Shown here one piece after another: positions 1-64,000 of a stretch of DNA of 64,000 bases (its first letter is position 1; every line of letters begins with the position of its first letter). The DNA lies in contig NZ_JACGWA010000001.1 in NCBI RefSeq assembly GCF_014077505.1, positions 1 to 64,000 of the forward strand, given 5' to 3'. Source of the DNA: Colwellia sp. BRX10-3 (lineage in GTDB: Bacteria > Pseudomonadota > Gammaproteobacteria > Enterobacterales > Alteromonadaceae). Below the pieces are notes generated by a model. It made no database searches, was not told the DNA's origin, and worked only from the letters and a program-made list of their open reading frames with translations. The translations under genes were made by a program, and so were the position numbers.

Positions 1-42
1 TTTAATGTTTAATGTTTAATGTTTAATGTTTAATGTTTAATT
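1..42. repeat. Tandem heptamer repeat TTTAATG
   Basis: Five perfect head-to-tail copies of TTTAATG (1-35) are followed by a degenerate copy TTTAATT (36-42). The array touches the window edge, so the copy number is a minimum. It lies just before a terminator, between an unseen upstream gene and the small exported protein. Confidence 0.85.
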
Positions 43-51
43 AACGTAAAT

Positions 52-80
52 AAAAGAGAGCTTAGGCTCTCTTTTATTTT
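52..80 (+). terminator. Rho-independent terminator
   Basis: A perfect 10-bp stem (52-61 with 66-75, GAGAGC core, loop TTAG) is followed by a T-rich tail. It probably ends a plus-strand gene lying left of the window; the A-tract on the other side means it could work in both directions. Confidence 0.8.
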
Positions 81-252
81 TACAAATAGCGATAATTAAT
101 CAGCGTTAAAAGTGCAAATAATATGGCTAGCTGCTGAACAAAACTATTATAATAGCGCCATCTCAATTTTAATCATTCACCAAGTAAACTGGCAAAGTTT
201 AACTTTCACGATAAACTTTCTAAGACAATAAAATAAATATTATAGGACTAAC

Positions 253-606
253 ATGAAAATAACTATTTTAGCTTCATTAGTACTTGCAACAGCAATCTCT
301 TACACTCCACAAAGTTTAGCTTTTGATGACAGCATGTCATTACGTATATGTGAATATGTCTCTATCAATGACAAAAAACGCTTACGTAAATATTTAAAAT
401 CAAACAATATGAAAATTAGAAGCATTTTTGACAACATTCAATGTAATGGTGCAAATTTACTCGAATTCGCCGCAACATCGAATGCCTTAGATGTTGGTGA
501 ATACTTAATTGGTAAATTACCTGTAAAAACAGTGACAGAAAATTTAGCCGTCGTAAAAGCAAATTCAGCTCACCTCGCAAAAGTAGCAAACGAGCGAATT
601 AAATAA
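253..606 (+). CDS. Small exported protein, DUF3718-like
   Basis: A 117-residue protein with a clear Sec signal peptide (about residues 1-23, cleaved near SLA-F). The mature part is about 94 residues, basic, with two cysteines (in ICEY and IQCNGANLL) that could form a periplasmic disulfide. The ICEYV, KRLRKYLK and CNGxxLL pattern resembles the uncharacterised DUF3718 family of Shewanella and Colwellia; this is family recall, not a search. An AGGA Shine-Dalgarno lies about 8 nt before the ATG. It is a single-gene unit between two terminators. Function is unknown. Confidence 0.7.
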   Translation: MKITILASLVLATAISYTPQSLAFDDSMSLRICEYVSINDKKRLRKYLKSNNMKIRSIFDNIQCNGANLLEFAATSNALDVGEYLIGKLPVKTVTENLAVVKANSAHLAKVANERIK

Positions 607-623
607 AGTTAGCATTTTTTATA

Positions 624-662
624 AAAAACTTATTAGCCTTATTTACTAATAAGTTTTTCTTT
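624..662 (+). terminator. Rho-independent terminator
   Basis: A 13-bp perfect stem (624-636 with 646-658) and a 9-nt loop are followed by TTTTTCTTTT. It ends the small exported-protein gene just upstream and insulates the tRNA promoter. Confidence 0.85.
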
Positions 663-747
663 TGGGTCTGTTTTTGCGCAGATATCCGACAAATTGCACA
701 CCGATTAGCCAAACAAGCAAAAAGTCTTATTTTTTGATAAAAAACGG

Positions 748-776
748 TTGACGTAGCGCAATCAGATTTGCATAAT
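748..776 (+). promoter_or_regulatory. Sigma-70 promoter of the tRNA cluster
   Basis: TTGACG (748-753), a 17-nt spacer, then CATAAT (771-776). It is followed by a GC-rich stretch (ACGCGCC), the kind of discriminator found at growth-rate and stringently controlled stable-RNA promoters. The first tRNA begins about 30 nt downstream. Confidence 0.8.
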
Positions 777-807
777 ACGCGCCACTTGCTGAGAGGCGAG
801 ATGGAAA

Positions 808-884
808 GGCTACATAGCTCAGCTGGTTAGAGCACATCACTCATAATGATGGGGTCCCAGGTTCAAATCCCGGTGTAGCCACCA
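808..884 (+). tRNA. tRNA-Met(CAT)
   Basis: A 77-nt cloverleaf with a GGCTACA/TGTAGCC acceptor stem, anticodon loop CTCATAA with CAT at 842-844, T-loop GTTCAAATC and encoded CCA. It is the first gene of the cluster. The ordinary paired acceptor end suggests elongator rather than initiator Met; tRNA-Ile2 with a modified C34 was considered less likely. Confidence 0.93.
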
Positions 885-912
885 CTTTACTCTTAGTAAT
901 AATAGAAGAAAT

Positions 913-997
<85 letters not shown>

Positions 998-1048
998 TTC
1001 TACTAACAATCATCATCATGATATTTGTTAGGAAGTAAGTAACATTGT

Positions 1049-1123
1049 TGGGGTATAGCCAAGCGGTAAGGCAGCGGGTTTTGATCCCGTCATTCTGAGG
1101 TTCAAATCCTCATACCCCAGCCA
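1049..1123 (+). tRNA. tRNA-Gln(TTG), copy 1
   Basis: A 75-nt cloverleaf with anticodon loop TTTTGAT, TTG at 1081-1083 and encoded CCA. It is identical to the next tRNA gene, including 9 nt of 3' flank (ACTTTCTTTTA region), so one is a recent duplicate. Confidence 0.95.
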
Positions 1124-1194
1124 CTTTCTTTTACTCTCTGTATTATTCGAAAGTCCATCAATGTTACAAACTTAATTAAATAGAAGTATTCTGT

Positions 1195-1269
1195 TGGGGT
1201 ATAGCCAAGCGGTAAGGCAGCGGGTTTTGATCCCGTCATTCTGAGGTTCAAATCCTCATACCCCAGCCA
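1195..1269 (+). tRNA. tRNA-Gln(TTG), copy 2
   Basis: A 75-nt tRNA identical to the preceding Gln gene. Tandem Gln tRNAs beside ubiF are also found in the E. coli metT-leuW-glnUW-metU-glnVX cluster, so this is conserved synteny. Confidence 0.95.
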
Positions 1270-1346
1270 CTTTCTTTTATTTATGTTCTATAGTTAAATA
1301 TAGTTAGTTTTATAATTTTGATTAATCAAAATTACTACCTGAATAT

Positions 1347-1431
<85 letters not shown>

Positions 1432-1564
1432 TTCTTTGAATAACTTCTATCTATTCTCTTCTTTACAAAAATCCATACCTCTTCGTTTTCATTTTTCTGA
1501 TTTTAAAATATGTACCTTCAAAACTTAATACGACATTTAGTATATTAAACCTTAAAAATATTAC

Positions 1565-2731
1565 TTAAATACCGCAAGCATAAGCTAGTGCTTTATTTTT
1601 CAGGCTCGGCACTTTATTTACCATCATTAAACCAGCGTTTCGGGCGAGTTTAACCAAAGGTGATACGTGACTAAATGACAAATACAACGCATCCATTGTT
1701 GTCATCATTAACAGGTTATCTGTTCTTCGCTTTTGTTGATAACGAGACAGTACTTGCGGATCATGCCAAGTTTCCCCATCACCAATAGCTTTAGCAATAA
1801 CATGCTGCAATGCTTTTACATCTTTAAAGCCTAAGTTAACCCCTTGCCCTGCCATAGGGTTAATAGTGTGTGCTGCGTCGCCAATTAGCAGTACTCGGCC
1901 TTTATGGTATTGATTAGCATGACGTCGTGTTAATGGAAATGCCGCTTTATTGATGACTGATACTTTGCCTATACACTTGGGGAAGTTTTGCATAATTTCT
2001 TGCGCTAAATTACTATCCGATAATGCCGATAAGCGCTTTATCTCATCTTTATTATCATACCAAACCAAAGACGCACAGTTACCTGGCATAGGCAGCATGG
2101 CAAGCGGCCCGGTTGGAAGAAACTGTTGCCAAGTAATATCTTGTTGTGGTTTTCCTGTCTGAACATTAATCAACATTGCTGATTGCGCGTAATCCCAGCC
2201 CGTGGTGCCAATATTGGTAAGTTTACGCACATAAGAGTTGGCACCATCAGCACCAATAACAACTTTAGCGTTTATTGTTCCAGACGATAACGTCAATTCA
2301 ACGTCTGTTGGACTTTGATCAAGTTTAATTAAGGTATCGGGACACAATAAAGTAATATTACTGTGCTGTTGCAACTGCTGCCATAGGGAAAGTTGTATTA
2401 ATCTATTTTCAACAATATGCCCTAAATGTGTTTGGCTAATATCTTGGGCATTAAATTCAGTATAACTTTGCTCAAACTCCCATACACCAAGACGTTTATA
2501 AGGGCACATTCGCCATAGTTGCAACTGCTGCCAAGCATCCAATTGTTTTAACAGCTGTTCTGAGGCCAATGATATTGCTGAAACCCTCAAATCAAAAGCT
2601 TGATCTGGAGAAAACATCTCAGGCGCATTTTTTTCAATGATGGCAACGTTTAGTCCTAACTTAGCAAGTGATAAAGCACTTGCTGCGCCAACCATGCCAC
2701 CACCAACAACTACACAATCAAATTGATTCAT
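1565..2731 (-). CDS. ubiF: UbiH/UbiF-family ubiquinone biosynthesis hydroxylase
   Basis: A 388-residue FAD-dependent monooxygenase. Seen: an N-terminal dinucleotide fold with GGGMVG (residues 10-15), the central DG motif (GADGANSYVRK) and the C-terminal GD motif (LLIGDAAHTINPMAGQG), in the order and length typical of UbiF/UbiH/VisC/COQ6. UbiF adds the last ring hydroxyl in ubiquinone synthesis (2-octaprenyl-3-methyl-6-methoxy-1,4-benzoquinol to the 5-hydroxy form) at the inner membrane. The UbiF assignment rests on synteny, as in E. coli it also sits between a Met/Leu/Gln tRNA cluster and divergent miaB. Sequence alone would allow UbiH or UbiI. Confidence 0.87.
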   Translation of the reverse strand: MNQFDCVVVGGGMVGAASALSLAKLGLNVAIIEKNAPEMFSPDQAFDLRVSAISLASEQLLKQLDAWQQLQLWRMCPYKRLGVWEFEQSYTEFNAQDISQTHLGHIVENRLIQLSLWQQLQQHSNITLLCPDTLIKLDQSPTDVELTLSSGTINAKVVIGADGANSYVRKLTNIGTTGWDYAQSAMLINVQTGKPQQDITWQQFLPTGPLAMLPMPGNCASLVWYDNKDEIKRLSALSDSNLAQEIMQNFPKCIGKVSVINKAAFPLTRRHANQYHKGRVLLIGDAAHTINPMAGQGVNLGFKDVKALQHVIAKAIGDGETWHDPQVLSRYQQKRRTDNLLMMTTMDALYLSFSHVSPLVKLARNAGLMMVNKVPSLKNKALAYACGI

Positions 2732-3014
2732 AATGATTTTTACAACTTTACCGACGTTAGGTTATTCTACCCAACCTGATATAGTAATTCGATGTTTATG
2801 TGCAGGATTTTTTCGTAATAACAACCGGACTAAATAATTGTTTATTGAACAAGAAGGAAAAACAGTTTCAAAGTGAATAAATGGCATAGCCATAATCAAT
2901 TTATCACTAGTATATTTCTAAGCTAGCATCATAGGCAAAGAAAGAGTAAAATATGCCTCCTTAAATTCTCTAGCAAAAACTAGAATCAATTCATAGAAAG
3001 ATTAGGCGCGAATA

Positions 3015-4457
3015 ATGAGTAAAAAGCTATACATCAAAACTTGGGGCTGTCAGATGAACGAGTATGACTCGCAGAAGATGGCAGAACTTTTAGACTCAAC
3101 CCATGGCTTTGAACTAGCCGAAGAAGCAGAAGATGCTGATGTTATCTTACTTAACACCTGCTCTATTCGCGAGAAAGCACAAGAAAAAGTATTTCATCAA
3201 TTAGGTCGCTGGAAAAACCTGAAAGTAAAAAATCCAGAGCTTATTATTGGTGTTGGTGGTTGTGTTGCTTCACAAGAAGGCGATGCTATTCGCCAACGTG
3301 CGCCTTATGTAGATATGGTTTTTGGTCCACAAACCTTGCACCGTTTACCTGAAATGATCCAACAAGTTACCGGAAATAAAGGTCATGTTGTTGATGTTAG
3401 TTTTCCAGAAATTGAGAAATTTGACCGTTTGCCTGAGCCGAAAGCCGATGGTGCAACAGCCTTTGTCTCCATTATGGAAGGTTGTAGTAAATATTGTACC
3501 TTCTGTGTAGTGCCTTATACCCGTGGTGAAGAAGTTAGTCGCCCATTAGATGACGTTTTATATGAAATAGCCCAACTTGCCGAGCAAGGTGTGCGCGAAG
3601 TAAATTTACTTGGCCAAAACGTTAATGGTTATCGTGGTGATTCGCATGACGGTAGTATTTGTCGTTTTTCTGAATTATTACGCCTAGTGGCTACGATTGA
3701 CGGTATTGACCGTATTCGTTATACCACATCGCACCCGATCGAATTTACTGATGATATTATTGATGTTTACGCTGATGTGCCTGAGCTTGTCAGTCATTTA
3801 CATTTGCCGGTACAAAGTGGCTCAGACCGAATTCTAACGCAAATGAAACGTGGCCATACGGCCTTAGAATACAAGTCTCAAATCCGTAAATTGAAAAAAG
3901 TGCGACCTGATATTTGTATGTCATCTGACTTTATCATTGGTTTTCCAGGTGAAACCGATGCTGATTTTGAAGCGACAATGAACTTAATTAAAGCGGTAGA
4001 TTTTGATTTAAGTTTCAGTTTTATTTACAGTGCACGTCCAGGGACACCTGCAGCCGATATGGCTGATGACATTAGTGATGATATTAAAAAGCAACGATTA
4101 CAGATATTGCAAGACCGTATCAGCCAGCAAGCCTTGCATATTGCGCGTCATATGCTTGATACAGAACAACGCATTCTCGTTGAAGGGCCATCAAAGAAAA
4201 ATCCGATGGAATTACGTGGTCGCACTGAAAACAACCGCATCGTAAACTTTGTTGCGCCGCATACAGTTATTGGTCAATTTGTTGATGTAAAAATTACCGA
4301 TGTTTATGCCAACTCATTACGGGGTGAATTAGTTCGCCAAGAAAGTGAAATGGGCTTACGTATCGCGAATTCACCGGCTGATATTTTAGCGAATAGCCAT
4401 CATCAAGCTAGTGAAAATTTAGTAAATGAACTAGGTGTAGCTACTTTTACGCCGTAA
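3015..4457 (+). CDS. miaB: tRNA-2-methylthio-N6-dimethylallyladenosine synthase
   Basis: A 480-residue radical-SAM methylthiotransferase that adds the 2-methylthio group to i6A37 of tRNAs reading UNN codons. Seen: an N-terminal UPF0004 domain with three auxiliary-cluster cysteines (GCQMNEYD at residue 12, NTCSIRE, GGCVASQ), the radical-SAM CxxxCxxC in [10 protein letters not shown] near residue 157, the GQNVNGY segment and a C-terminal TRAM domain. The C-terminus runs a few residues past E. coli MiaB. It is the first gene of the miaB-phoH-ybeY-corC-lnt run, with a perfect hairpin separating it from phoH. Confidence 0.96.
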
Positions 4458-4494
4458 ATTTCATCTTAAACTCATCGTACATTAACTCGTATTA

Positions 4495-4524
4495 ATGGCA
4501 AATACCGTGTATTTGCCATTTTAG
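4495..4524 (+). terminator. Intercistronic hairpin between miaB and phoH
   Basis: A perfect 11-bp stem (4495-4505 with 4509-4519) with loop CGT is followed by TTTTAGC. The short T-run suggests a partial terminator or processing site that lowers expression of the following genes. Confidence 0.6.
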
Positions 4525-4553
4525 CTTAATTTTCAAGCATTCAGGAATATCAA

Positions 4554-5633
4554 TTGAGTAAAAACACCAGTATCAACTTTGAATTATCTCCCGCCGATAA
4601 TAATCGCCTGGCAAACTTATGTGGCCCTATGGATGACAACCTAAAGACCTTAGAACGTCGAATGGGTGTTGAAATAAGTTACAGAAGTCATGAATTTAAA
4701 GTTACCGGTAAAAGCTTAAATACTGACGCTGTTAAAAAACTTTTGATCGATCTTTATCTAGAAACAGAAATAGTTAAAGGCAAATCAACAACCATTACCG
4801 CTAAAATGCTCCATTTAGCTATCATAGATGCTGGAGCGTTAGAAGCTGCACCCAGTAAACTTGATGCTAAATATGACGATATGGTGACCATAAAAACCAA
4901 GCGTGGCATGGTCAAACCGCGTAACGAAAATCAACAAAGTTATGTGCAGAACGTTATTACCAATGATATTAGCTTTGGTGTTGGTGTTGCCGGTACAGGT
5001 AAAACTTACCTAGCCGTTGCCTGTGCAGTTGATGCGTTAGAACGTCAGGAGATCAGACGTATATTACTGACCCGCCCAGCGGTAGAAGCAGGCGAAAAAT
5101 TGGGTTTTTTACCCGGTGATTTATCACAAAAAGTCGACCCTTACCTACGTCCGCTATACGATGCACTCTTTGAAATGCTCGGTTTTGAAAAAGTTGAAAA
5201 ACTTATCGAACGTAATGTGATCGAAGTAGCACCATTAGCTTACATGCGCGGTAGAACATTAAACGATGCCTTTATTATTCTTGATGAAAGTCAAAATACC
5301 ACAGTAGAACAAATGAAAATGTTCTTAACGCGTATTGGCTTTAATTCACGTGCTGTGATCACAGGTGACATAACTCAAGTCGATTTACCCCGTGGGCAAA
5401 AGTCTGGTTTACGTCATGCTATTGAAGTATTGGTTGATATTCCAGGGGTTAGTTTTAACTTTTTCCAAGCAAAAGATGTCGTACGCCACCCTGTTGTTGG
5501 TCATATTGTAGAAGCTTATGAAGCTTACGAACAAAAAGAGAATCGCTTAAAAGAAGAAAAACAGAAAGCTCGCGAACAACAACAAAAAGCAGAAGCCTTA
5601 GCCCGTGTAAGCGATAGCAAACATGGTGAATAA
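4554..5633 (+). CDS. ybeZ: PhoH-family ATPase (YbeZ)
   Basis: A 359-residue PhoH-like protein. Seen: an N-terminal KH-like region, Walker A in [11 protein letters not shown] near residue 147, the [16 protein letters not shown] Walker B region and GDITQVDLP. The family is an RNA-associated ATPase that works with YbeY in rRNA maturation. The start is TTG: AGGA lies about 9 nt upstream and this start aligns with E. coli YbeZ, with no usable ATG nearby. The 3' end overlaps ybeY by 11 nt, so the two are probably translationally coupled. Confidence 0.93.
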
Positions 5634-6105
5634 CACGGCTAATATTATCGTCGATTTACAATTAGCTTGTGATGATAAAGCCGTACCTGAAAAAAATGAT
5701 TTTCAACGCTGGGCTGAAGCCGCGCTTGCGCCATATAAAAAAACCTTTGAACTGACCATTAGGTTGGTCAATATTGATGAAAGTCGTCAGCTTAACCATC
5801 AGTATCGAGGTAAAGACAAAGCAACGAATGTTTTATCATTTCCATTTGAAGTTCCTGATGGTATTGAGCTTGATTTGTTAGGTGACCTTGTTATTTGCGT
5901 TGATGTTGTCGAACACGAAGCGACTGAACAACACAAAAGCTCCAACGCACATTGGGCGCATATGACAGTGCACGGCTGTTTGCATTTACTGGGTTTTGAT
6001 CATATTGAAGATGAAGAAGCAGATGAAATGGAAGCACTTGAAACGAAAATAATTACCGGCTTAGGTTTTGCTGCTCCATATGAAATAAATGAGCAGAAAA
6101 CATAG
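5623..6105 (+). CDS. ybeY: Endoribonuclease YbeY
   Basis: A 160-residue zinc metalloprotein of the UPF0054 family, an rRNA maturation and quality-control endoribonuclease. The metal-binding HGxLHLxGxDH motif is present as [11 protein letters not shown] near residue 117. Other family marks are [15 protein letters not shown] and LGDLVI. It starts inside the end of ybeZ and precedes corC by about 150 nt. Confidence 0.95.
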
Positions 6106-6258
6106 ATTATCAAACCATTATTTGATCTACTTCAGTAAAATTGTTACTGAAGACAATAAACTACCATTTAGTACTTGAAATTAACAGAAATCGGTTACAA
6201 ACTAACCTAACTGTTTTACATTGATTAAATTAATCCTACAAGGAATTAAAAAGGCTCT

Positions 6259-7137
6259 ATGAGCGACGACCAACCCCACTCTAGTAACGGTTCTTCAAAT
6301 AAGTCAATCTTGGATAAAATTATGCAAGTATTTACCGGAGAACCGAAAAGTAAAGACCAGCTAGTCAATGCATTAAATGATGCTGAAGACCGTGAATTTA
6401 TCAACCCTGAAATCAAGCAAATGATCGAAGGCGTACTCGAAGTATCTGATATGAAAGTACGCGATATTATGATCCCTCGCTCGCAGATGGTCACCTTGGA
6501 TATTAATGACCCTTTAGATAAGTCACTCGCGATTATAGTTGATTCAGGACATTCAAGATTTCCTGTGATCAATGAGGATATTGACGACGTTGAAGGCATC
6601 TTATTAGCGAAGGATTTATTAGCTTACGGCTTTAACCAAGTCGAAGAAGCATTCACCATAGCACAAGTTATTCGCCCAGCAATTATTGTTCCTGAGAGTA
6701 AAAAAGTTGATCCGCTGTTAAAAGAGTTTCGCCAACAACGTTATCATATGGCGATTGTAGTTGATGAATACGGTGGAGTTTCAGGTGTCGTAACTATTGA
6801 AGATATTCTAGAGTTGATCGTAGGTGAAATCGAAGACGAAACCGACGATGCAATGGAAGAAGACATTAAATACCTTGCCGGCCAAGTTTATCAAGTAAAA
6901 GCGCTTACCGACCTGACTGACTTTAATAATTATTTTAATTTTCAATTTAATGAAAGTGACGCAGACACCATCGGTGGTATTGTGATACAACACTTTGGTC
7001 ATATGCCGAAAAAAGGTGAAAAAATCACCATTAATAAAGTCATATTTAAAGTCACTGCGGCCGATAATCGACGTATTCAAACCTTGCAAATTACCGTACC
7101 AAAAGAACATATTGTTGCAGGTAAAGTTACTGATTAA
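6259..7137 (+). CDS. corC: CorC/HlyC-family CBS-domain protein
   Basis: A 292-residue cytosolic protein with two CBS domains (about residues 70-190, including MIPRSQMVTLD and YHMAIVVDEYGGVSGVVTIED) and a C-terminal CorC/HlyC transporter-associated domain (about 205-285). It matches E. coli YbeX/CorC, linked to magnesium/cobalt efflux and, with YbeY, to ribosome metabolism. No transmembrane segment is seen. lnt starts 5 nt after its stop. Confidence 0.93.
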   Translation: MSDDQPHSSNGSSNKSILDKIMQVFTGEPKSKDQLVNALNDAEDREFINPEIKQMIEGVLEVSDMKVRDIMIPRSQMVTLDINDPLDKSLAIIVDSGHSRFPVINEDIDDVEGILLAKDLLAYGFNQVEEAFTIAQVIRPAIIVPESKKVDPLLKEFRQQRYHMAIVVDEYGGVSGVVTIEDILELIVGEIEDETDDAMEEDIKYLAGQVYQVKALTDLTDFNNYFNFQFNESDADTIGGIVIQHFGHMPKKGEKITINKVIFKVTAADNRRIQTLQITVPKEHIVAGKVTD

Positions 7138-7142
7138 ACTTT

Positions 7143-8711
7143 ATGCTAACTAAATTCTTTCAACGAATTAACACAAACTTCATTGATAGAGACAATGTAC
7201 TCAGCTTTTTTCTGGGGCTTGCCTTAGTATTTTGCTATGCACCATTTTCTTATTATTGGCTGATGGCAATACTCTTGCCGGCGTGGTTATACACGCTACA
7301 AGGAAAGTCAGCCAAAGCAGCAACAAAGCAAGGTTTTATCTTTGCCTTTGGTTGGTTTTCGGCTGGTATAAGTTGGGTACATGTCAGTATTGACCAGTTT
7401 GGCGGTTTGCCACTGGCTGTGTCGATATTATTGATGGTTTTACTGTGTTTATATTTAGCGCTATTTCTCGCCCTAGCCTGTTATTTAGCCGCCCGCTTTT
7501 CCTATCAAAAAAAACTTAATCTCTGGCTTTTATTGCCCTTTTGGCTACTGGCCGAATTTTTACGTGGTGTTCTATTAACCGGCTTTCCTTGGCTAACACT
7601 AGGTTATAGTCAAATCGATGGTCCTTTAGCTGCCTTTGCTCCTATGATTGGCGAAAAAGGCATTAGCGCGCTGATTATTACCGTCAGCATCGCGATAGTT
7701 TATATCCTTAAACAGCAAAAGCGCTATCTACATATTACCTTGCTCTTTGCCATAAGCGCGGCTAGTTTAGCATTACAAAATACAGCTTGGGTTTCACCAA
7801 CGGGTAAGTCTGTCAAAACCGTGATGGTACAAGGCAATATCCAGCAAGCAATGAAATGGGCGCCAGAACAAACTTGGCCAACCATGTTGAAATACTTAGA
7901 TCTCACCAGACAACATTATCCTGCTGACATTGTCATTTGGCCAGAATCCGCCATTACAGCGGTAGAGTCTAGTACGCAAGCGCAAGATTTTTTACAAATA
8001 ACCCAAAGCTCAGCCTTACTGAATAACAGTGCTATTATTGCCGGTATTATTGATTACAACTTCAATAGCAAAAATTATTACAACAATTTAATTGTACTCG
8101 GCAAAAAGTCTCCTGATGACGAACTAGGAAGTTATCAATATAACAATGAAAATCGTTACGCTAAGCATCACTTATTGCCCATAGGTGAATTTGTCCCTTT
8201 TGCTGACTGGTTAAGACCTCTAGCACCATTTTTTAATTTACCTATGTCATCGTTTAGTCGCGGTGAATATGTCCAAAACAACTTAAGTGCCAACGGCTAT
8301 CATTTACTGCCACTAATATGTTTTGAGGTAGCTTTTGCAGAGCAACTTAGCGCTAACTTTTCTAATCAAACTGACTTACTACTCACCGTGAGTAACGATG
8401 CTTGGTTTGGTGACTCACACGGTCCGCACCAACATTTAGAAATTGTAAGAATGCGCGCGCTAGAGTTTGGTCGACCTTTCTTGCGAGCAACCAACAATGG
8501 CATCACAGCCGTTATTGACCATCACGGCGATATTCTCAAACAAATCCCGCAGTTTGAACAAGCGGTACTTAGCACTCAAGTACCTTTAGTAACTGGGCTA
8601 ACGCCTTACGCGCGCTATACACGTATTATCGACTTTGCCATTCCTTTATTACTCTTATTGTTTGCAATCATTCGCCGGTTACAATACAAAGAAAGCCAAA
8701 ACGTTACATAG
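7143..8711 (+). CDS. lnt: Apolipoprotein N-acyltransferase
   Basis: A 522-residue inner-membrane enzyme that adds the third acyl chain to the N-terminal cysteine of lipoproteins. Seen: about six hydrophobic segments in the first 200 residues, a nitrilase-like periplasmic domain with the catalytic triad in WPESA (Glu), KHHLLPIGEFVPF (Lys) and LICFEVAF (Cys), and a final membrane helix before the C-terminus. It is the last gene of the miaB-lnt run. Confidence 0.96.
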   Translation: MLTKFFQRINTNFIDRDNVLSFFLGLALVFCYAPFSYYWLMAILLPAWLYTLQGKSAKAATKQGFIFAFGWFSAGISWVHVSIDQFGGLPLAVSILLMVLLCLYLALFLALACYLAARFSYQKKLNLWLLLPFWLLAEFLRGVLLTGFPWLTLGYSQIDGPLAAFAPMIGEKGISALIITVSIAIVYILKQQKRYLHITLLFAISAASLALQNTAWVSPTGKSVKTVMVQGNIQQAMKWAPEQTWPTMLKYLDLTRQHYPADIVIWPESAITAVESSTQAQDFLQITQSSALLNNSAIIAGIIDYNFNSKNYYNNLIVLGKKSPDDELGSYQYNNENRYAKHHLLPIGEFVPFADWLRPLAPFFNLPMSSFSRGEYVQNNLSANGYHLLPLICFEVAFAEQLSANFSNQTDLLLTVSNDAWFGDSHGPHQHLEIVRMRALEFGRPFLRATNNGITAVIDHHGDILKQIPQFEQAVLSTQVPLVTGLTPYARYTRIIDFAIPLLLLLFAIIRRLQYKESQNVT

Positions 8712-8959
8712 GTACTTATCTTTTAGCTTTTACTAATCGTACTTTTCTCAATAGTATAAGAAAAAAACTTGCCTATAAAGCAGTACTAACAAGCTATGTC
8801 CTGTCTATTTTCAATTATTGCTAAGCCAGCCCATAAAAAATAAATACTCTTACAGTTAAACCTTTTTCATTCTCGCTGCTACTTACTTGGTAGTCAGTGC
8901 ACTTTAGCAAATGGCCTTGCTTTAGATTAAGCACTGATTTGACTGTCGGGTTATAAGTC

Positions 8960-9212
8960 ATGTCTATTAAAGACACCAGTGAACAAGATATTCAAATAAT
9001 AAAAACAACATCACCAAAAAACACGTTGGATAACCATCAACTTAACGACCATTGTTCTGGCTTATATTATCTGGCAAGTGGCACCTTCTGCCTCTCGCTG
9101 TAGTAAAGCAGAACAAACTATTTCGTTAGACCGTGAAAGGCTAGCAACGATTACGCAAGGCGATTTTATTCGTGACATTTCTGTATTAGGACGCATTGTG
9201 ATTAGTTTTTAG
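8960..9212 (+). pseudogene. Remnant of an HlyD/MacA-type efflux adaptor
   Basis: An ATG at 8960 opens about 22 codons (MSIKDTSEQDIQ...). A +1 frame change then gives WITINLTTIVLAYIIWQVA (a membrane anchor) and LATITQGDFIRDISVLGRI, ending at TAG 9210-9212. The anchor followed by the RLxxxTxxxGDFxRDxxVxGR pattern is the N-terminus of HlyD/RND periplasmic adaptor proteins, which normally run about 350-420 residues. Only about 80 residues remain and they are in two frames, so the gene is frameshifted and truncated. No partner transporter gene is visible. The family call is from recall of the motif. Confidence 0.65.
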
Positions 9213-9423
9213 TTAGTCGCTTTGGCGTTGTAGCGTTATTTCTTGTTAGGCAATTGGCTGTGCTTTATCCTTTAATAAAAAGTCTCTATGATAGGCCGGC
9301 AATAGCCACTAGAGCATTTTAGGTGAAATGATTATCTTAAACGGATAAAAATTAAAGTTGCCGTCAATATAGAAAATTTCACTTGATATTAGCACAGACA
9401 AACTCAAAATTATCATTTGAAAA

Positions 9424-9450
9424 TTAAGGGCCTTATGGCCCTTAACTTTG
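9424..9450 (+). terminator. Terminator-like hairpin
   Basis: A perfect 9-bp stem (TTAAGGGCC at 9424-9432 with 9437-9445), loop TTAT, followed by CTTTGTTG. It lies downstream of the efflux-adaptor relic and may be that gene's surviving terminator. Confidence 0.55.
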
Positions 9451-9537
9451 TTGTTAGAACACTATTGTTAAACTGTTAAAAAAATAAATTTTTCATGCTA
9501 GTATTTAGCGATAAAAAAAGTAAATCAAGGAAGTTTA

Positions 9538-11199
9538 ATGAACAGTCTATCAAACACGGTCAAAACAGCTTTATTCATAGCAATAATAAGCCCTACGCTA
9601 GTTTTTGCAAAAACGACATTAATTACCAATATTCAAGGCTACACCATAACGGGCAATAGCCTTGAGAGTTTCGCAGCTATTGCATTTACTGATGACAAAA
9701 TTGATAAAATATACTCGGCAACAGACAAACTGCCTACTTCAAAAAACTTAACGATTATTGATGGTGAAGGAAAAACCTTAATCCCAGGTTTGATTGACTC
9801 CCATGGACATATTTTAAGCTACGGACTAAGCCTTTTACGTGCAGACTTAGTTAATAGTGCTTCAGAACAAGATGCTATTAATAAAACTTTGGCATACGCT
9901 AAAAACAACACGGAATTAACATGGATACAAGGCCGCGGATGGAATCAAACGCAATGGCCAAGTAATGCCTTCCCTAGTGCAGAAAGTTTAGATAAACAAT
10001 TTCCAAAACAACCCGTCTGGCTTAAACGTATTGATGGCCACGCGGGTTGGGCAAATTCAAAAGCGATGGCAATGGCGGGGATCACCAAAGACACAGTTTC
10101 GCCTGAAGGCGGGGAGATAATTAAAGATAAAAACGGGATACCTACCGGTGTTTTTATTGATAATGCCATGGCATTAATTGATAACAGTATTGCGCCTTTA
10201 ACCATTAAAGAGCAAAAACAAGTATTAGTGAAAGCTATGGGCTCGCTTGCCAGTTATGGCCTTACGAGCGTACATGACGCCGGTATTGATACTGATAACT
10301 TAAATGCTTTTAAAGAATTAAGCCAAGAGAATGCCATGAGTATTCGCGTCAATGCTATGTTGTATTTACCGTCGGCTAAATGGCAACAAACTTTAGCCGG
10401 TGGCAAGTATCGCAGTGAAGACGATATGCTCACTTTTAATAGTGTAAAAATTCAAACAGATGGCGCTTTAGGTAGTCGCGGTGCAGCATTAATTGAAGAT
10501 TATTCTGACCATGCCGGTCACAAAGGTTTACTGCTAAATACGCCAAAAGAGTTTGAAAATTTAGTCAATACGTCAATGCGCCAAGGCTTTCAAGTGAATA
10601 GCCACGCTATTGGTGATAATGCTAATAAGCTTGTGCTAGATACTTACGAAACATATATCAAAGCGACTAAAACCCAAGATTTACGCCACCGTGTTGAGCA
10701 TGCACAAGTATTACGCCTTGAAGATATACCAAGATTTGCAGAGTTAGATCTTATTGCTGCCATGCAAGCAACCCACGCAACTAGCGATAAAAACATGGCG
10801 CAAGACAGACTTGGGCCAACGAGAATATTAGGCGCATACGCCTGGAGAAAGCTACTCGATGCTAATACGATAATTGCTGCTGGCTCCGATTTTCCGGTTG
10901 AATCGCCAAATCCATTTTTTGGTTTGCATGCCTCAATTACTCGTCAAGATCATAAAAATAGCCCACAAGGTGGTTGGTTTGCTGATCAGAAAATGACGCC
11001 GTTAGAAGCTTTTAGAAGTTTTACCCTAGATGCCGCCTATTCTGGTCACCAAGAAAATATTATTGGCAGCTTAGCCAAAGGTAAAAAAGCGGATTTTGTT
11101 TTACTCAACCATAATTTATTTACCATGCCTGAGCAAAAAATCTGGCAAGTTTCTGTCGATAAAACTTGGGTAAATGGCAAGTTAGTGTATAAGAAATAG
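9538..11199 (+). CDS. Exported amidohydrolase (YtcJ-like)
   Basis: A 553-residue metal-dependent hydrolase of the amidohydrolase superfamily, YtcJ/NfdA type. Seen: a Sec signal peptide (about residues 1-24), the first metal pair in IDSHGHIL (His89, His91), the Trp-rich insert GRGWNQTQWP, later ligands in VNSHAIGDNA and HRVEHAQVL, and the catalytic Asp in AAGSDFPVESPNP. Family members hydrolyse amides or cyclic imides; the substrate cannot be read from sequence. Good Shine-Dalgarno (AAGGAAG) before the ATG. It is probably co-transcribed with the VanZ-like gene 5 nt downstream. Confidence 0.88.
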   Translation: MNSLSNTVKTALFIAIISPTLVFAKTTLITNIQGYTITGNSLESFAAIAFTDDKIDKIYSATDKLPTSKNLTIIDGEGKTLIPGLIDSHGHILSYGLSLLRADLVNSASEQDAINKTLAYAKNNTELTWIQGRGWNQTQWPSNAFPSAESLDKQFPKQPVWLKRIDGHAGWANSKAMAMAGITKDTVSPEGGEIIKDKNGIPTGVFIDNAMALIDNSIAPLTIKEQKQVLVKAMGSLASYGLTSVHDAGIDTDNLNAFKELSQENAMSIRVNAMLYLPSAKWQQTLAGGKYRSEDDMLTFNSVKIQTDGALGSRGAALIEDYSDHAGHKGLLLNTPKEFENLVNTSMRQGFQVNSHAIGDNANKLVLDTYETYIKATKTQDLRHRVEHAQVLRLEDIPRFAELDLIAAMQATHATSDKNMAQDRLGPTRILGAYAWRKLLDANTIIAAGSDFPVESPNPFFGLHASITRQDHKNSPQGGWFADQKMTPLEAFRSFTLDAAYSGHQENIIGSLAKGKKADFVLLNHNLFTMPEQKIWQVSVDKTWVNGKLVYKK

Positions 11200-11204
11200 C
11201 AAGG

Positions 11205-11567
11205 ATGAACCTTATAACAAACTTTATTAAACAGTTCTGGCAAGGCATAACCTTGGTGATTCTAATTCTAATAACGGTTACTTCACTGTATCCTGTAGAG
11301 TATTTACCTAAGGTGCCAGGTAGCGACAAAACGCATCATTTTGTTGCCTATTGCGCTTTAATGCTACCGGTTGCATTACGTCGGCCTAAATATTGGTTAG
11401 CGTACGCCTTGTTATTCATTATATGGAGTGGTTTGATTGAATTGATTCAGCCACACGTTAATCGCTATGGTGAATGGTTAGACTTAGCAGCTAATGCTGG
11501 TGGTGTGCTATTGGCGGTAATTATTACGCAAATTTATTACGGGTTAACCTTGATATGGCGTAAATAA
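11205..11567 (+). CDS. VanZ-like membrane protein
   Basis: A 120-residue protein with about four membrane segments. It resembles the small VanZ-like family: the short loop PGSDKTHHFVAY, then GLIELIQPHVNRYGEWLDL, whose ExxQ and RxxxxxDxxAN pattern is typical. Biochemical function is unknown for most members. The AAGG before the ATG is too close to be an ideal ribosome site, so translation may be coupled to the gene upstream. Confidence 0.85.
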   Translation: MNLITNFIKQFWQGITLVILILITVTSLYPVEYLPKVPGSDKTHHFVAYCALMLPVALRRPKYWLAYALLFIIWSGLIELIQPHVNRYGEWLDLAANAGGVLLAVIITQIYYGLTLIWRK

Positions 11568-11654
11568 CGACCTTGTATTCACTAAATTACTATTTGGGCA
11601 TTTATTCTTAACTCAATGATTAATTAGCTAAGTCTAAGATAATTTACTACGTAT

Positions 11655-11680
11655 AAAAAAAGCCCTTAGGGCTTTTTTTA
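11655..11680. terminator. Bidirectional terminator
   Basis: AAAAAAAGCCC (11655-11665) pairs with GGGCTTTTTTT (11669-11679) around loop TTA. It sits between the convergent VanZ-like and diguanylate cyclase genes and has T-runs in both directions. Confidence 0.88.
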
Positions 11681-11704
11681 TTGTGACATTTTATATTAAT
11701 AACC

Positions 11705-12664
11705 TTATTTTTGATAAATCGTCACTTTATTACGGCCATTATCTTTCGATTGATATAAAGCATTATCAGCATGTTCGAGCCATTGTGATACCGAAGTGTA
11801 AGTGGGTTCAACCTCAGCTATTCCAATGCTAACCGTGTATTTAATTTCAATATCATTATAAATAACGACTGATTCTTCAACAATTTCACGCAACCGTTCA
11901 GCGAATACTAAACCATCTTCAGCATGAGTATCCGCCAATAAAATAACAAACTCTTCCCCACCATAACGTCCTGAGATATCAGTTTCTCGTACTTGTTCTC
12001 GGATAACTTTTGCTAAATGACGAATCACATCATCGCCAACTAAATGACCATAATTATCATTAACATTTTTAAAATGATCTATATCCAACATAACTAAGCT
12101 ACTAATATGTTGGCTACGAATATAACGTTTAAATTCAGTTTCTATACATTGCTGCCAATGATTGCGATTGAACAATTGAGTTAAACCATCGGTTTGGCTC
12201 AAAATAGCTAAATCAACGTTGGCTTTTTCCAACTCTTTTTTATGAGTGGCGTTATCAGTGACATCGTAAACCAGCAAACATACATGAGACACTTGACCTG
12301 TAGTTGACATTAAAGGAATAAACGTCGTGTTCTGGTACATAAAATCAGCGGTACCGGTAATCGGCCTATAATTGTTGAACTTAAAAACATAAGAGCGTTG
12401 CTCCCAAATAGTAAAGGCTTTATTTTTCAACAAAATAACCGATTCAGCTTTGCGACGAAACCAGTCTTCTGGTATTTCATCAAAAAGTTCAAAGAGTAAC
12501 TTACCTTTTACTTCTCGTGGCAATAAGCCACTATGGTTTTCCATAAAACCATTCCAAATTTGAATATTGTAATCACGATCAAGCACCACTAAGCCAACAT
12601 CAATGGTATGCAGCATCTCCATCATCCAATGTAACTCATTCAACTCTTCGGTTTGCACTGACAT
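11705..12664 (-). CDS. PAS-GGDEF diguanylate cyclase
   Basis: A 319-residue cytosolic protein with a PAS sensor domain (about residues 10-140) and a GGDEF domain (about 155-319). The active site is GGEEF at 235-239. An RxxD inhibitory I-site (RETD, 226-229) lies exactly five residues before it, so product inhibition by c-di-GMP is expected. No membrane segment is seen. It starts 2 nt after the stop of the upstream REC-CheC gene, so the pair is an operon in which the response regulator probably acts on, or alongside, the cyclase. Confidence 0.93.
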   Translation of the reverse strand: MSVQTEELNELHWMMEMLHTIDVGLVVLDRDYNIQIWNGFMENHSGLLPREVKGKLLFELFDEIPEDWFRRKAESVILLKNKAFTIWEQRSYVFKFNNYRPITGTADFMYQNTTFIPLMSTTGQVSHVCLLVYDVTDNATHKKELEKANVDLAILSQTDGLTQLFNRNHWQQCIETEFKRYIRSQHISSLVMLDIDHFKNVNDNYGHLVGDDVIRHLAKVIREQVRETDISGRYGGEEFVILLADTHAEDGLVFAERLREIVEESVVIYNDIEIKYTVSIGIAEVEPTYTSVSQWLEHADNALYQSKDNGRNKVTIYQK

Positions 12665-12666
12665 GG

Positions 12667-13782
12667 TTAATCCAACAAATAAGCAATTTTATTATTAAGT
12701 GTTGCTACTGACTCTTCGGTAAAGAGCAAAAGTAAGTCGCATCTAATTGAGTAGTTTTCAATACTGTAACTGATTTCTATTGCGAGGGTTTTCTTCCATT
12801 TCTTGGTGTTGGTCGCAATTAATTCTGAAATTTTCCTGTGCTGACCTAATACCACAGGGTGCCCCTGACTGAATGACATATCTAGTTGCGCCGAAATACC
12901 ATTTAAGCACGCACCAATAAGAATGTTAGCCATGTCCATCAACAATTCTAATTCGATATTACTATCTAAACTATGATCATATTTCATTAATGAAGCAATA
13001 TCTTTAAAACTAGAGTCATTGAGAATTAACAATGCTTCACCTGAAACACCTGCACCGATAAAGCCTTGGCAGATGCCCGAGGTTGTATCTTTGCTTTCAA
13101 CGTCATAAAGCGCCATGGTGAGTTCGCTTACCTCAATAAAGTTAACATTGGGAATAGGTAAAACCACAAAAACATCTAATAAACGGGCTAATAATCCCCC
13201 TGCCTGCCCCATCGCCACGTTGGCAATTTCCTGATAACAATCGAGCATTTCACTATTAATGTCGAGTGGCGGTTGCTCTAATTTTGATGGTGCAGTAGGT
13301 ACTACAATAGCCGTTTTTTCCACTTCACTAACGGTTATATTTTTTATTGGGTCTATTGCTTGATTGATCGCTGCAGTTGCTGGTGAGTCAGTCTCGTTAA
13401 TAACAAGTTCATCCTTACTAAAAACCCCATAAGCATGTAAAACCTCAGTAAGCTTGTTTTTATCAATAGGTTTTTTTATGAAATCTAAGGCACCTAAGCT
13501 CTTAACTCTTTGATGTGCTTCAGGTTGAATATCACCTGAAATAACAATAGCTAGTGTTGGTAAATCTTGTTTTAATATTGTTTCTAGTACTTGATAACCG
13601 TCCATTTTTGGCATATTTAAGTCAAGTAATAATATGTCGCCTTTGCCCGCCTTAATTGCCGCTATTGCTTCAATACCATTGGTAGCAAATGTTATATCAA
13701 CATCCCAGCCATCAGGAAGCGAACGCGCGACTTGTTTTCGCGCCATATTAGAGTCGTCACAAATAAGTAAAGGTGTTGGCAT
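12667..13782 (-). CDS. Response regulator fused to a CheC-type phosphatase domain
   Basis: A 371-residue protein. Residues 1-120 form a REC domain: acidic pair Asp9-Asp10, phospho-acceptor Asp54 in LLLDLNMPKMDG, and KKP Lys104. After a linker (121-175) comes a CheC/CheX-type domain. Its first motif matches the CheC consensus exactly: Asp181-x3-Glu185-x2-Asn188-x22-Pro211. The second copy has Glu279-x3-Asp283-x2-Asn286-x22-Pro309, with Asp in place of Glu. Such domains dephosphorylate CheY-type receivers, so the protein could dephosphorylate itself or a partner. It is the first gene of the pair with the PAS-GGDEF cyclase. Confidence 0.88.
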   Translation of the reverse strand: MPTPLLICDDSNMARKQVARSLPDGWDVDITFATNGIEAIAAIKAGKGDILLLDLNMPKMDGYQVLETILKQDLPTLAIVISGDIQPEAHQRVKSLGALDFIKKPIDKNKLTEVLHAYGVFSKDELVINETDSPATAAINQAIDPIKNITVSEVEKTAIVVPTAPSKLEQPPLDINSEMLDCYQEIANVAMGQAGGLLARLLDVFVVLPIPNVNFIEVSELTMALYDVESKDTTSGICQGFIGAGVSGEALLILNDSSFKDIASLMKYDHSLDSNIELELLMDMANILIGACLNGISAQLDMSFSQGHPVVLGQHRKISELIATNTKKWKKTLAIEISYSIENYSIRCDLLLLFTEESVATLNNKIAYLLD

Positions 13783-13967
13783 AAACGAAAAAACCCTAGG
13801 TTGCTATGACAAAACACAGCTTAATCAAACTCTTTACAAGATATATTCAGCATTAAATATTTCACGACCAAATACGCAATATAAACTCACACGTCTATGT
13901 TAAACCATAGTTCGATTTTAAAAATAAAACACGATTAATTCGCATTTTTTCTATCACAAAGGTAAGC

Positions 13968-14648
13968 TTGAACTCTATTTTACCCTATGTAAATATCCAA
14001 ATTATGAATATTTTAAAATTACCAGCAATTGTACTACTTAGCTCAGTATTTATATTTTCAGCAACAGCCGAAACTTCGGTATCGGCGCTAACAGAAACTA
14101 CCAATTTAGTCATGGCGGGTAATAAGTACGTCACCCTACTTGGCAATCAAGTAAATTTAGGCGATGTAGCGCCTGATTTTAAAGTGGTAACTGAGTCATT
14201 TTCACCTGTAACATTGTCTGAATTTAAGCATAAATCAGTGCTGATTTCAGTGGTACCGAGCTTAGATACTGGTGTGTGCTCTATTCAAACCAAACGCTTT
14301 AATGACGAAGTAGCAAATTTACCTGAAGACGTCGTTATGTTAACTATTAGTAATGATTTACCTTTTGCTCAAAAACGTTTTTGTGAAACAGAAAAAGTAG
14401 ATAGCATAAAAGTTTTATCTGACGCAGTTTGGCGCGATTTTGGCCACAATTATGGTCTACTGATCAAAGATATGGGCCTATTAACACGTGCCATTTTCAT
14501 TATTGATGCCGACGGAAAAATAGCTTACAAAGAGTTAGTGGCTAATATTTCTCAACACCCAGATTACGAAACAGCGTTAACAAAATTAAAATCGATGAGC
14601 CAAACCGTTAAACCGGTTGCAACGACGACTAGTGAGCAATCAGGCTAA
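13968..14648 (+). CDS. tpx: Exported thiol peroxidase (Tpx-like)
   Basis: A 226-residue peroxiredoxin of the Tpx group, which reduces H2O2 and alkyl peroxides. Seen: the Tpx-type PSLDTGVCSIQT (peroxidatic Cys104) and a resolving Cys139 in FAQKRFCE, with a Tpx-like 35-residue spacing. E. coli Tpx is about 168 residues; here a hydrophobic N-terminal leader (NILKLPAIVLLSSVFIFSA) precedes the domain and looks like a signal peptide. The start may be TTG 13968, which has AAAGG upstream, or ATG 14004, which gives a more typical leader but poor Shine-Dalgarno. It is a single-gene unit. Confidence 0.87.
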   Translation: MNSILPYVNIQIMNILKLPAIVLLSSVFIFSATAETSVSALTETTNLVMAGNKYVTLLGNQVNLGDVAPDFKVVTESFSPVTLSEFKHKSVLISVVPSLDTGVCSIQTKRFNDEVANLPEDVVMLTISNDLPFAQKRFCETEKVDSIKVLSDAVWRDFGHNYGLLIKDMGLLTRAIFIIDADGKIAYKELVANISQHPDYETALTKLKSMSQTVKPVATTTSEQSG

Positions 14649-14662
14649 CGCTTATTAAACGA

Positions 14663-14710
14663 TTATAATAGTAAGAGCCAATGGTAAATCGTTAGCTCTT
14701 ACTATTATAA
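14663..14710. repeat. Perfect 16-bp inverted repeat
   Basis: The arm at 14663-14678 is exactly repeated in inverse at 14695-14710, with a 16-nt loop. It follows the tpx stop by 14 nt. There is no T-run after either arm, so it may be a 3' stabilising hairpin or a relic element rather than a normal terminator. Confidence 0.75.
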
Positions 14711-14786
14711 AACCCCTAGAATTGAAAAATAAAACTCTATAAATCAATAGAATACAATTATCCATCAAAAAACTTTCAATATTCCT

Positions 14787-14814
14787 CTTGAAATAAAATT
14801 CATCAATCCCATCT
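14787..14814 (+). promoter_or_regulatory. Sigma-32 (heat-shock) promoter of hsp20
   Basis: CTTGAAA (14787-14793), a 13-nt spacer, then TCCCATCT (14807-14814). The RpoH consensus is CTTGAAA-N13/14-CCCCATnT, so only one position differs. It points at the small heat-shock gene and would give a leader of about 170 nt. Confidence 0.75.
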
Positions 14815-14960
14815 CTAATAGTGTAGTCGCCGATAGGGTCTACACAAACCGCCTGTTCAATATTGAAAGGCACAATTAAACTCTGAAAAGATTAAATTTC
14901 AGGTGTAGTAATTCGCAGCATTGGCTGGTTTTAGCATCCGAAAGATATTTACAGAGACAA

Positions 14961-14984
14961 CATATTGCTAAACTTAGATAGGAT
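14961..14984 (+). promoter_or_regulatory. Candidate ROSE-type RNA thermometer hairpin of hsp20
   Basis: TTGCT (14965-14969) can pair with AGGAT (14980-14984), which contains the Shine-Dalgarno of hsp20. The pairing gives U-U, U-A, G-G, C-G and U-A, the U(U/C)GCU-versus-SD arrangement known from ROSE thermometers of small heat-shock genes. Flanking CAT (14961-14963) and ATG (14985-14987) extend the stem. Confidence 0.55.
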
Positions 14985-14991
14985 ATGAATT

Positions 14992-15459
14992 ATGCGTACA
15001 ACTACAGATTTCAGCCCACTTTACCGCTCATTTATCGGATTCGACCACTTAGCCGGATTAATCGATAAAGCATCAAGAGCAGATAAACAATCTTCTTACC
15101 CTCCGTATAACGTAGAGTTACTCGCAGAAGATCAATACCGTATAACCATGGCAATAGCCGGGTTTGCAGAACAAGAACTCGACATTGAATCCAAACAAGA
15201 CACGCTAATTGTTACAGGTACAAAAGCCGGTAACGACAATCATAAAGAGCGTAGATTTTTGCATCAAGGCATTGCTGATCGAAACTTTGAACGTAAGTTC
15301 CAATTGGGTGAACATGTCAAAGTCATCGGTGCGTTTATAGAACATGGTTTACTGTCTATAGATTTAGAACGAGAAATACCTGAAGCGTTAAAGCCGAGAA
15401 AAATTGCCATTAATGGAAAAAGCTTATTACAACAAAATAAGGTAATTGATAAAAGTTAA
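14992..15459 (+). CDS. ibpA: Small heat-shock protein (IbpA-like Hsp20)
   Basis: A 155-residue ATP-independent chaperone that holds unfolding proteins for DnaK/ClpB. It begins in typical IbpA style (FSPLYRSFIGFDHL) and has an alpha-crystallin domain at about residues 38-130 (YNVELLAEDQYRITMAIAGF, GLLSIDLEREIPE). Its single-copy position, sigma-32 promoter and possible thermometer hairpin all fit a heat-shock gene. An AGGA Shine-Dalgarno lies 8 nt before the ATG. Confidence 0.93.
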   Translation: MRTTTDFSPLYRSFIGFDHLAGLIDKASRADKQSSYPPYNVELLAEDQYRITMAIAGFAEQELDIESKQDTLIVTGTKAGNDNHKERRFLHQGIADRNFERKFQLGEHVKVIGAFIEHGLLSIDLEREIPEALKPRKIAINGKSLLQQNKVIDKS

Positions 15460-15493
15460 GCCCTTATTTACACCCGTTTCTCCCTATTGTTTT

Positions 15494-15519
15494 GCCCAGT
15501 CTATGACTGGGCTTTTTTT
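15494..15519 (+). terminator. Terminator of hsp20
   Basis: GCCCAGT (15494-15500) pairs with ACTGGGC (15506-15512) around CTATG and is followed by seven T. Confidence 0.9.
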
Positions 15520-15702
15520 ATTAAAAAATAACATGCTCATAAAAATAGCTAGCAACTAAAAATTAGCTCCTCAAAGCAAATTTAAGTATGCAAGAAACCC
15601 GAGTCAAGCCAACAGCAAGTTGCTATTTCATTTTGAGATAAACCATATTTATATAATTTGATATACAATCATTACAGAAAATAATACAAAAGGGATGTAA
15701 TC

Positions 15703-16479
15703 TTGAGTATCACGATTAAAAATAAGCTAACTAAAGTGCTCATGCTATTTGTGATCTTTTTCTCTTACAGCGCTATTTCGGCAAAAATCAATATCGTTAC
15801 CGAGCATCTAGCACCGTTTCAAATAGTTAAAGAGGACTCTATCACCGGATTATCAACTCAAATCATCGAAGCGACATTAAAAGAAGCAAACATTGCTTAT
15901 AATATAGATGCTCACCCTTGGTCCCTATCCTATAATCGTGCGTTAAAAGAAAAAAACACCTGTATATACTCAATAGTACGTATCCCTGAGCGAGATACAC
16001 TTTTTCAATGGGTTGGCCATATTGCAACCAGCTCAACTTCATTCTACTCTTTAAAAGATAATCCTATTAAAATTAGCACTTTAGAACAGGCGAAAAACTA
16101 TAAAGTTGCAGTTATAAAAGATGATGTTGCCCATCATTACCTGCTTTCAAAAGGCTTTATTGAAAACAAAAATATCTATGTTATGGATAATAATGAGGCG
16201 TTACTCAAGTTACTAGAAGTCCCTAATCGTCAAATTGACTTAGTCGTGATTAATGATGATTTGCTCACTAACCGAGTAAATAATGCCATTGAATCATCTA
16301 AATATAAAAATGTGCATACCTTTGAGAATTTCAAATTTGAGTTTTATTTTGCCTGTAGTTTGAAAACAGAGAAAGCAATTATTCAATCGCTTAGCAAAGC
16401 AATGGAGAAATTAGACAAAGAAGGTGTTTTTGAAAAAATAAAAAGGAAGTGGTATCACAAAATGGGTAATATAATCTAA
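15703..16479 (+). CDS. Periplasmic solute-binding protein, family 3-like
   Basis: A 258-residue exported protein: signal peptide about residues 1-27, then the SBP_bac_3 pattern (INIVTEHLAPFQI, GLSTQIIEATLKEA, CIYSIVRIPERDTLFQWVG, EKLDKEGVFEKIKRKW). Family members bind amino acids or other small polar ligands. No permease or ATPase is adjacent, so it may be a stand-alone or sensory binding protein. The start is TTG, supported by AAAAGGGA upstream. Confidence 0.82.
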   Translation: MSITIKNKLTKVLMLFVIFFSYSAISAKINIVTEHLAPFQIVKEDSITGLSTQIIEATLKEANIAYNIDAHPWSLSYNRALKEKNTCIYSIVRIPERDTLFQWVGHIATSSTSFYSLKDNPIKISTLEQAKNYKVAVIKDDVAHHYLLSKGFIENKNIYVMDNNEALLKLLEVPNRQIDLVVINDDLLTNRVNNAIESSKYKNVHTFENFKFEFYFACSLKTEKAIIQSLSKAMEKLDKEGVFEKIKRKWYHKMGNII

Positions 16480-16558
16480 GCAATAATCTAAATATTATTG
16501 CCTGCTGCAACCATTATTTAATCGTAATATACATCAAACTAGATTATTCAAACAATAA

Positions 16559-16592
16559 GAACAAGCAGAACCCTGGTGAGCAATGCTTGTTC
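16559..16592 (-). terminator. Hairpin downstream of the M20 hydrolase
   Basis: A 9-bp perfect stem, GAACAAGCA (16559-16567) with 16584-16592, separated by 16 nt. On the minus strand it is followed by TTATTGTTT. It probably ends the M20 hydrolase transcript. Confidence 0.55.
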
Positions 16593-16605
16593 AATGCTCT
16601 TGATA

Positions 16606-17943
16606 TTATTTCGACATTACATCAAGTAGCGCGTGAACCGTTGCCTCAACACCTGCTTTAATAGCCGGTTCAGGTGTTATTTTAAATTGTGGGCTATGAT
16701 GACTTGGTACGGGTGCTCCACCGGCAGCTGCGCGTTCAAAATCAGCTTTTGGGGTGCCACCGACATTAAAATAAACGCTCGGAATATAAGGTTCAGTAGT
16801 AAAAAAACCAAAATCTTCTGCGCCCATTCCAGTTTCTGCTGGTGCTAACAAAGTATCCTTACCCATTTTTTCTCTTAATACACCTTTTAAGCGTTGCGCA
16901 AGTTTTTGATCGTTAAAGGTTGGAGGAAAAGAGAACTCATTAACCACAACCTCAGGCAACTTGTCTTCTGGCATACCTGCGGTACGCGCTGTACCAATAG
17001 CGATACGCTTAATTGCCGTTAGCAGTTGCTCACGTACTTCTGGTGTTAGGCTGCGTACTGTTAACTGTAACTTGGCCTGGTCCGAAATAATATTGTGCTT
17101 GGTGCCTGCATGAAACGCCCCAACAGTAATTACACCGGCATAGCGTGGTGCTAGCTCACGGCTAATAATGGTTTGCAGGTTATTGACTATTTGCGCACCG
17201 ATCATAATAGGATCTTTACCCTGATGTGGGTACGCACCATGGGCACCAATGCCGTGTACTGTTATATCTACGGTATCGGCTCCTGCATATGGCGAACCTT
17301 CATCAACAGTAATCTTACCGGCTTCGGAATCAGCATCAACATGAAAAGCAAAAGCATAATCCGGTTGACCAAAACGCTGCCATAAATTATCTGCCATCAT
17401 CGCAGAAGCTCCTGGCCCTTTCTCTTCTGCGGGTTGGCCTATCAGCATTAAAGTGCCTGACCACTTATCTTTATTCTCGGCCATATAGCGGGCAGTTCCC
17501 ACTAAGCTGGTAATATGAACATCGTGACCACAAGCGTGCATAACGCCAACGGTATCGCCATTCCAATCCTTCATTTTAACTTTTGAGGCATTAGCTAGGC
17601 CTGATTGCTCAACAACCGGTAAGCCGTCCATGTCAGCTCGCACCATCACCATAGGGCCAGCACCATTTTTCATGATACCAACGATTCCAGTACCACCAAC
17701 ACCTTGAGTAACCTCAAAACCAACGGCTTTTAATTCTTGAGATAAACGTTTTGCGGTTTTGGTTTCCATTAATGACAATTCAGGGTTTCGGTGAAAATGA
17801 TCCCATAATGGTGCTAAGTGCTGCTTATAGTCTTTAGCAATAGAGTCAGCAGCATTTTGTTCAAATGCTAAAACATTACTCGTAGTAAACGACGAGACGG
17901 TTAGTACAGTTGCAATTAGGATAGATAGTGCTTTACGGTTCAT
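16606..17943 (-). CDS. Exported M20-family amidohydrolase
   Basis: A 445-residue metalloenzyme of the M20D/hippurate hydrolase group. Seen: signal peptide (about 1-26), HACGHDVHITSL (metal-binding His and Asp), EEKGPGASAM (catalytic Glu pair), the dimerisation-domain HGIGAHGAYPHQGKDP and the final histidine in PSHHSPQF. Family members release amino acids from N-acyl derivatives; the substrate is unknown. I used ATG 17943 rather than ATG 17955, because GGAG lies 6 nt before it. It stands alone and is divergent from the kyn operon across a 555-nt gap. Confidence 0.88.
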   Translation of the reverse strand: MNRKALSILIATVLTVSSFTTSNVLAFEQNAADSIAKDYKQHLAPLWDHFHRNPELSLMETKTAKRLSQELKAVGFEVTQGVGGTGIVGIMKNGAGPMVMVRADMDGLPVVEQSGLANASKVKMKDWNGDTVGVMHACGHDVHITSLVGTARYMAENKDKWSGTLMLIGQPAEEKGPGASAMMADNLWQRFGQPDYAFAFHVDADSEAGKITVDEGSPYAGADTVDITVHGIGAHGAYPHQGKDPIMIGAQIVNNLQTIISRELAPRYAGVITVGAFHAGTKHNIISDQAKLQLTVRSLTPEVREQLLTAIKRIAIGTARTAGMPEDKLPEVVVNEFSFPPTFNDQKLAQRLKGVLREKMGKDTLLAPAETGMGAEDFGFFTTEPYIPSVYFNVGGTPKADFERAAAGGAPVPSHHSPQFKITPEPAIKAGVEATVHALLDVMSK

Positions 17944-18498
17944 TTTCGGCTCCATAGGTAGTCCAAATATCGTCAGTTATTTATAACAACGAGCGTTGAA
18001 TTTTTGTTCAATTCGTCGTTGTGAGAAACGGATAGTCTATTCACTTACTTTACCTAGGCTAATTATCAATGTCTTGTTGTTTTCATCAACTAGTATTTAT
18101 TCGACGACTTACGGCTTCAAATCAAGCCTAATTTTCGCCTTATAATTATTTGTAATTAAAGCTATTATTTATAGTGCACAGGTCACTCATGTCGTGTGTT
18201 TAACGCCCTTTTCGCTTAATGAATATACGACTTCGCAACGCATTTGTTTACTTCTTGAATTATGAACCTAGAGAATAAGATTTTTTTAATAACAAATATC
18301 GTTTAATTAACTCGCGGAAATTTAACCTGACACAAGCGCAAAAAATCTGCACAGTTTTTGTCAAAGTTTTACTGACATTAAATTTTTTATTGTGCTAAAA
18401 AAGTGCTTATAAAAAAATGGTAGTTGAAATTTCCACGTTATATTTTTAACGTTTTCTCGATACATTTTATAATAAAAAATACAATATTAAGGTCAGTA
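17944..18498. other. Divergent intergenic region upstream of the kyn operon
   Basis: About 550 AT-rich nt between the divergent M20 hydrolase and the first gene of the kyn operon. It must hold both promoters, but I could not assign clear -35/-10 boxes or an operator. The kyn operon has no regulator gene beside it. Confidence 0.5.
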
Positions 18499-19287
18499 AT
18501 GGATATTAACTTAGCATCAAAAAAAGCTTTAGTTTGTGGCAGTAGCCAAGGCATTGGGCGAGCTTGCGCAATAGAACTTGCCAACTTAGGTGCCAGCGTC
18601 ACCCTATTTTCACGTAATCCAGAAAGGCTTGAAGCGGTTAAAAATGAGCTAAGTTGCTCGCAAGGGCAAAAACATCAAGTGCTTATTGCCGACTTTTCCC
18701 AGCCCGAACAAGTAAATAAAGTTATTCTCGCAGATGTGGCTGCCAATGGCGGTTTTGATATTCTGATTAATAATACCGGTGGCCCAGCCCCCGGACCAGC
18801 AAGTACAACTGATGCTAGCGCTTTTATTGACGCCTTCAACCTGCATCTCGTCACTAATCATCACTTAGTGCAAGCGCTAATACCCGCCATGAAAGAAAAA
18901 CAATATGGCCGTATCATCAATGTTATTTCTACCTCGGTAAAACAGCCTATTCCTGGCTTGGGTGTTTCAAACACTATTCGAGGTGCTGTTGCTAGTTGGT
19001 CTAAAACATTAGCCAATGAACTTGGCCCTTTTGGTATCACCGTTAACAATGTTTTACCGGGTGCTACTGCAACAGCCCGCTTAGACGCAATTATTGCCGG
19101 TAAAGCACAAAAACAGAATATCTCTGTTGAACTGGCCACTACCAACGAAAAAGCACAAATACCTATGCGTCGTTTCGCAGCGCCTGAAGAGTTTGCCGCG
19201 GCGGCAGCATTCTTAGCTTCGCCTGCTGCGGGCTATATTACTGGCATTAATTTACCTGTTGATGGCGGTCGAACTAGCTGTCTATAG
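18499..19287 (+). CDS. Atypical SDR-family protein, first gene of the kyn operon
   Basis: A 262-residue Rossmann protein with an NAD(P)-binding motif GSSQGIGRACAIEL near residue 13 and NNTGGP. Where classical SDRs have YxxxK, this protein has VSNTIRG (after STSVKQPIPGLG), so catalytic Tyr and Lys are missing. This resembles the divergent BKR-like SDR subgroup. It heads a nine-gene tryptophan-degradation operon, but no step of that pathway clearly needs it. The ATG at 18499 is supported by AAGG upstream, rather than the TTG at 18424. Confidence 0.85.
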   Translation: MDINLASKKALVCGSSQGIGRACAIELANLGASVTLFSRNPERLEAVKNELSCSQGQKHQVLIADFSQPEQVNKVILADVAANGGFDILINNTGGPAPGPASTTDASAFIDAFNLHLVTNHHLVQALIPAMKEKQYGRIINVISTSVKQPIPGLGVSNTIRGAVASWSKTLANELGPFGITVNNVLPGATATARLDAIIAGKAQKQNISVELATTNEKAQIPMRRFAAPEEFAAAAAFLASPAAGYITGINLPVDGGRTSCL

Positions 19288-19297
19288 GGAGTAATCA

Positions 19298-20740
19298 ATG
19301 GATATTATTGCAAACTTTATTGATGGCCAATACCAAGTGCCGCATCAACAGCAATATTTAGATAATATAGAGCCAGCAACGGGTAAGGTTTATGGACAAA
19401 TTCCTGATAGTGGTGATGAAGATGTTGAATTAGCCGTAGCGGCTGCGAAAAAAGCCTTGCCTGCGTGGCGAGCCTTACCTCTGGAAATACGTGCCGACTA
19501 TTTAACCGCCATTGCACAGGAAATTGAGCAACGTATAGAAGAGCTTGCTCTCGCTGAAGCAATTGACAACGGTAAACCCGTTAGCTTAGCGCGTAGTGTC
19601 GATATTCCTCGCGCTGCAAGTAATTTTAAATTTTTCGCTCACGCTTGTTCGCAGTTTGCTAGTGAATCTCACGCTATGGCTGGCAGTGCAATTAACTATA
19701 CCTTACGACAACCGGTCGGCGTGGTTGGCTGTATTTCACCGTGGAATTTACCGCTCTATTTATTTACTTGGAAAATAGCGCCTGCATTAGCTGCGGGTAA
19801 TTGCGTTATTGCCAAACCTTCAGAAATAACCCCAAAAACCGCCGCTATGCTCGGTGAAATTTGCCAAAAAGTTGGTTTACCTCGCGGTGTGTTAAATATT
19901 TTGCATGGCACGGGTGCAAATGTCGGGCAGGCCATTTGTCAACATGAAGAAGTAAAGGCTATTTCATTTACTGGCGGCACTACTACTGGCGCTGCTATCG
20001 CAAAACTTTTAGCACCCAAGTTTAAAAAATTGTCTCTCGAACTGGGTGGTAAAAATCCAGCATTAATTTTTGCTGACTGTGATTTTGATAGTACTATCGA
20101 ACAAGTCTTTCGCGCAAGTTTTGCCAATCAAGGGCAAATTTGTTTATGCGCATCTCGGCTTTATATTGAACGCCCTATTTACGAAAAATTTAAACAAGCC
20201 TTAATTGCTAAAGCGCAAGCGTTACAGCCTAATGACCCACTGCTTGATGCAAGTGAAATGGGCGCTATTGTCTCTAGTTCACATTTACAGAAAGTACTGA
20301 GCTATATTGATGATGCGAAAACTCAAGGCGGTAAAATTCTAATCGGTGGTGAGCAAATTAAGCTTAGCGGACGTTGCCAAGAGGGCTATTTTTTACAAGC
20401 GACGATTATTGAAGGTTTAGCAAATAATGCTCGTTGTAATCAGGAAGAAATTTTTGGTCCTGTGATCACCATTCAACCTTTTGACACTGACCAAGAAGCC
20501 TTAGCATTAGCAAATGATAGTGATTATGGTTTAGCGGCTACTATTTGGACTAATAATTTAGGCCGAGCGCATTTTCTAGCCGAAAATATAAATACCGGCA
20601 TTGTTTGGATAAACTGCTGGCTACTAAGAGATTTACGCACACCATTTGGAGGCATGAATCATTCTGGCCTTGGCCGAGAAGGTGGCGATGATGCCATGCG
20701 CTTTTTTACCGAAAGCAAAAATGTCTGCGTGAAGTATTAA
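19298..20740 (+). CDS. 2-aminomuconate semialdehyde dehydrogenase
   Basis: A 480-residue aldehyde dehydrogenase: NAD-binding region ISFTGGTTTGAAI, catalytic Glu in LELGGKNPALIF, catalytic Cys in NQGQICLCASR, and the C-terminal FGGMNHSGLGREGG. It is closest to 2-hydroxymuconate/2-aminomuconate semialdehyde dehydrogenases. In this operon it would convert 2-aminomuconate 6-semialdehyde, formed by the ACMSD enzyme, to 2-aminomuconate with NAD. It starts 10 nt after the SDR stop (RBS GGAG). Confidence 0.88.
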   Translation: MDIIANFIDGQYQVPHQQQYLDNIEPATGKVYGQIPDSGDEDVELAVAAAKKALPAWRALPLEIRADYLTAIAQEIEQRIEELALAEAIDNGKPVSLARSVDIPRAASNFKFFAHACSQFASESHAMAGSAINYTLRQPVGVVGCISPWNLPLYLFTWKIAPALAAGNCVIAKPSEITPKTAAMLGEICQKVGLPRGVLNILHGTGANVGQAICQHEEVKAISFTGGTTTGAAIAKLLAPKFKKLSLELGGKNPALIFADCDFDSTIEQVFRASFANQGQICLCASRLYIERPIYEKFKQALIAKAQALQPNDPLLDASEMGAIVSSSHLQKVLSYIDDAKTQGGKILIGGEQIKLSGRCQEGYFLQATIIEGLANNARCNQEEIFGPVITIQPFDTDQEALALANDSDYGLAATIWTNNLGRAHFLAENINTGIVWINCWLLRDLRTPFGGMNHSGLGREGGDDAMRFFTESKNVCVKY

Positions 20741-20846
20741 TATGAGCCAAACATGTTGCAAGTTTAAATCATCAGGAGCGATATTTGCTAGCGTGTTAGG
20801 CTGCAAATGGACCTTGATCTGATCCCAACCCTACCCTATTTTTAAA

Positions 20847-20871
20847 CTCGGCTATTCTTACAATAGTCGGG
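20847..20871 (+). other. Intra-operon hairpin
   Basis: A 10-bp stem (20847-20856 with 20862-20871, two G-T pairs) with a 5-nt loop in the 234-nt gap between the dehydrogenase and deaminase genes. There is no T-run, so it may be a processing or stability element; it may also mark a second promoter region. Confidence 0.45.
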
Positions 20872-20974
20872 TATATATCAGCAAAAATTCTTTTGGCCAT
20901 AAGTTTTCTGTATTGTCAGAGAAAATAGCCTAAACCGTTAAAAGTAACTCATAAAATCAGTAAATGGACAAACA

Positions 20975-21415
20975 ATGTCAACAATATTCAATTCCGCACA
21001 AGCACCAAAACCTGTAGGTTTATATCCGCATGCCCGCCAAGTAGGTAATTTATTATTTTTATCTGGTGTTGGGCCTCGCCAAGCTGGAAGCTCAGATATT
21101 CCCGGAGTGGTTCTCGATCAGCATGGTGAAATTATCAGTTACGATATTGAAGCCCAATGTCATAGTGTTTTCCAAAATGTCAGTACAATATTAGCCTCAG
21201 CGGGTGCTGATTGGATGGACTTAGTGGATGTTACCGTTTTCCTCACGAATATGAAGGATGATTTTGCTATCTACAATCGTATTTACGCCGACTATTTTTC
21301 AGAAAACCTACCGTGTCGAACTACGGTCGAAATCAACAAATTACCCACGCCAATTGCCATCGAATTAAAATGCATTGCAGCACTACCAAATCCTTCAAGC
21401 ACTAAAGGAGCATAA
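20975..21415 (+). CDS. 2-aminomuconate deaminase (RidA family)
   Basis: A 146-residue RidA/YjgF-family protein with PHARQVGNLLFLSGVGPR, the LVDVTVFLTNMKDDF segment and the catalytic-type arginine in LPCRTTVEI near residue 112. RidA relatives act on enamines and imines; in 2-aminomuconate pathways a member deaminates 2-aminomuconate to 4-oxalocrotonate. Position between the dehydrogenase and the dioxygenase supports that role; a general RidA function remains possible. Confidence 0.83.
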   Translation: MSTIFNSAQAPKPVGLYPHARQVGNLLFLSGVGPRQAGSSDIPGVVLDQHGEIISYDIEAQCHSVFQNVSTILASAGADWMDLVDVTVFLTNMKDDFAIYNRIYADYFSENLPCRTTVEINKLPTPIAIELKCIAALPNPSSTKGA

Positions 21416-21418
21416 ATT

Positions 21419-22003
21419 ATGGCTAAATTTTCCATGCCTTTTAACTTGCAACATTGGATTGAACAACACCGAGAGCAGCTCAAGCCTCCGGTGTGCAACA
21501 AGCAAGTATTCGAGCAAGACGACTATATTGTCATGGTGGTTGGTGGACCAAATAATCGTAGCGATTTTCATTATAACGAAACTCCTGAGCTTTTTTATCA
21601 GCTTGAGGGCGAAATGGTACTGCGTGTTATTAATGAAGATGCTGATAATATTCAGAAGAGCTATGCACAGCTAAGTGAAGAAATTGAAAAATCGCCAAAC
21701 AAGGCATTTGAATTTACTGATATTTCAATTAAAGCGGGTGAAATATTTTTACTGCCGCCTAAGGTATTACATTCACCACAACGTTTTGAACATAGCGTTG
21801 GCCTAGTGGTTGAGCAAAAAAGAGCACAAGGCCAGCAAGACGCATTGTTTTGGTTTTGCGAACGTTGTAAAGCCCCTTTATACAATGAACAGTTTACCTT
21901 GGATAATATAGAAACCGATTTACCCAAAGTGTTCAGTAATTTTTATGATAATAGCCAAAACTGCCAATGTAAGAAGTGCGGTCATACCGCTATAAAGTCA
22001 TAA
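21419..22003 (+). CDS. nbaC: 3-hydroxyanthranilate 3,4-dioxygenase
   Basis: A 194-residue cupin dioxygenase opening the ring of 3-hydroxyanthranilate to give 2-amino-3-carboxymuconate semialdehyde. Iron ligands match the family: His51, Glu57 (HYNETPELFYQ) and His118 (PPKVLHSPQR). The bacterial-type second iron site is present as CxxC pairs (Cys147/Cys150 and Cys184/Cys187). An insertion of about 23 residues (about 71-103, acidic) separates the first two ligands from the third; canonical enzymes are about 174-180 residues. It starts 3 nt after the deaminase stop. Confidence 0.93.
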   Translation: MAKFSMPFNLQHWIEQHREQLKPPVCNKQVFEQDDYIVMVVGGPNNRSDFHYNETPELFYQLEGEMVLRVINEDADNIQKSYAQLSEEIEKSPNKAFEFTDISIKAGEIFLLPPKVLHSPQRFEHSVGLVVEQKRAQGQQDALFWFCERCKAPLYNEQFTLDNIETDLPKVFSNFYDNSQNCQCKKCGHTAIKS

Positions 22004-22012
22004 GGAGGCGAG

Positions 22013-23023
22013 ATGTTAAAAATAGATATTCATACCCATATTCTGCCAAAAACATGGCCTAACTTACGCGAAAAGTATGGCTATGGTGGTTTTGTCAGCC
22101 TAGATCATCATAAATGTGGCTGTGCTCGTATGATGGTTGACGAAAAGTTTTTTCGCGAAATAGATCATAACTGCTGGGATCCCAAAGTTCGTTTGAAAGA
22201 CTGCGAGCAGCACAAGGTTGATGTACAAGTGTTGTCTACGGTTCCGGTAATGTTTAATTACTGGGCAAAACCTCGTGACACTTTAGATTTATCGAAATAC
22301 TTAAATGATCATATCGCGGGTATTGTTAACGATCATCCCAAACGTTTTATTGGTCTAGGCACTTTACCAATGCAAGCCCCTGACTTAGCGATAAAAGAGT
22401 TAGAACGTTGTGTAAATGACATCGGCTTAGCCGGCGTTCAAATAGGCTCGCATATTAATGATTGGAACTTAGATCATGAACAGCTATTCCCTATTTTTGA
22501 AGCCGCACAAGATTTAGGTGCGGCGGTATTTGTTCATCCTTGGGACATGATGGCAAAAGAAAAAATGCCTAAATACTGGCTACCTTGGTTAGTTGGAATG
22601 CCAGCAGAGTCTAGCTTAGCCATTTGTTCGATGATCTTCGGTGGTGTACTGCAACGCTTACCTAAACTCAAAATTGCCTTTGCTCATGGTGGTGGTTCGT
22701 TTCCCGCGACTATTGGCCGCATTGAACACGGCTTTAATGTCCGCCCTGATCTTTGTGCGGTTGATTGTCCAGTAAATCCGCGGGATTTCCTAAAACAAAT
22801 TTATTTAGATTCATTAGTGCATGACCCATTAGCCTTAAAATACCTTGTTGATTTAATGGGCCCAGACAATATTGCCCTAGGCACAGACTACCCCTTTCCT
22901 TTAGGCGAACTTAGCCCCGGTAAGTTGATTGAAGAGGGTCACTTTACCGATGACATTAAAGCTAAATTATTACATGGCAGTGCGCTTAATTGGCTAGGTT
23001 TAACTAAGGAACAATTTTTATGA
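22013..23023 (+). CDS. nbaD: 2-amino-3-carboxymuconate semialdehyde decarboxylase (ACMSD)
   Basis: A 336-residue zinc amidohydrolase-type decarboxylase. Seen: the metal pair His7/His9 (IDIHTHILP), the ACMSD-typical MFNYWAKP region, the third ligand in FVHPWDMM, FAHGGGSFP, and the Asp of GTDYPFPLG. It converts ACMS to 2-aminomuconate semialdehyde, steering flux from quinolinate/NAD to catabolism. An excellent AAGGAGG ribosome site lies before the ATG; it follows the dioxygenase by 9 nt. Confidence 0.94.
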   Translation: MLKIDIHTHILPKTWPNLREKYGYGGFVSLDHHKCGCARMMVDEKFFREIDHNCWDPKVRLKDCEQHKVDVQVLSTVPVMFNYWAKPRDTLDLSKYLNDHIAGIVNDHPKRFIGLGTLPMQAPDLAIKELERCVNDIGLAGVQIGSHINDWNLDHEQLFPIFEAAQDLGAAVFVHPWDMMAKEKMPKYWLPWLVGMPAESSLAICSMIFGGVLQRLPKLKIAFAHGGGSFPATIGRIEHGFNVRPDLCAVDCPVNPRDFLKQIYLDSLVHDPLALKYLVDLMGPDNIALGTDYPFPLGELSPGKLIEEGHFTDDIKAKLLHGSALNWLGLTKEQFL

Positions 23024-23084
23024 GACTCCTGAATACACAAATCTCACATTTGCCAAGTACCTTAAACATTGTTAGGAGTGAACA

Positions 23085-23930
23085 ATGAAAGTAGCCATAA
23101 CACTGGGAGACAAACACTATAATGTTAATACTGATTTTGGCCATTCTTTAGCTATCGCCTTAGATTTTCAACAAAGTGACAATCAACCCAATCACTTTGG
23201 CGCAACGCCCGCAATTGCAAAGCCTATGCAAGTTAGTGGTTTTATGGGTGATACTGAACAAGGCGGTAGTTGCAATGTTAACGAATTAAGCTTTAATCCT
23301 CATTGTAATGGCACCCATACCGAAACCATTCGCCATATTTGCGATGCACAAAATGCCTTAGCGCTTAGTATTTCAGCACTAGAGTTACCAGCCTTAATGC
23401 CATGCCCTTTAATTTCAATTGCCCCGATAAACGCAAGCGATACTAACGACGACTATACGCCGAGTTTTGAAGTAAATGATCGGGTGATTACGCGTGCGCA
23501 ACTCGAGCAGCTACTCACGCCCTATCATGATCAACAACTACAGTGTTTAGCTGTAAGAACACTGCCCAATAGCGATGATAAATGTCAGGCAAACTATAAT
23601 GAAAACAACCAACCGGCCTTTTTCAGCCGAGATGCTGTGCTTTATCTGAAAGAGCGTGGTGTTGAACACCTTATTCTGGATCTTCCATCACTTGACCGGC
23701 TCAACGATGATGGTCTACTGACTTGTCACCATTTATTTTGGCAAGTTATGGAGGGTGCGCATCAGCCGAGTCCAAATAGTTTAATCAATAAAACCATTAC
23801 TGAAATGGCTTATATCGACAACGCAATATCCGATGGTTTCTATTTTCTGAATTTGCAAACGCCAGCTTTTATTAACGATGCGGCGCCAAGTCGTCCAATG
23901 TTATATCAAGCAGAGCTAATAGGTTGCTAA
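23085..23930 (+). CDS. Cyclase-family hydrolase, probable N-formylkynurenine formamidase
   Basis: A 281-residue cyclase-superfamily (Pfam Cyclase/KynB-like) metal hydrolase. Canonical KynB carries HxGTHxDxPxH in about 209 residues. Here the site reads His73-CNGT-His78-T-Glu80-TIR-His84, with one extra residue, Glu for Asp, and no Pro, and the protein is about 70 residues longer. Since every other tryptophan-to-kynurenine enzyme is in this operon and no other formamidase is, it is the likely arylformamidase. Good RBS (AGGAG). Confidence 0.72.
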   Translation: MKVAITLGDKHYNVNTDFGHSLAIALDFQQSDNQPNHFGATPAIAKPMQVSGFMGDTEQGGSCNVNELSFNPHCNGTHTETIRHICDAQNALALSISALELPALMPCPLISIAPINASDTNDDYTPSFEVNDRVITRAQLEQLLTPYHDQQLQCLAVRTLPNSDDKCQANYNENNQPAFFSRDAVLYLKERGVEHLILDLPSLDRLNDDGLLTCHHLFWQVMEGAHQPSPNSLINKTITEMAYIDNAISDGFYFLNLQTPAFINDAAPSRPMLYQAELIGC

Positions 23931-24022
23931 GCAGAGCTAACATAACTGAAATAGCAAAAAAAATGAGCACAACAGAGTTTATAAAATAGAGCTGTTCAAT
24001 AATAATTAAAAACGAGTACATC

Positions 24023-25339
24023 ATGAGCAACAATAGCAATGAGAGTAATAACGAATCAACGACTGAAGCTGATATAAATTCTTTAGCTTACGCACAAAAC
24101 TTAGATCGTAACGATCCCCTCGCGGCAATGCGTGAGCAATTCTCCATTCCTAAACAGGCTGACGGTACTGACGAATATTACTTCACAGGCAATTCACTCG
24201 GGCTTCAGCCTAAATTAGCTCGCGCCGCTGTTATAGAGTTACTTGATTCGTGGCAAGCACGGGGCGTTAAAGGCCATTTCGAAGGTGAATTTCCTTGGCT
24301 GCCCTATCATGAATTCTTAACCGAACAAGTAGCAGAAATTGTCGGTGCATTGCCAAAAGAAGTGGTGATGATGAACTCACTTACTGCCAATTTACATTTT
24401 ATGATGGCGAGCTTTTATCAACCTACCGAGCAGCGTTCGAAGATCTTAATCGAAGATCATGCCTTTCCATCTGATCATTATGCGGTTGAGTCACAGCTTA
24501 AGCATCATGGTAAAAATGTCGATGACAACTTACTTTTATGGACGCCAAGAGCAGGTGAAGATTTATTAAATTATCAAGACCTTTGGCAAATAATCGAACA
24601 ACATGGGGATGAAATAGCGTTAATTTTATTACCTGGCGTACAATATTATACCGGCCAAGTATTAGACATGCAGCGCATAACCGAAGTCGCCCATGCCAGA
24701 GGCATTAAAGTCGGCTTCGACCTTGCACATGCTGCTGGTAACATTGAATTATCTTTACACCAGTGGCAAGTCGACTTTGCTTGTTGGTGTAGTTATAAAT
24801 ATCTTAACAGCGGCGCCGGCTCAGTTGCCGGTTGTTTTGTGCATCAAAGGCACGTGGAGAATACCGAACTTAACCGCCTTGCCGGTTGGTGGGGGCATGA
24901 CAAATCTAGCCGCTTTAAAATGGAAAATACTTTTAAAGCTATTCCTACTGCCGAGGGCTGGCAATTATCAAACCCGCCGGTACTGTCGCTTGCTGCTGTG
25001 CGTGGTTCTTTCGATACCATCAAACTTGCCGGTGGTATGCCTGCCCTGCGAAAGAAGTCTTTATTATTGACCCACTATATGATCACTTTGATAAACATAG
25101 AGCTGGGCGAAAAAATTCGTATTATTACGCCACAAGACCCAACAGAACGCGGTTGTCAGTTATCGCTAATGATTAATGTTGCAGGCCTTGATGGTAAAGC
25201 TATGTTTACTGCCTTAGAGAATAAGGGTGTAACTACCGATTGGCGTGAACCTAATGTTATTCGTGTAGCGCCCGTGCCTTTATACAATAGCTTTCAAGAT
25301 GTTTATCACTTTGTCAGAATATTAAAGGAGTGTATTTAA
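24023..25339 (+). CDS. kynU: Kynureninase
   Basis: A 438-residue PLP enzyme splitting kynurenine or 3-hydroxykynurenine into (3-hydroxy)anthranilate and alanine. Seen: the N-terminal YFTGNSLGLQP, GFDLAHAAGN (PLP-pyridine Asp) and the Schiff-base lysine in CWCSYKYLNSG (Lys259). The first about 20 residues are Asn/Ser/Glu-rich and probably flexible. The stop overlaps the start of the next gene (TAATG), so the two are translationally coupled. Confidence 0.96.
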   Translation: MSNNSNESNNESTTEADINSLAYAQNLDRNDPLAAMREQFSIPKQADGTDEYYFTGNSLGLQPKLARAAVIELLDSWQARGVKGHFEGEFPWLPYHEFLTEQVAEIVGALPKEVVMMNSLTANLHFMMASFYQPTEQRSKILIEDHAFPSDHYAVESQLKHHGKNVDDNLLLWTPRAGEDLLNYQDLWQIIEQHGDEIALILLPGVQYYTGQVLDMQRITEVAHARGIKVGFDLAHAAGNIELSLHQWQVDFACWCSYKYLNSGAGSVAGCFVHQRHVENTELNRLAGWWGHDKSSRFKMENTFKAIPTAEGWQLSNPPVLSLAAVRGSFDTIKLAGGMPALRKKSLLLTHYMITLINIELGEKIRIITPQDPTERGCQLSLMINVAGLDGKAMFTALENKGVTTDWREPNVIRVAPVPLYNSFQDVYHFVRILKECI

Positions 25340-26739
25340 TGTCAACAAGCGAAAAAATAACCATTGCCGGTGCTGGCCCCGTTGGTACATTGCTTGCTGT
25401 GATGTTAGCTCGTCAAGGTCACCCCGTTAAACTGCTTGAGTCGCGACCTGACTCTCGCAGCCATAATATTTATCAAGGAAAGTCGATCAACATTGCTCTT
25501 TCGGATAGGGGATGGCTAGCGTTAAAATCGGTTGGAATCGAAGCAGAAGTTAAACAGCATGCTATTGCCATGCAAAAGCGCGTAATGCACGCTATTGACG
25601 GCACGATAACCGAACAAGCTTATGGTAAAGAGGGACAAGCTATTTGGTCAGTTTCGCGCTCAGGTATTAATGAACAACTACTCGAATTGGCGGAACAAGA
25701 ACCTTTAATTGATATTAAATTTGAACAACGCTTAATTGACGTAGACTTTAGCAATGCCAGCGCCAGTTTTAGCCATGAACATAAGATAAAAAAAGTATCG
25801 GCAGATATTTTATTTGGCGCAGATGGCGCGTACTCAAAGGTGCGACGATTAGCACAGGAAACACCACGCTTTAGCTATAGCCAGTCATATATGCCGCAAA
25901 GTTATATTGAATTGCACATTCCAGCCAACAAAGACGGCTCATTTAAAATGGCCCAAGATGCCTTACATATTTGGCCACGTAAAACATTTATGCTCATTGC
26001 TTTACCGAACCCTGACGGCTCCTTCACTTGTACTTTATTTTTAGACTATCAAGGTGAGGTTTCCTTTTCGTCATTAACGACACGTGCTGACGTAACTCAA
26101 TTTTTTGAAGAAAACTTTGCAGATGCCATGACTTTACTGGAAAACCCAGTAGATGAGTTTCTTAATAAAACCGCCAATCCATTATTTCTCCTTAAAGTTG
26201 ACCCTTGGGTGATTAACGAGAAAGTAGCCTTAATTGGTGATGCGGCGCATGCAATGGTGCCTTTTTATGGTCAAGGCATGAACTGCGGCTTTGAAGATTG
26301 TCGCGTTTTAGATGAATTAATTACGATACATCAGCAAGACTGGTCAAAAATATTTCCAGCCTATCAAACAGCGAGAAAGATCAATGCTGATGCCATAACT
26401 GAATTAGCCCAACGTAACTTTGTTGAAATGAGTGAACTCTCTGGCAAGCCAAGTTTTTTATTACAAAAGAAAATTGAAGCAGAGTTTCACCAGCGACATC
26501 CAACACTTTGGACGCCACTATACTCTATGGTGACCTTTTCGCCTTTATTACCTTATTCTCAGGCCTTAGCTATTGGCGATATTCAGCAAGAAATTATGCA
26601 GAATATCATGCAAATTCCCGATATTAAAAACTGCTGGCAAGAAACCTTTGTTTATGAAAAATTGCAGCAATTAGCGCAAGCGGCATTTGGCTCCGATAAA
26701 AATTTAACAAATAAGACAAACTTGGGAGGGGCAACGTAA
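25339..26739 (+). CDS. kmo: Kynurenine 3-monooxygenase
   Basis: A 466-residue FAD enzyme that hydroxylates kynurenine to 3-hydroxykynurenine with NADPH and O2. Seen: N-terminal GAGPVG, the ADGAYSKVRR segment and LIGDAAHAMVPFYGQGMNCGFEDC, plus YQGKSINIALSDRGW, which is typical of KMO. I chose ATG 25339, which overlaps the kynU stop and has AAAGGAG 8 nt upstream, over GTG 25330. The end overlaps the next start (TAATG). Confidence 0.95.
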   Translation: MSTSEKITIAGAGPVGTLLAVMLARQGHPVKLLESRPDSRSHNIYQGKSINIALSDRGWLALKSVGIEAEVKQHAIAMQKRVMHAIDGTITEQAYGKEGQAIWSVSRSGINEQLLELAEQEPLIDIKFEQRLIDVDFSNASASFSHEHKIKKVSADILFGADGAYSKVRRLAQETPRFSYSQSYMPQSYIELHIPANKDGSFKMAQDALHIWPRKTFMLIALPNPDGSFTCTLFLDYQGEVSFSSLTTRADVTQFFEENFADAMTLLENPVDEFLNKTANPLFLLKVDPWVINEKVALIGDAAHAMVPFYGQGMNCGFEDCRVLDELITIHQQDWSKIFPAYQTARKINADAITELAQRNFVEMSELSGKPSFLLQKKIEAEFHQRHPTLWTPLYSMVTFSPLLPYSQALAIGDIQQEIMQNIMQIPDIKNCWQETFVYEKLQQLAQAAFGSDKNLTNKTNLGGAT

Positions 26740-27677
26740 TGACTAAAGCTAGCTCAAACACAACAAACTCAAAGCATACTGACACCAAGAAAAAATCCAC
26801 CAGCGATAGCAAGTCAGGCGGTTGTCCCTTTCATCACCAAGCTAGCGACAATGCTCGTCCGCTAGAAGACGGTATTCATCAAGGCCTTGATAAGGAAATG
26901 TCATACGGTGATTACTTACAACTAGAAAGCGTGCTTTCAGCGCAAAAACCATTAAGCGGTGAACATGACGAAATGCTATTTATCATTATTCATCAAACCA
27001 GCGAGTTATGGTTAAAGCTTGCTGGTCATGAACTGCAAAGTGCGATTGACTATATAAAAGCTGAAAACTTTGGCCCCGCATTTAAAGTTATTGCCAGGGT
27101 AAAGCAAATATTTCTGCAACTGACACAATCTTGGAATATTTTATCTACCTTAACACCAAGCGATTATTTAAAGTTTCGTGATGACTTAGGTCGCTCATCG
27201 GGTATTCAATCTTGTGGATACCGTAAATTAGAATTTTTACTGGGTAATAAAAGCGCCGATATGCTGAAAATTCATCAAGAGGGCAGCACGGCATATCAAG
27301 AGCTAGAAAAACTGCTCAACCAAAATAGCCTGTATGATGAAGTGATTATTGCTTTAGCAAAAGCCGGATTTGATATTGATAATACCATGAGTCAACGAGA
27401 TATTACTCAACCCTACCAACGTAACGACAGCGTATTAGCGGCATGGCTTAATGTTTATCAACAACCAGAAACCTACTTTGAACTTTATGAATTAGCAGAA
27501 AAATTGGTCGATATTGAAGATGCCTTTCAACAATGGCGTTTCAAACATATGTATACTGTGCAGCGTATAATTGGCTATAAAAAAGGCACGGGGGGGTCAT
27601 CAGGCGTTGGTTTTTTGAAAAAGGCACTTGATGTAAGCTTTTTCCCTGAGTTGTTTGAAGTAAGAACACATTTATAA
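26739..27677 (+). CDS. kynA: Tryptophan 2,3-dioxygenase
   Basis: A 312-residue heme dioxygenase, the first enzyme of the pathway and the last gene of the operon. Seen: FIIIHQTSELWLKL (His85, substrate base region), SCGYRKLEFLLG, the axial heme-ligand region RFKHMYTVQRIIG and GTGGSSGVGFL. Compared with the family there is a 30-45-residue Ser/Lys-rich N-terminal extension containing CPFHH (29-33). It overlaps the KMO stop (TAATG). Confidence 0.95.
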   Translation: MTKASSNTTNSKHTDTKKKSTSDSKSGGCPFHHQASDNARPLEDGIHQGLDKEMSYGDYLQLESVLSAQKPLSGEHDEMLFIIIHQTSELWLKLAGHELQSAIDYIKAENFGPAFKVIARVKQIFLQLTQSWNILSTLTPSDYLKFRDDLGRSSGIQSCGYRKLEFLLGNKSADMLKIHQEGSTAYQELEKLLNQNSLYDEVIIALAKAGFDIDNTMSQRDITQPYQRNDSVLAAWLNVYQQPETYFELYELAEKLVDIEDAFQQWRFKHMYTVQRIIGYKKGTGGSSGVGFLKKALDVSFFPELFEVRTHL

Positions 27678-27691
27678 AATCATGAAACGAT

Positions 27692-27727
27692 CGCCGAACT
27701 GCCATTGGGTTTAGTTTGGCGCTTTTT
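27692..27727 (+). terminator. Terminator of the kyn operon
   Basis: CGCCGAACT (27692-27700) pairs with AGTTTGGCG (27713-27721, one G-T), followed by CTTTTT. It lies 15 nt after the kynA stop. Confidence 0.75.
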
Positions 27728-27740
27728 CCGTAATAAAAAC

Positions 27741-28133
27741 TTAACCTTCCAAAACAAATAACAATTCAGCTAAATCAGGCTGCCATTGAAAGATTTGTAA
27801 TTTTATACGCGCACCAATAACTACTACTTGCTCGTCTTGAAGTAAATCCCGTTGTCGATCAAAATGGTCACTGCCGGGGGCAAATGAAATTTTCCCTTGG
27901 GAATTAACCACCCGAAACCAGGGCACTTCTTGTCCACGCCAACCGTTTTTAGGCACTGCACCTAAAGCTTTTCCAACTAAGCGCGCACGCCCTGGCAAAC
28001 CGGCTAAATCAGCAATTTGACCATAGCAAGCCACTTTCCCCAAAGGGATCGCCTGAACGGCTTGCCATATTTTTATATGATTAGCATTTAAAGACTTTGC
28101 TGAATTTGATACAGCTTTGGCTTTTATTACCAA
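27741..28133 (-). CDS. Alkyltransferase-like (ATL) DNA-repair protein
   Basis: A 130-residue member of the Ada/MGMT DNA-binding family. Where methyltransferases have the alkyl-acceptor motif PCHR, this has PWFRVV, so it should recognise O6-alkylguanine but not remove the alkyl group. It would then recruit nucleotide-excision repair. Other marks are IPLGKVACYGQIADLAG and RLVGKALGAVP. The start overlaps the upstream SDR stop by 7 nt. Confidence 0.9.
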   Translation of the reverse strand: MVIKAKAVSNSAKSLNANHIKIWQAVQAIPLGKVACYGQIADLAGLPGRARLVGKALGAVPKNGWRGQEVPWFRVVNSQGKISFAPGSDHFDRQRDLLQDEQVVVIGARIKLQIFQWQPDLAELLFVLEG

Positions 28134-28792
28134 GGTAAAACACTGCCGTTAGAATGTTTAAAGACTCCACTTTCTGCCATGGTGAGTTTATTGATTAATC
28201 CCACCAACTTTTTAGCTGAGTCACTGGCGCTTATATCACCACCATAATTAACCATATCGGTTTGCACATAACCAGGATGATAAATGCCAACCGCAATATT
28301 ATTACTGGCAAGATCATGACTCAACGACATAGCGGCCGCATTTAACGCTGCCTTTGACATTCTGTAGCCATAACGTCCTCCTGAACCATTATCAGTTATA
28401 GAGCCCATTCTGGAGGTAATAAGCGCTACTTTTGCTCCTTTGTTCAATTGTCCTTGCAAACTAGCAACAACTCTCAGCGGAGCCAAGGCATTCACTTCAA
28501 ATTGTTCGCGTATAGTATTTAGGTTAAGTTTGGTTAGACTCTCATCACGTAAAATACCTGCGTTACAAATCAGAACATCAATGTCAACAGAGCTTAATGC
28601 TGACACCATACTAGCTATACCAAGATCACTTGCGACATCAATATCTTCAATAATATTAACCGCTAGAGCTTCTAGTTCGGAAGACGACTGCCGGCACAGG
28701 GCAAAAACATTATTTCCTTGAGCTTTAAAGTGCATACACATGGCTAGACCTATGCCACGATTAGCGCCAGTAATAACAACATTTTTGCTCAT
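28127..28792 (-). CDS. SDR-family oxidoreductase
   Basis: A 221-residue classical short-chain dehydrogenase: NAD(P)-binding TGANRGIG at residue 8, NAG motif, catalytic Ser in ITSRMGS and YGYRMSK (YxxxK). It is close to the CsgA/sniffer-like carbonyl-reductase group; the substrate is unknown. It is translated together with the ATL gene. Confidence 0.87.
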   Translation of the reverse strand: MSKNVVITGANRGIGLAMCMHFKAQGNNVFALCRQSSSELEALAVNIIEDIDVASDLGIASMVSALSSVDIDVLICNAGILRDESLTKLNLNTIREQFEVNALAPLRVVASLQGQLNKGAKVALITSRMGSITDNGSGGRYGYRMSKAALNAAAMSLSHDLASNNIAVGIYHPGYVQTDMVNYGGDISASDSAKKLVGLINKLTMAESGVFKHSNGSVLPW

Positions 28793-28844
28793 GGTTCTAT
28801 CCCTATTTTCAATTGGTTTAATTTTGCTTTAATTATTAAAACTA

Positions 28845-28872
28845 AAAAACCACTTCAAGTGAAGTGGTTTTT
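28845..28872 (-). terminator. Terminator after the Cys-repeat peptide gene
   Basis: A perfect 12-bp stem (28845-28856 with 28861-28872, loop AAGT) with A/T tracts on both sides. It lies 35 nt after the stop of the Cys-repeat peptide gene, and T-runs allow either direction. Confidence 0.85.
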
Positions 28873-28906
28873 AATATGCTATGAAGCTATTTACTAAGTG
28901 TTAGGC

Positions 28907-29296
28907 TTATTCGCCACACTTACCTTCTTTAACTTTTTCAGCTTTGCCTTCACCACATTTGCCTTTAGCTTTGTGCTTCATTTTACTTTCGCCACATTTG
29001 CCTTTGGCTTTGTCTTTCATTTTACCTTCGCCGCATTTACCTTCTCCACATTTACCTTCGGCTTTGTCTTTCATTTTGCCTTCGCCGCATTTGCCTTCGC
29101 CACACTTACCTTTGGCTTTGTCTTTCATTTTTCCTTCGCCGCATTTACCATTTTCGTGACCGTCAGCAGATACAATAGTCATTACGTTTTGCACAGCAAA
29201 TGGGTTAGTTTCTGCTTTTACTGGCATTGTTGCCGCAACAGTTAATGCAAATAAGCCTAATAAAGCCGCCATTGAAGATTTTTTGATTAATTTCAT
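28907..29296 (-). CDS. HvfA-like Cys-repeat peptide, putative RiPP metallophore precursor
   Basis: A 129-residue exported protein: signal peptide (about 1-28), then a low-complexity Lys/Gly/Glu/Cys tail. Eight cysteines (52, 65, 70, 83, 88, 101, 114, 127) each sit in a GKCGE or GKCGES context, four as EGKCG. In HvfA-type precursors, Cys in EGKCG repeats is converted to oxazolone/thioamide by a DUF692 (MNIO) enzyme with a partner protein, giving a copper-binding peptide. No DUF692 or partner gene is adjacent, so modification is inferred, not seen. It could be an unmodified metal-binding protein. Confidence 0.75.
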   Translation of the reverse strand: MKLIKKSSMAALLGLFALTVAATMPVKAETNPFAVQNVMTIVSADGHENGKCGEGKMKDKAKGKCGEGKCGEGKMKDKAEGKCGEGKCGEGKMKDKAKGKCGESKMKHKAKGKCGEGKAEKVKEGKCGE

Positions 29297-29448
29297 GCTA
29301 TTTTCCTTTTAATTTATCAATTTGACACTACATCTATATGTATAGCTATTTACAAAGACCATAAAGGGTGTAAATAAATTTCAAGCGCTGTAAATTTTTT
29401 TAAATAAACTTTGTTATCTACAACACAATTGAGACTAGCTTTATCTAC

Positions 29449-30402
29449 ATGAAACCACAAGTTAAAAAAATAATTCTGGCGCCTATGGAAGGTGTTGCTG
29501 ATGAGTTAATGCGTCAGATGCTCACATCACTAAATAGCTATGATTTTTGTGTAACGGAATTTGTTCGCGTTGTCGATTCGTTAGTACCTAAACATGTTTT
29601 TAGAAAAATTTGCCCTGAATTAGACCTAGGCTGTATTACTCAAAGCGGTACACTTTTAAGAATGCAACTACTTGGCCAAGAACCCGATTGGATGGCTGAA
29701 AATGCGGTCAGAGCATTGGCCATGGGGTCGCATGGTATTGATGTTAATTTTGGCTGCCCAGCAAAAGCGGTTAACAAAAGTAAAGGCGGTGCTGTATTAC
29801 TGAACGAGCCTGAGAAAATTTATCAAATAATGGCTAAAATGAGAACTGCTATTGGTATTGACGCCACATTGTCTGCAAAAATAAGGCTTGGTTTCACCGA
29901 TGCATCGAAGTTAGATGAAATTGTCAGTGCCATAGAATCAGCCAACGTAAATCAACTCACCATTCACGCCCGCACTAAACAAGATGGCTACCGCCCCCCT
30001 GCCTATTGGCATTTTATTGCCGAAGTTAGAAAAAAATATGATATTGAAATATTTGCTAATGGTGAAATTTGGAATAAAAATGATGCTATAAACTGTATAA
30101 ACCAAAGCCAAACACCTAACTTAATGCTCGGGCGTGGCGCATTAGCTTTGCCCAACTTAGCCAATGTGATTAAGTTTGATGAAGACCCTATGCCCTGGTC
30201 TGAGCTAAGCACTTTATTAAAACGTTACAGTGAATTAGAATTGCAAGGCGATAAAAGCTTTTATTTTTCAAGCCGTTTAAAACAATGGTTGCGTTATTTG
30301 AAGTTACAATACCCTCAAGCCGACAGCCTATTTAATGCTATAAAACTGTTAAAAAATAAAGATGAAATTCTTCATCAAATAGATATCGCAGCATTAGCCT
30401 AA
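29449..30402 (+). CDS. dusC: tRNA-dihydrouridine synthase C
   Basis: A 317-residue flavoenzyme that reduces U16 of tRNA. Seen: APMEGVADELMRQ, the catalytic-Cys region VNFGCPAKAVNKSKGGAVLL, HARTKQDGYRPPAYW (DusC-typical) and LGRGALALPNL. Divergent from the Cys-repeat peptide gene. ATG 29449 gives a normal DusC N-terminus. Confidence 0.92.
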   Translation: MKPQVKKIILAPMEGVADELMRQMLTSLNSYDFCVTEFVRVVDSLVPKHVFRKICPELDLGCITQSGTLLRMQLLGQEPDWMAENAVRALAMGSHGIDVNFGCPAKAVNKSKGGAVLLNEPEKIYQIMAKMRTAIGIDATLSAKIRLGFTDASKLDEIVSAIESANVNQLTIHARTKQDGYRPPAYWHFIAEVRKKYDIEIFANGEIWNKNDAINCINQSQTPNLMLGRGALALPNLANVIKFDEDPMPWSELSTLLKRYSELELQGDKSFYFSSRLKQWLRYLKLQYPQADSLFNAIKLLKNKDEILHQIDIAALA

Positions 30403-30550
30403 GAGTATAAAAAGAACCTAACATCCTTATAAAGACTTGTAATAATTTTGAGAAAATTAATATTAGACTAACGCAGCTTTTCTTTATGCAACAAGGTAAG
30501 ATAATTATTATTAAAGCCAGTTAATTTACCTTAAATGAGAAGTAACAATA

Positions 30551-31528
30551 GTGAAGAACGGTTCAGAGTTAAGAGCACGATATAACGACGTAAATCGCGG
30601 CGTATACTTTATTGGCACAACACCACCTAAAAGTGATACCCCAATCGAGCAAGTATCGATAATTGCCGATAAACTTCTTGAACGTGTTAGCGACATCGAC
30701 TTTGACGGTTTAATTGTTTATGACATTCAAAATGAGGATTCACGAACCTCAAAACCACGACCTTTTCCTTTTAAATCAACTCATGATCCCCGACTTTATT
30801 CGTCACTTTTACAGAAAAAGTCAAATCGGCCTGTTATCACCTACAAAAGTGTCGTGCAATCAAACAGTGATGATTTTAATCAATGGGCTAATGAAGCTTG
30901 GCATGAGTATGGTATTCGCGACATTGTGCTCGTGGGTAGCCCTTCGCAGAAAAATAATATTAGTCTGCCTTTGAGTGATGCATATAACACTTTAGTAACC
31001 AGCGAAAACGATTTTTTTATTGGCGGTATTACCATTGCTGAGCGCCATGCAAATAAAGGTAATGAGCATGCTAAGTTAATTGAAAAGCACCAACAAGGCT
31101 GTAATTTTTTTATATCTCAAGCTATTTACAACGCTCAAGCGACCATTGATATGTTGACGCGCTATGCAATTGAATGTCAGCAACAAGGTATTAAACCACA
31201 ACGCATCATTTTAACTTTCTCTCCTTGTGGTAGTAAAAAAACGCTAGAATTTATTGAATGGCTTGGTGTGAGTGTTCCTGAAGCTACAAGTTTACGCATT
31301 TTGAATGCTGAGAGACCGTTATATGAATCAATTAGAATTTGTAGTAACACCTTATTGCAAATTCTTGATGCCGTATTACCCTACAACTTGCCACTCGGGC
31401 TCAATATTGAAAGTTTGACCAACCGCAAAGAAGAAATTGACGGTTCAATATTACTCTATAAATTGTTGCGCTCAACCATGGATAATTATCTAGCTAAACA
31501 AGAGCTGAGTAGGCTTTTTACTAATTAA
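30551..31528 (+). CDS. MetF-like (methylenetetrahydrofolate reductase-like) protein
   Basis: A 325-residue soluble protein with TIM-barrel-like MTHFR features: FDGLIVYDIQNEDSR, IVLVGSPS, FFIGGITIAERH and NFFISQAIYNAQATIDM, echoing the MetF sequence CDFxITQ. Several canonical MetF positions are not clearly kept, so the substrate may differ. It starts at GTG. About 150 nt separate it from dusC. Confidence 0.6.
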   Translation: MKNGSELRARYNDVNRGVYFIGTTPPKSDTPIEQVSIIADKLLERVSDIDFDGLIVYDIQNEDSRTSKPRPFPFKSTHDPRLYSSLLQKKSNRPVITYKSVVQSNSDDFNQWANEAWHEYGIRDIVLVGSPSQKNNISLPLSDAYNTLVTSENDFFIGGITIAERHANKGNEHAKLIEKHQQGCNFFISQAIYNAQATIDMLTRYAIECQQQGIKPQRIILTFSPCGSKKTLEFIEWLGVSVPEATSLRILNAERPLYESIRICSNTLLQILDAVLPYNLPLGLNIESLTNRKEEIDGSILLYKLLRSTMDNYLAKQELSRLFTN

Positions 31529-31612
31529 TTAAGCATTTTTATCAAAGCTACACGCTATGCTATGCTAAGTTTAATATTGTTTATTTCGATTATCCGCTAG
31601 AGGAAGTTAAAA

Positions 31613-31855
31613 ATGTCAGGTACAGCAATGGTTGTGGCAATTGTATTTATTTCAGTTGGATTTGGTGTCATGTTCGACATGTACAAAAAGCACTTAGAAT
31701 TCAAAGAAAAAACTTTAAACCACAATAGCCAAAGTAATGAACAAGCCATAGCAATGATGAAACAAGTTCAAACACTTGAAGAACGTATGCAAGTATTAGA
31801 AAAAATTGTTACTGATGAAGGCTATGATATACAAAAAGAAATTCATAAATTATAG
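31613..31855 (+). CDS. Small membrane protein with coiled coil, PspB-like
   Basis: An 80-residue protein: one N-terminal transmembrane helix (about 4-22), then a charged coiled-coil tail ending in MQVLEKIVTDEGYD. The layout recalls phage-shock protein PspB, but no other psp gene is nearby. Good RBS (AGAGGAAG). Confidence 0.65.
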   Translation: MSGTAMVVAIVFISVGFGVMFDMYKKHLEFKEKTLNHNSQSNEQAIAMMKQVQTLEERMQVLEKIVTDEGYDIQKEIHKL

Positions 31856-32330
31856 CTAAAAATATAATTTTAATCATGCGCTTAGCGATAACACTGGCGT
31901 GTAAAATATATATTAATTTAAGTATTATGATGAAGTTAATATGAAATTGATCATGAGATCTGAATTTGATAATTTGCGAAATAACCCACTTCATGACGTT
32001 AAAAGTGATGTTAATGGTGAAAAGCAGATTATAAAAATATACCGGTTTGAGCATCTTATTGCGAAAAGAAATACGCTAAAAAAATCAATTCGATATTTCG
32101 CGGTTAGCGGTTATCAGCAGTTCCTTGTCGATGAAGTAAGTTAAGTACTACTGCCTGCCAAAAATTAGATAAATAACTAGCAATAAAATTATTTTTCACG
32201 TGATTAAATTCGTGGCGACCCAACATCAATCCAATATGGTTACATTGACAAGTTTAGTAACACTTAGCTCGTTATTCTACTCGTTCATTACAGCAAGGTT
32301 TGTTAAGGTGAGACAATAAGGAGTAAACAT
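31856..32330. other. Gap with one weak small ORF
   Basis: About 475 nt between the PspB-like and small membrane protein genes. It has a 67-residue ORF (31941-32144, listed separately) and no other recognisable element. Confidence 0.4.
31941..32144 (+). CDS. Doubtful small ORF, 67 residues
   Basis: MKLIMRSEFDNLRNN... is a 67-residue, basic, non-repetitive protein with no recognised domain. There is only a weak Shine-Dalgarno (GAAG) upstream. It may be a real small protein or a chance ORF. Confidence 0.3.
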   Translation: MKLIMRSEFDNLRNNPLHDVKSDVNGEKQIIKIYRFEHLIAKRNTLKKSIRYFAVSGYQQFLVDEVS

Positions 32331-32576
32331 ATGAACAAAGAGCTTCAAGGGTTATTTCTATGCTTAGCTGTATTAGGTTTTGCTTATACCGTACTGATGT
32401 TAATACTGATGATGCTGACAAGTATTAAGCTTTTCAAAACAATGAGTTTAGTATTTACGCTTTCAACAGTGCTGTTTACATTGGGCCTATCAAAACAAGT
32501 AAAGTTTCGTATTAAGAAGAAATTATTGAAAATCACGCCTTCTAAGGCAGAATCTTACTCTGCTTCTCAATATTAA
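32331..32576 (+). CDS. Small two-helix membrane protein
   Basis: An 81-residue protein with two hydrophobic helices (about 8-30 and 35-52) and a Lys-rich C-terminal tail. A strong AAGGAG ribosome site lies 7 nt before the ATG. No family recognised. Confidence 0.65.
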   Translation: MNKELQGLFLCLAVLGFAYTVLMLILMMLTSIKLFKTMSLVFTLSTVLFTLGLSKQVKFRIKKKLLKITPSKAESYSASQY

Positions 32577-32661
32577 CTAGACAACCAATATCATCGTTTA
32601 ATGAGGTATTTAAACATTAAGCGCTAATAATTTATAATGCTTTGACTTGAGGGGTTCGCCA

Positions 32662-33051
32662 TTAATCTTCAAAAGGATCAGTCAAAGAAGCTAAAGTTTT
32701 ACCATGTGGGATCGGTTGTTTAGTATCCGGGTCAACTTGAACAAAGACAATATCATCAGCCAAACATATAGTTTTCTTAGTTACTTTATTGCGCATTATG
32801 CAGGTAATAGTAATTGAAGTTTTTCCAACAGCTTTCGTTGTTAAACCAAACTCAACTACATCACCTTGTTGTGCAGGTGATTCGAAATTAATAGCACCAA
32901 TGTGCTTAGTCACCAAGCAGTTTGTTTCCAGTTGACAAATAGCATATATAGCAGCTTCTTCATCAATCCAAGCTAATGCCCTGCCACCAAATAATGAATT
33001 GGCATAATTTAAATCATTAGGCAAAATTAGCCGACGAGAGAGAAAGCGCAT
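32662..33051 (-). CDS. YciA-type acyl-CoA thioesterase
   Basis: A 129-residue hotdog-fold protein: LPNDLNYANSLFGGRALAWIDEEAA is the active-site helix region of YciA/BFIT-type acyl-CoA thioesterases (Asn/Asp and Gly-Gly). It hydrolyses acyl-CoA; the chain preference is unknown. ATG with AAGG 6 nt upstream. It is followed, same strand, by the FabH-like gene upstream (56 nt). Confidence 0.85.
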   Translation of the reverse strand: MRFLSRRLILPNDLNYANSLFGGRALAWIDEEAAIYAICQLETNCLVTKHIGAINFESPAQQGDVVEFGLTTKAVGKTSITITCIMRNKVTKKTICLADDIVFVQVDPDTKQPIPHGKTLASLTDPFED

Positions 33052-33107
33052 GGGTATCCTTATTTATAACAGGGAACCAACACAACATGGTGTTGGCTAA
33101 TAAATTT

Positions 33108-34178
33108 TTAGACCGATTTAGCAGCAATAATCTCTTGAACTAACGCTAAACCGGATTGCTTACATTCAGGTAAGTCGACGTCTGTTGTTGATAAAGCATG
33201 AGTTCTATCACCCCATTTTACAACATGCGCACTCCAGGTTAAACCACCACCAAAGGCAGGGAGTAACACATAAGATTGCTTAGCAATAAAACCTTCTTCT
33301 ATGGCTTCAACAAAAGCGACTAAGGTGGTTGCCGCCGACATGTTGCCGTATTTATGAATATTGATAAATACTTTATCTTTGTCGACTTTTAAGCGCTTTA
33401 TTAAGGTATCAATAATACGTAAATTTGCTTGATGAGGTACAACACTCGCTATTTGGTCAGCACTAAGTTGCGCTTGAGTCAGTGCTTTATCACACGCTTG
33501 CGCCATGCCTGCAACTGCCTTTTTAAAAATTTCTTGTCCTAAAAACGCCCAGTTAGTTTGTCCAAGCAAGCGTCCTTTGTTGGCATATTTCATGCCCCAA
33601 CCTTCAACAGAAAGAATATCTCGAGATTCGCCATAGCAACCTAAAGCTTGAGTAATAACGCCAGTTTCTTCATCACTTTCTTCTAAATAAAGTGCAGCAG
33701 CGCCATCACCAAATAGCACAGCAACGTCACGATTACTCCAATCCATAATAGGCGAAATAGTTTCAGCACCTATTACCAGTGCGGATTTAACTACGCCACT
33801 TTTGATCATAGAGGTGGCAACACTTAAGCTATACATACCACCGGTACATGCCGTACTGACATCCATACAGGCTGCATTTTCAGCGCCGAGTAAACGCTGA
33901 ACATTGGAAGCGGCATTAGGACAAAGCTGATCAAAGGTTGTACTACCAAAAACAATTAAATCTACATCTTTAGCTGTTTTACCCGCAGCCGCTAATGCTC
34001 TTGCGCAGGCAACATGTGCCAATTCACTCACTGTAACGTGAGAAATCCTTCGCTCCTTCATACCCGTTCTAGATGTGATCCATTCATCATCTGTTTCTAA
34101 AAACGTCGCTAAATCATCATTGCTAAGAATAGCGGGAGGTAAGCATTTTCCCCAACCAGTAATTGCTGCGTATGTCAT
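33108..34178 (-). CDS. Beta-ketoacyl-ACP synthase III (FabH-like)
   Basis: A 356-residue condensing enzyme. The Cys-His-Asn triad is visible: Cys in DVSTACTGGMYSL, His in VVPHQANLRIID and Asn in KYGNMSAATT. FabH starts fatty-acid synthesis from acetyl-CoA and malonyl-ACP, but this copy is not in a fab cluster and is about 40 residues longer than E. coli FabH, so it may make a specialised product. I used ATG 34178 (AAGG upstream) rather than 34220. The YciA-type thioesterase follows on the same strand. Confidence 0.88.
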   Translation of the reverse strand: MTYAAITGWGKCLPPAILSNDDLATFLETDDEWITSRTGMKERRISHVTVSELAHVACARALAAAGKTAKDVDLIVFGSTTFDQLCPNAASNVQRLLGAENAACMDVSTACTGGMYSLSVATSMIKSGVVKSALVIGAETISPIMDWSNRDVAVLFGDGAAALYLEESDEETGVITQALGCYGESRDILSVEGWGMKYANKGRLLGQTNWAFLGQEIFKKAVAGMAQACDKALTQAQLSADQIASVVPHQANLRIIDTLIKRLKVDKDKVFINIHKYGNMSAATTLVAFVEAIEEGFIAKQSYVLLPAFGGGLTWSAHVVKWGDRTHALSTTDVDLPECKQSGLALVQEIIAAKSV

Positions 34179-34323
34179 AGTAAACCTTATTCTGCTGTTA
34201 TTTTTTACTTTAAGAAGCAAAGAATAATCTATTTTTTATAATAATATCATACTACAAAATATCAGTGCTTTAACGGATTTTTACCGTATTTATAGCCTAT
34301 ATGTAACATAAACGTCGTTAAAA

Positions 34324-34932
34324 CTAAATTTTTGATAATATTAACTCATAGCTCTTACGCCAATCTTTATAATCGATGGCGATTGTATTAAAAGAATTGT
34401 CTTTAACTAGAACTAGCGATGGAAAACCATTGATTGGCAAATCCCTCATTTTTGTAATTTCGTTTTTAAGGGCGTCGTTCACCTGCTGACAGTTAATTTG
34501 TTGTAAAAACACATCGCCGTCCAAGCCAATTTCAACTGCCAATTCAAGCAAGGTATCGATATCGGATGGGTTTTTTGCTAGTAAATAATAAGCATGTTGA
34601 ATAGCCGTTAGCATAGCTTGTTCTTTACCGAAGGCTCTTGCTACAATTACAGCTCGACAAGCAGGATAAGTAGAACGCCTTGGTTTACAGTGCTGCCAGA
34701 AATCAAAATTAAATTGTGTTCCTAGCTGCTGAGATATCTTGCGCCATGTTTGCTGTAAAAAATCTTGCATCTCAGTTGGCATAATCACATTACAATCTTT
34801 TGCTAATCCACCTAGACCATAGATAATATCAACATGGGGCTTAAGCTCCTTCTGCAATTTATGCCAAGTGGGTGCATAACCCCAACACCAACTGCACATA
34901 GGATCGTAAATATAATATAATTGCGCTTTCAA
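34324..34932 (-). CDS. DsbA-family thioredoxin-fold protein
   Basis: A 202-residue protein with a DsbA-like fold and a redox site CSWCWG at residue 13-18 (DPMCSWCWGYAP). This N-terminal arrangement resembles the FrnE/2-hydroxychromene isomerase-like cytoplasmic group, and no signal peptide is seen. The start is TTG, with GAGG 9 nt upstream. Confidence 0.82.
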   Translation of the reverse strand: MKAQLYYIYDPMCSWCWGYAPTWHKLQKELKPHVDIIYGLGGLAKDCNVIMPTEMQDFLQQTWRKISQQLGTQFNFDFWQHCKPRRSTYPACRAVIVARAFGKEQAMLTAIQHAYYLLAKNPSDIDTLLELAVEIGLDGDVFLQQINCQQVNDALKNEITKMRDLPINGFPSLVLVKDNSFNTIAIDYKDWRKSYELILSKI

Positions 34933-35040
34933 TATTCATTGCCTCTAACATCAGTATTTAACGCGATCATAGCCATTACGGCCCTGCATCACTCTAATTT
35001 AAGAATACCAATATTAACCTGAACTAGCCGAGATTAGATA

Positions 35041-35065
35041 ACAAAAAGCCCAGCATTGCTGGGCT
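35041..35065 (-). terminator. Terminator downstream of ybaB
   Basis: AGCCCAGC (35047-35054) pairs with GCTGGGCT (35058-35065) around ATT. On the minus strand it is followed by TTTTTG, about 80 nt after the ybaB stop. Confidence 0.8.
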
Positions 35066-35145
35066 CTAATTCAATAAACTTGCCGTACAAAGTTAATTTA
35101 TAAAGTTAACGTACAAGCTTATAGCTTAGTATGACCGGATCAGAA

Positions 35146-35472
35146 CTAAAACGGCATTTTCATCCCAGGAGGCATTTGCATACCACCTGTTAATGCGCCC
35201 ATTTTATCTTTATTTTGCTCTTCTACACGACGCACAGCGTCATTCATCGCTGCGGCGACTAAGTCTTCAAGCATATCTTTATCATCGGCCATTAAGCTGT
35301 CATCGATAGCTACGCGACGAACGTTATGGTTGCCTGTCATGGTAACTTTAACCATACCGGCACCTGCTTCGCCGGTGACTTCCATCTTGGCTAGCTCTTC
35401 TTGCGCTTTTGCCATTTTAGCTTGCATTTCTTGGGCTTGCTTCATTAAGTTGCCCATGCCACCTTTCATCAT
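35146..35472 (-). CDS. ybaB: Nucleoid-associated protein YbaB/EbfC
   Basis: A 108-residue DNA-binding protein that closely follows the E. coli sequence: [39 protein letters not shown] and the PPGMKMPF end. I used ATG 35472, which gives the family length and has GGAG upstream; a start at 35532 would add 20 residues absent from the family. It lies 67 nt after dnaX on the same strand, the conserved dnaX-ybaB pair. Confidence 0.93.
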
Positions 35473-35539
35473 AATTTTTATCTCCAAATGTAATATGCCG
35501 CCAAAGATAATAGTTAACGGCTTAAAATTCAAGTAGCGA

Positions 35540-37825
35540 TTAACGCGCTACGATGGTTTCTTGATCAAGCTCAGCTTGAAATTGTTGTTGCAGTGCAATA
35601 ACAATTTCATCTTCAGCTAACACTTGCTTTGCATATTCATAACGCTTGGCATTAATATCTGATTGGATTTGGTAAGGATCTGCCACCGTTTTTTCGACAA
35701 TATTTAGTTCAACAGTGACTTTACGTTGCAAGTATTCAGATATTCGTGCTTCTAATTCTTTATGTGCTGCATCACTATTTAAATGCTTTATCGATTGATC
35801 TAACTGTAAAATCAATACATCGTCGGTCGAGGCTTCATCTACCGTAGCATGAATTGCTAACTGCCTTAAACGGGCAATTAATGACATGCTGTCAATCATA
35901 TGGGCCCATTTATCAACCTGGTTTGCCAACTTAATGGTCGCAGGGTCAATAACATCTTCGTTATAAGGCTGCTCAGGTAATGTTGCTAAATCAGGAACAT
36001 TAGGCGGTACTGCAACAGTATTATTTTCAGCTTCTACACTCGTGTCTTCTATTTTGTCTAATGATGGACGCACAACAGCGCCATTAGGCTTTTTTCCACT
36101 ATCCTCCAATGACTTTTTACGGCTTCTTAGCATATTTCTGGTAGCGATGGCGGCGGCTACTGGCGATGAAAATGGCTTAGATTGATTCTTTTCCTGTAGT
36201 TGTTCTGAGCTATTATTACTAACGGTATCTTCAGGGGTAATTAATTTATCATCATGAGTCGTGTTGCTATTGTCTATAGTATGTTGATCGTTACTGCTAA
36301 GATCAGATTGTAATGTTTTAGCTTCAGGCTCTTGCTCTATAATCGTATGATCTTGATGTTCAATTGTTAACATTTCTTCTGTTAGAATGCCATTGGCATT
36401 GGCATCAGAATCATGATCCGCTTCAATAACGTCTTCAGAAGTTGGTATATCTTCATGTTCATTTTCGTTTGTATGATGTTGGTCTTTCTCAGCACTATCT
36501 TTTGGATTTTCATTAAGGTCGGCCTTGTTCTGAAAAGAATCAGCTAACACTTTATCCTTGGTTGAGTTCAACGACTCTTGCTCTGATGAGGTTATTATTT
36601 TTGTTGTTTCAAGGCTTTCTTCATCACTCGCATTAGCATGTGCTAACGACGTTGACTTACTCAGCGAAAGTTCGTCAATATCTTGATGTAAAAGCTCATG
36701 AGATATTTCTTTACCTACTTCGGGCAAATCAAGGCTATTAGCAACCGGTTTAAAAGCTAATAATCTTAGTAACATCATATCAAATGCAGCTTGTTCATCA
36801 TCGGCATAAGGAAGATCTTTTCTAGCAGTTAATACTATTTGATAGTAAAGCTGTACATCTTCAGGTGACATCAGTTGGCAAAATCGCGTGAGCATTTGTT
36901 GATGCTCTGCCGGTAAGCTAAAGTTAGCTTCAACCACTTGTGTCATAGCAATTTGATGTAACAACTGAATTAACTCGGCTGATAATCGGCTATAACTTGG
37001 CGCATAAGAGGCAATAGCTAATGAAAGTTGCATTAATGCAGCAGAATCTTGTTTTAATAAGGCGAGTATAATTTTAAAAACCCAATCTCGATCAACGCCA
37101 CCTAACATTTGCTGTACATCAGCTCTGGTTATATTGCCATTGCCCTGTGCAATACATTGATCTGTCAAACTTAAACAATCGCGCATACTGCCACGAGCAG
37201 CTTTAGCTAAAAGCGCAATGGCTTCATCGTCAAAAGATACGGCTTCTTTGGTCAGTATTTCTATTATTTTATCGCTAATTTGTTTGATCGTAAGCGCTTT
37301 TAAATGAAACTGTAAACAACGAGAAAGTACAGTGACTGGTAGCTTTTGTGGGTCGGTAGTCGCGAGAATAAACTTAACATGCTCTGGAGGCTCTTCAAGG
37401 GTCTTTAATAAGGCATTAAAACTACTTTTTGACAGCATATGAACTTCATCTATCAAGTAGACCTTATACCGACCTCTTGTAGGTGCATATTGTACGTTGT
37501 CTAATATTTCACGCGTATCGTCGACTTTTGTGCGAGAGGCTGCATCAATTTCAAGTAAATCAACAAATTTACCTTGATCGATATCAACACAAGCATCACA
37601 AGTGCCACAAGGTGTAGCTGTGACGCCTGTTTCACAATTTAGGCTTTTAGCAAAAATTCTCGCTATGGTAGTTTTACCTACGCCACGAGTACCGGTGAAT
37701 AAATAGGCGTGATGTAATCGCTGTTGGGTCAGTGCATTAACCAAAACAGTAACAACATGCTCTTGACCCATCAACTCATTAAAGGATTTTGGTCGCCATT
37801 TTCTTGCTAAAACCTGATAGCTCAT
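35540..37825 (-). CDS. dnaX: DNA polymerase III tau subunit (gamma by frameshift)
   Basis: A 761-residue clamp-loader ATPase. Seen: Walker A in [14 protein letters not shown] (about residue 45), a four-Cys zinc module ([17 protein letters not shown]), Walker B DEVHML, and sensor-1 SRCLQFHL. A long acidic, Ser/Asp/Glu-rich linker (about 400-560) precedes the C-terminal tau domain. Codons 577-579 form an A-AAA-AAG slippery heptamer in the E. coli frame, whose -1 frame stops at once; gamma would be about 580 residues. It is followed by ybaB and preceded by apt (9 nt). Confidence 0.95.
36065..36107 (-). promoter_or_regulatory. Programmed -1 frameshift signal in dnaX
   Basis: Reading on the minus strand: GGAGG (36107-36103, Shine-Dalgarno-like) lies 7 nt before A-AAA-AAG (36095-36089). 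Slipping -1 reads GCC TAA (36089-36084). A stem-loop, TGGCGC with GCGTCCA (36083-36065, one bulge), follows 5 nt after the heptamer. These are the three known E. coli dnaX signals. Confidence 0.85.
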
Positions 37826-37834
37826 TCTTCAGCC

Positions 37835-38380
37835 TTAATCGCCAGAATATTGCAGTAAAGAGAAGACCGATAAATCCATGCCTTCGAGTTTTTTTTCACC
37901 ACCTAAGTCAGGCAATGATATAACAAATGCGGCATCAGTTACTTTAGCACCTAAACGTCTTATCAATTTAGTTGTTGCCTCAATAGTTCCGCCAGTTGCA
38001 AGTAAATCATCAATAATCAAAACATTATCATCTTTAGTTAAAGCATCTTGATGAATTTCTAACGTGTCTTGACCATACTCTAGCTGATAATCTTGCATAA
38101 AAGTAGCTCTTGGTAACTTACCCGGCTTGCGAACAGGAACGAATCCTAAGCCCATTGCTAGCGCTAAAGGCGCACCAAAGAGGAATCCACGAGCTTCAGT
38201 ACCGACAATTTTTGTATAACCGCCATTTTTGAATTTATTCACTAAGATTTCTATGGTGAGTTTGAATGCTTCAGCATCGTCCAATATACCGGTTACATCT
38301 CTGAACATAATGCCGGCTTTAGGATAATCTGGGATAGTGTGAATTGCTGATTTAAGTGTATTGATTTGTGATTCAGTCAT
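37835..38380 (-). CDS. apt: Adenine phosphoribosyltransferase
   Basis: A 181-residue purine salvage enzyme that makes AMP from adenine and PRPP. The PRPP-binding motif [16 protein letters not shown] and [23 protein letters not shown] are all typical. apt-dnaX-ybaB is the usual gammaproteobacterial order. Confidence 0.95.
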
Positions 38381-38434
38381 GTTCTAAAAGTCAAAAAAAA
38401 TTTTAGCTACAGAATAAAGCAATTCACTGAAAAA

Positions 38435-38818
38435 TTATAGTAACTGATAGAGAGTATTTGGAGATAATAGATCATTTAACAATTTAAGAAGGATTTTCTC
38501 ATTTATCGGCTTTTCAATAATCGCCGAAAATATATCTGTATTGCAAACCAACTCTACTGCTTTACGTCCTTGGGTTGTCATGAAGATAACCGGTATATCG
38601 GCGAGTACATCATGTTGCCGAATATGTTTAGTCAACTGAATACCATTCATGATCGGCATTAAGTGATCGACTATCACTAAGTCATAGTAATCGTTTTGTA
38701 ACTTTTCAGATGCACCTAGCCCATGGCGCGCTGTGCTTACAAAATAGCCCTGATTAAATAATACAGTACTAAGACTATCAAGAATGGTCTTATTATCGTC
38801 TACAACAAGTATTTTCAT
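38435..38818 (-). CDS. CheY-like single-domain response regulator
   Basis: A 127-residue stand-alone receiver: acidic pocket VVDDN, phospho-acceptor Asp in LVIVDHLMPIMNG (about residue 52), Thr in MTTQG and Lys in IEKPI. No output domain, no kinase nearby. Partner unknown. Confidence 0.87.
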   Translation of the reverse strand: MKILVVDDNKTILDSLSTVLFNQGYFVSTARHGLGASEKLQNDYYDLVIVDHLMPIMNGIQLTKHIRQHDVLADIPVIFMTTQGRKAVELVCNTDIFSAIIEKPINEKILLKLLNDLLSPNTLYQLL

Positions 38819-38839
38819 TTTAAATAAAGCTGTTGTAAT

Positions 38840-38962
38840 TTAATTTGATAATAATGTAAACCAACCGGCTAACATGGGTAGTAATGGGGCGGCGAACATT
38901 GCAAGTACGGCTGCAAATATATGTCGCTTTGACGTGCTATCTTTAAAATTTTCTTCTGACAT
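38840..38962 (-). CDS. 40-residue membrane protein
   Basis: A 40-residue protein with a polar start (MSEENFKDSTSKRH) and one hydrophobic helix (about 15-36, with AVLAMFAAPLLPMLAGW). AAAGG lies 9 nt before the ATG. It is on the same strand as the CheY-like gene, 21 nt ahead of it, and may be co-transcribed. The antisense 65-residue ORF on the plus strand is regarded as its shadow. Family not recognised. Confidence 0.6.
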   Translation of the reverse strand: MSEENFKDSTSKRHIFAAVLAMFAAPLLPMLAGWFTLLSN

Positions 38963-39170
38963 GATAATACCTTTCGATAGATTAATCGGCGCGCATTGTA
39001 GACCAAAAACACGATTAAAGGTAGTTATATTTGATTTAGTAAAACTAGCTTATTTACTTATCAAAATTTAATTATCTGCTGTATAACGACTATTAGCTAT
39101 AACAAATAATTTTGTGTCTTCGCTCTTACATTTCGATATGGCTATAAAATACGGCTTGTTATGAACATAA

Positions 39171-39196
39171 AAAAACCAGCCTATAGGCTGGTTTTT
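39171..39196 (-). terminator. Terminator of the TonB2 operon
   Basis: AAAAACCAGCC (39171-39181) pairs perfectly with 39186-39196 around TATA, 26 nt after the TPR gene's stop. T-runs on both strands. Confidence 0.88.
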
Positions 39197-39221
39197 GTGT
39201 CGTTCTATTTAACAGATATAT

Positions 39222-40481
39222 TTAAATAGCGACATTTTTTCTTTGAGCTGTGTCTTTAATAAAGCTTTCCCAACCCTTAGCAGACTTACGAGTCTTAGGA
39301 TCTTTCATTGCTAAACTAATCGCTTTATAAGCTTGTTTATATTGTTCTAAATAAAAGTGAGACTCAGCAATACTCATCTGAAGTCTTCCTTCATTTTTCA
39401 CACCAAGTTCTATAGCTTTATTTAACGCTATAATCGCTGGTTTAAACTGCTCATCTTGCTTTAATAACATACCTTGTTTGCTGTAATGTTTCGCAAGGTT
39501 AGTCATTTTAGCCAATTCACCGTAGTAACTAGCAGCTTTATCAATATGTTGAGCAGCATGCCAAGCGTTAGCTAGTGAAGATAAATTTTTATCATCACGT
39601 GGTACTAAACCTGAATCAATGTGCTTCTCTAATAACATAGCTGCTTTATATGGTACTAAACTTTGTGAGTACAAACTTGCTAGTGTCTTAATTTCAGATT
39701 CTTTAACAAGGAAACCTTGTTTATAAGCAAGATCAAGTGTTTCTAGACCTTTCTGATAATCTTCGACCAACAAATAAAACATACCAAGTTGGGTCCACCA
39801 CGTTTTATCTTCTGGAAATATTTGAAGTACAGTTTCAAGCGTTTTAACAGCATCTTTATATTTTTTACTTTCGTAATACGAAGTAACTTTTAATATATAA
39901 GGATTTTTGTTTTGCTTGTCACCGTAAGCCGCAATCGCATTATCTGCTGGCACAATCATTTTATCTAATTGCTTCAACGCATAATGAGCATTGGCTATTT
40001 TAGTCCAAGTATCGCCGTCTGATTTACCGGTAAAGTCCATCCAAGCTTTATAGTTGACTAATGCATCTTCATAGTCTTTAACTTGCATTTGCAAATCAGC
40101 TAACAGCTTAAGTCCTTCACCTTGATCGCCTTCATTAAGTATATCAGGTGCTATCGCTATCTTAAGGTATTGAATGGCTTTCGCTTCTTCGTTACCCATA
40201 GAGGCATACATAACTGCAATAAAACGAGCAACATAAGCTTTGTCATATTCTTTACTAGCGTCAATATCTAAAAGAATAACTAAAGCGCCAGGAATATCAT
40301 CAGCTGAATAAGCTTCAAAGGCTTTAGCTACCTTTTTACCAACACTTGGACCTACAAGCTGTGTTTTACGCTTTGGCTTTTCAGAATCTTCAGCGCCAGC
40401 TGCAGATACTTCTGCAGCAATTGGCAATTGAATTAGAACAACTGAAATAATTAACAGTAAAGATGAAAAGATCTTATTCAT
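39222..40481 (-). CDS. TPR protein of the TonB2 operon
   Basis: A 419-residue exported protein: signal peptide (about 1-27), then TPR-like repeats for most of its length (for instance ALVNYKAWMD, KTWWTQLGMFYLLVEDYQKG, AIIALNKAIELG). A TPR protein at this place downstream of tonB2 occurs in Vibrio-type TonB2 operons, where it is thought to assist transport. It follows tonB2 by 2 nt. Confidence 0.85.
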   Translation of the reverse strand: MNKIFSSLLLIISVVLIQLPIAAEVSAAGAEDSEKPKRKTQLVGPSVGKKVAKAFEAYSADDIPGALVILLDIDASKEYDKAYVARFIAVMYASMGNEEAKAIQYLKIAIAPDILNEGDQGEGLKLLADLQMQVKDYEDALVNYKAWMDFTGKSDGDTWTKIANAHYALKQLDKMIVPADNAIAAYGDKQNKNPYILKVTSYYESKKYKDAVKTLETVLQIFPEDKTWWTQLGMFYLLVEDYQKGLETLDLAYKQGFLVKESEIKTLASLYSQSLVPYKAAMLLEKHIDSGLVPRDDKNLSSLANAWHAAQHIDKAASYYGELAKMTNLAKHYSKQGMLLKQDEQFKPAIIALNKAIELGVKNEGRLQMSIAESHFYLEQYKQAYKAISLAMKDPKTRKSAKGWESFIKDTAQRKNVAI

Positions 40482-40483
40482 TA

Positions 40484-41101
40484 TTAATTTCCTCCGTCCA
40501 TATTAAAGTCAAGTCGCACAGTCAAACCTGTTTGTCTCATAGCTTTGCCATCAACAACTTTTGGTTTGTACTTCCATTTTCGCAAAGCTCGTTTAGCTTC
40601 TTTGTCAAAAACGCGTTTAGGATCAGCTTCAATGACATCAACATCTTCAACACCACCAATTTCGTTGATAGTAAATGAAAGCGTAACCCAACCTTCTTTA
40701 CCATCACGAGCAGCTTGTATTGGGTACTTAGGCTCAATACGAACTATAGGTGTTGCATCTCCGTCACGGCCAAAACCAGCACCAGGTGCAGAAATACCCG
40801 CATTTGCTCCGGCTAACTGTACACCAGGCATATTAAACGTTAATCCACCCGTGTCGTTATTAGTCTCAGGCTCAGGAGCTTGAGGCTTAGGCGGCGTTTT
40901 AGGCGGCGGTGGTGGCGGCGGCGGAACACGTTGACGGCGTTCTGCTGCTGACTTAGGTGGCGTCGTATTAACTTCTACTATAATGCTCTCTAATGCATCT
41001 TCTTTGTTTCTATCACCGCTAGAAACAAGAAAGGACATAAAAGCAAACAAAGCAAATGTTACTGCAGCGCCTAGTAGTATAGATACTAAAAAGCGAACCA
41101 T
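40484..41101 (-). CDS. tonB2: Energy transducer TonB (TonB2 type)
   Basis: A 205-residue periplasm-spanning protein: N-terminal anchor (about 4-26), a short proline-rich stretch with eight consecutive Pro (about residue 63), and a TonB C-terminal domain (EPKYPIQAARDGKEGWVTLSF ... LRKWKYKP). It couples ExbB/ExbD force to TonB-dependent receptors. The short Pro region fits TonB2-type proteins. Starts 3 nt after exbD2. Confidence 0.93.
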   Translation of the reverse strand: MVRFLVSILLGAAVTFALFAFMSFLVSSGDRNKEDALESIIVEVNTTPPKSAAERRQRVPPPPPPPPKTPPKPQAPEPETNNDTGGLTFNMPGVQLAGANAGISAPGAGFGRDGDATPIVRIEPKYPIQAARDGKEGWVTLSFTINEIGGVEDVDVIEADPKRVFDKEAKRALRKWKYKPKVVDGKAMRQTGLTVRLDFNMDGGN

Positions 41102-41104
41102 AAA

Positions 41105-41506
41105 CTACCCCTTAGCTGCAGCGATAGAAATTCTGTCTATGCCCGCTTCTTTAATTGCATCCATTACTTTCACAACAACGCCATGTTTTGCGTCTTTGTC
41201 CGCTTGAATGATTACAACGTCAGTTGGTTGCTCAGCCAATAATTTTTCAATATTAGCCGCAACGCGTTCAATATCTACACGACGTTTGTCTAACCAAATT
41301 TCACCATTATCTTTAACTGCAATAAAGATATTGGCTGACTTCTGTTTAGACTGATTTGCCGCTTTAGGTTTATTAACTTCAATACCAGCTTCTTTTACAA
41401 AAGAAGTAGTTACGATAAAGAAAATCAACATGATGAATACGATGTCAAGCATCGGCGTCATATCTATTACTGCTTCTTCGTCTTCACGAATACGTTTACG
41501 TGCCAT
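41105..41506 (-). CDS. exbD2: ExbD/TolR-family transport protein
   Basis: A 133-residue protein: one membrane helix (LDIVFIMLIFFIVTTSF, about 20-38) with the conserved Asp in MTPMLDIVFI, then a periplasmic domain. Part of the proton-driven ExbB-ExbD motor. Confidence 0.92.
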   Translation of the reverse strand: MARKRIREDEEAVIDMTPMLDIVFIMLIFFIVTTSFVKEAGIEVNKPKAANQSKQKSANIFIAVKDNGEIWLDKRRVDIERVAANIEKLLAEQPTDVVIIQADKDAKHGVVVKVMDAIKEAGIDRISIAAAKG

Positions 41507-41518
41507 TCGAATATCTCT

Positions 41519-42043
41519 CTAGTGATGAGGTAAACTGTCAACCAGTTTAGCCTTTGCTAGTTTAACTTTAGCGTCTAACCTTGAACTGAAAAACACCCCT
41601 GATAACGCTGCAACCATACCCGCCATTGTCGGAATTGTTGCCATTGATATACCAGACGCCATCAGACGCGGATTACCAGTACCTTGTTGTGCCATAACTT
41701 CAAACACACCGATCATGCCGGTTACAGTACCGAGTAATCCAATTAGTGGACACATTGCCACCAAGGTTCTAATTGTGAGCATGTTTTGCTCTAATTGTGC
41801 TGTCGCTTCGGAGATCCAAGTATCTCTAATTCGATGTGCATACCAAGAAGTAGTATCTACTCTTGCATCCCAACGTCCAACGATATCGTCTTTCATTTTT
41901 GGGTAATTTTTAGATAGAAACCAATAGCGTTCTATCATTAAAATCCACATCAGTAAGAGTGCGAAGGCAACAACGTATAGTACGTTACCACCAGTCGCAA
42001 TAAAACTCCTGACAGATTCCCAAAGCTCTATCAGGAATAACAT
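41519..42043 (-). CDS. exbB2: ExbB2-type biopolymer transport protein
   Basis: A 174-residue TolQ/ExbB-family protein with three membrane segments and the family signature PLIGLLGTVTGMIGVFEVMA near residue 98. It starts at the ttpC stop (1-nt overlap), so translation is probably coupled. Confidence 0.92.
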   Translation of the reverse strand: MLFLIELWESVRSFIATGGNVLYVVAFALLLMWILMIERYWFLSKNYPKMKDDIVGRWDARVDTTSWYAHRIRDTWISEATAQLEQNMLTIRTLVAMCPLIGLLGTVTGMIGVFEVMAQQGTGNPRLMASGISMATIPTMAGMVAALSGVFFSSRLDAKVKLAKAKLVDSLPHH

Positions 42044-43386
42044 TATTTAGACTCCTTCTCGGCAAGTGCAGCGATCATGCCAGCGCTTTGCTCGTCTAAC
42101 TTTTGCAATACAGATTTACTTCTACCAGCGACAATGCTGTGGATTAAGATTAGTGGCAATGCACAAATCAAACCTAAAGCTGTTGTTACAAGTGCTAGAG
42201 AGATGTTACCCGCCATAATTTTCGGGTCACCTGTACCAAATAACATAATCGTTTGGAAGGTCATAATCATACCGATTACTGTACCTAATAAACCCATTAA
42301 TGGTGCAATTGCAGCGAACATTTTGATTAAGTTAATACCGCGGTCGACTTTTGGTGTTTCGCGTAAAATAGCTTCATCAAGTTTAAGTTCAAGTGTTTCT
42401 GCATCAACCGTTTTGTTTTCAAAGTAGACTTTTAACAAGCGACCAAGTGGATTGTTATCGTTTGGTTGATCAAGATTCTTCTCTTGAGTGCGAATTTTAG
42501 CACTCATGCTGCCAAGAACTATCATTCGTTCTAAAGCAATAAGAAGGCCGATAATTAGCAATACAGTAATCGCATAGCCAACTTCTTGACCTTCATGATA
42601 GAACTGCATTAATGTTTTCTTACGTGTTTCTAACGTTAAGATAGCACCACGAGATGGATCCACATATAAAGGGGCGTAACCAGAATTTTCACCAAAGAAA
42701 GAAGACGCAGTTCCAGCAATATGGCCAGCAGGTTGCTTAGCTAATGGCTGTACTTGTCCAACTTCGTCGTTATAAGTCAAGTAGCCGTTTTCAGATACTA
42801 AATTGAAAGTACCGATACGAATCACAGACTCAGTAGACTTTGAACCATCTAAGTTTGTTACTTCTGTTGTAAATCTAGATATTTCACCTGATTGCGTCAT
42901 TTCAGTTTGCAAAGCAAACCATAACTCTTCAAGTTGTTCCAACTCTGGAATTGCTTTAGAATTCGCAATTTTGTCTAAAACTTCACCACGACCTGGGTAT
43001 TCAGATGAAACAATAGACGTTGCAATTGTACCATAAGCATTAGCTGCAGCTGCACGACTTACACCGAACATCTCACCTAACGTACCTTGGGCATTATCTA
43101 ACTCTACAGCTTTTTGCGCTAAAGTAATTTCGTTAGCGGCATACTCTTTAGTTAAACGTTTGTTACGTGCTTGTTGATTGGCTAGTTCTGTTTTAGCTTT
43201 GTTTAATAACGATTGCTTGTCAGAACGTGCAGACATAAATTCTGCTTCACGTTTTTTATCGATCTTAGCTTCAGAGATACGGTCATTTTTAACTTGTTTT
43301 AATAAGTCATCTAACTGATTGGCTGAAGCTGAAGCTGCTACTGTCATTGAAGCAGCAAATAATACGAAATTAATAACTTTTTTCAT
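42043..43386 (-). CDS. ttpC: TtpC-type ExbB homologue
   Basis: A 447-residue protein: signal peptide, a long periplasmic coiled-coil-prone domain (about 25-260), then a MotA/TolQ/ExbB domain (about 265-440) with PLMGLLGTVIGMIMTFQTIMLFGTGDPK. The layout matches TtpC of Vibrio TonB2 systems, an extra ExbB-like protein needed for TonB2-dependent transport. It overlaps the DUF3450 stop by 1 nt. Confidence 0.9.
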   Translation of the reverse strand: MKKVINFVLFAASMTVAASASANQLDDLLKQVKNDRISEAKIDKKREAEFMSARSDKQSLLNKAKTELANQQARNKRLTKEYAANEITLAQKAVELDNAQGTLGEMFGVSRAAAANAYGTIATSIVSSEYPGRGEVLDKIANSKAIPELEQLEELWFALQTEMTQSGEISRFTTEVTNLDGSKSTESVIRIGTFNLVSENGYLTYNDEVGQVQPLAKQPAGHIAGTASSFFGENSGYAPLYVDPSRGAILTLETRKKTLMQFYHEGQEVGYAITVLLIIGLLIALERMIVLGSMSAKIRTQEKNLDQPNDNNPLGRLLKVYFENKTVDAETLELKLDEAILRETPKVDRGINLIKMFAAIAPLMGLLGTVIGMIMTFQTIMLFGTGDPKIMAGNISLALVTTALGLICALPLILIHSIVAGRSKSVLQKLDEQSAGMIAALAEKESK

Positions 43387-44165
43387 TATTTTGCTCCTGC
43401 TGCAAAGACGGGTAGTTTGGCTAGATCAAGTGGTAATTGCTTACGAGCCATTTGAATGGCGTCGGTAACTGGTTTTAAGTATTGATCACCTAAAGCATCC
43501 CAACCACGTTTTTCATTGTTCCAAACCCATGCATTTTTCATGTCAAGAGATTGAGCAACAAATGAAATACGTCCCATGTGAACGAAATCAGCTGTAATCT
43601 TACGGTCGCCTAAGTCAAGTTCAGCTTGATAGACACCAAATATACTGCCGTAGCCCGCTTCAATTTCATATGCTTCAAGCACTAAACGAAATTGTTCAGA
43701 TACTGATACATCTGAATCACCCATGACATCACGTAAACCAGCAATACGCTCTTTACGTGCATCAATGTTCATAGGAACATCAAGGTCAACAAAAGTCTCT
43801 AACGTATCAATCATTTTGTACATCAATGGCACAACACCTTGCTTGGTTTTATCTATACCAGCAATTTGCTTTTGTAATGATTTAATATTAGCCGTTTGAT
43901 CATTAACCATCAGTTGAACGTGATCGTTATAGCCACTTAATACGTCAGCTTCATCGACTGTATTACGATACTCAGCTAATAACTCTTGAGTTTGACCGTA
44001 AATATTGTCTATTTTGTTTTGTGATTGACTAGAAGCCTTAAAGATTTGAGCTTCTGCTTTTTGTAGATCTGTTAACGCATCTGCAGCCGCGAAGTTGCTT
44101 GCTGAAAATGCTAGTGCGCCAATTATCGTCGTTGCGATAAGGCTTTTCTTGCTTAATTTGGACAT
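43386..44165 (-). CDS. DUF3450 periplasmic protein
   Basis: A 259-residue exported coiled-coil protein (signal peptide about 1-26) with the family's VADADVLSGYNDH-like and RISFVAQSLDMKNAWVW segments. DUF3450 proteins lead TtpC-ExbB2-ExbD2-TonB2 operons. ATG 44165 is used; a start at 44201 would put 12 extra residues before the signal peptide. Confidence 0.87.
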   Translation of the reverse strand: MSKLSKKSLIATTIIGALAFSASNFAAADALTDLQKAEAQIFKASSQSQNKIDNIYGQTQELLAEYRNTVDEADVLSGYNDHVQLMVNDQTANIKSLQKQIAGIDKTKQGVVPLMYKMIDTLETFVDLDVPMNIDARKERIAGLRDVMGDSDVSVSEQFRLVLEAYEIEAGYGSIFGVYQAELDLGDRKITADFVHMGRISFVAQSLDMKNAWVWNNEKRGWDALGDQYLKPVTDAIQMARKQLPLDLAKLPVFAAGAK

Positions 44166-45203
44166 AGTTCCCAACCAATTGCTATTGAATTTTGATAACA
44201 AGCTTTATTGTTAACGCAAATTTAATAATCTGCCATTTTAAGTTTTTATTTTTTTAAAATAAAACCACGACAATATTCCCAGACGACAGCCTAACTGTCA
44301 ACTAAGTACAATAAAAAGACCATTTATTTCGCTTTATAGTGCGAAGTAAACTTTTTCGTAACGTGAATTGAACAATACATTCATTTGATACAGAACATGA
44401 TTGATTAACCCCATGTTACAGAAGACCTCTTAATTGTAATAATATGTGCTCCTTATGTTTTACTAACTCTTTCGTAGTAAGTCAATAATAATTACAAAAT
44501 AGTACGGAAAACATAGGATTTTGATGACTAATTAGGCAATTATAATATATCAGCTAATTAATATAAATTCGCTTTATAACAATTTATTGAATAAATTTTA
44601 CCCAAAATATATCTCATTGACACACATTTAACGCTCATAACACACCCAGTAAGTTAATTGGTTTTGCAATTTATCAGACCAATTAGACTCAATAATTCAG
44701 GTTAAATAAATATGCCAATCTGTAAATTGATTTTAAGTACTAGGCAAGATTAAATTAAAATGTCAGCTTTACTTTACTCGTATAAGTAATGATTCGAGTC
44801 ACCTTTATGTTTATGTACCTATCCATTGTTATAAATTCCTATTTAGCTTGAATTTAATTGCACTCTGATATTTATTACAAAATAATTTTTAAATAGTAGT
44901 CATTCAATATATTAGTTACCTAATACTATGAATCATCGATTAATTATTCACATCACAAGTTAAATATAATTAACAATTGTTTGGTATACAGTAATCTAGT
45001 CAACATTTTTCATGGCAAAAAAATGTGTTTATTAAACCAATAAAATCTTTGATTATCAAAACAACATTAATGCTAAAAAATTACCGAGCGTTAATGTTAA
45101 TTCACAACTTAATATTTGTTATTTACATACTTGTTTACATTATCTTCCTTGTGATTCATAAACACAAAAACTAATATTACTGCAAATATAAAGGGAGATT
45201 ATA
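44166..45203. other. AT-rich intergenic region, no gene seen
   Basis: About 1,040 nt between the divergent TonB2 operon and the Sel1 gene. It is very AT-rich. No ORF, tRNA or convincing terminator was found; AATTGGT (44660 area) recurs in inverse about 22 nt later but is weak. It should hold the TonB2 operon promoter. Confidence 0.5.
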
Positions 45204-45716
45204 ATGTTAAAAAATACGAAATATATATGGTTAGCGGCTTCAGTAATGATTTCAACATCTATACAGGCTAGTACAAAAGCCAATGTAGAATTAGAAGATA
45301 TGCCAAGGTTGGCAAGCCACTACAATCAAAAAATCGATGCTGCACTGCTCGCACTTAATGCCCATAAATACGAAAAAGCTTTTGAAAAACTATCCAATAC
45401 AGCTCGATGGGGTCATAAAGAGTCTCAGTTCTATTTGTCTACTATGTACTTGCAAGGTCAAGGCACAAGCCAAGATATCCCTAAAGCATGGATTTGGTTA
45501 AATTTAGCTTTAGAACAACGTAATACAGATTGGGTAATAATGAAGAGAAAGCTAAGTGAGCTTATTCCTAATGATGTCCAACAAGCACTTGAAAAAGATG
45601 TAGAAGTATATCGTAATAAATATGGTGTTGACGCAAGAGGTTTGAATTGTAGAGCGACCAAAGTCGTTGGTTCTAATCGCCTAGTAGAGCGATGTGAGCA
45701 AAAATGGGTTAACTAG
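45204..45716 (+). CDS. Exported Sel1-repeat protein
   Basis: A 170-residue protein: signal peptide (about 1-22), then one to two Sel1-like repeats (GHKESQFYLSTMYLQGQGTSQDIPKAWIWLNLAL). Cysteine residues near the C-terminus (LNCRATK, ERCEQKW) could form a disulfide. Sel1 repeats mediate protein contacts. A good AAAGGGAG ribosome site. Confidence 0.82.
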   Translation: MLKNTKYIWLAASVMISTSIQASTKANVELEDMPRLASHYNQKIDAALLALNAHKYEKAFEKLSNTARWGHKESQFYLSTMYLQGQGTSQDIPKAWIWLNLALEQRNTDWVIMKRKLSELIPNDVQQALEKDVEVYRNKYGVDARGLNCRATKVVGSNRLVERCEQKWVN

Positions 45717-45755
45717 ACACCATCTAGCTATAAGTTAGAAGCTTCACGCTTATTT

Positions 45756-45786
45756 AAAGGGTTTTAATATCAATTAAAGCCCTTTT
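45756..45786. terminator. Bidirectional terminator
   Basis: AAAGGGTTTTAAT (45756-45768) pairs with 45773-45785 (one T-G) around ATCA. It sits between the convergent Sel1 and hydroxylase genes with T-runs on both sides. Confidence 0.82.
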
Positions 45787-47067
45787 TTATACCACTTTAA
45801 CCGCTTTAGATAATTGAGCATACTCTTGAGACCAAGTGTCATGAGTTTGCATAAAGGTCTTAATCGCCCCTCTTTCTTGTAATGTAAGATCCGGATGCCA
45901 AATATCAAAAATAAGTACGGCTCTCGAATTAGACGAACGATTATCTGCAGAATGCAAAAAACTATCATCAAAAATAATAATATCTTCATCAATCCAGGTT
46001 TTACGTTCTCCACCTACGGTTAACGAACTTAGTTCATCAACATAAATGGGCACATGAACTGTCAGTTTTACATTAGAAAGTCCATGGTGAGGTGGAATAA
46101 TTGTATCTGCTGGCAATATTGATATAAATGCCTCTGGAGCATGAGGTGGACAATCAGCAACTAGAGTATCTTGAAAAACTTTTTTAACTTGCTCAATTTC
46201 AGGTGATATTTCACATTGTTTATCTGCTTTCAAAAGGTGAATTGATTGCCATTTTTTTGCGAGTAACAACCACTCTTTTTGCATATTTTTAGCGCCTATG
46301 GCGTCTATATAATTTTCTCTATCTGTATCCTTAATAATAGATTTTAATAAGGGCATGCATAACAGTATTTTTTCGACAAGGCTCTTTAGACCTGAAATTT
46401 CATCAACTTGATAATAGGGTTTTGCGGTTAAATTAGGAATATTAAAAAAACTTCCCTTTTGTAATTTGTGACTTTGCACTGCCTTTTCAAGACCAAAAAA
46501 ACAATTAATAGCACTATCGAGCCGCCTACTTACTCCCATGCAAGTCTGCATTTGCATGTAAGCATTACGTTTTAGTAAATTGGTCACATTATTAAAGTGT
46601 TGCTTGTTATTTTTCCTTGTTTTTAGTGTTTCAATGGAAAAGAATTCAGGTGAGAAATTATGTAGTTCTTTATAGGCAATAAGCGCTTCTTCAAAGTTTT
46701 GCATACAAACAGCAACTTCTGCTTTTAATAGCAATACCTCTTCGTCTATACCACACACAGCTATATAGCTTTTAACTTTATTTTTAGCCGACACTAAGTC
46801 TTTGCTCTCAACCAGGCTTAATATAAGATACTTTGCAGCTAATTTATCTTTAGGATTAATCGCTAAAAGCGTTGAGCATTTTTCAATACATTTATCGAAC
46901 GACTTGTAGCGAAAAAAATATTGGATAAGAGATTGATGTGCCAATTTATTGTTAGGAGAGCTCTCAAGAATGGTATCTGATAGATGCTTGGCTTCGGATA
47001 AACTATTTTCCATCATTAGTTTTTTAAGTTGTTGTTCTAATTGAATCACTTTTTCTTCAGTTAACAT
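45787..47067 (-). CDS. TPR protein with aspartyl/asparaginyl beta-hydroxylase domain
   Basis: A 426-residue cytosolic protein: TPR-like repeats (about 1-120), a middle region, and a C-terminal AspH-type 2-oxoglutarate/Fe(II) oxygenase domain (about 290-415). Seen: PPHHGLSNVKLTVHVPIYV, FDDSFLHSADNRSSNSRAVLIFDIWHP, with HxD-type and distal His and Arg. Family enzymes hydroxylate Asp/Asn of target proteins. Target unknown; no gene partner adjacent. Confidence 0.85.
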   Translation of the reverse strand: MLTEEKVIQLEQQLKKLMMENSLSEAKHLSDTILESSPNNKLAHQSLIQYFFRYKSFDKCIEKCSTLLAINPKDKLAAKYLILSLVESKDLVSAKNKVKSYIAVCGIDEEVLLLKAEVAVCMQNFEEALIAYKELHNFSPEFFSIETLKTRKNNKQHFNNVTNLLKRNAYMQMQTCMGVSRRLDSAINCFFGLEKAVQSHKLQKGSFFNIPNLTAKPYYQVDEISGLKSLVEKILLCMPLLKSIIKDTDRENYIDAIGAKNMQKEWLLLAKKWQSIHLLKADKQCEISPEIEQVKKVFQDTLVADCPPHAPEAFISILPADTIIPPHHGLSNVKLTVHVPIYVDELSSLTVGGERKTWIDEDIIIFDDSFLHSADNRSSNSRAVLIFDIWHPDLTLQERGAIKTFMQTHDTWSQEYAQLSKAVKVV

Positions 47068-47115
47068 AAACTTCAGTATATAAATATAATATATTAGCGG
47101 CTATATAAAAGCAAA

Positions 47116-47140
47116 ATGCCGAGCAAGCTCGGCATGTTTT
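47116..47140. terminator. Terminator-like hairpin
   Basis: A perfect 9-bp stem ATGCCGAGC (47116-47124) with 47127-47135 around AA; T-rich on both strands. Orientation uncertain. Confidence 0.65.
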
Positions 47141-47202
47141 TATTTTTATAACACAGAATTACTGCAGCGTCCCCTACCATACCGTTATATGCTGTTCTAA
47201 CT

Positions 47203-47233
47203 ACTAACGTCGAAATAACTGACGTTAGTTTTT
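47203..47233 (+). terminator. Terminator-like hairpin
   Basis: ACTAACGTC (47203-47211) pairs with GACGTTAGT (47221-47229), followed by TTTT. No plus-strand gene upstream is visible. Confidence 0.55.
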
Positions 47234-47494
47234 AAAGGTATAACTACTTTGAACTGAATGAAATATTATCTCTATTGATGCTCTATAGATTTAAAGGTCA
47301 ACTATAATAGTGTTGATGCTTAAATAACGCAGTAATCATTGTTAGCATCTAGTTGGATCATATTCAATTCTATTCATAGTGTGAGATAGTTTAGGTGCTC
47401 TTTAACATAGTACTGCATACCATTTAATCAGACGGATACTAACATATATCATTAGATGACTTATTTTACTATGTCATTAAACTTAAATCAGAAG

Positions 47495-47773
47495 CTATAA
47501 GTCGCTGCCTGAAGTTGCACCACCACCTTGACCGCGTTCTATAGATTTTACAGCAGCATCTCTCTGAGCATCTCTCATTTTTTTGGTAGAACAGCGTTTC
47601 TTTTTGATGTTACTGCCCACAGTGACTGTTCTTTCACAGCGATATCCACTCTCTGCCATCGCAGTTTGAACATCTTCACGAATTTCTTTCTTCCCTGCAC
47701 TTTGGGTAGATGAACAGCCAACGCTGATGCATAAACTTACTGCTAACAAAATGATACTAGTTTTATTCTTCAC
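47495..47773 (-). CDS. Small lipoprotein
   Basis: A 92-residue protein with a lipobox (ISVGC, Cys about residue 20) after a hydrophobic leader. Two more Cys (YRCERT, KKRCST) may pair. The C-terminus is basic then Gly-rich. GTG start with AAAGGA upstream. No family recognised. Confidence 0.7.
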   Translation of the reverse strand: MKNKTSIILLAVSLCISVGCSSTQSAGKKEIREDVQTAMAESGYRCERTVTVGSNIKKKRCSTKKMRDAQRDAAVKSIERGQGGGATSGSDL

Positions 47774-47932
47774 TTTAATTCCTTTTTAATAACAAAATAA
47801 CAAAATATACACATCAAATTTACAAAAAATACTCATAAAATACAAGGAGCATTCATTAATCATTAATACTATTTTGTAAGATATTATTAACACTTCTAAT
47901 ACCAGAGGTATTTGAGTTGAAAACAGCTAAAA

Positions 47933-47958
47933 AAAAAGCCTCAATTAAGAGGCTTTTT
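47933..47958 (-). terminator. Terminator of the TonB receptor gene
   Basis: AAAAAGCCTC (47933-47942) pairs with GAGGCTTTTT (47949-47958) around AATTAA, 26 nt after the receptor stop. Confidence 0.88.
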
Positions 47959-47983
47959 ATCACTACATACTAATAAGTTTTTT

Positions 47984-50812
47984 CTAGAACTTAGTGCTTA
48001 TACGTACATAAGGGAAACGGCCTGGGATCTCATACATAGATGGATCAAAGCTGTTCGCGAATGTTGAAAAAGAAGTACGTGGGTCAGTATCCCATAAGTT
48101 ATTCACACCAGCAGTTACTTTAATATCGTCTGAGATGAAGTAAGTTACAGAAACGTCATGATAAGCCATAGCTTTCAGCTCATTAGTACTTTCTTTAGAC
48201 TCTAAGTCACCATCGACATCAAATACTGATACGCCTGGGTTGCTACATAACTTGTCTTCGTAGAAAACGTCAGCTGAATCTGTATCAGCACCAAATTCAC
48301 AATTTTCGACAGTTTTACCGATATAACGCACTAAGTAGTTAGCTGACCAATCATCTTTATTCCAGCTTACGTTAATGTTTGAACGAATGCGTGGAACAAC
48401 GTCACGGTCAAATGCTCTACCAGCTAAGTTTTCTGTAACTGAAGTATTTGTTTCCGGATCAACATCAATGATTGTACGTTCATCAACATAAGTTAAATCC
48501 ATACCGATGTTAAAATCACCAAATTCAGTTTCAAAGTTATAATCAATTTCAGTATCAAAACCTGATGTAGTTTGACCACCTAAGTTAACTAAACCGTTGA
48601 ACAAATCTGTAATACTACCACCAGAAGTACGCTCAATTAGACCACAGAATGTTGTACCAGTAGTAGCACAAGTGTCTAAGATTTTTTGTGCGCCAGTAGA
48701 TGAAACAGCATTAGCAATTTCGATATCAAATACATCGAAAGTTAAAGATAAACCTTCAGCCCACTCTGGACTATAAACAAGACCATAAGTGAATGTTTCA
48801 GCTTCTTCAGGTGCTAAGTTTTTGTTACCACCAACAGTGATACGGATTTGGTCATTTGCTTGTTGGTAACCTGCTGGAACACCAGCACAACCAGGAGCGC
48901 CATTACCACCACCATTACATGGATCATCCAAATTAGGGAAACTATCACTGTTGCCTAAGAATAATTCAGAGATTGATGGAGCACGGAATGCTTCAGACCA
49001 AGTACCACGGAATAATAACTCGTCGTTTACACGCCATTTAAGACCAATTTTAGAGTTAGTAGTATCACCAAAGTTACTGTAATCTGAATAACGAACCGCT
49101 AATTCAAGATCAACACTTTGCATCATTGGTGCGTCTGCAACTAGTGGAATAGCTAATTCTAAGAATAGCTCTTCTACGCTATATTTACCTTCAGTTGGTT
49201 GACGAGCATTACCAGATGTAATACCAGCAGCAATCAATGCATCAGGTTGGTCAGCACCAGAAACCCAACGTTTTTCCCAACCAGTTGCAAAACCAGACAT
49301 ACCAGCTGGCAATTCAAATAAATCACCAGAAAGGTTCAAGCTATAACCTTTAAGCTCTGACTCTAAAGCATCTTGTGCAGTAAAAGTTACGTAATCAAGC
49401 ATTTCTTGAGTGATTGTACCTTCACCGATACCAGTAGAACCACCAAATAAATTTAATGGAGTACATGGTGCAGCACAATCAGCTGGGTCGCCAATTGATT
49501 TTTTGACACGATCCATATTTAGCAGACCGTCAGTGATTGAGTTTTGTTGAGTGCGAGAATAAACATAACTTGCATCCCAGTAAAACGCTCTATCGCCTAA
49601 TTCAAATTCGCCTTCAAAGCCACCATTAAATTGGAAATGATCAACGTCTTGATTAAATTGACGGAAACCAGCTTCAAACATACGACGCCCTACTAAGTAT
49701 AGGTTACCAGGTTCGCCAATCGCGCTATCTGTAGTTAATTCGATACCTGTTGGGTTCCATGGGTTGTTTTGAGAGATAGTAAAACCAGTATCACCAAATG
49801 CAGAACCGAAGAATAAAGGTGTTGGAGCAAGAGCTTGTGATGACTTACGGTTACCGTACATAACTTCAGCGTTAACGCGAATGTTATCTGATAACTCATA
49901 GTTAGCTTGTGTATAAAGATTCACACGCTCTTGAGGAGTTGATAAGTAGTTAAATGGTGCAAAGTTAAAACGACTACCAGGCTCTACCCATGGTGCTAAG
50001 TTTCCGCTGCCATCTGTAGTATTGTTGTTAAAGCCGCCGTCTTCATCAAAAAACATGAAGCGACCTAACGGTGTACCTGATGAACCGCCGTAGCCTTCTT
50101 CTGTACCAAATACTGGTACTGCAGAAATATCACGATCGCCCGCAAATGTTGCTTCTTCTTTTACATAACTAACATTAAAGTAAACGTTACCTTTATCACC
50201 AGAAACACCAAAGCCTAGATCGTAAGACTCTTTAACTCCATCGCCTTCGTCATATTGACCTTTATAAGCTGAAGCGTGAACACCTTCAAAATCTTTACGA
50301 GTGATGATGTTAACAACACCAGCAACAGCATCTGAACCGTAAACAGCTGAAGCGCCATCTTTCAATACTTCGATACGCTCGATGATTGATGATGGGATGT
50401 TATTTAAATCTACAGAACCACCTAAAGTAGTTGCTAAGCGACGACCATTGATTAGTACCAATGTACGGTTAGAACCAACACCACGAATGTTAAGAGTTGT
50501 TGAACCATTACCACCGTTGTTGCTGTTAGTGTTAATTGCAGAACCTGCAGATGGAATAGACTGAAGTACATCACCAATTGATGTAATACCAAACTTTTCG
50601 ATGTCAATTGCAGTCATAACTGAAACAGGGTTTGCACCCTCAACATCAGCACGTCTAATACGTGAACCTGTAACTTCGATACGCTCTACTTTTTCAACTT
50701 CTGCTTCGTCTGCTTCTGCTGAGAATGCAGGTGCTGAGATTGCTGCTGCTGCACCGGCACCAAACATCATGGCGACGCGCACTGCTTTAGCTATTTTGCT
50801 ATTGCTATACAT
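47984..50812 (-). CDS. TonB-dependent receptor (large)
   Basis: A 942-residue outer-membrane receptor: signal peptide (about 1-30), a TonB-box-like IEVTGSRI, plug domain (LVLINGRRL, IERIEVLKDGASAVYGSDAVAGVVNIIT), then a 22-strand barrel ending in the typical final Phe (YVRISTKF). Transport substrate unknown. The ATG at 50812, with GGGAG 5 nt upstream, is preferred to 50830. It is a single-gene unit with its own terminator; the TonB2 operon would energise it. Confidence 0.9.
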   Translation of the reverse strand: MYSNSKIAKAVRVAMMFGAGAAAAISAPAFSAEADEAEVEKVERIEVTGSRIRRADVEGANPVSVMTAIDIEKFGITSIGDVLQSIPSAGSAINTNSNNGGNGSTTLNIRGVGSNRTLVLINGRRLATTLGGSVDLNNIPSSIIERIEVLKDGASAVYGSDAVAGVVNIITRKDFEGVHASAYKGQYDEGDGVKESYDLGFGVSGDKGNVYFNVSYVKEEATFAGDRDISAVPVFGTEEGYGGSSGTPLGRFMFFDEDGGFNNNTTDGSGNLAPWVEPGSRFNFAPFNYLSTPQERVNLYTQANYELSDNIRVNAEVMYGNRKSSQALAPTPLFFGSAFGDTGFTISQNNPWNPTGIELTTDSAIGEPGNLYLVGRRMFEAGFRQFNQDVDHFQFNGGFEGEFELGDRAFYWDASYVYSRTQQNSITDGLLNMDRVKKSIGDPADCAAPCTPLNLFGGSTGIGEGTITQEMLDYVTFTAQDALESELKGYSLNLSGDLFELPAGMSGFATGWEKRWVSGADQPDALIAAGITSGNARQPTEGKYSVEELFLELAIPLVADAPMMQSVDLELAVRYSDYSNFGDTTNSKIGLKWRVNDELLFRGTWSEAFRAPSISELFLGNSDSFPNLDDPCNGGGNGAPGCAGVPAGYQQANDQIRITVGGNKNLAPEEAETFTYGLVYSPEWAEGLSLTFDVFDIEIANAVSSTGAQKILDTCATTGTTFCGLIERTSGGSITDLFNGLVNLGGQTTSGFDTEIDYNFETEFGDFNIGMDLTYVDERTIIDVDPETNTSVTENLAGRAFDRDVVPRIRSNINVSWNKDDWSANYLVRYIGKTVENCEFGADTDSADVFYEDKLCSNPGVSVFDVDGDLESKESTNELKAMAYHDVSVTYFISDDIKVTAGVNNLWDTDPRTSFSTFANSFDPSMYEIPGRFPYVRISTKF

Positions 50813-51477
50813 ATATACTCCCTGGATCACTTTCGTGATACTAGTGTTTAAATTTCAAGGCTATATTGCCTTGTTGTAGAATTATTTTGGTCATAGACCT
50901 AATCTGTCGGTTAAGATATTAAACTTAATCTTGTTAACGGGTCAACACAAACAGTTACCTTTTATTTACATTAGTATCAGTAAGTATGCAATCACGATAA
51001 CAAATTCATACAATTACAGCTAAAAACAACAAGATAACAAAATCTCCTTAATATTAGAAAGTTATATAATAAAGACAAAAGCCAAACTTAACAGAAAACA
51101 TAAAAAATAAGTTAAACTTTTTATATACAGTTACTTACCTAAAAAATCGATTAAAGTAAAACCACAAAAGCTTGAAGTAATGTAGAAAAAGAGAATATAA
51201 AGACAAATATACAAGCATAAATAATTACCCATAATTACAATAACTTAAAAAAATTAATGTCGAGCGTAAACATAATGAAACAAATCTACATATTAATTAA
51301 CATTTATTTTGTAACTGGGCCGCTATTTTAATAATAATGGGTGGACTTTATATCGAGATTCGCCATCTTTAAATTCTGCTCAATAACTACACATTCAGTA
51401 AATTGAGCATAAATCACGATTAAAATAAGAGTTCTCTGTGGTATAGTCATTGGCAAATTTACTATGCAAAATATACT
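50813..51477. other. AT-rich intergenic region
   Basis: About 665 nt between the divergent receptor and TSUP genes. CAAGGC and GCCTTG (50857-50874 area) form a small hairpin in the receptor leader. No ORF or clear promoter was assigned. Confidence 0.45.
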
Positions 51478-52260
51478 ATGGTTATTGACCCCGTCCTAGA
51501 CATGAGTTTATGGATAACTTTATGCAGTGTCGGCTTCGTCGCAGGGCTAATAGATGCCATTGCTGGTGGTGGTGGAATGCTAACCGTTCCAACATTACTA
51601 ACTTCGGGTTTGCCACCTCATGTTGCGTTAGGGACAAATAAACTCGCTGCCTCTTTTGGTTCATTTACGGCATCATTTACCTTTTATCGAAAAAACCTTT
51701 TCAGCCCTAAATATTGGCGAGTAGCGCTTATTACTACTGGCATTGGCGCCATTTTAGGCACCATAATTGTAAACTTTCTATCAGTAGAGTTTTTAGATAA
51801 ATACATCCCAGTATTAATAGTTTTAACAGCAATATATACCTTACTTTCAAAGTCAGTTTCTAGCGACGTATATGGCTTACCGTTAAAAACAATGTCGATT
51901 AAACTTAAGCAAGCTGTTCAAGGTTTAATTTTAGGATTTTATGATGGTGTCGCAGGTCCAGGTACGGGAGCATTTTGGGTAAGCTCTTCAAATGCAATAT
52001 ATAAAATTGATATTCTTTTAAGCTCTGGTTTAGCGCGTTCTACCAACTTTATCAGCAATTTTTTCAGTTTATTAACTTTCATTTATCTCGGCCATGTTAA
52101 CTTTGTATTAGGTATTTCCATGGGAATATTTATCATGCTAGGTGCCTGGGTAGGCGCACATTGGGCGATTAAGTTTGGCGGTAAGTTTATCCGTCCGGTT
52201 TTTATTACTGTGGTAATTATCATGTCGGTTAACTTGGCTTACCAAGCTTGGTTAAGCTAA
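51478..52260 (+). CDS. TSUP/TauE-SafE family permease (YfcA-like)
   Basis: A 260-residue inner-membrane protein with about 8 hydrophobic segments and the TSUP signature AGLIDAIAGGGGMLTVPTLL and its second half-repeat FYDGVAGPGTGAFW. Family members export small organic or sulfur-containing anions. No Shine-Dalgarno is obvious at the ATG. priC begins 12 nt later. Confidence 0.88.
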   Translation: MVIDPVLDMSLWITLCSVGFVAGLIDAIAGGGGMLTVPTLLTSGLPPHVALGTNKLAASFGSFTASFTFYRKNLFSPKYWRVALITTGIGAILGTIIVNFLSVEFLDKYIPVLIVLTAIYTLLSKSVSSDVYGLPLKTMSIKLKQAVQGLILGFYDGVAGPGTGAFWVSSSNAIYKIDILLSSGLARSTNFISNFFSLLTFIYLGHVNFVLGISMGIFIMLGAWVGAHWAIKFGGKFIRPVFITVVIIMSVNLAYQAWLS

Positions 52261-52272
52261 CAAAGGTTATTT

Positions 52273-52875
52273 ATGCTAAGTGCAATTAACAAAATTCATG
52301 CAATTCTCGAACAACTTGACGAGCAAGCCATGCAAGTTGATCAACAAAATAAACATTCTAAAACACATAAAATAATCCAAGAAAATGATATTTTCTCTGA
52401 AGCGCTTTTCAACACCCATAGTGATCTATTCCACCCTTACGTTGCTGAAGTAAAAAGTAAAACAAATGAATTATCACGATTACTAACTGCTAACAAAAAT
52501 ACTCTTGCACACAGCCGCTTACTATTAATAGAACAGCAAATATCGGCATTACGTAACGCTTTGAACTCCAATGGGGCACTACATAAAGAGCCCGCGCAAA
52601 GACTGGTTGCTATTAAGGCAAGGCGCTATAAAAAAGCGGCTCAAGCGGTAATGCAATCGAGTCATAATTTACATAAAAAGCTCAATGAAACATTTGAATT
52701 TGAACGCCGCTTAGTGGAAATGATCCAAGCACGAGAGCGACAAAACCACAATATTAGCGCCAAACAGACAAAACAATTAACTGAAGAAGTTCTCGCTCTA
52801 CATCAGCGCCTTGGGCGATGTCGCCAAGCCATTTCCAAATTAGAGCGCGAAATAGCGCAATCTGAAAAATTTTAG
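52273..52875 (+). CDS. priC: Primosomal replication protein PriC
   Basis: A 200-residue, mostly helical basic protein. The C-terminal segment FERRLVEMIQARERQ ... LHQRLGRCRQAISKLE matches PriC, which reloads the replicative helicase at stalled forks. N-terminal part is more divergent. It follows TSUP by 12 nt. Confidence 0.82.
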   Translation: MLSAINKIHAILEQLDEQAMQVDQQNKHSKTHKIIQENDIFSEALFNTHSDLFHPYVAEVKSKTNELSRLLTANKNTLAHSRLLLIEQQISALRNALNSNGALHKEPAQRLVAIKARRYKKAAQAVMQSSHNLHKKLNETFEFERRLVEMIQARERQNHNISAKQTKQLTEEVLALHQRLGRCRQAISKLEREIAQSEKF

Positions 52876-52913
52876 TCTAAGTTACCAACAAGCCTGTTAT
52901 TTTAATAAAAATT

Positions 52914-52948
52914 AACCTTTACTGATAAAAAAGGTTGGTGTTTTTATT
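52914..52948 (+). terminator. Weak terminator after priC
   Basis: AACCTTT (52914-52920) with AAAGGTT (52930-52936), followed by TTTTT. The stem is short. Confidence 0.4.
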
Positions 52949-52996
52949 GCGCTAGCATTACGCTTGCAAATATGATTTTAAAAAAGAGTCGCATAC

Positions 52997-53257
52997 ATGA
53001 AAATTTCTGATGATATTCATAACTACTACGAAAAATTAGTTTCTCAGCACTTTACTGTTTTAAAACTAGAAGATAACTATAGTGACGAGTTTATAGCCGA
53101 TTTAGTTTGTGTGGTATTAAACCAACTGCCTACACGTTATATTCGGCATGAAGTGGATATGGCTTTTTTCCTGCCTGCATCTGAGCGTTTTGAAATGGAA
53201 AATAGTGTCAAAGTTGCGGTAGCAAAAGCTTTAGAATTTATGAAAGAACATAATTAA
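52997..53257 (+). CDS. ComFB-family protein
   Basis: An 86-residue protein of the late-competence ComFB family: VLNQLPTRYIRHEVDMAFFLPASER is the family core. Its role is poorly known; some relatives bind c-di-nucleotides. AAGAG ribosome site upstream. Stand-alone gene. Confidence 0.85.
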   Translation: MKISDDIHNYYEKLVSQHFTVLKLEDNYSDEFIADLVCVVLNQLPTRYIRHEVDMAFFLPASERFEMENSVKVAVAKALEFMKEHN

Positions 53258-53338
53258 TACTAAATAGTTTATGCATTACCCATGCTGCTATATATCGTAG
53301 TATTAAAAACAAATAACCTAATTGACTTGGTATAGCCT

Positions 53339-55168
53339 TTGAACATTCCAGACATCCCTAATAATCATGCCTTAGCGGTTTTATTGATAACCGTACTGGC
53401 ATTATATTTATTTCGTCGAGAAGGCACTCCTTTAGAAACCTCCTCACTTGCTGTTATAGCAATATTATGTGTGATGTTCGCGGTTTTCCCTTTTTATGTT
53501 GATGGCAAACATTTCGAACCAAGTTCATTATTTTTTGGCTTTGGTCACGAGGCCTTAGTTACTGTCTGTTCATTGATGATTATTGGCCATGGCATTGTGC
53601 GAACGGGCGCACTCGAGCCCATTGGGCGATATTTGGCAAAATTGTGGAAGATTAGCCCGACCTTGTCCTTGTTGATAACACTTGTGCTTGCTGGTGGATT
53701 AAGTGCGTTTATCAACAACACCCCGGTTGTGGTCTTATTATTACCAATTTTGATTAGCGTCTCATTACGCACTAAAACTGACTCATCACCTATGTTATTA
53801 CCCATGGGATTAGCCACCTTAGTTGGCGGAATGGCGACCACTATTGGTACCTCAACAAACTTACTTGTGGTTAGTATTGCAAAAAATATGGGGGCTGCTG
53901 AATTTGGGCTATTTGATTTTGCTCAGCCAGCACTTATTGCCTCAGTAGTTGCTGTACTTTACTTATGGCTAGTGGCACCAAAGCTTTTACCCAGCAGATC
54001 GCCCTCAATGCCCGACACTTCACCACGTATATTTAGTGCTTACCTTAATATAAATGAAGAAAGTGCCGGTAACGCAAAAACCATTACCGAAATAATTGCG
54101 CTAACCGATGGCCAATTAAAAATAGAGAGCATACAGCGAGGACCTGACAATAGAAATATTGTGCCCTTACCTGATACTGTGCTTGGTGTTGGCGATAGGT
54201 TAAAAGTTCATGATTACCCAGATCGCCTTAAAGAATTTGAAACAGTTTTAGGAGCAACCTTATTTTCTGGACTGCATAAAGTTGATGACGAACATCCTTT
54301 AAATGCCGAAAAGCAAACCTTGGCAGAAATCGTTATCATCGCCGGCTCAGGAATTGAAGGACGAACTTTACAAGAGGCAAATTTCATTCATAAACATGCT
54401 ATCACTGTAGTTGCATTGCACAGAGCAGGTAAAGCAATGGAAATTGGTCGTAATGGTATAGGGAAAACCCGTTTGCAGATCGGTGATGTTTTATTGGTAC
54501 AAGGTGAAATAGAGCAAATTGGCTTATTAAAAGCAAAACCTGGCTTATTAATAATCGATGGTGCGGAATCATTACCACAAACAAGTAAAGCACCAATTGC
54601 ACTTTGTACATTGTTGGCAGTGGTAGTATCGTCTGCGTTTGGTATTTTACCTATTGAAATTAGTTCAGTTTGCGGTGTACTTATACTATTACTGACTAAA
54701 TGCTTAGATTGGCAAGAAGCTTCATCAGCCCTGAGTACTCAGGTTATTTTAATTGTTGCCGCGTCCCTAGCATTAGGTTCTGCAATGATGATGACAGGAG
54801 GCGCAGAATATATAGCCCAAGTATTTGTCGCATTATCGTTTGGTTTGCCACCTGGTGGTGTTTTAGCCGCTTTGATGTTGTTATTAGCAATATTAACCAA
54901 TATTGTTTCTAACAATGCGGCAGCTGTTATTGGTACCCCAATTGCTATTTCCGTTGCTAGCCAATTAAACCTTTCACCTGAGCCGTTTATTTTAGCCGTG
55001 TTATTCGGTGCTAACTTAAGCTACGCCACACCTATGGCTTATAAAACCAACTTATTAGTAATGAATGCTGGTGGATATAAGTTTTCTGACTTTATGCGTA
55101 TAGGTATTCCATTGATTCTACTGATGTGGGTAACGCTTTCTTTACTGCTAAATTGGATGTATTTGTAA
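53339..55168 (+). CDS. SLC13-family permease with TrkA-C domains
   Basis: A 609-residue membrane protein: an N-terminal half with DASS/SLC13 features (STNLLVVSIAKNMG and NTPVVVLLLPIL), two cytosolic TrkA-C/RCK_C domains in the middle (about 225-400), and a second transport half (NIVSNNAAAVIGTPIA). It is of the sodium/anion-symporter type; the substrate is unknown. The start is TTG, with no nearby ATG. Confidence 0.85.
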   Translation: MNIPDIPNNHALAVLLITVLALYLFRREGTPLETSSLAVIAILCVMFAVFPFYVDGKHFEPSSLFFGFGHEALVTVCSLMIIGHGIVRTGALEPIGRYLAKLWKISPTLSLLITLVLAGGLSAFINNTPVVVLLLPILISVSLRTKTDSSPMLLPMGLATLVGGMATTIGTSTNLLVVSIAKNMGAAEFGLFDFAQPALIASVVAVLYLWLVAPKLLPSRSPSMPDTSPRIFSAYLNINEESAGNAKTITEIIALTDGQLKIESIQRGPDNRNIVPLPDTVLGVGDRLKVHDYPDRLKEFETVLGATLFSGLHKVDDEHPLNAEKQTLAEIVIIAGSGIEGRTLQEANFIHKHAITVVALHRAGKAMEIGRNGIGKTRLQIGDVLLVQGEIEQIGLLKAKPGLLIIDGAESLPQTSKAPIALCTLLAVVVSSAFGILPIEISSVCGVLILLLTKCLDWQEASSALSTQVILIVAASLALGSAMMMTGGAEYIAQVFVALSFGLPPGGVLAALMLLLAILTNIVSNNAAAVIGTPIAISVASQLNLSPEPFILAVLFGANLSYATPMAYKTNLLVMNAGGYKFSDFMRIGIPLILLMWVTLSLLLNWMYL

Positions 55169-55597
55169 GCTAGTCGCATAGTAGATATATTTAAAGGCAA
55201 GTGTCTATTTTATTGATACTTTGCCTTATAGTCTCAATTTACAAGCTTCGTATGCACGCCCTAACTCTACTTCTTCAGCAAGTTGCAAGCTCTTTTACCT
55301 ATCACTAGCATTGGGTGTCTAGTAAATGGTGTCTAGCAAAGTATAGAAGTATCTCTTTGGAAAATTAATTTTAGAGACAAGTTACAGTATCAACTGTAGC
55401 AGTTATGCTATCTATTGGTGAAAGGCTTTGATTTTTTGATATCCGCAGACAAATCCCTCATGAATAAGTAATGCAAAAACAGATAGATGCAATTAAAAAA
55501 ACAATACGTTGACATAATTTATGTAATAAAAAGCACCCTAGATATAGGGTGCTTTAGAAAAACCATTAAAATAACTAACGTCAATAATCTAGGATTT
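55169..55597. other. Intergenic region between SLC13 permease and pullulanase
   Basis: About 430 nt between convergent genes. It holds the pullulanase terminator (55530-55555) and, near 55192-55229, an imperfect hairpin (AAGGCAAGT region) that may end the permease transcript. No gene seen. Confidence 0.5.
55530..55555 (-). terminator. Terminator of the pullulanase gene
   Basis: An 11-bp stem (55530-55540 with 55545-55555) around GATA; on the minus strand it is followed by TTTTATT. Confidence 0.85.
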
Positions 55598-58500
55598 CTA
55601 AGGTTTCTTGGTTAATGTTATGGTTGGTGTTTGTGGATTAGGGCCCGTAACAGTAAAAATGTACGTACCTGCTTCTGCAATGGTTAAGCTAAGGTTAGTT
55701 TGTGAGCCTTGCAGTAACTCAGTTGCTGAGCCTACAGTAACGATATTATTTTCGCCTGCGCCCATATTAATATTACTCCAATCAGCATCGGCAACTTTAA
55801 ACTCATAAGCCTCAGCGTTAAGGTCAATTTCAACACTATAAGTGCTATTGCCAAGGTAGCTCAATTCATCTACAGCACCCCAACCATTCATACTACCTTT
55901 TACAAATACAGGCGTGCCAGCATACATTTCTGCGGCATAAATACTTAGCGTTGGTTCGGCTAAATTTGACGCGTCAAAAACAAAGGTATAATCGCCATCT
56001 TCAGTAAAGACCATACTGAAGTTATCATTACTGCCTGATAACAATAATTGTTGCTCACCTTCAATTATTTCCATGTCATCCGCAGGCGCCCCCATATTAA
56101 CTGTTGACCAGTCAGCTGATGCTATTTTGAAACTAGGTGTTGAAGCACTAATACTAATAGTAGTTTGATATTTACCACCACCAATGTAAGTGAAAGGATT
56201 ATCTTCACTCCAGCCATTCATGTCGCCGCGTACAAAGACGGCAGTACCAACAAATGGCTCTTCATTGGTAACAGTTAATGTCGGAGCATCAAGGTTAGAA
56301 GCATCCAATTCAAAGATATAAGTACCATCTATTGCAATGTTAATGCTGAGGTTGTCATTACTTCCCGGTAATAAGGTGAACGTTTCACCTTCAGTAACTA
56401 AGCCACCTGTACCTGGCGCACCTAAGTTAACCGTTGACCAATCGCTTGAGGCAATTTTAAAACCGTAACTATCAGCATTTAAAGTGATTGTTGCTTGGTA
56501 AATACCGTCACCTTTATAAACTAGGCTGTCAGTTTCACCCCAACCATTCATGTCACCACGAACTAAAGGAATGCTATCAGCGTAAGGCACAACATCTGGT
56601 GCGCCAGCGGTTGCATACGCAGATAAACCGGCACCTTGAGCTTCACCTTGTAATTTAACAAACACAGCCGTTGTTAATGCCGGCACGATAAAGCTACCTT
56701 CATTTTCACCTGCAGCGAAACTAGCACTAGCCACTGTGCTATCAATTGAATTGGCAAGCTTTGAATGTAAAGTGAAACCAGCTGCAGTAGCAACTGTATG
56801 AATTTTCTCACTGTTACTTCCGTTAACGATTACCACAACAGCATCGTAATTCGTATCTATGTCAGCAAAACCAGTGCCGTCGTCGATACTCATAACAATC
56901 AAACCTTGGGTTTGATTTTTGCCAATATTATGGAAACCAACACGGTTGATAATATCGTCTGCTGTCGTCAATCTAAATAACGGGCTAGTTGAGCGAATAG
57001 CTAAAAACTCGTTAAATACTGATGAGGCGAACATCATTTCGCTGCCATAAACCTTGGCCTCAGGAGTGGTCGCAAGATGTATTAAGTCATCATTGCTACG
57101 ACCGCCTTTGTCGATAGGCAAACCTTTGTTCCAGTTATTGTCGGTTAAAGTGAAATCAACTAAGTTATACCAATCACCCGCATCGTAGGTATTTCTGTCT
57201 AATGATTTAGAGCGCAGGAAGTCACCACCCATTTGTAAAAATGGAATGCCTTGAGAAAGCAATATAATAGACTGAGACACGTTTTGTGTACGAACACGTT
57301 CAGCCATGCTCATGCCAGTATCTAGTTTAAATTGCAGTTGATCCCATAAGGTTTCATTGTCGTGCTTTGAAATGTAGTTAATCACATCAGCGGGGTCTTT
57401 GGCGTACATACCAAAAGCACTACCGGCTGCATCGGTACCATTAAAGTTTTTCAAAACATAGTCAGTTAACGTACCAGCCATACCGAGTTTAACAATGTCT
57501 TGTTGGCTAAAGGCGCCATCAGAGTCTTCATTATTGAATAAGGCAGCGTTTCTAATGCCGTCACGGATACGATCATTAAAAGTCCCCATTTCAGTGCCGG
57601 CCATATTTTCTTGGTCTGCACGTTCAAAGCCGCGACTTTCTTTATACCAGCCTTCACCGTAAAAATGGTTGTCAGGGTCAAGAGCTTGTATTGCATCACG
57701 CGCCGCTAACATTTGATTTTTCGAACCTTGGCTCATGATGTCAAAACGGAAACCGTCAAATTGATATTGTGTAGTCCATTGCTTTAATGAATCCACCATC
57801 AATTTATCCATCATTTTATGCTCAAGCGCAGTATCACTACAACAAGTACTGTTTTGTACGCTACCCGTGATTACATCACGGCTGTGATAATAACCTGGGA
57901 CGATTTTATCGAGTACTGAGTTATCCCATAAACCTGATGAATTAGTATGGTTATAAACCACATCTAAAACTACGCGCAGTCCAGTGTCATGCAAGCCTTT
58001 GATCATTGCTCGCATTTCTTTAATACGTGTTACCCCTTCAGGGCTTGAAGCATAAATACCATCTGGCACATTAAAGTGTTTAGGATCGTAACCCCAATTG
58101 AAACTGTCAAAATTACGCACAAATTCCATCAATTTAGCGGCATCATCAGTAGCACTGTCATAGTTTTCGAGCACTGAACGTAACGTTTGATCGTCAATAC
58201 CTTGATAACAAGGCGGTGCTTGGAAGTCTTTTTTACATAAATCAAGAACAGTGCTATTTAAGTCAATAATATTAGCCGCGTCTTCGTTGATGGTGGCAAT
58301 ATCATTGGCAGGCAACATATGAAAATGAGTTAAACCGTTGTCAGCTAAGGTTTTCAAATGCTTCATTGGCACTGAGTCAAGTTCGGTAAATGCTAAGAAT
58401 TTACCACGATTTTCAGCACTGGTACTTTGATCATTAATACTGAAATCTCGAATGTGACCTTCATAAATTACCGCATCTTCATAATTTTCAATACTCGCTA

Positions 58501-59872
58501 CAGCATGACCTTCCCATCCCTCAGGCTGTAAGTCTTGGTCATTTAAATTAACAAACTGTGAGTATTCACCGTTAGTTGATAAACTCACAGAATAAGGGTC
58601 GGTACTTTCAATCAATTCAAGCGCTTTATTTTGAGGGTGATAAATACTTAACTCAAAACGATAGTATTGGCGGTCTAAACTCGCGTCTCCTTGATATGAC
58701 CAAACACCCGTAGCTGAGTCTTCACTCATTTGATGAGTTGCTGTCAGGTTTTTTGCACTATCATAAACGTTTAAATTTACGTTTTGAGCTGTCGGTGACC
58801 ATACAGAAACTAATACAGTACCATTTTCATAAACTAGACCTAACGTGGCTTCATCAGCATCGTTATCGCCTTTAGTATATAAGTCATCTAAAATCAGATC
58901 TGCTTGCACATAAGTGGCGGCAATCGGAATGTCGTCCACATCATAACCTACTAGTACTAACTGATTTTTGGCAACAGCTTTAGCTTCATCAATACTTAAA
59001 TCAATACTATAAGCTGGCCAATCAGCCACTAATGGTGCTGCTGATTTTTGTTCATCAGTTAAGTTAATTGGCGTTAATTCCAACGCGGTACCATTAACTT
59101 GACCATTGTTTTCAGGATCAGCGGCAATGCCAGCTGTTGCTGAATGATGCAGTTTAGCAACATTCACATTCGCAGCGTTCCAAACCAAGGTATTTACATC
59201 AATCCAATGCCCCGCAAAATCGGCTATTTTTAACGCTTGCTCACCTAAAGATTCAATAGGAAACTCAAACACCGAACCTTCACCAGAAATGGTGAAATTC
59301 ATGCGCTGATAAGTTTCATCTTCTTGCATAAGTGGCATTTTAAAATTTCCGCCACCAAATTCTTTGCCAGCATCATCGGTACCTTTATGAACAATAAAGT
59401 TACCACATTCGTTATAGCCTTCTTTTAGGTTAAATACCCAATAAGCTCCATATACTGGGTCGATACCAGTTAGAGATAAACCATTGTCCCAGCTTGGGGC
59501 AAGTGAATCGTCGGCATAGGCATCACAAGTGGTGTCGTTCCAATTATGCACTTTATATTCCGCATAGTTTTCGTCGGTGCGGTTGTAATAAAGTACGGCT
59601 TGATTCTCAGCAGGAAAAAATACCGGAATAGCCGCGTTAGGATCTACGCCAACAACACAACTTTCATTTAAGGCATCGGGGACTGTTGGTGCAGCACATT
59701 GAATAGGTTTGGGTGCAACACAAGTTGAGCCGGTTTCATCTGGCACCAAGGGCACATCACAGCTTAATAATACTTTTCCGGGCTCAGTTGCATCACTACC
59801 ACCACAAGCTGATAACACTAAGCTAAATAACGCTACTGTCGCTAGCCTAATAAATGCATTGTAAGTAAACAT
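55598..59872 (-). CDS. Pullulanase-type GH13 lipoprotein
   Basis: A 1,424-residue surface enzyme that cuts alpha-1,6 branches of pullulan and starch. Lipoprotein signal: lipobox LVLSAC, Cys23. A pullulanase N-terminal region (DUF3372-like, CBM41-type) precedes the GH13 barrel with DVVYNH, GFRFDIM (nucleophile Asp711), FYGEGW (acid Glu740) and KHDNE (Asp838). Three tandem about-110-residue modules (about 1094-1424), each beginning VRGDMNGW or VKGSMNGW, may bind starch. ATG 59872 (GGAG 7 nt upstream, normal-length leader) is preferred; ATG 59965 would put 31 extra residues before it. Confidence 0.9.
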   Translation of the reverse strand: MFTYNAFIRLATVALFSLVLSACGGSDATEPGKVLLSCDVPLVPDETGSTCVAPKPIQCAAPTVPDALNESCVVGVDPNAAIPVFFPAENQAVLYYNRTDENYAEYKVHNWNDTTCDAYADDSLAPSWDNGLSLTGIDPVYGAYWVFNLKEGYNECGNFIVHKGTDDAGKEFGGGNFKMPLMQEDETYQRMNFTISGEGSVFEFPIESLGEQALKIADFAGHWIDVNTLVWNAANVNVAKLHHSATAGIAADPENNGQVNGTALELTPINLTDEQKSAAPLVADWPAYSIDLSIDEAKAVAKNQLVLVGYDVDDIPIAATYVQADLILDDLYTKGDNDADEATLGLVYENGTVLVSVWSPTAQNVNLNVYDSAKNLTATHQMSEDSATGVWSYQGDASLDRQYYRFELSIYHPQNKALELIESTDPYSVSLSTNGEYSQFVNLNDQDLQPEGWEGHAVASIENYEDAVIYEGHIRDFSINDQSTSAENRGKFLAFTELDSVPMKHLKTLADNGLTHFHMLPANDIATINEDAANIIDLNSTVLDLCKKDFQAPPCYQGIDDQTLRSVLENYDSATDDAAKLMEFVRNFDSFNWGYDPKHFNVPDGIYASSPEGVTRIKEMRAMIKGLHDTGLRVVLDVVYNHTNSSGLWDNSVLDKIVPGYYHSRDVITGSVQNSTCCSDTALEHKMMDKLMVDSLKQWTTQYQFDGFRFDIMSQGSKNQMLAARDAIQALDPDNHFYGEGWYKESRGFERADQENMAGTEMGTFNDRIRDGIRNAALFNNEDSDGAFSQQDIVKLGMAGTLTDYVLKNFNGTDAAGSAFGMYAKDPADVINYISKHDNETLWDQLQFKLDTGMSMAERVRTQNVSQSIILLSQGIPFLQMGGDFLRSKSLDRNTYDAGDWYNLVDFTLTDNNWNKGLPIDKGGRSNDDLIHLATTPEAKVYGSEMMFASSVFNEFLAIRSTSPLFRLTTADDIINRVGFHNIGKNQTQGLIVMSIDDGTGFADIDTNYDAVVVIVNGSNSEKIHTVATAAGFTLHSKLANSIDSTVASASFAAGENEGSFIVPALTTAVFVKLQGEAQGAGLSAYATAGAPDVVPYADSIPLVRGDMNGWGETDSLVYKGDGIYQATITLNADSYGFKIASSDWSTVNLGAPGTGGLVTEGETFTLLPGSNDNLSINIAIDGTYIFELDASNLDAPTLTVTNEEPFVGTAVFVRGDMNGWSEDNPFTYIGGGKYQTTISISASTPSFKIASADWSTVNMGAPADDMEIIEGEQQLLLSGSNDNFSMVFTEDGDYTFVFDASNLAEPTLSIYAAEMYAGTPVFVKGSMNGWGAVDELSYLGNSTYSVEIDLNAEAYEFKVADADWSNINMGAGENNIVTVGSATELLQGSQTNLSLTIAEAGTYIFTVTGPNPQTPTITLTKKP

Positions 59873-59983
59873 AACAGAACTCCGTTGGCCCGAGTTTCGA
59901 GCACTATATGACGCTAATCTATTGTTAGCATTAAGTTGTTTGAATATTTTTATTTTCATTTTCATTACTCTCTTTAACTATGC

Positions 59984-62900
59984 TTACAATGAATAAGTGA
60001 GACCTAAAAAGAACTGGCGGCCAAAATATTGTAACGTGCCAGTTTGAGCGGTTTCGCCAAAGTAACTTTTGGTAGGTTCGTCGGTTAAATTGTTCACTTG
60101 GAAAACTAAACCTAAATTATCATTTACTTGATAAGATGCTTGGTAATCAAGGACAGTTTCGCCATCGTAGTTGACCGTTTGTGCTTCCACAGCAACTTGT
60201 TCGGAAACAAATTCATCGCGATAACGCACACTTAAGCGGGTTTCAAAGCCTTGGTATTCCCAAAATAGCGTAGTTTGCAGTACGTTTTCAGATAAGCCCG
60301 GTAGTGAAATAGCTAAATTTTGTTGGCCGAGTTGTGATATTTGTTGTATTTCACTTTCGGTGTGTGAATAACTCGCATCAAAGCCTAAACCAGACCATAA
60401 CTCAGGCAGGAATGAAAATATTTGCGTATAACCTAACTCAATACCGCGAATATAACCGCCCGCTTCGTCGTTGAATGCCGTTTCAAAATCACCATTTCTG
60501 ACTTCTAAGGGTATACCACTCAATGGATCGGTATAGACTTCGGGTACAGCAAAGCCATTACCAGCAAAGTCATACTCTGTAATGGTTTGGGTAATAATAC
60601 CTGCTGATTCTATGTCTTTATAAAAAACAGCCGCAACAAATTTACCATCGGTTTCAGTAAAATACTTTTCATAAGAAATATCATATTGATTGGCGTAAAA
60701 CGGCTTTAAATGAGGGCTATTTTTCGCTTGGCCACTAATTTTGGCATAACTGCCACCATCAGTATTAACCACATTGATATTATAACTAGAGTTTGATGCT
60801 AAACGTTCAATGTTCGGGCGACTCATGACTTTAGCTGCAGCAAAACGAATTTGATCGCTTTCACTTAACTGAAAATTTAAATTGATCTGTGGTAAATAGT
60901 CTCTGTAAGTATTGCTGATCACAGTAGAAAAATAACGTTGGTTAATTAAACCCACTTCATCAGTAATAAACTGAGCACCCAATTCAGCGTTAGCAAATTC
61001 TATTGGGTTACCTTGTGCATCTTTAATATCTTGCCCGTATTGATCTTTCTTAGTACTTAAACCAACATCTTGCAATGATGTTGACGCTTGCGTAGTTTCC
61101 ACCATGCGCACGCCAAAATTACCAGTGACTGGAATGCCCGCAATTTCTGTATTAATGTTCGCCATCACATAAATTGACAGAACATCTTCATATACTTGAC
61201 CACTTTCTTTCATCGTCCAGTCAGAGGTTTTACCAATCGCAGCGCCGTTAATAACACCGCTGGCTTTATCACCCCAAGTTTGTACTGGATTTGGACGTCC
61301 ATCAGGGAACCAAGCCTTCAAAATTTTATCTTGATCTAACGCTAGGTAGCTTGGGAAGTTTGAAAAATTGCCACTCCAGTTAACAATTGTCGCCATATCC
61401 TCAGTAATGCGAAGTGGCGCCTCTAATGAACTTAACGAGCTATCGCTACCGTATTCAAATACCGAACGATCGTTACTGTATTCACGTTCTGAATAACGCG
61501 CGCCTACTTCAATTGAAGTAATGTAATCGTTGTCTAGTTCATACGTAAAATCAACTCGAACAGCGCTTACTTCATCTGAATTAACATACGGATAGATCCC
61601 GTATTTACTTACCATTACTTTGTTTAAATCAGTAAAAGCGCCAGCTTGGTTTAAGCCAATATCAGGTAGGTCTAAACCATTCAATAAGTAGTTAATAGAT
61701 ACGTTGCTATCAAGTTTAGGAACATCCGCGTTAGCATCTTGTGCCACTAGTGCCCAAATTAAACCATTTTGAAATTCACTATTTGCCGATGAATACGATA
61801 AATCCATATTCATATTTAGCCGTTCTGTTATTTGCCAATCGGCATTAATACCAAAACTTTGCACTTCATCAACATCAGAATTATCATCGTTAACAATTTC
61901 AATGCGAGTTGCGCTGTTCGTTGTACGGCTAATGTTGCCACCAATAACAGAGTTTTCATGAAGCACAGGGTTACTAATCGCGGCTTGATCTCCTTCAAAT
62001 TTCACTCGAAAACCACGAGCAAACTCTTCTGAGGTAAACTTTGAATAAAAACCATCTGTTTTAAGTTTGAAGTTATCAGTAGGTTGCCATTCAAGCGTTG
62101 CCATGAAACCATCGCGGGTCTCTTCACCGCCTTTGTGCTGTATCTCAAAACCTTCGCTGATGTATTCTTTATTAATATTAACGCCGTTATCTTTAGTCGG
62201 ACCGTTAGTGTCATTATCAAGATTATCAACGTCGCGTAGTTTACTGTAATTTAAACCGACAAATTGCGCAGTAGCGCTTGGTTGAAATAAACGAGCATAG
62301 CCTAAAGCAACACCTAGCGTTTCATCGGCAAATTTACCTTGATATGAAACACTAAAGCGATGACCTGTAGATGTTGCATCTGGCACATCTGCGGCTAAAT
62401 CGTTATACATGCCACGGGCATTAATACTAAAGCTGTGATCTTTTTCGTTAGACAAGGGGCTAGCAGTGGTTAACTCCACCGTACCAGCAACACCACCTTC
62501 AATTAATGAAACTTTAGGTGATTTATAAACTGCCGCTTTTGAAATTAACTCTGACGGATATTGATCAAATTCAACACTACGTTTACCGCCAGTAGAGACT
62601 TGTTCGCGACCATTTAAGGTTGTAGAAACAAAACCACCTGACATACCACGAATGTTAATTTCAGCCGCCTGCCCACCAGTTCTGACTGCAGAAATACCAG
62701 GTAAGCGTGTTAATGCATCCGCCATAGAAACGTCAGGTAAACTACCTAAATCATCTGCGCTGAGTTGTTCGGTTACTGTATCGGCAAAACGTTTTTGGTT
62801 AATGGATTGTATCAGTGAGCGACGAAAGCCTGTCACTTCGATTACTTCCATTTTTTCTGGTACTTCTATGTTTTCAACTTGTTCTGCTACTTCTTTTTGA

Positions 62901-63004
62901 TTGTCTTCTTGAGCATACAAAGCTCCAGAATAAGCAATCAAACCACTAGTCATCATAGCTAAAGTAACATTACTGAGTTTAAAGCTTGGCTTAATTTTAG
63001 ACAT
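59984..63004 (-). CDS. TonB-dependent receptor of the alpha-glucan locus
   Basis: A 1,006-residue outer-membrane receptor of the TonB-Xanth/Caul group: signal peptide (about 1-32), EVIEVTGFRRSL, plug DALTRLPGISAVRTG and INIRGMSGGF. It ends in FLGLTYSL. With the pullulanase gene behind it (111 nt from the preferred start) the likely cargo is maltodextrin. ATG 63004 has AAGGGGG upstream and is preferred to 63022. Confidence 0.9.
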   Translation of the reverse strand: MSKIKPSFKLSNVTLAMMTSGLIAYSGALYAQEDNQKEVAEQVENIEVPEKMEVIEVTGFRRSLIQSINQKRFADTVTEQLSADDLGSLPDVSMADALTRLPGISAVRTGGQAAEINIRGMSGGFVSTTLNGREQVSTGGKRSVEFDQYPSELISKAAVYKSPKVSLIEGGVAGTVELTTASPLSNEKDHSFSINARGMYNDLAADVPDATSTGHRFSVSYQGKFADETLGVALGYARLFQPSATAQFVGLNYSKLRDVDNLDNDTNGPTKDNGVNINKEYISEGFEIQHKGGEETRDGFMATLEWQPTDNFKLKTDGFYSKFTSEEFARGFRVKFEGDQAAISNPVLHENSVIGGNISRTTNSATRIEIVNDDNSDVDEVQSFGINADWQITERLNMNMDLSYSSANSEFQNGLIWALVAQDANADVPKLDSNVSINYLLNGLDLPDIGLNQAGAFTDLNKVMVSKYGIYPYVNSDEVSAVRVDFTYELDNDYITSIEVGARYSEREYSNDRSVFEYGSDSSLSSLEAPLRITEDMATIVNWSGNFSNFPSYLALDQDKILKAWFPDGRPNPVQTWGDKASGVINGAAIGKTSDWTMKESGQVYEDVLSIYVMANINTEIAGIPVTGNFGVRMVETTQASTSLQDVGLSTKKDQYGQDIKDAQGNPIEFANAELGAQFITDEVGLINQRYFSTVISNTYRDYLPQINLNFQLSESDQIRFAAAKVMSRPNIERLASNSSYNINVVNTDGGSYAKISGQAKNSPHLKPFYANQYDISYEKYFTETDGKFVAAVFYKDIESAGIITQTITEYDFAGNGFAVPEVYTDPLSGIPLEVRNGDFETAFNDEAGGYIRGIELGYTQIFSFLPELWSGLGFDASYSHTESEIQQISQLGQQNLAISLPGLSENVLQTTLFWEYQGFETRLSVRYRDEFVSEQVAVEAQTVNYDGETVLDYQASYQVNDNLGLVFQVNNLTDEPTKSYFGETAQTGTLQYFGRQFFLGLTYSL

Positions 63005-63110
63005 TGTTCCCCCTTGATTCATCCCTGAATATTCTATTTGTAGATCAGCCTCACCACTGATTTATTGATTAAAACCAATATAGAAAACATAAAACATAAT
63101 AGATATAGAC

Positions 63111-63123
63111 TGCATACGTATTC
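63111..63123. promoter_or_regulatory. Operator-like site B
   Basis: TGCATACGTATTC, about 107 nt before the receptor ATG; the same 13-mer occurs (inverted) in site A. The central CG and palindromic ends resemble LacI-family operators. It lies where a receptor -35 box would be expected. Confidence 0.55.
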
Positions 63124-63308
63124 CTATTCGGCACAACCCAACAATAATTGCCTTGGTAGCTCAGTAATATTGTTGTTTGAAAAATAGGCCTAGATGCCGG
63201 CAAGCACTGCAGGAACTGAAAACAACTAAGTAAACATTAAATATAAGAAGAACTGATTTACAAAAAATCACTAGCGATTTTAGCTTCTACATACAAAGAA
63301 TCGATACA

Positions 63309-63330
63309 TGTATGAATACGTATGCATACA
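63309..63330. promoter_or_regulatory. Operator-like palindrome, site A
   Basis: A 22-bp palindrome with a single mismatched pair, centred on ACGT (core GAATACGTATGCA). Its minus-strand sequence contains the 13-mer of site B. A LacI-family sugar repressor is a reasonable guess. Confidence 0.6.
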
Positions 63331-63628
63331 ATTGTGCTCTATCTTCATAAATCGCTAACATCAAAAGCAGATTAAATAACTCATTAAAATAGGCTCACAC
63401 GATGAAAATAAAAATTTAATTGTCTTATCTGCAAAGGGCACTTAACACCATAGGCATTATATTCACTTAGTGTTGTCACCTATAATGGCTTTTCTTATCG
63501 AGTAAAGTCGACTTTTCGCCTGAATTTTTGCACTAGTTTTACTTGATGCATAGTGTGAGCTTTATTAATAATCGAAAGCGCTAAAAAGGTTAAAATGACA
63601 AATAGCAGGCTTTTGTTTTTGGTGGTTG

Positions 63629-64000
63629 TCATGGGGTAGGAAGCTCAATCAGTAAATCATCCAAAATCAAAGGGTCACTGCGTTCACCACCACCAAATTC
63701 CCAGTCAGCTCCTGCAGGAGTCAAGGTTCGGATACCGCCCTCGCCCGCTCTATCCCAAGTTGTAAGATAGATTTTGGCTCCTGCCCAACCGTCTTGGCCA
63801 AGCGCCGAAGCGCTGTAAGCTAACGTAATAGTACGCGCATCTTTATCTACTTCGACACTAGGGGCAGTGCCAAGCTTTTGTCCGGGTTTATCAGCAGTGG
63901 CTCCATTACTGTCAAATAAGAAATTGCCCCAGCCATAAAGCACATGAGAAAAATCCCATAGGAAACCATCTGGTGCCTCTGCCTGTAATGTAGATAAGGG
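63629..64000 (-). CDS. C-terminal part of a glycoside hydrolase (partial)
   Basis: The frame is open from the stop at 63629 to the window edge (124 residues seen). The sequence FLWDFSHVLYGWGNFLFD, VEVDKDARTITLAYSASALG and WAGAKIYLTTWDRAGEGGIRTLTP resembles the glucodextranase-like C-terminal carbohydrate-binding module attached to GH13/GH15 enzymes. The catalytic domain lies outside the window; this is probably another starch-degrading enzyme. Confidence 0.7.
   Translation of the reverse strand, partial: PLSTLQAEAPDGFLWDFSHVLYGWGNFLFDSNGATADKPGQKLGTAPSVEVDKDARTITLAYSASALGQDGWAGAKIYLTTWDRAGEGGIRTLTPAGADWEFGGGERSDPLILDDLLIELPTP

Follow-up and report, generated by a model that had tools for sequence, protein, structure and literature searches.

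Copper peptides matured by MNIO enzymes have recently been defined as a RiPP class, and the usual assumption is that the modification is what they are for. What, then, is a precursor for when its enzyme is missing? The window analysed here, a 64,000-nt stretch of the Colwellia sp. BRX10-3 genome (contig NZ_JACGWA010000001.1), contains such a gene. A first-pass annotation made from the letters alone had titled it an orphan HvfA-like precursor and possible RiPP metallophore, either matured in trans or serving as an unmodified metal sponge. We ask whether its product is modified after all, works as it is, or is dead.

The precursor gene and its product

The minus-strand ORF (Table 1) opens with an ATG and encodes, as first annotated, a signal peptide followed by eight cysteines in regularly spaced GKCGE contexts. 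These are the only cysteines of the protein (residues 52, 65, 70, 83, 88, 101, 114 and 127; spacings 13, 5, 13, 5, 13, 13 and 13), and Glu stands at position −3 of four of the eight, so that EGKCG is not present at every Cys. The part following the signal peptide comprises 101 residues with a calculated pI of 9.2, including 26 Lys, 21 Gly, 13 Glu and 8 Cys; Trp and Tyr are absent.

The protein matches the NCBIfam KCGE repeat domain NF050137 at 55.3 bits (cut-off 19.5) and the HvfA equivalog NF050188 at 45.4 bits, below its cut-off of 95. The latter threshold fails to separate orphan from enzyme-linked forms, since three of four enzyme-linked precursors also fall below it, as do all six orphans scored. 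A Pfam search of the protein returned no match, and hence no DUF2282 domain. AlphaFold2, run on an alignment of 39 orphans, gives a mean pLDDT of 48 and a single helix, within the signal peptide (residues 3–23). On this prediction we reject for the orphan the beta-helix fold that PMC12452194 models for a relative.

The repeats had also been suggested to result from expansion. Cys numbers do range between 6 and 19 across 58 orphan orthologues, but the copies in the window are not fresh duplicates; the eight GKCGE units use six different codings, which rules out recent duplication as their origin. Elsewhere in the window (24023–27677), three consecutive genes resemble, by eye, kynureninase, kynurenine monooxygenase and tryptophan dioxygenase.

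Table 1 Features of the precursor locus, in window coordinates
Feature	Position	Strand	Basis
Orphan gene, almost certainly HvfA-derived; 129 aa, 8 Cys	28907..29296	−	ORF, profile matches, presence in congeners
Signal peptide, residues 1–28; cleavage likely after VKA	29213..29296	−	Cut site by eye from sequence
Spacer with NPF, residues 29–49; lacks the GY element of enzyme-linked homologues	29150..29212	−	
Repeat region, eight GKCGE units; residue at −3 of Cys in order N,K,E,E,E,K,K,E	28910..29149	−	
Purine-rich ribosome-binding stretch AAAGGAAAA	29301..29309	−	By eye from sequence
Promoter element TGAAAT-N17-GGTCT, putatively ECF-type by form	29356..29383	−	
Intrinsic terminator-like hairpin 3′ of the precursor gene	28845..28872	−	1 in region vs 0.3 expected (shuffles)
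dus (tRNA-dihydrouridine synthase), divergent neighbour; marker of the putative ancestral hvf locus	29449..30402	+	Pfam PF01207; synteny

The maturation enzymes are absent across a clade

MNIO and DUF2063 genes had been reported missing from the neighbourhood, and this holds for the whole genome (3.87 Mb, rated 100% complete), which contains no match to PF05114 (DUF692/MNIO) and none to PF09836 (DUF2063); the same PF05114 search finds matches in 2 of 14 control genomes. The first-pass annotation had proposed searching the genome for both families and had named the lack of any MNIO enzyme, together with unmodified cysteines, as grounds for abandoning the RiPP reading; the first of these is what we find. 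An MNIO that acts in trans is contradicted for this genome, the "RiPP metallophore" of the original title is unlikely to apply to Colwellia sp. BRX10-3, and the peptide is very probably free of MNIO modification there.

All 17 genomes of the genus carry the precursor, while MNIO is found in seven of them and DUF2063 in the same seven. The remaining ten have the precursor and no MNIO (9/16 when only genomes at least 90% complete are counted). Across 295 genomes of the family, MNIO (211) and KCGE repeats (217) generally co-occur (odds ratio 4.1), with 173 genomes having both, 44 repeats only, 38 MNIO only and 40 neither. The 44 repeats-only genomes are spread over 11 genera, and 39 of them are at least 90% complete, five below. 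The window protein was searched against 46 chosen genomes, 35 repeats-only and 11 MNIO-bearing, and matched in 44; none of the 43 loci read has an MNIO in its fetched flank. G166, split over contigs, lies outside these loci, and G015 (66% complete) outside the sequence tables. Judged by these distributions, the orphan state is a trait of the clade and not peculiar to the window genome.

An hvfABC locus probably reduced to its first gene

The synteny of the locus explains the orphan state. In another genus of the family (g18; L267–L269), the order is exbD-tonB-tpr, dus (divergent), hvfA, hvfB, hvfC, apt, dnaX, and Ferrimonas (L070) has dus, hvfABC, a response regulator gene, apt and dnaX. Five orphan genera (g27, g30, g4, g12 and g8; loci L259, L261, L276, L262, L260 and L081) show dus, precursor and, in part after a response regulator gene, apt-dnaX at the same place, with hvfB and hvfC absent; the exbD-tonB-tpr flank is visible in g27, g30 and g8. 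In these six loci, 286–435 nt separate the precursor from the next gene, and a search of the 2.5 kb downstream found no significant remnant of hvfB or hvfC (best match E 0.16). In the genus of the window, the dus-precursor pair is found elsewhere and adjoins an SDR gene, whereas in Colwellia proper (g38) and g52 the precursor still adjoins apt-dnaX and dus is missing. The place of hvfA in hvfABC-bearing relatives is accordingly shared in full by the five orphan genera, and by the window only in its dus-precursor junction.

The first-pass annotation was right about HvfA-like ancestry and orphan status. The gene is almost certainly a descendant of hvfA that lost its maturase. The simplest history, and with it the direction of change, is that an ancestral hvfABC locus lost hvfBC; the dus tree is compatible with single or multiple loss and places Ferrimonas on a long branch. 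The ancestor would have had hvfA-hvfB-hvfC between dus and apt-dnaX, from which hvfB (the MNIO) and hvfC (the DUF2063 partner) would have disappeared in the Colwellia-like clade, leaving hvfA with its own promoter element and terminator.

Substrate features decay while the cysteine motif persists

Orphan precursors, 16 from the genus and 42 from other genera (58 in all), were set against 26 that adjoin an MNIO. They count as orphans when the fetched flank, usually 1.5 kb, contains no MNIO; 17 larger stretches were also fetched. Flank size is irrelevant for precursors of MNIO-less genomes, and in clusters L082, L084 and L086 the MNIO lies at a distance of about 2.5 kb. Left out of these counts were L158, a GY-bearing precursor about 59 kb from its own genome's MNIO and so a member of neither class, and L164 and L212, which contain masked letters. 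In the leader, the stretch from NPF to the first repeat contains a GY/GF element in 25/26 enzyme-linked precursors and in 0/58 orphans. For the first Cys in a group, position −3 is invariably Glu in enzyme-linked precursors (164/164), whereas in orphans it is Lys in 288 cases, Glu in 47 and another residue in 50 (n = 385). At the second Cys of a pair, Glu is retained at −3 throughout, in 276/276 orphan and 156/156 enzyme-linked cases. Orphans are mutually related, so the GY and Glu losses are not independent events.

Published assays bear on both changes. FonBC no longer processed a peptide with Arg at position 1 in each of its two repeats, while it tolerated single E-to-A changes (PMC12668002); the loss of Glu alone is for that reason no proof of lost processing, and the position-1 data are suggestive of its mattering in the orphans. 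The changes in the leader are relevant because HvfA without its signal sequence was poorly modified (PMC13419390).

Across the first 42 codons, pN/pS is 0.18 (16 congeners, 120 pairs). When repeat units of the same gene are compared in nine MNIO-less congeners (380 unit pairs), the four codons around the Cys differ by 573 synonymous and 9 non-synonymous changes; the Cys codon itself is excluded, the units having been picked by their Cys. These figures point to strong continuing selection on the gene and on its GKCGE motif in the orphans. Since all 17 congeners carry the gene and its motif is under purifying selection, the window gene is not a chance ORF.

A conserved promoter element, also found before an exported MsrA and a TonB receptor

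A search for a sigma-70-like promoter upstream of the precursor gene found none. The upstream regions of 16 congeners align on a common anchor, TGAAAT-N17-GGTC, most naturally read as the target of an ECF-type sigma factor. We scanned 150 nt upstream of each gene for [TC]GAAAT...GGTC with spacers of 10–25. The N17 element occurs in 16/16 congeners, 29/43 other orphans (with five more at N16) and 19/26 enzyme-linked genes (one more at N16), with no other spacing found and no match on the reverse strand at spacers 14–20. Extending the scan to 400 nt recovers the element in six further orphans and leaves 3/43 without it.

Genome-wide, the full pattern has 4, 7, 8, 4 and 1 sites in the MNIO-less genomes G000, G007, G002, G013 and G006, compared with 2, 3, 3, 3 and 1 for the reversed control. 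This is weakly above control (4 vs 2 in the window's own genome), and most single sites mean little. Sites that recur before the same gene precede the orphan in 5/5 genomes, an exported MsrA in 4/5 and a TonB-dependent receptor in 4/5. In the window's own genome (L277:7175–11807), the element-bearing receptor gene is followed by one for a VTT-domain/MerA-like, disulfide-reductase-like flavoprotein. One further site, recurring in 2/5 genomes (L238, L239), was set aside, as no plus-strand ORF is listed after it and it probably lies inside a long gene.

The own genome contains 15 sigma-type matches, 13 of which were inspected with their upstream regions. Of these, a PRK12517-type ECF gene with a DUF3379 gene next to it is alone in having the motif, which overlaps the start of that ECF gene, so that conservation of the coding sequence would account for it just as well. 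The distance between a SigX-like ECF gene and the TonB-receptor promoter is about 3.2 kb. RpoE2, an ECF factor of H. influenzae, governs under HOCl both msrAB and an operon encoding DoxX, COG3767, COG3220 and DUF2063 proteins (PMC7907618); judged by its domains, we infer that this operon corresponds to hvf.

The orphan as a probable working, unmodified protein

Because the enzyme genes are gone and yet the protein, its Cys motif and its promoter are strongly conserved, the protein probably works unmodified. We propose that it is an enzyme-free descendant of a RiPP precursor that acts as an envelope thiol or metal buffer under stress, a reading we consider probable on comparative grounds. The peptide would be exported via Sec, given its signal peptide, and would serve in the periplasm as a disordered, Lys- and Cys-rich thiol buffer for soft metals such as Cu(I), for oxidants, or for both. 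It may be produced together with the exported methionine sulfoxide reductase during envelope stress. Features needed solely by the modifying enzyme would have decayed, while the GKCGE thiol motif was retained. The unmodified metal sponge, earlier offered as the second option, becomes the better one, favoured by the clade-wide lack of enzymes, the lost substrate features and the retained motif and promoter.

Periplasmic thiols may oxidise to disulfides, hindering metal binding. Metal buffering has a slightly better than even chance of being the main role, and its chief rival is a role of the unmodified protein mainly as a thiol sacrificed to hypochlorite or other oxidants. The latter is a real but less likely possibility. 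It draws on the promoter shared with MsrA and with the receptor and MerA-like gene, and on the parallel to the RpoE2 regulon (PMC7907618), while the enzyme-linked homologues are described as copper binders in PMC12668002 and PMC13419390.

It is also likely that the orphan peptide bears no modification whatsoever. The alternative, that it is still a RiPP whose cysteines are modified by some enzyme from another part of the genome, either unrelated or extremely divergent, would suit the extreme conservation of GKCGE as an enzyme substrate motif. It is nonetheless improbable, as PF05114 and PF09836 matches are absent from the genome, the orphans have lost both the leader GY and the first Glu, and no common candidate enzyme adjoins the gene in any of the three kinds of orphan locus.

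Modification in trans by the MNIO of another cluster, conceivable in the seven MNIO-bearing congeners and impossible in the window's genome, is very doubtful even for the former, in which orphans look like those of MNIO-less congeners. At the congener MNIO loci (9 of 17 inspected), the enzymes mostly have their own precursors, most of them in the company of DUF2063 and of Cys-rich precursors of other types. Among congeners, only G014 has KCGE repeats at a further site; they lie in a full hvfABC cluster (L040:1078–3046) that includes a canonical precursor of its own and was probably acquired separately from the orphan. In L038 and L039, MNIO and DUF2063 lie beside a 207-aa Cys-rich protein, possibly a further type of precursor, in which a signal peptide is not obvious.

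That the gene is a relic or pseudogene on its way out, as the missing maturase genes might suggest and as one option named in PMC12452194 ("no longer expressed or functional") would have it, is contradicted by its presence throughout the genus, the pN/pS of 0.18, the 573:9 ratio at the motif and the retained promoter, and is extremely improbable.

Relation to known systems

The orphan resembles oxazolin/HvfA and fontiphorin (EGKCG captophorins, Buf_EGKCG) in its signal peptide, KCGE repeats and NF050137 domain, and shares its chromosomal place and promoter element with the enzyme-linked homologues of the family. It differs from these captophorins in that its genome has no HvfB or HvfC, GY is missing, Lys replaces Glu before many first cysteines, and the peptide is probably unmodified. 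The oxazolone/thioamide chemistry assumed in the first-pass annotation has since been reassigned to 5-thiooxazole (PMC12668002 and PMC13419390), and the NCBIfam label "oxazolone/thioamide-modified RiPP metallophore" is probably wrong for the orphans.

Precursors of the EGKCG type without an MNIO in the genome were counted before, in 67 of 2583 genomes, and were left as either needing no modification or dead; the available portion of PMC12452194 presents them as a rare count and describes no lineage. The orphans studied here, in contrast, form a coherent, syntenic, selected clade-wide family, and our data argue against "dead" for those of the Colwellia-like clade. Among the matches listed in a search of the open-access literature, no paper describes this clade. 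Like bufferins (DUF2282 and others), the orphans would be exported Cys-rich peptides tied to metal stress, although the window protein lacks a DUF2282 domain and its genome an MNIO.

Metallothioneins and Csp copper storage proteins hold soft metals by unmodified Cys thiols. The orphan would work alike, but it is predicted to be exported and disordered, and has neither a Pfam match nor a recognisable fold. We lean towards a clade-wide reversion of a RiPP precursor to an ordinary protein, the unmodified polypeptide alone keeping the stress promoter and the metal- or oxidant-buffering role. If true, the core function of the peptide family would be shown not to depend on the thiooxazole modification. 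With the enzyme lost and the substrate kept under strong selection across a clade, the orphans offer a natural case for a direct test of the bare peptide.

Further precursor loci

Of 42 further contig loci, seven include an MNIO in the stretch fetched and 35 lack one there. Among the 35, L074 has the GY motif in a stretch that ends about 1.5 kb past the gene; it is probably a true oxazolin cut short. Among the seven, L083 lacks GY; it is an oxazolin-type cluster on a contig labelled as a Klebsiella pneumoniae MAG, perhaps by a binning or naming error. Upstream of GY-type precursors outside the family (L074, L082, L084 and L086), a GAACT-N15/16-GTCT element, nearer the RpoE type, can be recognised by eye in place of TGAAAT-N17-GGTC.
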